Assembly (NCBI GenBank): GCA_020861185.1
Contig: JAJBSV010000006.1
Coordinates: forward strand, 1 to 38,508
Reading direction: 5' to 3'
DNA length: 38,508 nt
DNA from: Ruminococcus sp.
GTDB taxonomy: Bacteria > Bacillota > Clostridia > Oscillospirales > Ruminococcaceae
Made by a program: the position numbers and the translations under genes. The notes under the pieces are model-generated. The model did no database searches, was not told the origin of the DNA, and worked only from the letters and a program-made list of their open reading frames with translations. Positions 1-38,508 of this stretch are shown here, in pieces. Each line of letters opens with the position of its first letter. The stretch's first letter is position 1.

Positions 1-2
1 AT

Positions 3-80
3 TGTAGCAGATATAAATTGAAAAGTCAACACAACACGAGAAAAAATGCAGAAACTGAAACAAGCAAGGTAGCGTCCTAA
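3..80 (+). pseudogene. C-terminal tail of a small element-borne protein (third copy)
   Basis: The frame ending at the TAA at 78-80 reads ...RKNAETETSKVAS. This matches the tails of two fuller small genes at 10645-10836 (KENAETKTGKVAS) and 25427-25612 (ENAEIKTGKAAS). Upstream of about residue 13 from the end the similarity is lost, so only the tail is visible and it may be a fragment or run on from a degraded copy. The function of this family is not known to me. Confidence 0.45.
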
Positions 81-90
81 ACTACCTTGC
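64..90. terminator. Hairpin terminator of the small-protein fragment
   Basis: GCAAGGTAG (64-72) pairs with CTACCTTGC (82-90). The stop codon of the small protein lies in the loop. The same gene-end hairpin recurs at 10817-10849 and 25412-25448. Confidence 0.6.
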
Positions 91-120
91 CTGTTCTCTT
101 ACTCATCAAAATAAACAAAC

Positions 121-157
121 AATCCGAACCCTCCCTAATCGGAAACGGGTTCGGATT
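121..157. terminator. tRNA-Leu-type terminator hairpin without a tRNA
   Basis: AATCCGAACCC (121-131) pairs perfectly with GGGTTCGGATT (147-157). Nearly the same hairpin follows each of the two tRNA-Leu genes (10956-10996 and 25353-25394), but no tRNA is visible here. The space where the tRNA would sit holds the 3' end of the recombinase gene. Confidence 0.6.
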
Positions 158-186
158 ATTATTGACTTGATTGCATCAGGTGAAGA

Positions 187-307
187 AGCACCCTTTCGGG
201 TGCTATAAATATAAAGAAGACGCCAAAAGGCGCTTTAGAAATGTGAAGAAGCCCGGAACTTTGTTCCGGGCTTCTTCAGCAGAAAACAAGTCTTTGACTT
301 GTTTTCT
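187..307. repeat. Run of four consecutive perfect or near-perfect hairpins
   Basis: Four stem-loops lie almost end to end: AGCACCC/GGGTGCT (187-204, loop TTTC); a short CGCC-AAAA-GGCG stem (about 217-234); a perfect 15-bp stem 245-259/263-277; and a perfect 12-bp stem 281-292/296-307. The last two each have a TTT loop. The final three overlap the 3' end of the recombinase gene on the minus strand. They could act as stacked terminators, but the long perfect stems with 3-nt loops inside coding sequence are unusual. Confidence 0.7.
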
Positions 308-1791
308 GTTGGTGCAGTTCTCCAATCCAAATCCGAACCGTTCCCATACTTATTTTGGGCATCCTTCACATCATCAAACGTAATCGTCTTCGTACCATCC
401 TTGAAGTTAAAAGTCAAGAGCATTTTGTCGTCGTACAGGTAAATAGAGTTGATGAAGGTGTCTATCAGCATCTTGCGGTGGGACTTCTGACTGACATCAA
501 GCTTGCGGAAACGATGCAACCAGAATGTCATGAACTCCTCGCTTATCTTCGGCTTCGAAATCTTTTCGTTGGCAATCTTAATCTCTAAATCCTCTTTTGC
601 CGCCTCTAATTCTTCAAGCCGTGACTTTGTGGACTTTGTCAGGATGCCTTGTTGGATAGCGTTTAAGATGTTCTGAATTGCGTTTTCTGCTTCTCTGAGT
701 TGTTGCTCATAAAGCGGAAGGTTGACGTTCTCCCTGTCTTGCAAATCCATCAGCATGGAAACGATAGCTTCAATCGTTGAATCGTCCATTAGCATCTTCA
801 TGGTCGTATCTACTACTAAATTTTCAATCCAAAGTTTCTTAACCGGTTTCTTATGGCACTCTTTACGTTTCTTCTTCACGGAAGAACACTTATAGTAATG
901 GTGAACAACTCCAGTCCTGCTTGTGCCGCTTTCTCCACAGAGATACGCTCCGCAGTATCCGCAGAATAATTTTGTTGTCAGAAGATAATCATCCTCCGCT
1001 TTGTGTCTTGCGGGAGCTTTCTTGTTTTTGGCAAGTTTTTGCTGTACTCTGTCAAACAAATCTTTGGGAACAAGTGCGGGAATGCCGTCAGGAATTATGA
1101 TGTCCCTATACTGGTATTCTCCTATGTATCGTCTGTTACTTAGCAAGTGTTGAACGCTTCCAAAAGTCATGAGTTGCCCTTTGGCATTTCTGACACCTCG
1201 CTCATTAAGTATATCTTTGATTTCAGTCATAGTTGAGCCTTCGTCATAAAGCTTGAAAGCCTCCAAGACGAACGGAGCAGTTATTGGGTCAGCCTGAAAA
1301 TATTGCTCGCTGTCAATCATATAACCGAGAGTTAATCCTCCGCCGTTGTATTTGCACTTGAGTGCATTCTCGGTCATGCCTCGGATTACTTTTTCGGACA
1401 AATCCGCCGAATAGTATTCTGCCATGCCTTCAAGCATTGATTCAAGTAAGATGCCTTCTGCACCATCAGATATATTTTCAGTAGCGGATACAACCTTAAC
1501 ACCATTCTTCTTCAAAGTCGCTTTGTACCTCGCACTGTCGTAACGATTCCGTGCAAAGCGGTCAAGCTTCCAGACAAGAATCGCATCAAAAAGCTTCTTC
1601 CCGCTATCCTTAATCATGTTTTGGAACTCTGGGCGGTTGTCAGTCTTTGCAGAGAAAGCTCTGTCAATGTAGTGCCGAAGGATTGTGATTCCATTTTTCC
1701 CTGCAAACGCTGTACACTCTCGAATCTGCCCTTCAATAGACTCCTCACGCTGATTATCTGATGAATACCTTGCATATATTACGGCGGTCAT
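235..1791 (-). CDS. Large serine site-specific recombinase (TnpX-like)
   Basis: A 518-residue recombinase of the resolvase/invertase superfamily, expected to excise and integrate the mobile element by double-strand cleavage through a serine. The N-terminal catalytic domain (about 1-150) begins VIYARYSSDNQ with probable nucleophile Ser10, and has the KLDRFARNRYD motif near 75-85. The recombinase domain follows (about 155-260), then a zinc ribbon with Cys277, Cys280, Cys302 and Cys312, and a coiled coil (about 362-412). The length is usual for the family. The last 30 or so residues are encoded by the hairpin run at 187-307 and look like an unrelated extension after the normal family end. The gene lies next to tnpV as in Tn4451-type elements; no intact attachment site was recognised. 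Confidence 0.9.
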   Translation of the reverse strand: MTAVIYARYSSDNQREESIEGQIRECTAFAGKNGITILRHYIDRAFSAKTDNRPEFQNMIKDSGKKLFDAILVWKLDRFARNRYDSARYKATLKKNGVKVVSATENISDGAEGILLESMLEGMAEYYSADLSEKVIRGMTENALKCKYNGGGLTLGYMIDSEQYFQADPITAPFVLEAFKLYDEGSTMTEIKDILNERGVRNAKGQLMTFGSVQHLLSNRRYIGEYQYRDIIIPDGIPALVPKDLFDRVQQKLAKNKKAPARHKAEDDYLLTTKLFCGYCGAYLCGESGTSRTGVVHHYYKCSSVKKKRKECHKKPVKKLWIENLVVDTTMKMLMDDSTIEAIVSMLMDLQDRENVNLPLYEQQLREAENAIQNILNAIQQGILTKSTKSRLEELEAAKEDLEIKIANEKISKPKISEEFMTFWLHRFRKLDVSQKSHRKMLIDTFINSIYLYDDKMLLTFNFKDGTKTITFDDVKDAQNKYGNGSDLDWRTAPTENKSKTCFLLKKPGTKFRASSHF

Positions 1792-1876
1792 AGTATCACC
1801 TCATTTTAAAATTTGGGGAATTAAATCCCCTTCACTAACACAGAAGCAACAGGTGCCTTGACAAGCTATAAGAGAG

Positions 1877-2221
1877 TTAATTGTAGACTAACTCCGTCAA
1901 AACGATTTCTTCTGCAATGGCGCTCAGGCTGTTCATGTGTGCTACCCACTTGAGTTGGTCTTTCGCTTTGTCAGGTGCCGGATACTTCTGCAACAACTTT
2001 GGTATCAGAGTCTCCATCATTTCCTGAGCCGATGTCTCGATTTCCTTAAGATGTTGATCTAGCTTTCCTGTCAGCATCATGCTCGTATACCAGTTCGGGT
2101 AATTCTCCCACAAGTACGTCTTTCGGAGCATTCCGTACTTTCCGATTGCTATCGGTGTCGCCTCCGTAACACCCAAGTTGGGGAACAAGTAGTCGCCTTT
2201 TCGATGATAAGTCATTTCCAT
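1877..2221 (-). CDS. tnpV: TnpV family transposon-encoded protein
   Basis: A 114-residue protein starting MEMTYHRKGDYLFPNL, the typical opening of the TnpV family found in Tn4451-like mobilizable transposons of Clostridia. Its biochemical role is not established as far as I know. The ATG is preceded by AGGAGG at good spacing, and the gene is transcribed toward the recombinase 85 bp downstream. That gap contains a stretch (about 1833-1847, CCCTTCACTAACACAG) that recurs near the small-gene starts at 10.59 kb and 25.65 kb. The copy looks intact. Confidence 0.85.
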   Translation of the reverse strand: MEMTYHRKGDYLFPNLGVTEATPIAIGKYGMLRKTYLWENYPNWYTSMMLTGKLDQHLKEIETSAQEMMETLIPKLLQKYPAPDKAKDQLKWVAHMNSLSAIAEEIVLTELVYN

Positions 2222-2253
2222 GTTCGTGTCCTCCTATATTTAATCTTTCCTGT

Positions 2254-2282
2254 ATTCTAACACATTTTGCTTTGCACGTCAA
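2254..2282 (-). promoter_or_regulatory. Promoter for tnpV
   Basis: On the minus strand, TTGACG (2277-2282), a 17-nt spacer and TAGAAT (2254-2259) lie about 33 nt upstream of the tnpV start. It probably also serves the recombinase. Confidence 0.65.
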
Positions 2283-2439
2283 TGCTTTAAAACAATAAAT
2301 CGCAGATTTCCGAATAAAAAATTTTTCGAGAAACTTAGCGAGAGAACTCTGAAATCTGTGTTGATGAGGGAAAGTTTTTAAAAGCAAGATTCTCCGTGTC
2401 GGACATTTACTCAAAATTGAGCAAATCCCGACCAACTCT

Positions 2440-2528
2440 CTTGATGGGAATTGCGATTTCCCATACCCTCGAACTTCGCAAAACTTAAAGTTTTGATTTT
2501 GGTTCCCATTAAAATGGTCACAGCGGCG
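2440..2528. repeat. oriT-like inverted-repeat block, copy 1
   Basis: Starts CTTGATGGGAA and contains nested short hairpins: ATGGGAA/TTTCCCAT, AAAACT/AGTTTT and GGTTCCCATT. It ends CACAGCGGCG directly before a MobC-like reading frame. The same block occurs inverted at 10372-10461 and again at 25784-25875. Position beside mobC and its hairpin content suggest a transfer origin; the nick site is not identified. Confidence 0.5.
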
Positions 2529-2828
2529 GTGCCGGGTGTTGGTGGCAAATGCCTTTTCGGAGGAAAACTAACCGTTACTCACGAGATAGTTGCGGAGTTT
2601 CCGGACATTCGGGAGGAGATGAAGAAGACAAACTTGTTACTTAGTAATATTGCAAACAACATCAATCAGATTGCGAAGCATTTCAACACCGGCGGTCTAC
2701 GTTCTCAGACTGTCACTGCTGAATTAGAGAAAGCCCTTGATGCTGTTCTTCAAATTCATTTCGATGTGGCAAAGATGGTTGATGAGGTGCATCAGAAATG
2801 TAGAGTGAAGTATAAGGACAGGAAGTGA
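2514..2828 (+). pseudogene. Truncated MobC-like mobilization protein
   Basis: The reading frame contains NIANNINQIAKHFNTGG, the hallmark C-terminal motif of MobC/relaxosome accessory proteins, followed by a helical tail to the stop. The usual N-terminal ribbon-helix-helix DNA-binding region is missing. The upstream part of the frame instead runs into the oriT-like block (about 2514-2600) with no good ribosome site. An internal ATG at 2618 would give 69 residues. No relaxase gene follows, so the mobilization module is broken and this is probably a remnant left by deletion. Confidence 0.65.
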
Positions 2829-2839
2829 AGATGAAGAAA

Positions 2840-2865
2840 AAAGCAGAGGTTTTGCCTCTGCTTTT
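2840..2865 (+). terminator. Terminator after the mobC remnant
   Basis: AAAGCAGAGG pairs with CCTCTGCTTT and is followed by T residues. Confidence 0.7.
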
Positions 2866-2916
2866 AAGGCTTTTATATTGCAGATCGTATCTTGCTCTTT
2901 CAAATCAGACCGCCAA

Positions 2917-2942
2917 AAAGGGAGCCTCAATCGGCTCCCTTT
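2917..2942 (-). terminator. Terminator for the mgtA operon
   Basis: AAAGGGAGCC (2917-2926) pairs with GGCTCCCTTT (2933-2942). It lies 17 nt beyond the stop of the small membrane protein on the minus strand, with T residues on that strand. Confidence 0.75.
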
Positions 2943-2958
2943 AATATTTCTACGATAA

Positions 2959-3108
2959 TCAATCCTTCTTCGGCTTCATCCCCCAGAAAACGGCATTCAT
3001 GAGGACGACAATCACTGCAACAACAGCCATGGACGCCCAGAAGCCAATATCTAATCCGAGAAATTCTGCTCTTCCGAAAAGCTTCATCCAAATTTCAGTC
3101 CAGTTCAT
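2959..3108 (-). CDS. 49-residue membrane peptide downstream of mgtA
   Basis: This short gene starts ATG at 3108 and reads MNWTEIWMKLFGRAEFLGLD, then a single hydrophobic membrane helix (about residues 21-42), and ends FWGMKPKKD. Its AGGAGG (3116-3121) abuts the stop codon of the ATPase gene, so the two are almost certainly co-translated. The fixed position behind an MgtA-type ATPase suggests a small partner or regulator of the pump, comparable in logic only to known MgtA-binding micropeptides of enteric bacteria; no sequence homology to those is claimed. The ORF is too short for usual length cut-offs. Confidence 0.75.
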   Translation of the reverse strand: MNWTEIWMKLFGRAEFLGLDIGFWASMAVVAVIVVLMNAVFWGMKPKKD

Positions 3109-3121
3109 GATTTAACCTCCT

Positions 3122-5875
3122 TTAAAGCAGCTCGCCGTAATGGCAGACATAGGCTTTTTTCAGGCTTGTAGCCAGTAGCATATAAAGCAGAATACAGGGA
3201 ATCAGGTAGAGGAAGTAGCTCACAGGGAGCTCGACAAATCCGAGCAATGTGCCAAGCGGCGTGAACGGGATTATCGTGAGGACTGCGATTCCCGTCATCG
3301 TCATGAGAGTAAGCGGTGCGGAAGCGTGACTCTGGATGAACGGGAGCTTCGGAGTACGAATCATGTGAATAACGAGGGTCTGACTCCACATTGACTCAAC
3401 GAACCATCCGGCTTGGAACATCGCCATATATCTGAATTGCAGGTCCAAAAGCTCCGCACCGCTGAAATGATTTGCAAGGTCGTTATAAAGAACGCCGCCG
3501 GAAACAAACATCGGGCAGAAGACAAAATACATGAAGATGTATGTAATGAAGTCGAAGATTGAGCTTGTGGGACCTATCCAAATCATGAAGCTTCCAACGC
3601 TTGAGGCATCCCATTTTCTCGGAGACGCGATAAATTCTTCATCAACATTGTCCCATGGAATTGCCGTACAGCTCAGATCATAAATCAGGTTCAGGAATAT
3701 GAGATGTATGCTCATCATCGGCAGGAAAGGCAGAAGTGCCGATGCCGCAAGGACGGAAAACATATTTCCAAAGTTCGAGGATGCTGTCATCTTGATGTAC
3801 TTAATCATGTTGGCATAGGTCTTACGACCCTCGATAATACCCTGCTCAAGAACCATCAGGTCTTTTTCGAGAAGGATAATATCGGCGGATTCTTTTGCGA
3901 CATCAACGGCTGTGTCAACTGAGATTCCTATGTCTGCCGATTTCATTGCGGCGGCATCGTTGATTCCATCTCCCATAAAACCTACTGTATGCCCGTTTTC
4001 GCGGAGAACGGATACGATTCTTGCCTTTTGGTCGGGAGTGAGCTTTGCGAAGACGTCGGTTGATTCTGCGGCTCTAGCAAGCTCCTTGTCCGTCATATGC
4101 TCAAGATCCGAACCGAGGAGCATATTTCTGACCTTGAGTCCAACCTGCGCGCAGATGGTGCGGGTGACTTTTTCGTTGTCACCGGTGAGGATTTTCGTAT
4201 GTACGCCGTGAGCCTTCAAAGCCCTGATAGCGTCGGCTGTTGATTCCTTCGGAGGGTCGAGGAATGCAAGATACCCGATAAGCACCATCTCCGACTCGTC
4301 CTTCACACTGAACACACCGGCGGATGGCGGATTGGTTTTGTGGGCAATGCAGAGAACCCTGAAGCCCTTGTCGTTCAGGTCGTCTGCGGCGTCAAGGATT
4401 CTTTCCTTGACCTCGTCGTCAAGAGGTCTGACCTCGCCGTCTATCTCTGCAAATGAACAGACGGAAAGCATCTCCTCGACGGCACCCTTCGTAATCATCT
4501 GAGTTTTGCCCGTTTTGTCCTGAACAACGGTTGTCAGGCGACGGCGTGTGAAGTCGAAAGGAATCTCGTCAACCTTGACGTAGCTTTCAGACAAATCGGT
4601 AAGTTCGGGATTTTCGCTTTCTTCCTCCTCGGTTTTCCTGATTATTGCGAGATCCATCAGGTTCTTATACCCGGTCTGGAAGTAACTGTTCAGATATGCG
4701 TGTCTGAGAACTCTCCCGTCCTCCTCGCCATCAATGTTAAGGTGATACTCCAAAACTACCTTGTCCTGAGTAAGAGTGCCGGTTTTGTCGGTGCAGAGGA
4801 TGTCAATAGCTCCGAAGTTCTGAATCGAATTGAGATTTTTGACTATAGTCTGCTTTTTGCTCATCGAGACTGCACCCTTCGCGAGGCAGGTTGTCACAAT
4901 CATCGGAAGCATTTCCGGCGTGAGACCTACGGCTATGGATATTGCAAACAACAGTGCGGACAACCAGTCTCCCTTTGTCAAGCCGTTGATGACAAATACC
5001 AGCGGCACCATTACCATCATGAAGCGAATCAGCACCCATGATACGGCGTTCACTCCTTTTGTGAAGCTCGTTTCAACCGCTTCTCCCGCAACCGCCGAAG
5101 CCATTGAACCAAAAAGTGTGTTGTCGCCGACACTCACCGCTACCGCTGTCGCACTCCCCGAAATTACGTTACTGCCCATGAAAGCGATGTTTGAGTAATC
5201 GGTAACGGTTTCTGTTTTATCCGTTACGGACGGCTTTTTCTCAATTGGTTCGCTTTCGCCGGTCAGGCTCGCCTGGCTTACAAACAGGTCTTTGGATTCC
5301 AAAATTCTCACGTCTGCGGGAATCATGTCTCCGGCGGAAAGGTGAACAATGTCTCCGACAACCAACTCGTCAAGGGGAATTTCCGACTTTGGCTCGTCTT
5401 TACGAGTGACGGTGCAGGTTGTTGTTATCATTTTAAGAAGCTTTTCCGCCGCATTACCGCTCCTTGATTCCTGAACAAAGCGGAGTGTTCCCGAAATCAC
5501 AACCATTGTCATGATAATGATGACCGTCAGACAGTCAAAATCCTCCGGCTCACAGCCGAAAAGGGAAAAGTATGGGAAAATCATGTCGGTTATCGTAGAT
5601 ACGATTGCGAGGAAAAAGAGTATCGCCGTAAACGGATTCACGAATGCGCCCGCAAGCCTCTGGGGAAGCGATTTCTTCTTTTCCTTTGTCACGCGGTTTG
5701 AACCGTACCGAACACGGCTTTCATGTACCGCCTCCGAATCAAGTCCCGATAGAGTGGTTCCGAGATATTCAAGAACTTCTCCCGTCGGATTGGTTGCTGC
5801 AAATGCAAGTCTTGAGTTCTGTTCGTCACGGGTGACGGCTTTTTCCGTCATCCGGCGTAAAATTTCTTTTTTCAT
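3122..5875 (-). CDS. mgtA: Magnesium-translocating P-type ATPase (MgtA/MgtB), copy 1
   Basis: A 917-residue P-type ATPase of the type IIIB magnesium family that uses ATP to import Mg2+ across the cytoplasmic membrane. Visible in order: N-terminal cytoplasmic extension, first membrane pair (about 78-98 and 115-133), actuator loop with TGES (205-208), helices with VGLTPEMLP (about 316-324), phosphorylation motif DKTGTLT with Asp363, the TGDN motif (about 564-567), hinge GDGIND (635-640), and six C-terminal helices. Full length with all key residues. The start has AAAGGAGG 8 nt upstream. It follows the winged-helix gene after a 100-bp gap that holds a strong terminator-like hairpin, so expression may depend on read-through. 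A second, divergent copy lies upstream. Confidence 0.95.
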
Positions 5876-5912
5876 GTTACTACCTCCTTTGACTTATTGC
5901 ATTTTTATTCTA

Positions 5913-5962
5913 CAAAAAAAGCAAGGAAAATCACATGGTTAAGACCTTGCGATTTCCTTGCT
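5913..5962 (-). terminator. Terminator or attenuator between the winged-helix gene and mgtA copy 1
   Basis: On the minus strand AGCAAGGAAATC (5951-5962) pairs with GATTTTCCTTGCT (5920-5932), followed by seven T residues (5913-5919). It lies 13 bp after the winged-helix stop and 37 bp before the mgtA start. I see no convincing promoter after it, so it is a candidate regulated attenuator. Confidence 0.8.
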
Positions 5963-5974
5963 AAAAGGCAAGAA

Positions 5975-6466
5975 TTATATTCTGTCGTTGAACTTATAGC
6001 CGATGCCCCAGATGGTGAGTATGTACATGGGAGAATCGGGATGCGGTTCAATCTTCTTCCGAAGTTTTCGGATGAACGCCATGATATTGCTGTCATCCAT
6101 CAGATACTCTGCGTCCCACACCGCCTGATATATCTGTTCCTTGGTGAAGACCTCGCCACGGTTCCTGGCAAGAAAGCAGAGGATATCGAACTCCTTTGGG
6201 GTCAGAACTATATCGTTTCCCGCTCGCGTTACTCTGCGTAAGACAGGGAATATTTTAAGTTCGCCGCAGACAATTTCCGACAAATCGGAAGCATTTGAAG
6301 CTCCGTTCAACTCAAGCATCAGGCTTCTTATCTTACCGCTCGTCAGGTCGGATATGGCTCTGCCGAGTTCTCCGGCGGACAGTGCGTCAGAGGGTGCTGT
6401 TTTCAGCTTGTCTGAAAGCCATCCGAGTGTGAAAGTATCCATGCTGACAAGATCAATATTTTTCAT
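5975..6466 (-). CDS. Winged-helix DNA-binding protein without a receiver domain
   Basis: A 163-residue protein. Residues about 68-161 form an OmpR/PhoB-type winged helix (VLTPKEFDILCFLARNRGEV, later YILTIWGIGYKF), but the phosphoacceptor receiver domain of normal response regulators is absent. It is replaced by about 65 residues of unrecognised sequence. The ATG at 6466 overlaps the stop of the upstream ATPase as ATGA, with AAAGGGG 8 nt before it. A longer GTG start at 6475 would leave no room for that ribosome site. Coupling to mgtA on both sides suggests a dedicated regulator of magnesium import, possibly sensing through its N-terminal part; this is inference. Confidence 0.85.
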   Translation of the reverse strand: MKNIDLVSMDTFTLGWLSDKLKTAPSDALSAGELGRAISDLTSGKIRSLMLELNGASNASDLSEIVCGELKIFPVLRRVTRAGNDIVLTPKEFDILCFLARNRGEVFTKEQIYQAVWDAEYLMDDSNIMAFIRKLRKKIEPHPDSPMYILTIWGIGYKFNDRI

Positions 6467-9048
6467 ATCTTGCACCCCTTTCTACAAGAGTTCCCCGTGA
6501 TTTTTAAAGTAAAATGCTTTGCTATGCTCACAGAACAGAGATATAGGATTACATCCAGAGCAAGGAATAAATAGTACCCGACAGGAAGTGCCGTGAGTCC
6601 GATGTAACTTCCGAGTGGAGTGACCGTGAGAACCGAAAGGAGAACCACTCCCACAATCGTGACTCCGAAGACCGATTTTGATGGTTTGCTCTGAACAAAC
6701 GGGATTTTCGGCGTTCTCAGAAGATGTAAAATCATTACCTGAGTCCACATTGACTCAAGAAACCATCCGGTCTGGAATGTAGAGATAAATGCAAGCTGAC
6801 CGACGGAATCAAGCTGCGAAAATGCTCCGCCACAGACAGCAGGACAGAGGACAAAGAACAAAAAAGCAAACGTAATTATGTCAAATACCGAGCTTATAGG
6901 TCCGAACCTGAGCATGAACCTTCCCAAGTGATTGCCGCTCCAACGGGCAGGCTTTTCAAGCTGTTCGGAATCCACATTGTCCCACGGCATAATCAGGCAT
7001 AGGGTGTCATACAGCAGATTCAGCAAAAGAAGCTGTAGCGATGTCATTGGGAAGAACGGCAGAAGAACGCTCGCCACAACCACAGCGATAATGTTGCCAA
7101 GGTTTGACGATGCGGTGATGCTGATATATTTTGTCATGTTTGCAAACGCTTTGCGTCCTTCGAGGATGCTTCGCTTGAGGACATTCAGGTCTTTTTCGAG
7201 AAGGATTACATCTGCGCTCTCTTTGACCGCATCCGCGGCGGTGTCAGCAGAAATTCCGACATTAGCTCTCAGCTCAGCCGGAAGGTCGTTCATACCGTCG
7301 CCCATGAATCCGACATTATGACCGTTTTTTTGCAGTATTTCGATAATCCGAGCCTTTTGTTTTGGAGACAGCTCCGCAAAGATTTTCGTTTTCTCAACGC
7401 AAAGCGGAATGTCGTTCTCGGAAAGTCCCGCAAAATCCGCACCCGTCAGAACAAAGTCTGTCTCGATTCCGATTCGTGAGCAGATTGAAAGTGTCGTCTT
7501 CACATCGTCTCCTGTCAGAACCCGAACGTCAATGTTGAGATTTTTCAGATTTTTTATAGTTTCGGAGGCACTCTTTTTCGGAGCGTCAAAGAACGCCAGA
7601 TAGCCGATAAGTATGAAGTCGGAATTATCGGAATCGAGCACCGATTGGGAAGTGTTTCTGTAGGCAACCGCCAGAACCTTCATCCCATCTTCCGTTAGTT
7701 CATCAGTCACTGCGTGAACGCTTTCAACAGTGTCATCGGTAACAGAAACTCTTTCTCCACGGAACTCGGCATAACTGCACTGCGACAGCACATTCCCGAC
7801 ACTGCCCTTGATAATATGCAGATTTGATTCATCACCTTTCAGCAGAACCCCCACATATTTGCGGTTATAATCGAACGGTTGCTCATCCAATAGAACACTG
7901 TTCCGGGAAAGCTCTTCAAAATGTGCTTCTCGCCCCGGCATGGTTCCGTATTTGAGAATAGCTGTGTCGAGATGATTTTTGACTCCGCTCTGGTAATGAC
8001 TGTTCAGGAAAGCATAATCAAGAACCGTACTGCTCTCGTTGCCGAGAATATCCATATAGTATTCGAGGGTGATTGTGTCGTCGGTAAGTGTTCCTGTTTT
8101 ATCCACACACAGAATGTCCATGCTTCCGAGCGTCTGCATTGCGTTGATATTTTTGACAACGGTCTGCTCTTTACCCATCTGATGACTGCCCTTAGCCAGA
8201 CAGGCACTGATTACCATTGGGAGCATTTCGGGAGTGAGACCGACCGCCACGGAAAGAGCGAACAGGAGCGCTTCAATCCAATTCCCCTGTGTCAGTCCGC
8301 TTGCAAGAAATACAACAGGAATCAGAATCGCCATAAATTTTATCAGAACCCAAGCGATAGAAGTGGAGCCGCTGTCAAATCCGCGCTTCTGTGAAAAGCT
8401 TTCTGTGTCAAGACCGCCATAAACGGTATTTTTCCCGACAGCGCGGACAACTCCCGCACCCGACCCGCCTGTAACCGTGGTACCCTGAAAGACTATATTT
8501 ATGTAATCGCTGAGCTTTTCCGGTCTGATTTGTGGCTCTCCGGCTTTCTTTTCAAAATTCTCGCTTTCGCCGGTTATTACAGACTGTGAAACGAACAGAT
8601 TCTTCGATTCTGTAAGCTCAATATCCGCAGGAATCCGATCTCCTGCTTCGATTCTGACAAGATCTCCGACAACCAGCTCTTCGGAAGAAACCTCCTGCCA
8701 GATGCCATCCCTGCAAACAGACACGGTAGTCCCCGCCATCTGTGAAAGGCGGTCGGCAACGCTTTTCGCCCGAAGCTCCTGAATCAGGCGGATGATACCT
8801 CCGAGAAGCATCATAACTATAATTATTATAACAGACGAAAAGCTCTGCCCGTATTTATCCGGCAAAAGCACGTCGGTAATCAGCGAAACAACCGCAAGAA
8901 CTATCAGAATTATCGAAAACGGATTTATAAACGCTCTGCGAACACAGCGCCTGACGGTCGTTTTACTCCTGCTACCCTGCCAGTTGCTCCCGTATTTTTT
9001 TCTGTTTTCAGAAACCTGCTCCTGCCGTAACCCGGTCGCCTCTTTCAT
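6463..9048 (-). CDS. mgtA: Magnesium-translocating P-type ATPase, copy 2 (divergent paralogue)
   Basis: An 861-residue P-type ATPase of the MgtA group. From the ATG at 9048: helices near 42-60 and 72-92, TGES (159-162), [16 protein letters not shown] with Asp316, GDGMND in place of GDGIND, and a C-terminal six-helix bundle. ATG 9048 is preferred over the TTG at 9054 because AAGGAGG lies 8 nt before the ATG but only 2 nt before the TTG. It is first in the operon (ATPase, winged helix, ATPase, micropeptide). It is shorter at the N-terminus than copy 1, and its hinge region reads NDLPAELRANVGIS rather than the usual NDAPAL form, so specificity or regulation may have shifted. Confidence 0.93.
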   Translation of the reverse strand: MKEATGLRQEQVSENRKKYGSNWQGSRSKTTVRRCVRRAFINPFSIILIVLAVVSLITDVLLPDKYGQSFSSVIIIIVMMLLGGIIRLIQELRAKSVADRLSQMAGTTVSVCRDGIWQEVSSEELVVGDLVRIEAGDRIPADIELTESKNLFVSQSVITGESENFEKKAGEPQIRPEKLSDYINIVFQGTTVTGGSGAGVVRAVGKNTVYGGLDTESFSQKRGFDSGSTSIAWVLIKFMAILIPVVFLASGLTQGNWIEALLFALSVAVGLTPEMLPMVISACLAKGSHQMGKEQTVVKNINAMQTLGSMDILCVDKTGTLTDDTITLEYYMDILGNESSTVLDYAFLNSHYQSGVKNHLDTAILKYGTMPGREAHFEELSRNSVLLDEQPFDYNRKYVGVLLKGDESNLHIIKGSVGNVLSQCSYAEFRGERVSVTDDTVESVHAVTDELTEDGMKVLAVAYRNTSQSVLDSDNSDFILIGYLAFFDAPKKSASETIKNLKNLNIDVRVLTGDDVKTTLSICSRIGIETDFVLTGADFAGLSENDIPLCVEKTKIFAELSPKQKARIIEILQKNGHNVGFMGDGMNDLPAELRANVGISADTAADAVKESADVILLEKDLNVLKRSILEGRKAFANMTKYISITASSNLGNIIAVVVASVLLPFFPMTSLQLLLLNLLYDTLCLIMPWDNVDSEQLEKPARWSGNHLGRFMLRFGPISSVFDIITFAFLFFVLCPAVCGGAFSQLDSVGQLAFISTFQTGWFLESMWTQVMILHLLRTPKIPFVQSKPSKSVFGVTIVGVVLLSVLTVTPLGSYIGLTALPVGYYLFLALDVILYLCSVSIAKHFTLKITGNSCRKGCKI

Positions 9049-9086
9049 AATCAAAGCCTCCTTGCTTTATAAAGCCCAGTGCTTCC

Positions 9087-9092
9087 ATTATA
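9087..9092 (-). promoter_or_regulatory. Extended -10 promoter of the magnesium operon
   Basis: The minus strand has TGGTATAAT (extended -10) 38 nt upstream of the ATPase start; the -35 region (GATTTC) is poor, as is usual for extended -10 promoters. The leader is short, so no long magnesium riboswitch (M-box) fits here. Confidence 0.6.
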
Positions 9093-9155
9093 CCATAAAA
9101 GTCAATGAGGAAATCTTGTTTTTTTCTTGTTCTTGGGAAGAGATACGGTAATGCA

Positions 9156-9196
9156 AAAGAACCGATTGCTTTCAGATTGAGAGCAATCGGTTCTTT
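9156..9196. terminator. Strong bidirectional hairpin at the element end
   Basis: AAAGAACCGATTGCT (9156-9170) pairs perfectly with AGCAATCGGTTCTTT (9182-9196), flanked by A and T runs. A closely similar hairpin ends the related remnant at 26475-26517 in the opposite orientation. Confidence 0.75.
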
Positions 9197-9241
9197 ATTT
9201 GTTTTTGCATAACATTGTTGAATTTATGCTCAACTGTATGC

Positions 9242-9266
9242 TGTGCACACACCTGTCCTGTCAGCT
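9242..9266 (-). repeat. Exact 25-bp repeat, inverted partner of 26398-26422
   Basis: The 25 bases are the exact reverse complement of 26398-26422. Both copies are followed outward by about 50 bp of looser similarity and then the AGAA(C/T)CGATTGC hairpin, so this looks like the outer end of a shared mobile element. The rest of 9197-9370 has no gene that I can support. Confidence 0.7.
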
Positions 9267-9370
9267 AAGGGTTGGTAGGTTTTGTTAGTTCATTGACGGA
9301 GGTAGCCATGATGGCTTATAACTTTTTCTTTTCCTATCCATTCAAGTGTGGGCATGGATGGTAGCCCCCC

Positions 9371-10183
9371 TTAGATTCGTTTTTGCTTTCCATCTAAAAT
9401 AATTGATGGGCTTCCTTGACCGTCTTCGGCTTTTTCAAATTTCACAGGGAACTGTTGACCATATTTATTCTTGTATATGTCTTCATAGGAAAACTCTAAT
9501 ACATACTCTCCACATATAATTTCTGGCTTCTCCGTTGAAAAAATGTTAATGTATATGGTTTGATTCTGTTTCAGCATCGTTGGTATCAGGAATTCATGAG
9601 ATTCTTTGTTATCTGCGTAATTGAAGCCTATTCGAAGGTTTACCGCAGTGCCATTTCCTACATTTTCTATTTCTAACGGTAAGCTGGAATAATCGACAGG
9701 ATAAAGCATTCGTGTTCCCTCAGGCGTAGTACATGATACAGCCCCATCAAGATCAACAATGCTTTGCTGTTGTTTATTTAAACTTCCTCTATCTTTAATT
9801 CCATCTGAATAGATAATAAAATAAACTCGATTGGCTTTTTTCTCTTCATATTGTACGGCTATTTTTCACTCGAGGGTATTTACTGCTATAAACGGTAATA
9901 CACGCGAACGGACATCCTCCTGATAGTTATTATTGGAAGCCCGAATAGAGACATATACCCCTACGCCTGCTATGACTGCGGCTAATATAGTGCCATAGAA
10001 CGCAAGTACGTCGGCAGCACTCCACATGGTGACATAACCGCAATTCTCTTTGTAGCTCTCGTTGATAAGGATAGGAATTCCAAAAACTAAAACGATGGCA
10101 ATCACAATAATGCCGACAATCTTAAGCCATTTAGGACAACATTTCTTTTTCTGCTTTTCTGCGCTTTCTTGTTCTTTTTTCAT
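9371..10183 (-). pseudogene. Membrane-anchored hypothetical protein interrupted by one TGA
   Basis: Two reading frames, 9866-10183 and 9371-9709, are in the same phase and are joined by open sequence apart from one TGA at 9866-9868. Together they give about 270 residues: a Lys-rich N-terminus, two membrane helices (WLKIVGIIVIAIVLVFGI and a second ending GVGVYVSIRA), then an extracytoplasmic or cytoplasmic beta-rich domain. The family is not recognised. ATG 10183 is chosen because an upstream TTG at 10246 overlaps the -10 box. It sits inside a mobile-element remnant as probable cargo. A single-base sequencing error is the main alternative. Confidence 0.65.
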
Positions 10184-10245
10184 TTTAACAAACCTGCTCT
10201 TGCTCGCATATAAATTTTCGGGTTTTGTACTTTTTTCATAATACA

Positions 10246-10274
10246 ATTATAATCGCAAATGCGAACAAAAGCAA
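10246..10274 (-). promoter_or_regulatory. Promoter of the interrupted membrane protein
   Basis: Minus strand TTGCTT (10269-10274), 17-nt spacer, TATAAT (10246-10251), giving a leader of about 55 nt to ATG 10183. Confidence 0.7.
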
Positions 10275-10371
10275 GTGGCTTTATCCACGATTCGCAAAGT
10301 ATTTTGATATAATTACTTCATAAGGTCGGGGCTGTTCCAATACAGCCGGTAATTTCCGGCTACCAGAGATA

Positions 10372-10461
10372 CGCCGCTGTTCCCATTTTAATGGGAACCA
10401 ACATCAAAACTTTTCAGTTTTGCAAAGTTCGAGGGAATGGGAAATCGAAATTCCCATCAAG
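10372..10461. repeat. oriT-like inverted-repeat block, copy 2 (reverse orientation)
   Basis: This is the reverse complement of the block at 2440-2528, including GGTTCCCATT, the AAAACT/AGTTTT hairpin and the ATGGGAA/TTCCCAT hairpin. It is flanked at 10342-10363 by an AGCCGG/CCGGCT hairpin. No mobC or relaxase remains beside it. The gene-free stretch 10275-10644 otherwise holds only the TCTGTGTTAGTGAAGG motif (about 10586-10601) shared with the other copies. Confidence 0.5.
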
Positions 10462-10644
10462 ATTTGCCTGCCGGAAATAGCTCATTTCGAGTTATTGTCT
10501 GACGTAGGCGTATCTTGCTCCTACTTCTCCCGAAAATATTTTTAAGAAAATTTCAAAACACCTTGTCTGGATGTCTGGCTTTTCTGTGTTAGTGAAGGAA
10601 CAAAAACAGTCCCCCGAAATATAATCAGAAAGGACTACCATCTA

Positions 10645-10836
10645 TTGAACCGACGCAAGAAACTGATTAACAACTCCGGCATCCCGTAACGGGAAATAGA
10701 AATAATCGCACGATGCATTTATCCTGACATCGTTGCTTTCTTCGAAAGTGAAGAAGGGCAACTGGAATTTGCCGAATGGAAAGCACAGTGTAAGAAAGAA
10801 AATGCAGAAACTAAAACAGGCAAGGTAGCATCATAA
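10645..10836 (+). pseudogene. Small element-borne protein with an internal stop
   Basis: From TTG 10645 the frame reads KKLINNSGIP, then TAA (10687-10689), then REIEIIARCIYPDIVAFFES and on to KTGKVAS. It is the same 60-residue family as the intact-looking copy at 25427-25612, where the stop position is Gln. AAAGGA lies 12 nt before the start. The function is unknown to me; its constant place beside the oriT-like block suggests an element-maintenance or regulatory role. Confidence 0.7.
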
Positions 10837-10849
10837 GCTGCCTTGCCTG
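10817..10849. terminator. Hairpin at the end of the small gene
   Basis: CAGGCAAGGTAGC (10817-10829) pairs with GCTGCCTTGCCTG (10837-10849); the stop codon is in the loop. T residues follow on the plus strand. Confidence 0.65.
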
Positions 10850-10955
10850 CTTTCTACTTATTCAATTTTTCTTATGCGGTCCTCGTGGTTTCGATTCCGG
10901 TCTCTTAACTGCGCCGTTTGGGAAGTAGATCTCCTCATACTTATCGAAATACAAG

Positions 10956-10996
10956 AAAAATCCGAACCCATCACCAATCGGAAACGGGTTCGGATT
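10956..10996 (-). terminator. Terminator of tRNA-Leu(UAA)
   Basis: AATCCGAACCC (10959-10969) pairs with GGGTTCGGATT (10986-10996), with five T residues on the minus strand. It lies 9 bp beyond the CCA end of the tRNA. Confidence 0.8.
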
Positions 10997-11005
10997 ATCT
11001 TGGTT

Positions 11006-11091
11006 TGGTGCCGCTGACCGGACTTGAACCGGTACGCTTTAGGGGCGAGGGATTTTAAGTCCCTTGTGTCTGCCGATTCCACCACAGCGGC
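11006..11091 (-). tRNA. tRNA-Leu (anticodon UAA)
   Basis: The minus strand gives an 86-nt class II tRNA: acceptor GCCGCTG/CAGCGGC, anticodon arm GGGACTTAAAATCCC with anticodon TAA, a variable arm, T arm GGTTCAAGTCC, and an encoded CCA end. It is intact. A mobile-element remnant begins directly beyond its terminator. Confidence 0.95.
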
Positions 11092-11104
11092 GTTACCGCT
11101 TTTT

Positions 11105-11133
11105 ATATTATCACAACCGGCGCAAAAAGTCAA
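11105..11133 (-). promoter_or_regulatory. Promoter of tRNA-Leu(UAA)
   Basis: Minus strand TTGACT (11128-11133), 17-nt spacer, TAATAT (11105-11110), ending 14 bp before the tRNA. Confidence 0.8.
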
Positions 11134-11144
11134 TCTTTTTCAAA

Positions 11145-11177
11145 GAAAAAAGGGACTCTCCCGCAGGAAAGTCCCTT
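11145..11177 (-). terminator. Terminator of eno
   Basis: AAGGGACT (11150-11157) pairs with AGTCCCTT (11170-11177), followed on the minus strand by a T run. Confidence 0.85.
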
Positions 11178-11197
11178 GAAATCATTTCAATCCGAAA

Positions 11198-12655
<1,458 letters not shown>

Positions 12656-12675
12656 TTACGAATTTCTCGTTTATG

Positions 12676-12704
12676 TTGACATGATAACGCAAATCGGTTA
12701 TAAT
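12676..12704 (+). promoter_or_regulatory. Promoter of the toxin-antitoxin operon
   Basis: TTGACA (12676-12681), 17-nt spacer, TATAAT (12699-12704): full consensus. It shows that the antitoxin starts at 12747, not further upstream. Confidence 0.85.
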
Positions 12705-12746
12705 ATAGTCAGAATCTTGATGCGAAACGCTATGGGAGGCGAAAAA

Positions 12747-13031
12747 ATGATTACTCGTTCGTCTGCGGAAATCCGCCAGAACTATGATGAAATCGCAGAT
12801 ATTTGCAAGAAGACCTCTGCACCGGTTATCCTCACCAATAATGGAGAAGAGGAATTAGTCGTCATGGATTTTGATTCATACCGCCGTAAAAAAATGCAGG
12901 AGCTTCGCCGGGAGCTCGAAGAAGTTAAGGAAGCGAGAAGGCGCGGAAGCAAGGACTACACGGTTGAAGAAGTCGCATCAATGATGCGTGACGCTATCAG
13001 GAGGGCTTCTGCTAATGGAACAGAAGGATAG
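12747..13031 (+). CDS. Antitoxin of the Phd/YefM family
   Basis: A 94-residue protein beginning MITRSSAEIRQNYDEIADIC, with the Phd/YefM-type N-terminal DNA-binding fold (through APVILTNNGEEELVVMDFDSYRR, about residues 1-47). A charged helical C-terminus follows that would wrap the toxin. ATG 12747 is chosen because GGGAGG precedes it and the upstream extension overlaps the promoter. It overlaps the toxin gene by 17 bp, the usual coupled arrangement. Such antitoxins normally repress their own promoter; I could not identify a clear operator palindrome. Confidence 0.88.
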   Translation: MITRSSAEIRQNYDEIADICKKTSAPVILTNNGEEELVVMDFDSYRRKKMQELRRELEEVKEARRRGSKDYTVEEVASMMRDAIRRASANGTEG

Positions 13032-13332
13032 ATACCATGTGAAGGTATCCCCGTTGGCATCTCAGATGCTTGTTTACCATGCTGATTTTTTGGCACAAGT
13101 AAGTTCCAAAGTGGCAGAGAGATTGACTCAGGCGTTTGAAAAGGCGGCAAATTCTCTGGAAGTAATGCCACAAAGATGTCCGTGCCTTGATGATGACGAC
13201 ACTTTGGGTGATACATACCGTTACATTTTGTTTGAACGACGGTATATGATTGTTTTCAGAATCGTAGAAGATACAGTATACGCAGATTATGTCATCGACT
13301 GCCGTCAGGATTACGGTTGGTTGTTGCAATAA
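13015..13332 (+). CDS. RelE/ParE-type toxin
   Basis: A 105-residue basic protein from ATG 13015, with AGGAGGG 9 nt upstream; an earlier in-frame start at 12988 lacks a ribosome site. Features fit the RelE/ParE fold: the N-terminal helix pair (QVSSKVAERLTQAFEKAANSL), then strands YRYILFERRYMIVFRIVEDTVYADYVID. The final segment, CRQDYGWLLQ, is where these toxins place active or contact residues. It is paired with the Phd-like antitoxin just upstream. Whether it cleaves mRNA on the ribosome (RelE) or poisons gyrase (ParE) cannot be read from this sequence. Confidence 0.85.
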   Translation: MEQKDRYHVKVSPLASQMLVYHADFLAQVSSKVAERLTQAFEKAANSLEVMPQRCPCLDDDDTLGDTYRYILFERRYMIVFRIVEDTVYADYVIDCRQDYGWLLQ

Positions 13333-13338
13333 TTATTA

Positions 13339-13363
13339 AATCCCCACTAACTTGGTGGGGATT
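13339..13363. terminator. Bidirectional terminator between toxin and adenylyltransferase genes
   Basis: AATCCCCAC (13339-13347) pairs with GTGGGGATT (13355-13363) between two convergent genes, 6 bp after the toxin stop and 3 bp from the end of the opposing gene. Confidence 0.8.
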
Positions 13364-13366
13364 ATA

Positions 13367-14218
13367 TTATTTCTCGTAAGCCCCACCCTTAACATTCATC
13401 ATATACAGTCTCGCTCCCGCTTCTTCCGAAGCGTTATAGTCGAGCCCGAGGTCAGCGGCGACGATTCGGGCGAGGTCGGAGAAGAGCTTGCAGGTGTTTA
13501 TAAGACTCGTCCATATGCGGGCGGGGTCGGCGGTGGTATAGGTTTTCAGGTACTTCCCGTAAATGCTGTCGGGGAGATACTTTTTAAAGTATTTTCCCAT
13601 TTTGCCGGTCGAGACAGAGAAGTCGGAAATGGTTCCGATGTACCAGCTGACGATTTTATTGAGCTGTGGGCGGAGGGTCTCCTCAAACATCGACTTTGCA
13701 TATGGGATCTCTTCGCGCTTCAAGCCCTTGGCGACGTTATTCAGGCACCACCAGAACTCGTTACAGCAGGCGGAGAACTCGGCTTGCGTGGGTCTGTGGA
13801 CCATGTAGCACTCGTTGTCGAGATTGTCCTCAAGGTGCCCTTCCCTGTCGAAGAGAACCTTCATCGGTTCGTTGCCCCAGTCGGGCATGGCGGTCGTGAC
13901 CGTCAGATCGAGACGCACGCCGTCCTCGAAAATCGAAAGATATGTAAACCGCTCGGCGGTCTCAGGCGTCAGTCCCGGGTTATCCAGAATGTCGGGCATC
14001 TGCATTATGAGGACTTTGCCGAAAGCTCTCTCGATAAAGCAGGGGTTATTGAAATACGGCGACAAATCTTTGACAAGAAACGCAACGTCGTAATCCTGAT
14101 AGACATCACTTGGTCTCGAAGAGTCCGCCCTCGAGCCGCTCAGAACAGCTGCACGGACATTCGGATCTCTCTTGGCGGTGTCGGTAATAAGCTTTAACAT
14201 TTCCTCGGTTGAACGCAT
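13367..14218 (-). CDS. Aminoglycoside 6-adenylyltransferase-like nucleotidyltransferase
   Basis: A 283-residue protein of the AadE/AadK family, whose known members transfer AMP to streptomycin and inactivate it. The nucleotidyltransferase signature is present: GSR at 28-30 with paired acidic residues Asp42 and Asp44 (QDYDVAF). A helical C-terminal antibiotic-binding domain follows (WYIGTISDFSVSTGKMGKY, about 180-200). ATG 14218 has GGAGGG 8 nt before it; a longer frame lacks a start signal. It lies in housekeeping surroundings with no transposon beside it, so it may be an intrinsic chromosomal homologue. Resistance cannot be asserted from sequence. Confidence 0.88.
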   Translation of the reverse strand: MRSTEEMLKLITDTAKRDPNVRAAVLSGSRADSSRPSDVYQDYDVAFLVKDLSPYFNNPCFIERAFGKVLIMQMPDILDNPGLTPETAERFTYLSIFEDGVRLDLTVTTAMPDWGNEPMKVLFDREGHLEDNLDNECYMVHRPTQAEFSACCNEFWWCLNNVAKGLKREEIPYAKSMFEETLRPQLNKIVSWYIGTISDFSVSTGKMGKYFKKYLPDSIYGKYLKTYTTADPARIWTSLINTCKLFSDLARIVAADLGLDYNASEEAGARLYMMNVKGGAYEK

Positions 14219-14248
14219 AAAATACCCTCCTTGTGCTTTGTTAAGATA

Positions 14249-14277
14249 ATTATAGCACAAAGAAGGCATAAATGCAA
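14249..14277 (-). promoter_or_regulatory. Promoter of the adenylyltransferase gene
   Basis: Minus strand TTGCAT (14272-14277), 17-nt spacer, TATAAT (14249-14254), 31 bp before the start codon. Confidence 0.75.
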
Positions 14278-14284
14278 TAAGTAG

Positions 14285-14303
14285 GGGCGGATATTATCCG
14301 CCC
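14285..14303. repeat. Intergenic palindromic repeat, copy 1
   Basis: GGGCGGATATTATCCGCCC, a perfect 19-bp palindrome, between convergently spaced transcription units. The near-identical palindrome recurs at 20053-20071. It may terminate transcription from the protease gene, but there is no T run. Confidence 0.65.
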
Positions 14304-14325
14304 GTTATTTCGTTGCGATGAAGGT

Positions 14326-15882
14326 TTAAATTATATCATCCGAACCGTTGCCGTTACCGGAGCCGCTGTCGGAATTTGAGCTGTTTCCATTGCCGAAGCC
14401 AAAGCCTCCGAACATATCGCCCCAAGGTGATGTTGAACTACCCGACTGATTGTCAGAATCAGTATCCGAATCGGGACCCGAGCCTGAATCGATGCTCGAA
14501 TCGGTGGTGGTCGAATCGGGAAGAGCCGACTGGGTGGTGGAGCCGACGGTTACGACGATTACTCTCGTCTCACCGTCTCTGTAGACCTCAAGCACGAGCT
14601 CGTCGCCGACTTCGAGGGAGCCGACATAAGTCGAAAGCGAGCTTGCACCGGTGATTTCGGTGTCGTCAGCCTTGGTGATGATGTCGCCGACCTCAAGACC
14701 CGCTTCGTCGGCAGGTGCACCCTCGGTTACGCTGTAGACAACCGCTCCCGAGGTGATGCCGGTGCTGTAGTATGTGCTGGTGGTTACGTCGGTGACGGTG
14801 ACGCCGATATAGCTCTTCTCATAGGTGCCGGTCTCGATGATGCTGTAGACAATCTCCTTGACGGTGTTGATCGGAATTGCAAAGCCGATGTTGTCGATGG
14901 ACGCCTCGGAAGAGGAACTGCTCGAATACTTCGCGTTGGTGATTCCGACTACTTCGCCGTACATGTTGAAGAGTGTGCCGCCCGAGTTACCGGAGTTGAT
15001 TGCACAGTCGGTCTGGATGAGCTCCATAGTGGTTCCTGTGGAAAGAGTTACCGAGCGGTCAAGAGCGCTGACTATTCCCGCAGTGAGGGAAAATGTGAGC
15101 TCGCCCAAGGGGTTGCCGATTGCAACGACGGAATCTCCTACATTGAGTGCATCGGAGTCGCCGAGGGTTACGGTGCTGAGGTCTTCAGCTTCAATCTTCA
15201 AGACTGCGATATCGTTAGACTCGTCATAGCCGACGAGGGTTGCCGAATAGCTTTCGCCGTTGTAGAGGCTGACGGTTATCGAATCGGAATCCTCAACGAC
15301 ATGGTAGTTTGTGAGAATATAACCGTCGGAAGAGATTATAAATCCTGAGCCGGAAGCCGCCGAAGTGGTCGTATAGCCGAAATAGTTGGTGGTAATCGAG
15401 GTTGTGATACCGACGGTGGCGTTGACGTTACTTGCGTAAACCTCCGCCGCTGTCATCTCCTCGCCAGCCTCAACCTCATTGAGAACAACCTCCGAGCTGT
15501 GACTGCTCGTGTTGATGATTGTAGCTGAGGAAGTGTTGGTTGCGCCCGAGGATGTCGGAACTATCGAATTGCCGGAGGTGACAAGAGCCGTCACGCAGGC
15601 TCCGACTCCGCCGCCGAGGATTGCGCAGACGAGTGCCAATGCAATCATCGCGCCCCAAGGGGTTCTCGAGGATTTCTCCTTCTTCTGCTTCTTTTGCTTC
15701 TTCTGGGTCGGTTGTTCATAGACGACATATTCCGCCTTCGGCTGAGAATTGCTCTGCCACTGATAGGTGTAATCGCCTTGATATGCCGACTGCTGAGTTG
15801 CGCCGGTATTTTCGGTGCTTTCAGTATTTTCGTTCACAGCTTCGCCGGTTACTTCATTAATATTGTCATTGTAGTTATCCAT
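14326..15882 (-). CDS. htrA: Membrane-anchored HtrA/DegP-like serine protease
   Basis: A 518-residue S1C protease that should degrade or refold damaged proteins at the outer face of the membrane. Order: Asn/Gln/Lys-rich cytoplasmic N-terminus (1-75), one membrane helix (about 76-102), Ser/Thr-rich linker, trypsin-like domain with catalytic His194 (TNYHVVED), Asp224 (NDIAVLKI) and Ser300 (NSGNSGG), then one PDZ domain (about 365-460). It ends in a low-complexity Ser/Gly/Asp/Asn tail with a GFGFGNGN segment. The N-terminal part is longer than in minimal HtrA, as is common in Firmicutes. AAAGGAG precedes the ATG, and it has its own promoter. Confidence 0.95.
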   Translation of the reverse strand: MDNYNDNINEVTGEAVNENTESTENTGATQQSAYQGDYTYQWQSNSQPKAEYVVYEQPTQKKQKKQKKEKSSRTPWGAMIALALVCAILGGGVGACVTALVTSGNSIVPTSSGATNTSSATIINTSSHSSEVVLNEVEAGEEMTAAEVYASNVNATVGITTSITTNYFGYTTTSAASGSGFIISSDGYILTNYHVVEDSDSITVSLYNGESYSATLVGYDESNDIAVLKIEAEDLSTVTLGDSDALNVGDSVVAIGNPLGELTFSLTAGIVSALDRSVTLSTGTTMELIQTDCAINSGNSGGTLFNMYGEVVGITNAKYSSSSSSEASIDNIGFAIPINTVKEIVYSIIETGTYEKSYIGVTVTDVTTSTYYSTGITSGAVVYSVTEGAPADEAGLEVGDIITKADDTEITGASSLSTYVGSLEVGDELVLEVYRDGETRVIVVTVGSTTQSALPDSTTTDSSIDSGSGPDSDTDSDNQSGSSTSPWGDMFGGFGFGNGNSSNSDSGSGNGNGSDDII

Positions 15883-15916
15883 AATGATTTTTCTCCTTTA
15901 CTTGTACTGTGAGCAT

Positions 15917-15944
15917 ATTGTAAAACCCAAATATTAAAAGTAAA
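15917..15944 (-). promoter_or_regulatory. Promoter of htrA
   Basis: Minus strand TTTACT (15939-15944), 16-nt spacer, TACAAT (15917-15922), 35 bp before the start codon. Weaker than the neighbouring promoters. Confidence 0.5.
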
Positions 15945-16003
15945 GGTGCATTTCATTAATGATTGATAAACACTTTTTGACGGGATGGTGATAAATCAGT
16001 GAC

Positions 16004-17353
16004 TTAGACCGTCAGAACGCTTCCCTCTGTCTCAAGAAGTATTAAAATATCCTCTTCTTCGCCGGTTTCCGTGTTGACATAAACCAATACCGTTTTGCCG
16101 TCGGTGGATTGGCATCTGTACTCATAGCAGAGCTTTTCCTCGACGCTGTCGGAGGGAATTACCGCCATGCCAGAGCCGGTGACGGTCAGCATCGGTGAGA
16201 GATTTGCCTGACACTCGGTTTCCGAGAGAGTCGGCTCGCCGAGCTCACGCTCAACATGATTCATAAGAAATCCTCTTGCATCATAGCCGATAATCTCGCC
16301 ATCATCGAGGGCAACGGCAACTTTGATGAGGTCGGTATAGCAGGTCACGCCATCCTCGGAATAGGCAAAGTTCACCGTGCAGACGCCGTTATAGGTCTCG
16401 TAGTAGGTTTCGGTCATGTCCTCTATCCCGAGATTTTCAAGATAGGTCTGCGCCGCTTCGACTGCCTCTTCGGCACCGAGATTACTCGTCTTCACTGCCT
16501 GCCGTTTCAGCATATAGCAGACGTAGCCGCCGTTTTTCGTGACCGAGCAGGTGACGCCGTTCGCTGTGAATCTGTATGACGGCATCGTGCCCTCTTCGGA
16601 ATACTCGGCGGTCTTCATTTGGTAGGCTTCGAGACCGCAGTAGGAAGCGGCGATCTCCTTCGCCTCATCCTCGGAAATCTCTTCGGCATTCTCGAGCATC
16701 ACCGAAGTTTTTTCTAAAATATGGTCGGAGAAGGGACCGTCATAAATGAGCTTCGGGGTGTTCTCGAAGCCCTCTTCGACCGTCGAGAGCCCGTCCGCCA
16801 AAAACGACCCGCCGCCGTCCTCGAGCTCGGAAAAGAGCTCTGTTATCGTCTTGTCATTCGAGAGAAGCTTCGATTTGAGACTCCAGAGCTCATCTGCGAA
16901 CGCTTCGGCGTTGTCGCAAAGGGTGCTCATCGTCTGGTAATCCTCATAAGAAGGCGTTGTGCCGTCCGCCGTGGTCGCCGACATGGCATAGGCATAGTTT
17001 CCTATCTGCGAGAGAAATTTCTCGGTCTTCTCGAGGTTCGAGGTCGCAACGGGGAGCTTCGTAAGGGCATTCTTGGCGTTCGACGCTTCGCTCAGAAGCT
17101 CGCTCGAAAGCTTCTGCATCATCTGGGGAGAAGAGGCATAGAGCCCCTTCGTCAAGGTTGCCGAAATCTTGTCGGCACTCTGCGCCAGCTCCTCGACCGC
17201 CTCCTGATAGCCGTATTCAATCGAGCTCTCCGCCCGGGAAAGCCGGCACATATACACAATATCCGCCGCCGCAAGGACAGCGATTATAGCCACTGAAAAA
17301 GAAATAATCCGCACCAGCGTGCGCCGTGAAATAATGGTTTTCAAAGTAATCAT
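16004..17353 (-). CDS. ypeB: Spore germination protein YpeB
   Basis: A 449-residue protein with an N-terminal membrane anchor (about 13-35), a long helical region (about 40-200) and C-terminal PepSY-type repeats, including EEAVEAAQTYLENLGI and a segment ending YINTETGEEEDILILLETEG-like strands. In Bacillus and Clostridia, YpeB is needed to place and protect the cortex-lytic enzyme SleB in spores. The usual partner sleB is not beside it here. AGAAAGG abuts ATG 17353, so the TTG at 17344 (spacing 9 nt) could be the true start. Its presence implies that the organism forms spores or descends from spore formers. Confidence 0.88.
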   Translation of the reverse strand: MITLKTIISRRTLVRIISFSVAIIAVLAAADIVYMCRLSRAESSIEYGYQEAVEELAQSADKISATLTKGLYASSPQMMQKLSSELLSEASNAKNALTKLPVATSNLEKTEKFLSQIGNYAYAMSATTADGTTPSYEDYQTMSTLCDNAEAFADELWSLKSKLLSNDKTITELFSELEDGGGSFLADGLSTVEEGFENTPKLIYDGPFSDHILEKTSVMLENAEEISEDEAKEIAASYCGLEAYQMKTAEYSEEGTMPSYRFTANGVTCSVTKNGGYVCYMLKRQAVKTSNLGAEEAVEAAQTYLENLGIEDMTETYYETYNGVCTVNFAYSEDGVTCYTDLIKVAVALDDGEIIGYDARGFLMNHVERELGEPTLSETECQANLSPMLTVTGSGMAVIPSDSVEEKLCYEYRCQSTDGKTVLVYVNTETGEEEDILILLETEGSVLTV

Positions 17354-17423
17354 CCTTTCTTGCTTTTTCTTAGGATTTCACAATGTGGGAGGATTACACT
17401 TGGGAAATTTTTCAGCATAGAAA

Positions 17424-17447
17424 AATCCCCACCGTGTGGTGGGGATT
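17424..17447 (-). terminator. Terminator downstream of the surface protein gene
   Basis: AATCCCCACC (17424-17433) pairs with GGTGGGGATT (17438-17447), with T residues on the minus strand. It is the same core sequence as the terminator at 13339-13363. Confidence 0.7.
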
Positions 17448-17562
17448 CTTTCTCTTCTGTAAGCGTATGCCGTGGATGGCATTTCTTAATCTTTTGGATG
17501 GAAAGACTCTTGACGGAACCGTCTCAAACAGAAGCTGATATTTGAAGAAAACGGACTATCAA

Positions 17563-18921
17563 TTATCTTCTCTTGGAAGCTACGACTGCGAAGCCTGCGA
17601 TTGCCATAGGAACGAGTGCGAGGACAACACCGGTAGTCGGGTTGGTCTCAGTTACTTCCTCAGCATCGGTGTCGTCAACGTCGAGCTCGTCATCTTCGGT
17701 CTCAGTGTTGGTGTCCTCAGTGGGCTCATCAACATTGACGGTTTCAGTTACGACTGTTCCGACAGGAATGAGAACCTGAATGCTGGTGATATTGTAAGAA
17801 GCAGAAGTGTTGGAGATGAGTACATAAGAGCTCAAATTAGCAAGACCTGCATCAGACAAAGCCGCATATACGGTTGCTGCGTCATAAGTCACTACAGTAC
17901 CGTTATCGGAAACGTAAGGTACCAAATTCTTGTCCGGCTCATCATCAGTTGTAGTTCCGGCGGTAGAAAGCTGAACATAGCTACTGTCGTCCTTGCCAAG
18001 CATAAACTTGTCATATCCACCATCAGCATAAGAAGTAACAGTCTCGGTGTCTCTTGTTACCTGAAGAATAGCGCCCTCAGTATTCAAAGCCGCCGCAAGA
18101 GTGGAATCACCGATAGTGACCTTGTTCCAGTTGCCGGAAGCAATAGCCGTATCATATACGAACGCCTCTACATACTCAACGCCGTCGATGGTAATAACTT
18201 CGGACTCAGTCTCGCCACCTATATATTCACCACAAACAGTGCAATATCCGTTAGCATCAACTTCGTGAGGATAGTTCAAAAGATAAACTTTGCCGTTCAT
18301 GTTAAGAAGCAGACCGTGGTACTCTTCATTGACGTAGATGACCCCAGCAACTGCTGTAGTTGTATCGTCGTCATCATCGTCATCATCATCATCGTCGTCA
18401 TCATCGTCGTCATCATCGTCGTCATCTTCAACAGGAACAAGAACTCGAACAGTATTAAGAGTTACATTACTGCTACCCTGAACGTAGATTCCGTACAATG
18501 TGCAATCCGAAGTCAGTCCACCAGCAGTAAGCAAGTCAGAAACAGAAACAACAATTTCAGTCGTGCCATTCATAGCGTTAGCCTGAACACCAGTACTGTT
18601 CCAATTTGTGCGATCCATTATAGCCACACCGTACCAACTATAGTCAGTATCACATGAAACGAGAAGTTGTACAACTGCACCATCTACGCTGAGCGCCTTA
18701 GAAACAGCAGCTGTCTTTGCATCTGCCGCAGTGTCACCACCCCAAGTATATGCCAAATAAGTAACTCCGCCGCTCACTAGTGTAGCTCCTACGGTCTCTT
18801 CAGCGACAACAGTATACTCGGTGCCGTCAATCGTCACCGTACTATCTGCCATAACACCCATCGGTAACAGTGACACAACCATCAGTGCGCTAATCATAAC
18901 GCATAACAGTTTTTTAAGCAT
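17563..18921 (-). CDS. Secreted surface protein with poly-Asp linker and NPTTG-type anchor
   Basis: A 452-residue exported protein from ATG 18921 (GAGGAGG upstream). Order: signal peptide (1 to about 26, ending GVMA); a first beta-rich domain (about 28-163, ending NTVRVLVPV); Glu165 followed by 21 consecutive Asp (166-186); and a CTVCGEY segment. A second, related domain follows (starting ITIDGVEY, ending SIQVLIPVG), then an acidic Thr/Glu/Asp linker and NPTTG, a hydrophobic helix and KRR at the end. The two beta domains share their opening (TIDGxEY) and closing strands, suggesting an internal duplication, perhaps carbohydrate binding. NPTTG plus helix plus basic tail resembles a sortase signal. 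Ligand unknown. Confidence 0.75.
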   Translation of the reverse strand: MLKKLLCVMISALMVVSLLPMGVMADSTVTIDGTEYTVVAEETVGATLVSGGVTYLAYTWGGDTAADAKTAAVSKALSVDGAVVQLLVSCDTDYSWYGVAIMDRTNWNSTGVQANAMNGTTEIVVSVSDLLTAGGLTSDCTLYGIYVQGSSNVTLNTVRVLVPVEDDDDDDDDDDDDDDDDDDDDDTTTAVAGVIYVNEEYHGLLLNMNGKVYLLNYPHEVDANGYCTVCGEYIGGETESEVITIDGVEYVEAFVYDTAIASGNWNKVTIGDSTLAAALNTEGAILQVTRDTETVTSYADGGYDKFMLGKDDSSYVQLSTAGTTTDDEPDKNLVPYVSDNGTVVTYDAATVYAALSDAGLANLSSYVLISNTSASYNITSIQVLIPVGTVVTETVNVDEPTEDTNTETEDDELDVDDTDAEEVTETNPTTGVVLALVPMAIAGFAVVASKRR

Positions 18922-19093
18922 AAAAATTTCCTCCTCAAAAATGTCTTTTCGACCGTCCAAGGAGGATTAAATATAGAAAAAGCCTCCAAAGCACGAATCG
19001 TGTCCGGAGGTTGTAATTGGGCGCCCAAAAACGAGTACCCCCCCGCTGAGTTTTCACTCAGTTAGAAACGCAGAATATTTGCGTCCTAAATAC
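18922..19093 (-). promoter_or_regulatory. Structured 5' leader RNA with terminator and ribosome-site hairpin
   Basis: The transcript begins near 19093. Read on the minus strand it forms an ACGCA/TGCGT stem, a perfect CTGAGT-GAAA-ACTCAG stem-loop and a GC-rich GGGGGGG...GGGCGCCC section. A rho-independent-type terminator follows (19012-18977: CCTCC/GGAGG plus CACGA/TCGTG, then TTTTT). Finally TCCTCCTT (18960-18967) can pair with the ribosome site GAGGAGGA (18929-18936). Terminator plus sequestering hairpin is the layout of a riboswitch or attenuator. I could not match it to a known class. Confidence 0.55.
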
Positions 19094-19099
19094 GTTTAT

Positions 19100-19128
19100 A
19101 TAGTAGCATTTTTTGACCCGAATTGCAA
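19100..19128 (-). promoter_or_regulatory. Promoter of the surface protein gene
   Basis: Minus strand TTGCAA (19123-19128), 17-nt spacer, TACTAT (19100-19105). It puts the transcription start near 19093 and yields a leader of about 170 nt. Confidence 0.65.
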
Positions 19129-19152
19129 GAGGAAATTCATACACTTTTTCGA

Positions 19153-19203
19153 TTTGTTGAAACTGCACAAAATTTGGGGAGGGATTTGTGCAGTTTCAAC
19201 AAA
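19153..19203. repeat. Perfect 19-bp inverted repeat after the dehydrogenase gene
   Basis: TTTGTTGAAACTGCACAAA (19153-19171) pairs base for base with 19185-19203 around a 13-nt loop. It lies 12 bp beyond the dehydrogenase stop and overlaps no gene. It may terminate transcription, but lacks a T run on the minus strand. Confidence 0.75.
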
Positions 19204-19215
19204 GTAAATCATTTC

Positions 19216-19962
19216 TCAATACGGACTATCAAACTCCGCCTCGGCTTTTCTGACAGCTTCCTCAAGGGTCATGCCGGCGAAGTTCTGGGCGCCGAGGTAT
19301 CTGCCTGACTTCTTGTCGTCGACAAACACGCCGACAACCGCACCGGGGATGGCGCTTTCGGGGGCGTTCGGGGCATGATGTCCGCCAAGATCGGTGCGGC
19401 ACCAGCCGGGGTCGGTGAGATTAATCATGACGTCGGTGCCGTTGAGCTTCGAGCCGAGGTCAATCGTGACCTTGTCAAGAGCCGCCTTGCTTGCGGAATA
19501 GCCTGCCTGCTCCGGCTCGAGACGGATGCCGCTCGTAGTGTTGAGGATGCGCCCGAAGCCGCACTCTATCATCTTCGGGAGGAAGTGATAGCAAATCATA
19601 ATCGGCGAAACGGTGTTGATAAGAAAGCTTTCGGTATAGTCGGACACCGGCGTTTTATAATAGTCGGTTCTGTAGGCAATCTGGAGCCCTGCGTTGTTGA
19701 GAATCAGGTCGACCGGCGTGCCGCGCCCGTCGATTTCACGGAGCATTGCCTCGACCTCCTCCGGCTTTGAAAACTCCGCCGAGACGGCATAAGCCTCCAC
19801 TCCGAGAGCCCTGACTTCGGAAAGTAGGCTTTCTGTGTGCTCCGGCTTCCTGCTGTGAAGAATAAGGTTACAACCCTGCTCGGCCAAGAACAGCGACACA
19901 AGCCTGCCGATTCCCCTGCTCGAACCGGTCACAAGCGCCCAACGATTTTTAACGTTTACCAT
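19216..19962 (-). CDS. Short-chain dehydrogenase/reductase
   Basis: A 248-residue NAD(P)-dependent oxidoreductase of the classical SDR family. The Rossmann cofactor motif TGSSRGIG is at 12-19 and NNAG at 89-92. The catalytic Ser144, Tyr155 and Lys159 are in place (YSASK), and the C-terminal half ends in a substrate-binding region. ATG 19962 is chosen because GGGAG precedes it by 7 nt; the much longer upstream frame passes through the promoter and a palindromic repeat and is not real. It is a single-gene unit. The substrate cannot be told from sequence; the fold is common for sugar, steroid-like or fatty-acyl substrates. Confidence 0.92.
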   Translation of the reverse strand: MVNVKNRWALVTGSSRGIGRLVSLFLAEQGCNLILHSRKPEHTESLLSEVRALGVEAYAVSAEFSKPEEVEAMLREIDGRGTPVDLILNNAGLQIAYRTDYYKTPVSDYTESFLINTVSPIMICYHFLPKMIECGFGRILNTTSGIRLEPEQAGYSASKAALDKVTIDLGSKLNGTDVMINLTDPGWCRTDLGGHHAPNAPESAIPGAVVGVFVDDKKSGRYLGAQNFAGMTLEEAVRKAEAEFDSPY

Positions 19963-20014
19963 GTGAGTTCTCCCTTCTGACGGAAAAGTGTAGAAACGTA
20001 TTGTTGATAGATTC

Positions 20015-20043
20015 AGTATAGCATATTTGGGCGGCGGGTGCAA
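20015..20043 (-). promoter_or_regulatory. Promoter of the dehydrogenase gene
   Basis: Minus strand TTGCAC (20038-20043), 17-nt spacer ending TGC, TATACT (20015-20020), with an extended -10. Confidence 0.7.
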
Positions 20044-20052
20044 GAGTTGAAC

Positions 20053-20071
20053 GGGCGGATAATATCCGCCC
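20053..20071. repeat. Intergenic palindromic repeat, copy 2
   Basis: GGGCGGATAATATCCGCCC, matching the palindrome at 14285-14303 except at the centre. It lies between the divergent dehydrogenase and aldolase promoters. Confidence 0.65.
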
Positions 20072-20091
20072 CCACAATTTAAAATTACCCA

Positions 20092-20120
20092 TTGCAAACT
20101 CATTCGAAATAGTGTATAAT
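20092..20120 (+). promoter_or_regulatory. Promoter of fba
   Basis: TTGCAA (20092-20097), 17-nt spacer, TATAAT (20115-20120). The leader contains a short GGCAAA/TTTGCC hairpin near 20143-20155. Confidence 0.75.
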
Positions 20121-20182
20121 GGTACTCGTAAGTTCTATGCAAGGCAAAATTTGCCCTGCTACTATAAACGGAGGTAATAATA

Positions 20183-21046
20183 ATGCTCGTATCTGCAAAG
20201 GACATGCTGAACAAGGCTCGCGACGGTCATTACGGCGTCGGTCAGTTCAACATCAACAATCTTGAATGGACAAAGGCTGTACTCCAGACGGCTGAGGAGC
20301 TCAAGGCTCCCGTTATTCTCGGTGTTTCCGAGGGTGCCGGAAAGTATATGTGCGGCTACACCACCATCGTCGGAATGGTAAAGGGAATGATTAACGAACT
20401 CGGAATCACCGTTCCGGTCGCTCTTCACCTCGATCACGGTACTTTTGAAGGCGCAAAGAAGTGCATCAATGCCGGATTCAGCTCTATCATGTTCGACGGC
20501 TCGCACTACCCCATCGAAGAGAACATCAAGCTCACCACCGCTCTCGTCAACACCTGCGATATCTTGGGGATTTCCCTCGAGGCTGAGGTTGGTGCTATCG
20601 GCGGCGAAGAGGACGGCGTCGTTGCCGCAGGCGAATGCGCTGACCCCGCAGAGTGCAAGATGATTGCAGACCTCGGCGTTACAATGCTCGCCGCCGGCAT
20701 CGGCAACATCCACGGCAAGTATCCCGAGAACTGGCCCGGACTTTCCTTCTCCACTCTTGAATCCATCAAGGCGGCTGTCGGCGACATGCCTTTGGTTCTT
20801 CACGGCGGCACCGGAATCCCGGCTGAGCAGGTCAAGAAAGCTATTTCCCTCGGCGTTGCAAAGATCAACGTAAACACCGAGTGCCAGATTGCATTCACCG
20901 CTAAGGTCCGTGAGTACATCGAAGAAGGCAAGGATCTCACCGGCAAGGGCTTCGACCCGAGAAAGGTTCTGGCTCCCGGCGTAGAGGCAATCAAGGACAC
21001 CGTCAGAGAAAAGATGGACATGTTCGGTTGCATCGGCAAGGCTTGA
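20183..21046 (+). CDS. fba: Class II fructose-1,6-bisphosphate aldolase
   Basis: A 287-residue zinc-dependent aldolase cleaving fructose 1,6-bisphosphate to dihydroxyacetone phosphate and glyceraldehyde 3-phosphate in glycolysis. The LHLDHG motif gives catalytic Asp84 and zinc ligand His85. The other expected zinc ligands are His178 (IHGKYPENWPGL) and His207 (LHGGTG). The phosphate-binding KINVNTE segment is also present. GGAGG lies 8-9 nt before the ATG. It is monocistronic with its own promoter and terminator. The shorter Gat/Kba members are the main alternative, but the sequence is that of Firmicutes Fba. Confidence 0.96.
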   Translation: MLVSAKDMLNKARDGHYGVGQFNINNLEWTKAVLQTAEELKAPVILGVSEGAGKYMCGYTTIVGMVKGMINELGITVPVALHLDHGTFEGAKKCINAGFSSIMFDGSHYPIEENIKLTTALVNTCDILGISLEAEVGAIGGEEDGVVAAGECADPAECKMIADLGVTMLAAGIGNIHGKYPENWPGLSFSTLESIKAAVGDMPLVLHGGTGIPAEQVKKAISLGVAKINVNTECQIAFTAKVREYIEEGKDLTGKGFDPRKVLAPGVEAIKDTVREKMDMFGCIGKA

Positions 21047-21068
21047 TAATCCGTTTCACAGAAAAAAT

Positions 21069-21100
21069 ACCGATTTGGAATTTCCAAACCGGTTATTTTT
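21069..21100. terminator. Terminator of fba, shared with the convergent SGNH operon
   Basis: ACCGATTTGG (21069-21078) pairs with CCAAACCGGT (21084-21093), followed by a T run on the plus strand and an A run on the left. Confidence 0.8.
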
Positions 21101-21106
21101 TTATCC

Positions 21107-22375
21107 TTATTCCGCCGCCAAAATTTCTTTCAGGAATTCATACGCTGTCTCGCCCATTTCGGCGTAGCCGGCGTCGTTCGGGTGGAGATAGTCGTTCCAG
21201 ACGGAGACGTAGTCGTCAAGAAGCTTCGAGGTGTTGTCGGGGTCTTGGAGTGCAAGGTCAAAGTCGATATAGCCGTCGAACTTCGACTTGCTCGAGCGGA
21301 TATATTCGTTCAGGGCAACCCTCGTCTCGTCGTGGAGCTCACTATAGTAAGAGCTTCCCTCAATCGGAGTTAAAGTTCCCGCATAAATCAGGATATCGTT
21401 CTCGTGGCAGAGCTCAATCAGCTCTTCATAGGCGTCGATAATGCTTTCCGAAAGATCTTCCGACTCATATCCGATATCGTTGATGCCGATGAGGAGGATG
21501 CAATATCTCTCACCTGTCGTATCAGCCAAAACGTCGATAACGTCACGCTGGAATCTGTCGACAAGTGCGTCGCCCAAACCGCCGAAGACCGCGTTGCCGC
21601 CGATGCCCTTGTTGACAACCGCAACGTTTCCGACGCTGTCGTCAGCCGCTAAGAGCTCCATAAGCGTGTCGGGATAGCGGCAGTAACCGTTCTGGGTCGA
21701 GCTTGCACCGTCGGTGATGGAGTCGCCGATGCAGACAACCGTCTTGGTGCCCGATTCAGCCCAGGTCTCGACGCTCTCGATATAGTATGTCGAAGTCATA
21801 ACGGATGCACCAGTGAGGGTCTCGTCCGAAACATGGTCGCCCTCGACAATCCATGTCGAGCATCTTGCCGCAGTGTGGCAGGTGATTGTTCCGCCGACAT
21901 AGGCGCCGAACTTGATGGTGATTGCGAGGCAGTCGAGCGCTTCGAAGCTGAAATCGACTTCATCCGAAACTATCTTCTCCCCGCCCGAAAGGTCGACGCT
22001 CTCGGAACCGCCGTTAAAGGTGATGACGGTGTCGGTCGAGGTGTCGATGGTCGAAGATGAGCTGTCGACGAGATGAGCGATATGAACAGATTCGATATTG
22101 AGCGGAATGTCGCCGTACTCGTTCGAAAGGGTGATTCTTATCTTGTCGCCGCCGATGGAAACTCTGACCTGCTGGCGGGCTGTGTTCTGCTTGAGCGAGG
22201 GGCTTGTCGGTGTTTCGTCAACGCTCGCCGTGAGCATTGCGGTTCCCCATGTGGTGAACCAACCGTCAGCTTCGACGATGTCGGCGCCGACTTCCTTGCC
22301 GCAGGACGTTGCCCCGATAAGAAGCATCGCCGCTAAGATAAGGCTTATGAGCCTTTTTGCTATGGATTTGAACAT
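21107..22375 (-). CDS. SGNH/GDSL hydrolase lipoprotein 1
   Basis: A 422-residue secreted esterase-like lipoprotein. The lipobox IGATSC puts the lipid-modified Cys at 25. Residues about 35-205 form an N-terminal beta-sandwich, followed by the SGNH hydrolase domain: Ser219 in GDSITDG, Gly260-Asn261 in GIGGN, Asn299 in GIND, and the catalytic dyad Asp395-x-x-His398 (DYLHPND). All four conserved blocks are intact. It overlaps the upstream gene signals: AAAGGAG sits on the stop codon of lipoprotein 2, so the pair is co-translated. Family members remove acetyl or acyl groups from polysaccharides; the substrate here is unknown. Confidence 0.9.
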   Translation of the reverse strand: MFKSIAKRLISLILAAMLLIGATSCGKEVGADIVEADGWFTTWGTAMLTASVDETPTSPSLKQNTARQQVRVSIGGDKIRITLSNEYGDIPLNIESVHIAHLVDSSSSTIDTSTDTVITFNGGSESVDLSGGEKIVSDEVDFSFEALDCLAITIKFGAYVGGTITCHTAARCSTWIVEGDHVSDETLTGASVMTSTYYIESVETWAESGTKTVVCIGDSITDGASSTQNGYCRYPDTLMELLAADDSVGNVAVVNKGIGGNAVFGGLGDALVDRFQRDVIDVLADTTGERYCILLIGINDIGYESEDLSESIIDAYEELIELCHENDILIYAGTLTPIEGSSYYSELHDETRVALNEYIRSSKSKFDGYIDFDLALQDPDNTSKLLDDYVSVWNDYLHPNDAGYAEMGETAYEFLKEILAAE

Positions 22376-22388
22376 TTATAAAACTCCT

Positions 22389-23693
22389 TTACGAAATAAA
22401 GTCCTTGAGATAATTATAAACTGTGGTTCCGACATAGGCGTAGCCGTCGTGGTTGAAGTGGAGATAGTCGTTCCAGACGGAGACATAGCTTGAATCCATC
22501 TTTGAGGAATCTTCTTCCGAAGCAACCGCCGAGGACAAATCAATATAACCGTCGAATGCGGAATCCTCAGACATGATATACTCGTTCACCTCGAGACGAA
22601 TCTGCTCGTGGAGCTCGGAATAATATGTATTGCCGTTGAAGGGAGTGATGGTGCAACCGATGACGGTAATCCCCGCCTCGTGGCACTGCTCGACAAGGCT
22701 CTCATAGCCTGCGATAATATCCTCCGAAATATCCGAGGTCGCCGCTCCGATGTCGTTTACGCCCATGAACACGATGCAATACTTGACGCCTTCAATGTCG
22801 AGGATATCTCTTTCAAGTCTGCCCATGCCGGTAGAGTTGTCGGTGGTGCCGAGGAACATCGTTCCTCCGACGCCCATGTTGATGACGGAATAGGTGTTAA
22901 GTTCACTGTCAGCCTGCAAAAGCTCCATGAGTGTATCGGTATATCTTGCGAATGAGTTGTCCGTGATGCTTGCGCCGTCGGTGAGGGAGTCGCCAAGGCA
23001 TACGATTGCCGAGCAGTCCGGGTCAGCCATCACATCCATAACCGCAAGGAAGTACCACATCGAATAGGTCGAGGCTTCCGACCAGTCATTATCTGTTGCG
23101 TGAGAGCCGGTGATAATCCAGTTGGTACAACGGGACGCTCTGTGAAGGGTGATTGTCGAGGGCATGGAACTTATCTCCATAGAGACGGCGATGTCGTCAA
23201 GAGCGGAATAGCTGAACTCAATCGAATCCGTTACAATAGTCCCGCCTGCCGGCACTGTGATGGTCGTACTGCCCTCATAGGTGACAGCGACCGAGCTGTC
23301 GGTGTCGATTTCGTAGCTTGACGGGTCAAGGAGCATGGCAATTTCCATGCTGTCGATCACGAGATCAGTGCTTCCATACTCGTTCGAAAGCGTGAACCGA
23401 AGCTCGCTTCCCGATACAGAGGGTCTTATCTGCTGACGGATGGTGATTGTCTCGCCGCTTGTGGCTTCGCTCGGGATTGTGTCCGAAGACCAGACGGTCT
23501 GCATCGAGGTTCCCCAAGCCGCAAGCCAAGCCTCGGCTTCTGTTGTTTCTTCATTGATTTCTTCTGTTTCTGTCATATCTTCCTCTTCCTTTGTCACTTC
23601 GGTGTCGCTTTCGGTGCTCCCGCATGCTGTCAGCATTGTAAACGCCAGCACAAGAGCAATCAAACGGCACAGACGCCTGAATTTCTTAGTCAT
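22389..23693 (-). CDS. SGNH/GDSL hydrolase lipoprotein 2
   Basis: A 434-residue paralogue of the neighbours. The lipobox LTAC gives Cys24, followed by an acidic Glu/Thr-rich linker (about 26-55) that the others lack. The SGNH motifs are Ser236 (GDSLTDG), GVGGT in block II where the usual Asn is replaced by Thr278, Asn313 (GVND) and Asp409-x-x-His412 (DYLHFNHDG). The block II change weakens the oxyanion hole and may alter activity. ATG 23693 is preferred to a TTG at 23714 that overlaps the ribosome site AAAGGA. It is transcribed from its own promoter together with lipoprotein 1. Confidence 0.88.
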   Translation of the reverse strand: MTKKFRRLCRLIALVLAFTMLTACGSTESDTEVTKEEEDMTETEEINEETTEAEAWLAAWGTSMQTVWSSDTIPSEATSGETITIRQQIRPSVSGSELRFTLSNEYGSTDLVIDSMEIAMLLDPSSYEIDTDSSVAVTYEGSTTITVPAGGTIVTDSIEFSYSALDDIAVSMEISSMPSTITLHRASRCTNWIITGSHATDNDWSEASTYSMWYFLAVMDVMADPDCSAIVCLGDSLTDGASITDNSFARYTDTLMELLQADSELNTYSVINMGVGGTMFLGTTDNSTGMGRLERDILDIEGVKYCIVFMGVNDIGAATSDISEDIIAGYESLVEQCHEAGITVIGCTITPFNGNTYYSELHEQIRLEVNEYIMSEDSAFDGYIDLSSAVASEEDSSKMDSSYVSVWNDYLHFNHDGYAYVGTTVYNYLKDFIS

Positions 23694-23730
23694 AATATAA
23701 ACCGTTCCTTTCAAACGTTATGTAAAATAT

Positions 23731-23759
23731 ATTGTAGCACAAAAGCAGGGAAATGTAAA
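23731..23759 (-). promoter_or_regulatory. Promoter of SGNH lipoproteins 2 and 1
   Basis: Minus strand TTTACA (23754-23759), 17-nt spacer, TACAAT (23731-23736). Confidence 0.7.
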
Positions 23760-23774
23760 TATAGAATTAATAGC

Positions 23775-23800
23775 AAAACACCACACATTTCTGTGCGGTG
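23775..23800 (-). terminator. Terminator of SGNH lipoprotein 3
   Basis: CACCACACA (23779-23787) pairs with TGTGCGGTG (23792-23800), with TTTT on the minus strand. It separates lipoprotein 3 from the downstream pair. Confidence 0.7.
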
Positions 23801-23831
23801 CTTGCTCTTCAAATATCAGCCTCTGCTGTAA

Positions 23832-25079
23832 TCATGTTAGCGACCAGAAACTCAGCAGTGAGTTATAGGCTTCCTCCGCCATTCTCTCATATCCCGCATC
23901 TCCCGGGTGGAGATAGTCGGCGGTGGAGCCGTTGTATTCGTCCGCCATCTGGGCGGAATCCTCCTCACTCGCAATAGCGCCGCCGAAGTCGATCACTCCG
24001 TCAAAGCCGCTGTCTTCAGACATGAGATATTCATTCACGGCGGTTCTTATCTTTTCATGCAATTCCGAATAGTAGAAGTTGCCCTTGACAGGGGTCAATG
24101 TTCCGGCATAGACCTTGAGTCCTGCCGCGTGGCACTGGGAGATAATCTCCTTGTAGCACTCTATCATCTCGTCGGAAATGTCCGCCTGTGCGGTTCCGAC
24201 ATCGTTTATACCTATTAAAAGTATAACATACCTGACACCCGAAACCTTAAGAACGTCCCTCGTCAGGCGGTTCACAGCGGAATCGGAGCTCTCGCCGGTT
24301 ATCATGTTGCCCGAGATGCCCATATTGACGACGGAAATATTCTCAGTGAGGGGATTTGAATTGAGCATATATGCGAGCTGGTCGCACCAGGACTGATACT
24401 GGTTATAGGTCGAGCATGCGCCGTCGGTTATCGAGTCGCCGAGGCATACGACAGCCTTGGTTCCCGCCTCGCTCCAGACATCGAGCCTTGTTATATAGTA
24501 CCAACTGCTCATGACCTTGACCGCCGAAAAGCTTTCGTCCGAGACGCAGTTGCCCTCGGTAACCCATGTCGAGCGGTTGGAGAGCTTGTGGCAGGTGACG
24601 ACCCCGCCGGTATAATCGCCGAGCTTGATTGAAATCGCTATTTCTTCGAGGGCTTCAACATCGAAGCTGACGGCATCGCAGGTGACAGTCTCCCCTGCCT
24701 CGACGGTGACGCTTTCGGAGCCATTGAACGTCAGAACCGTATCGGTTGAGGTATCAATAGTATCGCTTCCCGAAGACTGAAGCTTGGCGATATGCACGCT
24801 TTCAAAGACGACGGGAATCGTGCCGTATTCATTCGAGAGAGTTATTGTGATGGTGTCGCCGGAAATGCTCGGGCGGATGACCTCACGGACGGTGTTGCCC
24901 TTGAGCCCCGGGTTCGAGGGGATAACGTCGACATCCGAAGCTTCGGGAGCCGCCGCCCACGCCGTTACCCAGCCGTCTTCATCGGGAAGGACAACCTCGG
25001 TTTCACCGCAAGCGGAAAACGTCGCCAGTACGACCACAAGACACACAATTACCGACAAAAATCTTCTTAGTTTACGCAC
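23832..25079 (-). CDS. SGNH/GDSL hydrolase lipoprotein 3
   Basis: A 415-residue lipoprotein, the third tandem paralogue. It starts at GTG 25079 with GGGAGG 7-8 nt before it. The lipobox FSAC gives Cys24; the beta-sandwich domain spans about 35-200. The hydrolase motifs are Ser216 (GDSITDG), Asn258 in GISGN, Asn292 (GIND) and Asp388-x-x-His391 (DYLHPGD). All are intact. It has its own promoter and terminator, so it can be regulated apart from lipoproteins 1 and 2. Three similar enzymes suggest related but different acylated glycans as substrates, for example dietary or host polysaccharides. Confidence 0.9.
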   Translation of the reverse strand: MRKLRRFLSVIVCLVVVLATFSACGETEVVLPDEDGWVTAWAAAPEASDVDVIPSNPGLKGNTVREVIRPSISGDTITITLSNEYGTIPVVFESVHIAKLQSSGSDTIDTSTDTVLTFNGSESVTVEAGETVTCDAVSFDVEALEEIAISIKLGDYTGGVVTCHKLSNRSTWVTEGNCVSDESFSAVKVMSSWYYITRLDVWSEAGTKAVVCLGDSITDGACSTYNQYQSWCDQLAYMLNSNPLTENISVVNMGISGNMITGESSDSAVNRLTRDVLKVSGVRYVILLIGINDVGTAQADISDEMIECYKEIISQCHAAGLKVYAGTLTPVKGNFYYSELHEKIRTAVNEYLMSEDSGFDGVIDFGGAIASEEDSAQMADEYNGSTADYLHPGDAGYERMAEEAYNSLLSFWSLT

Positions 25080-25111
25080 AAAAAGTCCTCCCTCGGGATA
25101 ATCATAAAAGA

Positions 25112-25140
25112 ATTATAACATTATTTTCGCCGAATGTAAA
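25112..25140 (-). promoter_or_regulatory. Promoter of SGNH lipoprotein 3
   Basis: Minus strand TTTACA (25135-25140), 17-nt spacer ending TGT, TATAAT (25112-25117). Confidence 0.75.
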
Positions 25141-25199
25141 GTGGAGCGACGAAGAAAAGTCGTGCTGAACATAAAGAAAAATTTTTTTGAAATTTGGGG

Positions 25200-25228
25200 T
25201 TGACAATTCGGTGCGACGGTGCTATAAT
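25200..25228 (+). promoter_or_regulatory. Promoter of tRNA-Leu(GAG)
   Basis: TTGACA (25200-25205), 17-nt spacer, TATAAT (25223-25228): full consensus, 31 bp before the tRNA. Confidence 0.85.
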
Positions 25229-25259
25229 GTAAAAGCTGTGTGAGACAGCTACAAAATAC

Positions 25260-25343
25260 GCGGCAGTGCTGGAATAGGCAGACAGGCACGTTTGAGGTGC
25301 GTGTGTCATAGACGTGTGGGTTCAAGTCCCACTTGCCGCACCA
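25260..25343 (+). tRNA. tRNA-Leu (anticodon GAG)
   Basis: An 84-nt class II tRNA: acceptor GCGGCAG/TTGCCGC, anticodon arm GCACGTTTGAGGTGC with GAG, variable arm, T arm GGGTTCAAGTCCC and encoded CCA. It is transcribed away from the other tRNA-Leu. As at 11 kb, a mobile-element remnant begins directly after its terminator. Confidence 0.95.
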
Positions 25344-25352
25344 AACCAAAAT

Positions 25353-25394
25353 AATCCGAACCTGTTTCCGATTGGTGGTGGGTTCGGATTTTTT
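25353..25394 (+). terminator. Terminator of tRNA-Leu(GAG)
   Basis: AATCCGAACC (25353-25362) pairs with GGTTCGGATT (25381-25390), followed by six T residues. Confidence 0.85.
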
Positions 25395-25411
25395 ACATAT
25401 TTTGAGTAGGG

Positions 25412-25448
25412 AACAGGCAAGGTAGTTTATGATGCTGCCTTGCCTGTT
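25412..25448. terminator. Hairpin at the end of the small element gene, copy 3
   Basis: AACAGGCAAGG (25412-25422) pairs with CCTTGCCTGTT (25438-25448). It overlaps the last codons of the small gene. Confidence 0.65.
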
Positions 25449-25612
25449 TTAATTTCTGCATTTTCTCGTTGCGCTTTCCATTCAGCAAATTCCCGTTGCC
25501 CTTCTTCGCTCTCAAAGAAAGCTACGATATCCGGATAGATGCACCGTGCGATTATTTCTATTTCCCTCTGCGGGATTCCGGAGTTGTTGATAAGTTTCTT
25601 GCACCGGCTCAA
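25427..25612 (-). CDS. Small element-borne protein, best-preserved copy
   Basis: A 61-residue protein from a TTG start: MSRCKKLINNSGIPQREIEI, then ARCIYPDIVAFFES and an acidic/basic helical tail. It has no stop, unlike the copy at 10645-10836. However, the AAAGGA ribosome site seen there has been lost, so it may not be translated. It is a compact, probably helical protein with no recognised motif, found beside the oriT-like block in both tRNA-Leu remnants. I do not know its function. Confidence 0.55.
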   Translation of the reverse strand: MSRCKKLINNSGIPQREIEIIARCIYPDIVAFFESEEGQREFAEWKAQRENAEIKTGKAAS

Positions 25613-25783
25613 TAAATTCTGATTATATTTCGGAACTGTTTTTGTTCCCTCACTAACACAGATAGTGACATCCTATCGACAAGCTGTTTTTGCTTTTTTC
25701 TCTCAACAAGTTTTTGAAGAAGCAAAAGCAAGATACGCCCGGTCTGACAGTAACTCAATTCTGAGAACTGCCGTCCCTACAAT

Positions 25784-25875
25784 CTTGATGGGAATTGCGG
25801 CTTCCCATACCCTCGACTCTCGCAAAACTGATAGTTTTGTATTTGGTTCCTATTGAAAATAGTCACAGCGGCGAA
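25784..25875. repeat. oriT-like inverted-repeat block, copy 3
   Basis: Same orientation as copy 1, starting CTTGATGGGAA and ending CACAGCGGCG, with the same hairpins but several mismatches. The spacer 25640-25660 holds the shared CCCTCACTAACACAGA motif. No mob gene follows. Confidence 0.5.
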
Positions 25876-25890
25876 GCCGGGTGCAGTGGC

Positions 25891-25917
25891 AAAAAAAGAA
25901 CGACCGCAAAGTCGCTC
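25891..25917 (-). terminator. Terminator of the HIT gene remnant
   Basis: Minus strand GAGCGAC (25911-25917) pairs with GTCGTTC (25898-25904), followed by seven T residues. Confidence 0.7.
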
Positions 25918-25958
25918 TCAGATATTAATGTGTTTAATTCAGTTCGATAAGCCGGAAT

Positions 25959-26288
25959 TTATATGCCAATAAAGTTCAACTCTCGCAGAAGTGCTGCCTT
26001 TAATTCTTCTAATTCCCCTGTTGCTGATTTATTGTCATCAGCATACATTTTCTCACTCGGATACCACCAGACAGGACCGCGACCATCGTTGCCGTAATTT
26101 TCTATATCTCCTGCTACGCGTGGAAACAGATGCCAGTGCAAATGCGTATCTCCATTACCCAAACATTCATAGTTTATTTTCTCGGCATGGAAAGCGTTTT
26201 TTACAGCTTCTGCAACCAAAATCATTTCCTGCATGAACTTCGCCGAAAACTCTTTATCGAGGTAAAACAGTTCTTGACGATTCGCATG
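25959..26288 (-). pseudogene. 5'-truncated HIT-family hydrolase
   Basis: The frame keeps the histidine-triad motif THLHWHLFPR and an intact C-terminus (VWWYPSEKMYADDN... to LNFIGI). HIT proteins hydrolyse or transfer nucleotides. The N-terminal 40 or so residues are missing. In-frame similarity to the family starts at RQELFYLDKEFSAKFMQEM (about 26283 downward) and stops abruptly against unrelated sequence. An in-frame ATG at 26288 gives about 109 residues, short for the family. The break fits insertion of a mobile element into the 5' part of the gene. Confidence 0.75.
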
Positions 26289-26375
26289 GATGCAAAGCAG
26301 AACACTTACAATTACCTGTACGATTACACGCAGGAATTGAAAACTGTATGCTCGAGGCTAAATACCGCCAAGTAA
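26283..26375 (+). other. Coding remnant at the element junction
   Basis: From the HIT junction the plus strand reads DAKQNTYNYLYDYTQELK, then TVCSRLNTAK and a stop at 26373-26375. It looks like the C-terminal end of a real protein carried by the inserted element, but I cannot name the family. No upstream part remains. Confidence 0.4.
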
Positions 26376-26397
26376 CTACCAAAGTCTACCAACTATC

Positions 26398-26422
26398 AGC
26401 TGACAGGACAGGTGTGTGCACA
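26398..26422 (+). repeat. Exact 25-bp repeat, inverted partner of 9242-9266
   Basis: Identical over 25 bases to the reverse complement of 9242-9266, and followed in the same relative order by GCAAAA-rich sequence and the AGAATCGATTGC hairpin. It marks the outer end of the second tRNA-Leu remnant. Confidence 0.7.
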
Positions 26423-26474
26423 AAGCTAAAGAAAGTAAATGCCCAATAGGTGTTGTGCAAAAGTAAAAACAAAG

Positions 26475-26517
26475 AAAGAATCGATTGCTTTCGATTTGAA
26501 GGCAGTCGGTTCTTTTT
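26475..26517. terminator. Hairpin at the outer end of the second remnant
   Basis: AAAGAATCGATTGC (26475-26488) pairs with GCAGTCGGTTCTTT (26502-26515), followed by T residues; counterpart of 9156-9196. Confidence 0.65.
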
Positions 26518-26587
26518 GTACTACATACTCTTTTGATGCTTATTGTTTTACTAAAATGCCCGCAACTGATTTACCTATTCAATCACA

Positions 26588-27154
26588 CTAAATCACAGTA
26601 CCCTTCCCCTCAATATATCCCCTGACGCCGCCGGACACCAGATTCTGCATCAGGTCGCTGATTTCCTCCGGGCTGATGTCCTTATTGTTTTCATGCCAAC
26701 GCTCCAATAGTCCAAACATGGCGGAGTTGACAAATGCGACGAGATAGTCGAAGTTCTCTGAGTCCGGGCGGACGGGGATGTACTGCGAAGCGAGAGGAAT
26801 CAGCTCGGTTCTGACCCTCGACAGGAAGCTTGAGTCGCCGTTAGGACCCAAGAGGATATAGATTTCTTCGTTCATAGCGGAAAAGACCATCCGGAAAAAT
26901 TCCATCGGCGGTTTCTCATCCGATATGGATTTCTGAGCCACTTCCTTGACCTCACCGATAAGCTTGTCCTCGACATAGGACAATAAATCGTCGGTGTCCA
27001 AAAAGTACTCATAGAAGGTACTGCGGTTGTAGCCGGCACGCCGCGTCAGCTCGCTCACCGCAATCTTTGAAACCGGCTTTTCCTTTGCCAGAGCCCAAAA
27101 GGAGTCAACAAACTTTTGCCTTGTTCTATCTGTGATTTCCGATTGTTTTTTCAT
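26588..27154 (-). CDS. TetR-family transcriptional repressor
   Basis: A 188-residue regulator. The N-terminal helix-turn-helix (about 10-58, including ISELTRRAGYNRSTFYEYF-type sequence with SKIAVSELTRRAGYNRSTFY) is typical of TetR. The C-terminal ligand domain (about 70-180) is not assignable. It is divergent from the YcgN-like/nitroreductase genes. The 23-bp palindrome 27237-27259 lies exactly between its own -35 and -10 boxes, so it should repress itself. A nearly identical palindrome stands at the ABC operon promoter (31550-31572), making that operon a probable second target. Confidence 0.9.
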   Translation of the reverse strand: MKKQSEITDRTRQKFVDSFWALAKEKPVSKIAVSELTRRAGYNRSTFYEYFLDTDDLLSYVEDKLIGEVKEVAQKSISDEKPPMEFFRMVFSAMNEEIYILLGPNGDSSFLSRVRTELIPLASQYIPVRPDSENFDYLVAFVNSAMFGLLERWHENNKDISPEEISDLMQNLVSGGVRGYIEGKGTVI

Positions 27155-27203
27155 CTAAAATCGCCTCTTCTTAATTATCCGACAGTTCCGGAAAAATTGG
27201 GGG

Positions 27204-27265
27204 TTGATAATACCTCCAAGCTGAGTATAATATATATTATACAACAGATTGTTGGATAATGTCAA
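27204..27265. promoter_or_regulatory. Divergent promoters and TetR operator O1
   Basis: Plus strand: TTGATA (27204-27209), 16 nt, TATAAT (27226-27231). Minus strand (tetR): TTGACA (27260-27265), 18 nt, TATAAT (27236-27241). The operator arms TTATACAACA (27237-27246) and TGTTGGATAA (27250-27259), 9 of 10 complementary, sit inside the tetR promoter and just downstream of the plus-strand -10. Confidence 0.8.
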
Positions 27266-27307
27266 GACAAATCTTCCCGTAATTTTGTCGGAGAGGAGAG
27301 CGGATGT

Positions 27308-27643
27308 ATGAGTGACTCGGCTGGCGGGTATGCCATAAGCATATTCAAAGAATGGCTCAAGTGGCGAAAGGACTGGGATTCCCTGTGCACCCGTTGCGGA
27401 AAATGCTGTTACACCCGCTCAATCGGCTCCGACGGCAAGGTAAGGATTCATTATGACAACCCCTGCGAATATCTTGACACCCAGACGAATCTGTGCCGTG
27501 TGTATGAGGAACGATTCAAGAAGTGCAACCACTGCGGAAAACTGACTTTGTACACGGCGCTGTTTAATACCACACTGCCGGAGGATTGTCCATATGTGAC
27601 AACCTTCCGGGTGTGGATACACAAGCAGGATGAAGAAACCTGA
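27308..27643 (+). CDS. YkgJ/YcgN-type cysteine-cluster protein
   Basis: A 111-residue protein with the pattern CTRCGKCC (27-34), then PCEYLDTQTNLCRVYEERF and LPEDCPYV. This is the order seen in UPF0260/YkgJ proteins, where conserved Cys residues are thought to bind zinc or an iron-sulfur cluster. The function of the family is not settled. GAGAGGAG precedes the ATG; an ATG 4 nt upstream is closed at once by a stop. It is the first gene from the TetR-controlled promoter, directly ahead of two nitroreductases, which fits a redox role. Confidence 0.75.
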   Translation: MSDSAGGYAISIFKEWLKWRKDWDSLCTRCGKCCYTRSIGSDGKVRIHYDNPCEYLDTQTNLCRVYEERFKKCNHCGKLTLYTALFNTTLPEDCPYVTTFRVWIHKQDEET

Positions 27644-27668
27644 TATATATTTTTAAGGAGGAATTTTT

Positions 27669-28199
27669 ATGCAAACATCGGAAGCTATCGCAAAAAGAAA
27701 GTCAACAAGGGACTTTGACCCTACAAAGGCTGTTCCTGACGAGGTTATCGACGAAATCGTCAAGGCAGGTTGTCAGGCTCCGGTCGGCGGAGGCAAGAGA
27801 GACTCTCTTCACCTGACAGTATGCAAGAGCCGTGAGATTCTCGAAGAAATCAATCAGTCCACCGCCGCGGCTATGAAAATGCCGGCGAGAGACTTCTTCT
27901 ATGGAGCACCGGTCGTTGTCTTCGTTTCCGCTTCAGAGGAGCAGATGGCACCGGGAATTGAATATGCCAACTCCGCTTGCGTCATCGAGAACATGTTGAT
28001 CGCCGCAACCGACGCGGGACTTGGAAATATCTATCTCTGGGGACCTGTTCAGGGTCTTGCAAGAAACAAGGACATGTGTGCAAAGATGGGCATTCCGGAA
28101 TGCTTCAGACCTGTTTCCGCCGCCGCAATCGGCTATAGCCTGAGCGGTGAAGCAGAGCCGAGAGACCTGACCGTCTCACTCAGCACCAACTACATCTGA
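27669..28199 (+). CDS. Nitroreductase-family FMN oxidoreductase 1
   Basis: A 176-residue protein of the nitroreductase fold: EAIAKRKSTRDFDPTKAVPD at the start (the FMN phosphate-binding Arg-Ser/Thr-Arg segment), ANSACVIENMLIAATDAGLG (dimer/FMN helix) and PVSAAAIGYS near the C-terminus. Known members reduce nitro groups, quinones or flavins with NAD(P)H. AAGGAGG lies 7 nt before the ATG; the gap to the cysteine-cluster gene is 25 bp, so they share one transcript. The substrate cannot be assigned. Confidence 0.88.
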   Translation: MQTSEAIAKRKSTRDFDPTKAVPDEVIDEIVKAGCQAPVGGGKRDSLHLTVCKSREILEEINQSTAAAMKMPARDFFYGAPVVVFVSASEEQMAPGIEYANSACVIENMLIAATDAGLGNIYLWGPVQGLARNKDMCAKMGIPECFRPVSAAAIGYSLSGEAEPRDLTVSLSTNYI

Positions 28200-28238
28200 T
28201 CTGAACTATTAAAAATACAAAAACAAGGAGGCACTACT

Positions 28239-28931
28239 ATGGCAACTTATGAAGTCACACAGGAGGCAATGAAGAAGGCGATGAGCGAGCGGCACACCGT
28301 CCGCAAGTATAAGGCTGATAAGCTCCCCTCGGATATCGTCGAAAAGCTCAACGAAAGAATCGAGGAGAACAACAAAAAATACGCCCTGAATATCCAGCTT
28401 GTCCTGAACAACAAGGAGGCAATGCCGGGAATTCTCAGCGCCACAATGTCGAAGAACGTCCTGAACTATGTGATTTTAGCCGGTCCCGACAAGGCATCGA
28501 CCGACGAGGTGCTCGGATATGCCAGTGCCGACCTTATGCTGTATGCCCAGACACTTGGTCTGAACACCTGGTGGATAGGCGGAATGTACAGCAAGAAGAA
28601 CGCAAGAAAGAATTCCGACGCTCCGGAAAATGCGAAAATTATTGGAGTTGTAGCCGTCGGCTACGGAATGGAGCAGGGCGTTCCGCACAAGTCAAAGCCC
28701 ACAAGCGAAGTTTCCTCCTATGAAGGCGAAGCCCCCGACTGGTTCAAGGCGGGAGTTGAAGCTTCACTTCTGGCTCCGACGGGCATGAACCGTCAGGAGT
28801 TCACAATCAAAGGCACCGGCAATGAAGTTTCGATGACCGTTCCCGAGGGCTCGTTTTCAAAAGCAGACCTCGGAATCAGCAAGTATTTCTTCGAGCTCGG
28901 TGCGGGAAAGGAAAACTTCACCTGGAAGTAA
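28239..28931 (+). CDS. Nitroreductase-like protein 2
   Basis: A 230-residue protein, longer than its neighbour, resembling the putative nitroreductase group in which two half-domains are joined. Visible are MSERHTVRKYKADKLPSD at the N-terminus, ASADLMLYAQTLGLNTWWIGGMY in the middle, IIGVVAVGYG, and a second half with ASLLAPTGMNRQEFTI and SKADLGISKYFFELGAG. CAAGGAGG precedes the ATG; it is 39 bp after nitroreductase 1. It probably binds FMN. A weak hairpin follows (28974-29012) before the sirtuin genes. Confidence 0.82.
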   Translation: MATYEVTQEAMKKAMSERHTVRKYKADKLPSDIVEKLNERIEENNKKYALNIQLVLNNKEAMPGILSATMSKNVLNYVILAGPDKASTDEVLGYASADLMLYAQTLGLNTWWIGGMYSKKNARKNSDAPENAKIIGVVAVGYGMEQGVPHKSKPTSEVSSYEGEAPDWFKAGVEASLLAPTGMNRQEFTIKGTGNEVSMTVPEGSFSKADLGISKYFFELGAGKENFTWK

Positions 28932-28973
28932 TATTGACAGCAAGTACCTCCACAAAGTCACATATAGATAAAG

Positions 28974-29012
28974 CACCACCCACCGAAGAAGCAACGATTT
29001 GGTGGGTCGGTG
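28974..29012 (+). terminator. Weak hairpin between nitroreductase 2 and the sirtuin operon
   Basis: CACC-A-CCCACC (28974-28984) can pair with GGTGGG-TC-GGTG (29001-29012), but the following TTTATAACT is a poor T run. It may reduce rather than stop transcription. No convincing promoter is seen between it and the first sirtuin. Confidence 0.45.
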
Positions 29013-29049
29013 TTTATAACTGCATTTATAAAAATACGGAGATGAATTT

Positions 29050-29799
29050 ATGAGATACGAATCAAGTCAGCTAAGAGAATATATGGAACAAAGCGGCAAA
29101 ACAGTCGCGGTAACGGGTGCCGGCATTTCTTATTTATATGGAATGAGACGCCTGAAGCAGAGCGTTGGGCTCATGAATTCAAGGCAGGTGCTCTCCCCTT
29201 CGTTCGTAAGAAGCAACCCGGATGATTTCTATAAAATAGTCAAGACATCTTTCCTGGATGCCACATTCGAGAAGGGTCCGAGCGAGGTTCACAAACAGCT
29301 TGCGATCCTCGAAAAGCACGGCTTGCTTTATGGAATAGTCACCCAGAACATGGACTGTCTTCACACAGTAGCCGGCTCGAAGAACGTCGTCGAGTTTCAG
29401 GGAAGCTTCGGGGACAACATCTGCGTGGACTGCGGCACAAGATACCTTAATTATAAAATCTGGAATCACGGGCACACGCCCACCTGCGAAAAGTGCGGCT
29501 CGCCGCTGATGCCGACAACCTTCTGCCGGGAAAACAAGATATCCGAGCAGGTTTCCAAGGAAAGCATGAAGAAAGCGCAGGAGATGATTTCCGAGGCGGA
29601 TCTGGTCATTATCATCGGCACCACGGGATTCAGGAGCGACGAGTATCTCAAGAAGATGAGAAAAGATACAAAGCTCGTCCAGATAAATCCTTCGGAAACT
29701 CCGCTTGACAGCGTTGCCGACTGGAATATCCACGCTGATGCCGCAGAGGTTCTTAAAGAAGTAATGAACGGATGGGAGAAGTGCGAAGATGTTCTCTAA
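29050..29799 (+). CDS. Sirtuin 1, catalytic His replaced by Gln (class M-like)
   Basis: A 249-residue Sir2-family protein. NAD-binding GAGIS (23-27), TQNMDCLH with Asn100 and Asp102, zinc Cys125, Cys128, Cys146 and Cys149, GTTG (190-193) and QINPSE are all present. The general-base His of deacylase sirtuins (normally in LHG) is Gln117 (EFQGS). From memory, the same substitution is known in class M sirtuins, which ADP-ribosylate proteins instead of deacylating them. The GIPxFR segment after GAGIS is also replaced (YLYGMRRLK). It overlaps the next gene by 11 bp. Probable role: mono-ADP-ribosyltransferase; target unknown. Confidence 0.85.
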   Translation: MRYESSQLREYMEQSGKTVAVTGAGISYLYGMRRLKQSVGLMNSRQVLSPSFVRSNPDDFYKIVKTSFLDATFEKGPSEVHKQLAILEKHGLLYGIVTQNMDCLHTVAGSKNVVEFQGSFGDNICVDCGTRYLNYKIWNHGHTPTCEKCGSPLMPTTFCRENKISEQVSKESMKKAQEMISEADLVIIIGTTGFRSDEYLKKMRKDTKLVQINPSETPLDSVADWNIHADAAEVLKEVMNGWEKCEDVL

Positions 29800-30499
29800 A
29801 TCGAGCTTCGACGACAAGATACAGAAATTTGCGGAATATGTTGATAACTGCAGCGGTATAGTCGCAATAACGGGTGCGGGAATCTCGATTTCCGGCGGAG
29901 GAGTGACCTACAGTCAGCTCTCCCGCAATCTTCGCCCCGGAGGTTTTGAAAGCGAATCGTTTCTTAAGTCCTATGTCAAAACCATGCACCACTACAAGCC
30001 AAGCCTGAGTCATTATGCCTTGGCGGATCTTGAACGTGAAGGCAAGCTCATAGGGGTCATCACGACGAACGAGGACTGCATGCACACCATAGCAGGCTCA
30101 CAGAACGTTGCCGAGATTCAGGGAAGCTTCCAGATTAATCGCTGCAAGGATTGCGGCAAGCACTTTGACGGCTATGAGATATGGAACAAGGATGAACTCC
30201 CCAAGTGCGATTCCTGCGGCGGGACGATTCTCCCGTGGGAGCTCTACAGCCACATCGGACTGTGGGACGAGGGCGTCAAGGACGCGCAGAACTGGATTTC
30301 AAAAGCCGACCTGATAATAGTAATCGGCACCAACGGCTACTATGGCGGCGTCTATTGGAACCACAGACGGAGCGATGCCACCATAGTCCAGATTAACCCG
30401 GGTCACACAGCCTTCGACAGGGTTGCTGACCTGAACATCCGCGAAGAATGCGACGACGTATTCAGAGAGCTTAAGGAAAGGCGGAGTAAAAATGCCTGA
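29789..30499 (+). CDS. Sirtuin 2, catalytic His replaced by Gln, divergent active site
   Basis: A 236-residue Sir2-family protein. GAGIS (29-33) and zinc Cys119, Cys122, Cys140 and Cys143 are kept. The catalytic loop reads TTNEDCMH (Gln of TQN changed, Asn94 and Asp96 kept), and the catalytic His is Gln111 (EIQGS). After the conserved VIGTNG the NAD-contact segment is unusual (YYGGVYWNHRR), and INPGHTAFD replaces the normal IN-x-E loop. It is a clear paralogue of sirtuin 1 but more altered, so it may differ in target or act as a partner subunit. It starts inside sirtuin 1, and its own stop overlaps the hydrolase gene start by 8 bp. Confidence 0.83.
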   Translation: MFSKSSFDDKIQKFAEYVDNCSGIVAITGAGISISGGGVTYSQLSRNLRPGGFESESFLKSYVKTMHHYKPSLSHYALADLEREGKLIGVITTNEDCMHTIAGSQNVAEIQGSFQINRCKDCGKHFDGYEIWNKDELPKCDSCGGTILPWELYSHIGLWDEGVKDAQNWISKADLIIVIGTNGYYGGVYWNHRRSDATIVQINPGHTAFDRVADLNIREECDDVFRELKERRSKNA

Positions 30500-31472
30500 T
30501 GAAGAAAAGATGAAAGAGCTCGCCGAGAAGATGCGCGAAGCGGAAAACAAGGGTCTGACAGAGGAACAAATCAAGGCTCGTGATGCCGAAAGAGAAAAGC
30601 GCAGGCTTGATAATATAAGGATTCTTGAGGATACCCTCGGCATTCTCGAAAAGGGCTCTTATGAAAAGGACGGCAAGGAGATAAGTCTAAGATTCTCTGC
30701 CGCTGAGATGGAAGAAGCAAAAGTCTATCTTTCCGAAGATATCGAAGCTACTGAAAAGTCGGCACCGGTCACAGAAACTCACGAAGAACGCGATATAAGT
30801 CGGATTTTCGGCTGTGAAAATGAAGATGCTCTTGTTCTTGCAAAGAAAAGATATCTTGAGATGAAGGAAGCAGGGGATTTCTCGCCAAAGGTATTGGTTT
30901 TGAATCTCGCTTCGGCTACGGAGCCCGGTGGACGCACCCGTAAGGGCGCAAGCGCGCAGGAGGAAGACCTCTGCCGGCGTTCGTCGCTCCTTCTTTCCCT
31001 CGAAAGCGAGAACGCAAAGAAGTATTACGACTATAACAACGCCCGCAAGACCCACATGGGCTCAGACGGGATTGTTATGTCGGAAAATGTCGAGGTTATA
31101 AAAAATCACTCTTCCGAAACGCTCACAGAGCCGTTCCCGATATCGGTTATGACCTGTGCCGCACCGATGATTCGCATGGGACTCGAGGGGATGACGCAGG
31201 AAGAGTATGAAAGCATGCTCGAAACCCGTATTCGGGGAATGCTGACGGTTGCCGCAACGGAAAAATATCGCCATTTAATCTTAGGCGCATTCGGTTGCGG
31301 AATATACGGAAACGACGCAAGCCTTGTGTCAAGGCTGTTTTATGAGGCGATTATGAGCTTCTCCTATGCCGGAAAGACGGCGGAAGCACTGTTTGACTCG
31401 ATAGACTTTGCCGTCCTCTGCAAGCCTGAAAAGGATTATAATTACAAAGAATTTTGCAAGTATTTTTCGTAA
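30492..31472 (+). CDS. TIGR02452-type PARG-like macrodomain hydrolase
   Basis: A 326-residue protein. The N-terminal third (1-100) is charged and helical; the catalytic domain carries VLVLNLASATEPGGRTRKG, then the PARG signature GASAQEEDLCRRSSL with Glu157 and Glu158. TCAAPMIR follows at 221-228 and GAFGCGIYGND at 265-275. These match the microbial poly(ADP-ribose) glycohydrolase family (TIGR02452/DUF2263), which removes ADP-ribose from proteins. The usual GGG before the signature is GGR here. The overlap with sirtuin 2 implies one translational unit, so it is the likely eraser of marks made by the two sirtuins. Confidence 0.88.
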   Translation: MPDEEKMKELAEKMREAENKGLTEEQIKARDAEREKRRLDNIRILEDTLGILEKGSYEKDGKEISLRFSAAEMEEAKVYLSEDIEATEKSAPVTETHEERDISRIFGCENEDALVLAKKRYLEMKEAGDFSPKVLVLNLASATEPGGRTRKGASAQEEDLCRRSSLLLSLESENAKKYYDYNNARKTHMGSDGIVMSENVEVIKNHSSETLTEPFPISVMTCAAPMIRMGLEGMTQEEYESMLETRIRGMLTVAATEKYRHLILGAFGCGIYGNDASLVSRLFYEAIMSFSYAGKTAEALFDSIDFAVLCKPEKDYNYKEFCKYFS

Positions 31473-31516
31473 TTGAACCGTCCGCAAACTATCCGACACT
31501 TTGGAAATTGTTGGGG

Positions 31517-31572
31517 TTGACACCCGATTTCGACTGAGTATAATATCAATCATACAACAGGTTGTTGGATAA
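31517..31572 (+). promoter_or_regulatory. Promoter and TetR operator O2 for the ABC efflux operon
   Basis: TTGACA (31517-31522), 16 nt, TATAAT (31539-31544). Directly downstream are the arms TCATACAACA (31550-31559) and TGTTGGATAA (31563-31572). Spacing and arms match O1 at 27204-27259, and the 30 bp upstream of both -35 boxes is also similar (ATCCGACA...GGAAA...TTGGGG). Confidence 0.8.
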
Positions 31573-31591
31573 TAACAAGGAGGAAATTTGG

Positions 31592-32506
31592 ATGCCGGTT
31601 ATTTCTGTAGACCATCTGACAAAAGACTACGGTCACGGTCGTGGCGTGTTTGATGTGTCTATTCAAGTGAACAAAGGCGAATGCTACGGCTTTCTCGGAC
31701 CGAACGGTGCCGGGAAAACCACTACAATACGACATCTGATGGGCTTTTCGAAGCCCGAAAAAGGCAAAACCTCTATTTCAGGTATGGACAGTTGGGAGCA
31801 CTCGGCGGAGCTCAAGAACACCGTCGGCTATCTCCCCGGAGAGGTCACCCTCCCGCAGGGACTTTCCGGAACAGGCTTTCTTAAGATGATGGAGGGAATG
31901 CGGAACACCAAAAACGATGATTACTTAAAGATGCTTCTTGACAAGTTCGACCTCGACCCGAACATTAGCATCAAGCGGATGAGCCTCGGCGTCAAGAGAA
32001 AGCTTGCGGTTGTCACGGCTTTCATGCACGACCCGGATATTCTGATATTGGACGAACCGACTTCCGGCTTGGACCCCGTCATGCAGGAGACTTTTATTGA
32101 CTTCGTAAAAGAGGAAAAGGCAAGAGGCAAGACCATCTTCCTCTCGTCCCACATCTTCCACGAGGTCGACGCTTCGTGCGACAGGATTGCAATAATCCGT
32201 GACGGCAGTATTGTTTCGGAATTCAAGTCGGATGAGCTCAAGGCGAGCCACGACAGAATCTATCGCGTCACATTCAAAGATGAAGCTTCCTATCTCAGAT
32301 TTATCGAGAAGCCGTTCAGGTTTACATCTAAAAACCACGGCAAGCTTCGTGCAAGAGTTCAGATTGAAGCAAATCGTGTTGGCGAGCTGACGCAATGCCT
32401 TGGTGATTACGAAATCGCCGATTTCGTTGAGATTCCGTTCACGCTTGAGGACTACTTCATGAGCTTCTATGACACAGGTCATCATTTCGAGGGGGTGAGC
32501 AGATGA
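31592..32506 (+). CDS. ABC transporter ATP-binding protein 1
   Basis: A 304-residue ATPase of the ABC-2 drug-export type. Walker A GPNGAGKTT (36-44), signature region MSLGVKRK (130-137) and Walker B ILILDEPTSGLD with catalytic Glu155 are intact; a C-terminal regulatory extension follows (about 215-304). ATG 31592 is chosen for AAGGAGG at 8 nt; the longer frame starts within the operator. Its last bases overlap the next gene as ATGA. Two ATPases with one permease suggests a heteromeric exporter, probably for a toxic compound sensed by the TetR regulator. Confidence 0.92.
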   Translation: MPVISVDHLTKDYGHGRGVFDVSIQVNKGECYGFLGPNGAGKTTTIRHLMGFSKPEKGKTSISGMDSWEHSAELKNTVGYLPGEVTLPQGLSGTGFLKMMEGMRNTKNDDYLKMLLDKFDLDPNISIKRMSLGVKRKLAVVTAFMHDPDILILDEPTSGLDPVMQETFIDFVKEEKARGKTIFLSSHIFHEVDASCDRIAIIRDGSIVSEFKSDELKASHDRIYRVTFKDEASYLRFIEKPFRFTSKNHGKLRARVQIEANRVGELTQCLGDYEIADFVEIPFTLEDYFMSFYDTGHHFEGVSR

Positions 32507-33402
32507 GCGACAGCGTTATTTCCGTACAGCATCTCACAAAAGACTATGGATATAATCGTGGAGTCTTCGATATATCCCTCGATATCAAGAAGGGCGAGGT
32601 TTTCGGATACCTCGGCACCAACGGCTCCGGCAAGACCACTACCATCCGCCACATGATGGGCTTTCTGAAGCCCGATTCCGGCGAAGTGGACGTCAACGGC
32701 ATCAACCCCTGGAAGAATGCCCCCGAGGTCATGAAAAACGTCAGCTACATTCCGGGCGAGATTGCCTTCCCGGATGTCAAGACAGGAACCGATTTCTTTA
32801 AAATTCAGGCGGAGTTCCTTGGCGTCAAGGACTTTTCATACATGAACTATCTTATCGACAAGCTCGGGCTCGACCCTTCCGCAAACTTAAAACGCATGAG
32901 CAAGGGCATGAAGCAGAAGACCGCAATCGTTGCGGCTCTGATGGGCGACAAGGAAATCCTCATCATGGACGAACCGACAACAGGTCTTGACCCGCTGATG
33001 AGAGAAACCTTCCTCGAGCTCGTCCGTGAGGAGAAGCAAAAGGGCAGAACAATCTTTATGTCGAGCCACATCTTTGAGGGAATCGAGGACGTCTGCGACA
33101 GGGTTGCAATTATAGGAAACGGCAAGATAGAGAGCGTCCTGAGCCTTTCCGACCTCAGGCACGGAACGAAGAGAAACTATAGAATCGTCTTCGGCAATCA
33201 GCCCTCGGCAAATAAATTCGCCGAAAGGATGCCCGAGGCGACCATGAACGGCAACGAAGCTAAGCTAAGCCTTCTTGCAAGCGAAACCGACGGGCTTTTC
33301 AAGGCTCTTCGGAATCTTGAAGTGGTCTCCGTTGACGAGAACCATGAGAATCTGGAGGAATACTTCATGAACATATACAGAGAAGAGGAGAAAAAGAAAT
33401 GA
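32503..33402 (+). CDS. ABC transporter ATP-binding protein 2
   Basis: A 299-residue paralogue of the preceding ATPase. Walker A GTNGSGKTT (38-46), signature MSKGMKQK (132-139) and Walker B EILIMDEPTTGLD with Glu157 are intact, followed by a C-terminal extension. Both ATPases keep complete catalytic sites, unlike the exporter pair further downstream. It starts and ends in 4-bp ATGA overlaps, giving tight coupling with both neighbours. Confidence 0.92.
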   Translation: MSDSVISVQHLTKDYGYNRGVFDISLDIKKGEVFGYLGTNGSGKTTTIRHMMGFLKPDSGEVDVNGINPWKNAPEVMKNVSYIPGEIAFPDVKTGTDFFKIQAEFLGVKDFSYMNYLIDKLGLDPSANLKRMSKGMKQKTAIVAALMGDKEILIMDEPTTGLDPLMRETFLELVREEKQKGRTIFMSSHIFEGIEDVCDRVAIIGNGKIESVLSLSDLRHGTKRNYRIVFGNQPSANKFAERMPEATMNGNEAKLSLLASETDGLFKALRNLEVVSVDENHENLEEYFMNIYREEEKKK

Positions 33403-34580
33403 AAGTAACGAAAGTATTTTCAATACCTCTGTTCAAGCAGAGCCTTCGTGCAAACAGAGTGCTTCTGATTGCCTGCACGGTGGTCTTGTGCCTGATGACG
33501 ATTGTCACCACCTACGCCGGAAACCTCATCGCCGGAACGGAGTCGACCGACTATACCGATGCCCAGACCGATTTCTACAGCCATCTGTATGTCCTGGCGG
33601 CATATAACGAGATGATGGGAACCGACCTAAGCTACGACGATTTCGCATCTTCCGACGACACGACCATGTACGAGACTGTTTTCGAGATGATGTCGGCTCA
33701 GTCGGAAGACCTCGATTTGTCGGTTGAGAAGTTCGCCGAATCGGCGGAGCTTCTTTCGGAGTCAGACATAGGACTTGATGTCTATATCACAAACTTCGAG
33801 TATGTCTATGCCTTGGGCGCCACCGAGGGCGTCTTCACGGGCGACACTCTCGACGTCAGCACCATGATGACAAATATGTTTGAGATGATGGGAATGTCGA
33901 GCGATATGCTTACAACCATGAGTGAGATGGACACCTCGGCAATGCTCAACCAGATGTATTTCACCATCATGTGCTTATTGCTGATTATACTCTTTATCAT
34001 CTTCGCCGGCAACGAGCTTTTCGTTGACCAGGTCGACAAGGGCTCGATGGCTTACGTCTTATCCACCCCGACAAAGAGAAGCGCTGTTGTCATCACTCAG
34101 CTCATATACATGATAGTTACGCCGCTTATAATGGTCGGTTGCGGGCTGATAGTAAGACTTGTGGCGACAAGAGCTTTCACCGGTGAAGTGGATGTGGTAA
34201 AATTCCTGGCTCTCTACGGCGGAATCTATCTGTTGGCGGAGGCTATGGCGAGCATCTGCTATATGGCAAGCTGTATCTTCAACCTCAGCAAGAACGCTAT
34301 GGCTCTCGGCGGAGGGCTCAATGTCTGGTTCTTCCTCTGCTCGCTCCTCGGAATGTTCGGCTCCGAGACTATGGTCAGCATGGGAATAGGCGCAGAAATG
34401 CTCGGAGTTTTCAATAATCTGACTATAGTAGGTTTGTTTGACGTTGAAGCCCTCGGAACCGTAGGCTCCGGTGCTGTTGATTACGCATTCGTACCGAAGC
34501 TAATCGCTTTGGTTCTGATAGCTGTAGTCTGCTACGCTGTCGGCGCAGTCAGATTCCAGAAGAAAGATTTACCTCTGTAA
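33399..34580 (+). CDS. ABC-2 type permease
   Basis: A 393-residue membrane protein forming the channel for the two preceding ATPases. There is one helix near 20-42, then a large extracytoplasmic acidic and Met-rich loop (about 45-185, many MM and ED pairs). A block of about five helices follows (188-212, 230-255, 265-290, 300-330, 360-388). The ELFVDQVDKGSMAYVLSTP segment after the second helix is the coupling region typical of ABC-2 permeases. ATGA overlap with the upstream gene. Confidence 0.85.
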   Translation: MKVTKVFSIPLFKQSLRANRVLLIACTVVLCLMTIVTTYAGNLIAGTESTDYTDAQTDFYSHLYVLAAYNEMMGTDLSYDDFASSDDTTMYETVFEMMSAQSEDLDLSVEKFAESAELLSESDIGLDVYITNFEYVYALGATEGVFTGDTLDVSTMMTNMFEMMGMSSDMLTTMSEMDTSAMLNQMYFTIMCLLLIILFIIFAGNELFVDQVDKGSMAYVLSTPTKRSAVVITQLIYMIVTPLIMVGCGLIVRLVATRAFTGEVDVVKFLALYGGIYLLAEAMASICYMASCIFNLSKNAMALGGGLNVWFFLCSLLGMFGSETMVSMGIGAEMLGVFNNLTIVGLFDVEALGTVGSGAVDYAFVPKLIALVLIAVVCYAVGAVRFQKKDLPL

Positions 34581-34643
34581 TTATAAATCAGCATTAAGGG
34601 AAGTAATGCGTGGGATATATAGCTATAGGGTAAAACAGGACGG

Positions 34644-34656
34644 TATTAAGTTAATA
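34644..34656. promoter_or_regulatory. Candidate operator before the heterodimeric exporter
   Basis: Perfect palindrome TATTAA-G-TTAATA, 34 bp before the exporter start, in a 110-bp gap. It differs from the TetR operators O1/O2, so a separate control is possible. No near-consensus promoter is readable here. Confidence 0.35.
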
Positions 34657-34690
34657 TCAGAAGATAGATTTTTTGGAGGAATATGTATAT

Positions 34691-36487
34691 ATGCTTCATA
34701 TCTTCGGAAATATGAAGACCAAGGACAGGTGGCTCGCACTTCTGTGCGTGCTGCTTGTTTGCGGTCAGGTTTATTTTGATTTGCGTCTGCCCGATTACAC
34801 CGCTGAAATCACAGTTTTAATCAGCAGTGAAGTAACCGAGCTGTCGCAATACTTCGTTGCAGGCGGCAAGATGCTTGCCTGTGCTTTGTGCAGTGCTTTG
34901 CTGACGGTCATAGTCGGATATCTGTCCGCTATGATTGCGGCTGACTTCTCTTACGACGTAAGAGCTAAGCTATTCGACAAAGTCACTTCTTTCGGACCCG
35001 GTGAGATAAAGAAGTTCTCAACCGCAAGCTTAATTACCCGTACCACCAACGATATAACCCAGATTCAGATGATAATTTCGATGGGTCTTCAGATGCTCAT
35101 CCGTGCACCCATTATGGCTATCTGGGCGATAATCAAGATAGTCGGCAAGAGCTGGGAGCTCTCGGTTGTCGTCGCCTCGGCGGTTGTAATCGTCGTCGGC
35201 TCGCTGATAGTGCTTTTAGCTATCATGATTCCGAAATTCAGAGTCGTCCAGAAGCAGATTGATGACGTCAACAGAATTACGGAAGAAAACCTGAACGGCA
35301 TCAGAGTTGTCCGTGCTTTCAATGCCGAGGATTATCAGGAGTCGAAGTTCGACAAGGCGAATACAAACCTTATGAAAACACAGCTCTTCACCGGCAGAGG
35401 AATGGCGGTTCTGTCGCCTATCATGATGTTCGTGCAGAGCGGCGTTAGCGTTGCCATCTACTATGTCGGCGCAATTCTCATTAACAATATCGAAGTTCCG
35501 TTAAGCGGCACCGCCGCCGAAATCGCAACCGCTATTTCCGAGCGTTCGAATATGCTCGGCGAGGTCGTTTCGTTCAGCTCGTATGCGCTCTATGTCATCA
35601 TGTCGTTTGTAATGCTTCTGATGATATTCATGTTCCTTCCCCGTGCACAGGTTTCCGCTCAGAGAATCAACGAGGTTCTCGACTCGGATATTGCCGTTAA
35701 AGAAGGCACCGAAACCGATTCAGACGAAACCGGCACCATCGAATTCAGGGATGTCTCCTTCCGCTATCCCGATGCCTCTGAGGATTGCCTCAAGCACATC
35801 ACGTTCTCCGCCAAGAAGGGCGAGACGGTCGCCGTCATCGGTGCCACCGGTTCAGGTAAATCCACCCTCGGCGCTCTTGCCGCAAGGCTTTATGATTCCA
35901 CTTCGGGAACGGTTTTGCTCGACGGCAAGGAAATCTCCAAGTACGATTTCGAAACGCTCTATAAGAAAGTGGGATATATTCCGCAGAAGGCTACTCTGTT
36001 CGCCGACACTGTCGAGGGCAACCTGAAGTTCGGCTCAACGAGAAATAATATTACTTATGAAGAGATGGAAAACGCGATGGATATCGCTCAGGCTTCTGAC
36101 TTTGTAAATGCCATGGACGACGGAGTCAACAGCAGAATTTCTGCGGGCGGCTCGAACGTGTCCGGCGGTCAGAAACAGCGTCTTTCAATCGCCAGAGCGG
36201 TTGCCGGCAAGCCGGAAATTCTCATCTTCGACGATTCCTTCTCGGCTCTTGACTATAAGACCGACCGTGCACTCCGTCAGCGCATCAAGACAGACCTTGA
36301 CGGCACAACCTGCCTCATCGTTGCTCAGAGAATCGGAACCATCCGTCACGCCGACAAGATTATCGTTCTTGATGACGGAGAGGTCGCAGGAATCGGCACT
36401 CATGACGAACTCATGAAGAATTGCTCGGTTTATCAGCAGATAGCTTTGTCACAGCTCTCGGAAGACGAGCTTGCGGCAAATGAATAA
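34691..36487 (+). CDS. Heterodimeric ABC exporter subunit A (degenerate ATP site)
   Basis: A 598-residue half-transporter: six membrane helices (about 1-320) and a C-terminal ATPase. Walker A GATGSGKST (384-392) and signature VSGGQKQR are canonical, but the Walker B catalytic Glu is Asp515 (ILIFDDSFSALD). This is the pattern of the non-catalytic subunit in LmrCD/TM287-288-type multidrug exporters. ATG 34691 is preferred to the TTG at 34673, which abuts the ribosome site GGAGG. It is 15 bp upstream of its partner. Probable role: export of lipophilic or toxic compounds. Confidence 0.92.
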   Translation: MLHIFGNMKTKDRWLALLCVLLVCGQVYFDLRLPDYTAEITVLISSEVTELSQYFVAGGKMLACALCSALLTVIVGYLSAMIAADFSYDVRAKLFDKVTSFGPGEIKKFSTASLITRTTNDITQIQMIISMGLQMLIRAPIMAIWAIIKIVGKSWELSVVVASAVVIVVGSLIVLLAIMIPKFRVVQKQIDDVNRITEENLNGIRVVRAFNAEDYQESKFDKANTNLMKTQLFTGRGMAVLSPIMMFVQSGVSVAIYYVGAILINNIEVPLSGTAAEIATAISERSNMLGEVVSFSSYALYVIMSFVMLLMIFMFLPRAQVSAQRINEVLDSDIAVKEGTETDSDETGTIEFRDVSFRYPDASEDCLKHITFSAKKGETVAVIGATGSGKSTLGALAARLYDSTSGTVLLDGKEISKYDFETLYKKVGYIPQKATLFADTVEGNLKFGSTRNNITYEEMENAMDIAQASDFVNAMDDGVNSRISAGGSNVSGGQKQRLSIARAVAGKPEILIFDDSFSALDYKTDRALRQRIKTDLDGTTCLIVAQRIGTIRHADKIIVLDDGEVAGIGTHDELMKNCSVYQQIALSQLSEDELAANE

Positions 36488-36502
36488 GGAGGTGCTTTGA
36501 TT

Positions 36503-38353
36503 ATGCCGGAAACAAATTCAAGACCCACGGGCAGACCGATGGGTGGAAGAGGTCCCATGGGCGGTGGACCCGGAGGGCGTGGCATGTCGGGCGGCAAAGC
36601 CAAGGACATGAAGGATGCGCTCCTCGGACTTCTCAAATATATCCGTAATCAGACGGGAATCATCATTTTTGCACTCGTTCTCGCCGCCGCAGGTGCGGTT
36701 CTCACAATTATAGGACCGAACCAGCTCAGTCGCCTTACCGACTACATCTATGACGGCTTGACGTCTTCCATTGATATGGACGGAGTTCTGCACGTCGCAT
36801 TGCTCCTGCTCGGCTTGTACCTTGCAAGTGCAATATTTAGCTTCCTACAGCACTACATCATGCAGACCGTCACCCAGAGAACCTCGAAGAGGCTCCGTGG
36901 CGACATCAGCACCAAGATCAACAGGCTTCCCCTGAAATACTTCTCGGGCAATGCCGCGGGCGACGTTCTCTCAAGAATGACTAACGATGTCGATATGATA
37001 GGTCAGGCAATGTCCAACAGCCTGTCGAACCTCGTAACGGCAATCGCTCAGTTCATCGGCTGCCTTATCATGATGTACTACACCAATGCAATCATGGCAA
37101 CAACGACGGTTCTGGCAACAATAGTCGGACTCATCTGCATGGTAGTGGTCATGAGCCGGTCGCAGAAATACTTCACTGCAAGACAGGAAAATCTCGGCAT
37201 CCTCAACGGCTATATCGAGGAGATGTACACCGGTCACGATGTCATAAGAATCCTCAACGCCGAGGGCGAGGTCAAGGACACATTTACTTCGATGAACAAG
37301 GCTGTCAAGAACGCAAACTTCCGCTCGCAGTTCCTTTCGGGACTTATGCAGCCTATCATGACCTTCATCGGCAACTTCAGCTATGTTGCTGTCTGCGTTG
37401 TCGGTGCGGCACTCATCATCGATGGACAGATAAGCTTCGGCGTTATCACCGCATTCCTGATTTACACAAGACTCTTCGAGTCTCCTCTTCGCCAGATTTC
37501 TCAGGCTATGACCCAGGTTCAGTCCTGCGCGGCGGCTTCCGAGAGAGTTTTCGAATTCCTCGGTGAGGAAGAGATGGACGACGAGTCCGATAAGACCAAG
37601 AAGATTGAGAACGTCAAGGGCGAAGTTGAATTTAAGAATGTTAAGTTCGCTTATCCGAACGCTCCCGAGAAAGAAATCATCCACAATTTCAGCGTGAAGG
37701 TCGAGCCCGGGCAGAAGGTCGCTATCGTCGGACCCACCGGTGCCGGCAAGACGACTATGGTCAACCTCTTGATGCGCTTCTTCGAGCCCACCGGCGGCGA
37801 TATTCTCATCGACGGAGTTTCGACCAAGGACGTCCCGAAGTCCAACGTCCACAACCAGTTCGGAATGGTTTTGCAGGACACTTGGCTCTTTGAGGGAACA
37901 GTCAGGGAGAATCTTCTTTATAACACCGAGGGCGTAACGGATGAGCAGATGAAAGCGGCTTGCAAGGCTTGCGGAATCCACAGCTTTATCAAGGCACTTC
38001 CGAACGGCTACGACACGGTTCTCAACGACAACACGGCTATTTCCGCCGGTCAGAAACAACTCCTGACAATCGCAAGAGCGATGATCCAGAACAGCCCGAT
38101 GCTGATCCTTGATGAAGCGACCTCGAGCGTCGACACCAAGACCGAGATGATCACTCAGCAAGCGATGGATAAGCTGACCGATAAGCGCACCAGCTTCGTC
38201 ATCGCCCACCGCCTGTCAACCATCAAGAACGCCGACATCATCCTCGTCATGCGCAACGGCGACATCGTCGAGCAGGGCACGCACGACGAACTCCTCGCCA
38301 AAGGCGGCTTCTATGCCGAGCTCTACAACAGCCAGTTTGAAGAGGTGGCGTAG
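36503..38353 (+). CDS. Heterodimeric ABC exporter subunit B (catalytic)
   Basis: A 616-residue half-transporter with a Gly/Pro/Arg-rich N-terminus (GGRGPMGGGPGGRGMSGG), six membrane helices (about 55-330) and an ATPase with Walker A GPTGAGKTT and Walker B MLILDEATSSVD (catalytic Glu kept). The signature motif is altered to ISAGQKQLL, which complements the degenerate Walker B of subunit A: together they make one good and one weak ATP site. ATG 36503 lies 10 nt after AAGGAGG. A short hairpin terminator follows. Confidence 0.93.
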   Translation: MPETNSRPTGRPMGGRGPMGGGPGGRGMSGGKAKDMKDALLGLLKYIRNQTGIIIFALVLAAAGAVLTIIGPNQLSRLTDYIYDGLTSSIDMDGVLHVALLLLGLYLASAIFSFLQHYIMQTVTQRTSKRLRGDISTKINRLPLKYFSGNAAGDVLSRMTNDVDMIGQAMSNSLSNLVTAIAQFIGCLIMMYYTNAIMATTTVLATIVGLICMVVVMSRSQKYFTARQENLGILNGYIEEMYTGHDVIRILNAEGEVKDTFTSMNKAVKNANFRSQFLSGLMQPIMTFIGNFSYVAVCVVGAALIIDGQISFGVITAFLIYTRLFESPLRQISQAMTQVQSCAAASERVFEFLGEEEMDDESDKTKKIENVKGEVEFKNVKFAYPNAPEKEIIHNFSVKVEPGQKVAIVGPTGAGKTTMVNLLMRFFEPTGGDILIDGVSTKDVPKSNVHNQFGMVLQDTWLFEGTVRENLLYNTEGVTDEQMKAACKACGIHSFIKALPNGYDTVLNDNTAISAGQKQLLTIARAMIQNSPMLILDEATSSVDTKTEMITQQAMDKLTDKRTSFVIAHRLSTIKNADIILVMRNGDIVEQGTHDELLAKGGFYAELYNSQFEEVA

Positions 38354-38366
38354 GGAGCCAAAAGAA

Positions 38367-38407
38367 ATACCCGATTGCTTTCAAACACGAGAGTAGTCGG
38401 GCATTTT
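38367..38407 (+). terminator. Terminator of the exporter genes
   Basis: ACCCGATT near 38370 pairs with AGTCGGGC near 38395, followed by ATTTTTC. Confidence 0.6.
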
Positions 38408-38465
38408 TCATTTATGATTCTTTTAAAACAAGTCGAGCCATGGCTAAACACCCACAAGTAACTAT

Positions 38466-38508
38466 TTAGCCTTTTGGCAGCTCAGAAAGCGGTGTGACCA
38501 CACGGTCA
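38466..38508 (-). CDS. Possible C-terminal end of a gene running off the window
   Basis: The minus strand reads DRVVTPLSELPKG and TAA from the window edge. Only 13 codons are visible, with no family match, so this is a weak call. The gap 38408-38465 holds nothing I recognise. Confidence 0.25.
   Translation of the reverse strand, partial: DRVVTPLSELPKG

Follow-up and report, generated by a model that had tools for sequence, protein, structure and literature searches.

We describe here two sirtuin genes and a PARG-type hydrolase gene that form one overlapping set in a 38,508-nucleotide stretch of DNA from Ruminococcus sp. (hereafter the window), and we lean towards the view that this module is a reversible mono-ADP-ribosylation switch acting on a co-encoded flavoprotein without a lipoyl carrier. 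In the scheme that we infer, as regards its transferase and hydrolase activities, target, repression and biological role alike, SirA and SirB would bind NAD, release nicotinamide and transfer ADP-ribose to a protein, and the co-encoded PARG-type hydrolase would take this tag off again; the likeliest target would be NR1, or failing that NR2 or a flavodoxin, and if the target is such a flavin redox enzyme the tag would switch that enzyme on or off. The features of the locus are as follows.

26588..27154, minus strand: divergent TetR-family regulator (Pfam TetR_C_8, 1.3e-10), found at the same position in ten same-genus loci
27204..27231, plus strand: promoter-like site TTGATA-16-TATAAT for the operon
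27225..27242: perfect 18-bp palindrome GTATAATATATATTATAC, probable TetR operator
27265-27236: opposing promoter-like site for TetR
27308..27643, plus strand: CysC, YcgN-like cysteine-cluster (CxxCxxCC) protein (NCBIfam 4.1e-17 and Pfam CxxCxxCC 0.0014, both scores under the curated cut-offs of the models)
27669..28199, plus strand: NR1, FMN-type flavoprotein of the nitroreductase family (Pfam 9.3e-19)
28239..28931, plus strand: NR2, TM1586-type nitroreductase (Pfam 1.6e-59)
29050..29799, plus strand: SirA, sirtuin with Gln117 at the catalytic His position, predicted mono-ADP-ribosyltransferase (Pfam SIR2 4.8e-24)
29789..30499, plus strand: SirB, SirA paralogue with Gln111 at the catalytic His position and TTN replacing TQN (Pfam SIR2 9.4e-20)
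30492..31472, plus strand: TIGR02452/PF10021 PARG-type ADP-ribosyl hydrolase, predicted eraser (Pfam PARG_cat_microb 8.4e-27)

SirA (249 aa), SirB (236 aa) and the hydrolase (326 aa) are all encoded on the plus strand, with overlaps of 11 bp (SirA/SirB) and 8 bp (SirB/PARG); the open reading frames and the profile matches agree with the first-pass annotation, which had described two Sir2 paralogues and a TIGR02452 hydrolase overlapping to this extent. The two sirtuins are 37% identical. An RNA-family scan returned a tRNA and nothing else.

Replacement of the catalytic His by Gln is the hallmark of the ADP-ribosylating class M sirtuins. This Gln is found in every aligned row of the operon sirtuins (81/81 SirA, 97/97 SirB and 4/4 of SirC, a third sirtuin carried by some loci), trimmed rows shorter than 190 aa, duplicates and loci L064-L076 having been dropped from the alignment, and in 186/186 segments of operon sirtuins spanning the site, which six more fragments do not reach. 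The catalytic His is kept in 20 distinct canonical sirtuins (21 rows, one gene being present twice) and in 11/11 members of a second canonical set. Asn100 of SirA and Asn94 of SirB, both invariant, correspond to the Asn of the class M catalytic site (Asn118 in SpySirTM), and the position equivalent to Arg192, at which the alignment is unsure, is Arg in 55/81 SirA (position 160) and falls at Ser154 and His155 in SirB. According to PMC4518038, the His-to-Gln change in class M accompanies the loss of deacylase activity and the gain of ADP-ribosylation, restoring the His abolished activity, and Arg192 is required for activity. Since the catalytic His of the deacylases is a Gln in SirA and SirB, both would transfer ADP-ribose rather than deacylate; the substitution speaks against deacylation and in favour of ADP-ribosyl transfer. 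This main clue was absent from the first-pass annotation.

The third gene is predicted to encode the eraser of the ADP-ribose tag. Its product matches TIGR02452 at 4e-48 (NCBIfam; 164.3 bits against a curated cut-off of 50), and the catalytic QEE is kept in 61/61 full-length operon PARGs (at least 280 aa, E 1e-40 or better; five shorter pieces were excluded). The third Gly of the GGG loop is replaced in all 61 of these proteins, that of the window carrying the variant catalytic loop GGRTRKGASAQEE, whereas the GGG signature is present in 14/14 other PARGs compared, those of the 17 further PARG loci that remained once three partial matches had been excluded. The window protein also has an N-terminal extension of about 42 residues, the family profile beginning at residue 44. 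Known PARGs do not cut the protein-ribose bond, a point that speaks against the switch; for the hydrolase to act as eraser, its altered loop or a further feature would have to make the difference. Sirtuins were detected at 0/17 of the other PARG loci, by a check that is blind to class M (0/30 at class M loci too).

The recurrence of the SirA-SirB-PARG arrangement shows that it is not due to chance. Of 119 genomes searched, 10/31 from the same genus and one from a different genus have the set, and the arrangement is also found in other Clostridia MAGs. The loci compared are the 80 best among 323 relatives found by tblastn, of which the remaining 243 may include canonical sirtuins; SirA and SirB were the queries, so that SirA is present in the 80 loci by selection. 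They come from 75 isolates, nine of the 80 (L082-L090) belonging to the window's own genus, and because of contig ends 27/80 are not evaluable downstream and 25/80 upstream. SirB and PARG follow SirA in 45/53 evaluable loci. Rare adjacency of the three genes, which the first-pass annotation had named as a refuting outcome, is not what the loci with SirA show, but among 398 genomes sampled from the phylum the family is confined to the window's own. The module is followed in some loci by genes for an adenylation enzyme (16), a GNAT (16) or an esterase (18), none of them general, and no conserved small carrier was seen in the listed clusters of neighbouring ORFs. Two of the 80 loci bear the name of a koala that figures in a published study (PMC5697889). 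A Kyphosus fish as source of the set is unsupported among the entries listed.

The upstream genes point to flavin enzymes as candidate targets. NR1 orthologues of at least 74% identity occur in 8/11 SirA genomes and in 0/108 others (Fisher 2e-10, for genomes that are related and hence not independent). NR1 lies upstream of SirA in 36/55 evaluable loci, with a median identity of 78%, against 21/55 for CysC and 19/55 for NR2, which makes it a better candidate than either. It is absent upstream in 19/55 evaluable loci and missing from 3/11 SirA genomes, and 12/55 loci have none of NR1, NR2 and flavodoxin upstream; NR1 therefore cannot be the sole target everywhere. The earlier suggestion of a distinct reversible ADP-ribosylation module with a neighbouring redox protein as possible target holds in part, in that the module is conserved, unlike class M and in strong linkage with flavoproteins; its ADP-ribosylation is what the residues would predict.

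Through the 18-bp palindrome the divergent TetR probably represses the operon CysC-NR1-NR2-SirA-SirB-PARG. This palindrome overlaps the -10 box of each of the two divergent promoter-like sites, has an exact copy in 9/10 same-genus loci (it is missing from L067) and occurs once in the window, where shuffled sequence allowing up to two mismatches gives an expectation of 0.00. The number of promoter-like sites in the region (7 found, 5.4 expected) is in itself no evidence; the site proposed for the operon is supported by its position and by the conserved palindrome. Such regulation also suits an alternative that we hold to be unlikely, if the most serious one, namely that the sirtuins do transfer ADP-ribose, but to a different cellular protein, to nucleic acid or to a foreign compound, and that the nitroreductases, like the nearby exporters, are co-regulated detoxification genes. 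The adjoining TetR, the ABC exporters neighbouring in this genus and the loci that lack NR1 are all consistent with it. However, the ABC genes are served by a separate promoter-like site (31517), the two exporter-type ABC genes lie near SirA in about a quarter of the loci (MsbA1 18/80, MsbA2 20/80), and the occurrence of NR1 orthologues only alongside SirA is tighter than shared regulation requires.

The His-to-Gln change probably arose twice, in class M and in SirA/SirB, since the latter are much closer to canonical His sirtuins than to class M (profile scores of 283 for SirA and 253 for SirB against canonical sirtuins, 73 and 74 against class M, and 62 for class M against canonical); the AU test also allows one origin. 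Two trees were built, of 73 and 82 rows mostly sampled out of 226 prepared, the second with 11 canonical rows added and two long canonical rows left out. In both best trees the canonical His sirtuins stand between SirA/SirB and class M, and two changes are needed; they fall on one side of a branch, however, in 10% and 22% of 200 bootstrap trees (first and second tree, respectively), and a single QG clade is not rejected (AU p 0.338 and 0.368). These last values are consistent with the rather improbable reading of SirA/SirB as divergent true class M enzymes, sharing one origin of the Gln with SirTM and having swapped Zn-Macro for a PARG-type eraser. The QG substitution common to both groups and the TTN of SirB, also found in class M, fit such a descent; the class M insertions and the motifs YTQGDYG and NLRxDD are nevertheless missing from SirA/SirB, in line with the profile scores and the best trees. 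A single origin would be compatible with the reversible ADP-ribosylation switch itself.

Quite improbable, in our view, is that the Gln sirtuins are non-catalytic sensors of NAD or ADP-ribose, or scaffolds. Besides the lost His, this reading could draw on the canonical GIPDFR loop, which is replaced by GMRRLK in SirA and by GGGVTY in SirB, so that NAD handling may differ; but Asn and Asp of the NAD pocket never vary over the 81 SirA and 97 SirB rows, the zinc cysteines are at least 98% conserved in the same rows, and the operon also encodes a hydrolase of a family fitting the product expected. That the set depletes NAD as a toxin-antitoxin or anti-phage system, the hydrolase being the antidote, is hardly credible, even though several defence systems use Sir2 proteins as NADases according to the literature, as a defence or phage origin is unsupported by a PADLOC scan of six proteins (one marginal match, SirA to AbiI at 0.0071), by searches of viral contigs (no SirA relatives confirmed) and of plasmids (SirB matches all below 60% identity, none covering 80% of SirB), and the conserved neighbours are redox genes.

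With regard to the carrier, a true class M pair of SirTM and Zn-Macro is encoded on another contig of the window's genome; its Zn-Macro, beside SirTM, matches NF003163 over the cut-off, and none is linked to SirA/SirB. GcvH has a single match in the genome, which scores weakly at 23.4 bits with neighbours (cut-off 22.2) and carries an EAMKMEN motif, which we take to be that of a biotin carrier, and the whole genome gave no match to the lipoate ligase model TIGR00545. A lipoyl-carrier model is thus unlikely for this genome, and the first-pass remark that the window has neither lipoyl carrier nor ligase is borne out genome-wide as regards a convincing GcvH and TIGR00545. The first-pass picture of class M operons as including GcvH-L and LplA applies to the "extended" operon, to which the carrier is restricted; simple SirTM/Zn-Macro pairs exist as well, according to PMC11490716.

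On a wider reading our judgement is evenly balanced: SirA and SirB may form a second class of ADP-ribosylating sirtuins, derived from canonical deacylases by an independent His-to-Gln change like that of class M, with its own PARG with a remodelled loop, a class-M-like tie to flavin oxidoreductases and a flavoprotein modified directly without a lipoyl carrier, and some bacteria would then run the class M and SirA/SirB systems side by side. No published report of the SirA-SirB-PARG module was found in the literature searched, and class M enzymes are described in PMC11490716 as the only transferase-only sirtuins, GcvH-L being the one target known for them. If true, a second lineage would show what converts a deacylase into a transferase, the system would be carrier-free with its target probably encoded next door, and TIGR02452 PARGs, of little-known bacterial role, would gain a defined physiological partner.

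Among known systems, NADAR and other ADP-ribosyl hydrolase systems have a point of contact in a close PARG relative (48%), which at locus L080 forms a fusion with ADP_ribosyl_GH and NADAR; no SirA/SirB match came from the ORFs called there (blastp 1e-5), and a Pfam scan of 20 proteins of the window showed no NADAR. Canonical sirtuin deacylases of the Sir2Tm type are the closest in sequence and share TQN.D (SirA) or TTN.D (SirB) and the zinc cysteines, whereas SirA/SirB have Gln for the catalytic His and a replaced GIPDFR loop. The hydrolase resembles the bacterial-type PARGs (TIGR02452/PF10021, DUF2263; DrPARG, TcPARG) in its family score over the cut-off and its QEE, and differs from them in the lost third Gly, the longer N-terminus and the adjoining sirtuins. 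The closest known system is class M, with SirTM/Zn-Macro and the extended GcvH-L/LplA2/OYE/LLM operon (Rack et al. 2015, PMC4518038). Unlike class M, SirA/SirB match canonical sirtuins by profile, with two or three sirtuins per operon, a PARG-type eraser where class M has Zn-Macro, no convincing match to a lipoyl carrier or ligase, other flavoproteins, and TetR or Rrf2 adjoining the module. Common to both are QG for HG, an adjacent ADP-ribose hydrolase, overlapping genes and flavin oxidoreductases nearby, nitroreductase-family neighbours being present in 9/30 class M/Zn-Macro loci against 2/31 canonical sirtuin loci (p 0.02, for a comparison chosen after the nine had already been seen).

Taking anatomy, conservation and catalytic residues together, our best reading of this locus is a reversible modification system in which SirA and SirB would carry out NAD-dependent mono-ADP-ribosylation, the PARG-type hydrolase is predicted to take off the ADP-ribose that they make, the target would most likely be a flavoprotein from an adjacent gene, and the operon would be controlled by TetR in the window and by Rrf2 elsewhere; SirA and SirB may differ in the sites that they recognise, or may work jointly. 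The overlapping operon of two sirtuins and a TIGR02452-type hydrolase proposed in the first-pass annotation is borne out, with overlaps of 11 bp and 8 bp:

26588-27154, reverse strand, divergent TetR regulator
27225-27242, perfect 18-bp palindrome in the TetR-CysC interval
27308-27643, YcgN-like cysteine-cluster protein (CysC)
27669-28199, nitroreductase NR1
28239-28931, nitroreductase NR2
29050-29799, forward strand, sirtuin SirA
29789-30499, forward strand, sirtuin SirB
30492-31472, forward strand, TIGR02452/PF10021 PARG-type hydrolase (PARG)
31517, separate promoter-like site of the downstream ABC genes

The TetR-CysC interval carries promoter-like sites on both strands, and the palindrome, which overlaps the -10 boxes of both, recurs as an exact copy in 9/10 same-genus loci; such sites are consensus matches, and the 7 found in the region against 5.4 expected are not above chance. 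Since the ABC genes have a promoter-like site of their own, the transcription unit likely runs from CysC to PARG (27308-31472). In one relative (L086:10701-16747) the ABC ATPase pair and permease that follow the operon are tandemly doubled, possibly through an assembly fault. The sirtuin block may be mobile, since its flanks vary among same-genus genomes; a resolvase-type serine recombinase (235-1791) lies close to the contig end. The window also holds a tandem of three GDSL lipase/acylhydrolase genes (21107-25079, reverse strand).

Among 119 related genomes searched, SirA is present in 10 of 31 from the same genus, adjoined by SirB and PARG in all ten, and in one genome of another genus (G057). 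The latter has two copies: SirA-SirB followed by a PARG in pieces (L073:7589-8624) and, at a separate locus (L074), a flavodoxin, one sirtuin and an intact PARG. From a tblastn search of a genome contig collection the best 80 of 323 relatives were retained, from 75 isolates; their SirA identity is 64-98% and their record titles name Clostridia of various families, with Bacillota alone in one title. The survey of co-occurrence and neighbours suggested in the first-pass annotation favours a conserved set: where enough downstream contig was available (53/80), SirB is found in 50 loci and PARG in 46; 45 loci have both, and 21 have at least two SirB-type copies. Where enough lay upstream (55/80), NR1 is found in 36, NR2 in 19, a flavodoxin in 9 and at least one of these three in 43; CysC is present in 21, and 35 have a divergent Rrf2 (identified by Pfam) or TetR. 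Two of the eight loci scored without the SirB and PARG set carry PARG upstream (L157, and L091 with SirB too), and the smallest form seen is one sirtuin with PARG (L107, L119 and the flavodoxin-bearing L074). After the operon, the best 80 of 323 loci include an esterase in 18, an adenylation (AMP-binding) enzyme in 16 and a GNAT in 16, about 2-7 kb past SirA (L097, L114, L121, L125, L129, L138 and others); these neighbours look like pieces of a pathway for a small peptide or a siderophore.

The SirA/SirB family is rare outside this setting, since in an even sample of 398 phylum genomes it was found only in the window's own genome (SirB 387 bits, next best 162); the 11 next-best matches fetched all have His. 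No operon of sirtuins with a TIGR02452 PARG is described in the titles and abstract openings of the open-licence papers listed by the literature searches; older studies in comparative genomics, such as that of de Souza and Aravind from 2012, may touch on sirtuin-PARG neighbourhoods.

Both sirtuins have Gln at the catalytic His position of the deacylases (VVEFQGSF in SirA and VAEIQGSF in SirB versus ELHGS), a substitution absent from the first-pass annotation. It is present in 81/81 SirA, 97/97 SirB and 4/4 SirC rows (SirC being a third operon sirtuin in some loci), in which the NAD-pocket Asn and Asp are invariant; counted alternatively, Gln is found in 186/186 operon sirtuin segments covering the site; six fragments do not include that position. 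Canonical sirtuins have His, both in the 20 distinct ones of a first set (one gene came twice) and in 11/11 of a further set. Class M sirtuins are described by Rack et al. 2015 (PMC4518038) as having QG in place of HG, as ADP-ribosylating but without appreciable deacylase activity, and as losing activity when His is restored.

In trees of 73 and 82 rows, SirA, SirB and SirC form one group (97/100 and 80/100) and class M a separate one (100/100); canonical sirtuins lie between them in both trees, a topology that requires two His/Gln changes. Profile scores agree, at 283 and 253 for SirA and SirB with canonical sirtuins versus 73 and 74 with class M (class M with canonical, 62). A single origin of QG is less likely, although an AU test does not reject a single QG clade (p 0.338 and 0.368), canonical rows fall on one side in 10% and 22% of 200 bootstrap trees (first and second tree), the class M branch is very long and bootstrapping had not converged for the second tree. 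Two origins of the Gln sirtuins thus appear more likely but are unproven.

NR1 is closely tied to the operon. Outside the genus its median identity to the window is 78% (49 loci), above the sirtuins' 68 and 66% (71 loci), and orthologues of at least 74% occur in 8/11 SirA genomes and 0/108 others, where the best match is 39% (Fisher 2e-10, the genomes being related). Nitroreductase-family neighbours occur at 9/30 Zn-Macro/class M loci, 2/31 canonical sirtuin loci and 0/17 other PARG loci (class M versus canonical, p 0.02, a comparison made after the fact); those at the class M loci (L175-L204) are possible redox partners for class M sirtuins outside the extended operon. At L050 (G105) a nitroreductase directly adjoins a canonical His-type sirtuin.

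The window's genome also holds a class M pair (G000:C2:32722-34333), with a Zn-Macro above the curated cut-off (32722-33495) and SirTM (TTNVDHCFQKAG...YTQGDYG...NLRCDD) immediately after; a SirTM match adjoins Zn-Macro in 29/30 fetched loci. An Rrf2-like regulator lies upstream of the pair (L188), as does a reductase-like protein that we take to be NmrA-like. The lack of a lipoyl carrier or ligase was noted earlier for the window, and neither is convincing in the genome: TIGR00545, the sole ligase family searched, has no match, and the only GcvH-type match scores weakly and, from its EAMKMEN motif, looks like a biotin carrier. GcvH-L lipoylation is therefore an unlikely basis for the window module or the class M pair.

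QEE is kept in 61/61 full-length operon PARGs, but in every one the GGG signature has another residue in place of its third Gly (Q in 38, R in 11, H in 11, A in 1); GGG is present in 14/14 other PARGs compared. The nearest of these, a single protein fusing PARG, ADP_ribosyl_GH and NADAR, three ADP-ribose-processing domains (L080:7593-10127, G078), is 48% identical to the window's PARG over its PARG part and is preceded by a NUDIX gene and rubrerythrin. For operon PARGs the median start of GG..QEE is residue 156, against 81-109 for 13/14 others and 265 for the fourteenth, counted from the first possible start codon, so that lengths are upper bounds; the family profile starts at residue 44 of the window's PARG. 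Within 1.5 kb each side of 17 other PARG loci there are no SirA/SirB-like matches, in a search blind to class M sirtuins. The predicted eraser role has one point counted against it: according to PMC7050489, PARG cannot cleave the terminal protein-ribose bond. Zn-Macros are themselves described, in a passage of PMC11490716, as macrodomains whose Gly-rich catalytic loop is replaced, which makes the parallel notable: a changed Gly-rich catalytic loop is common to them and the operon PARGs.
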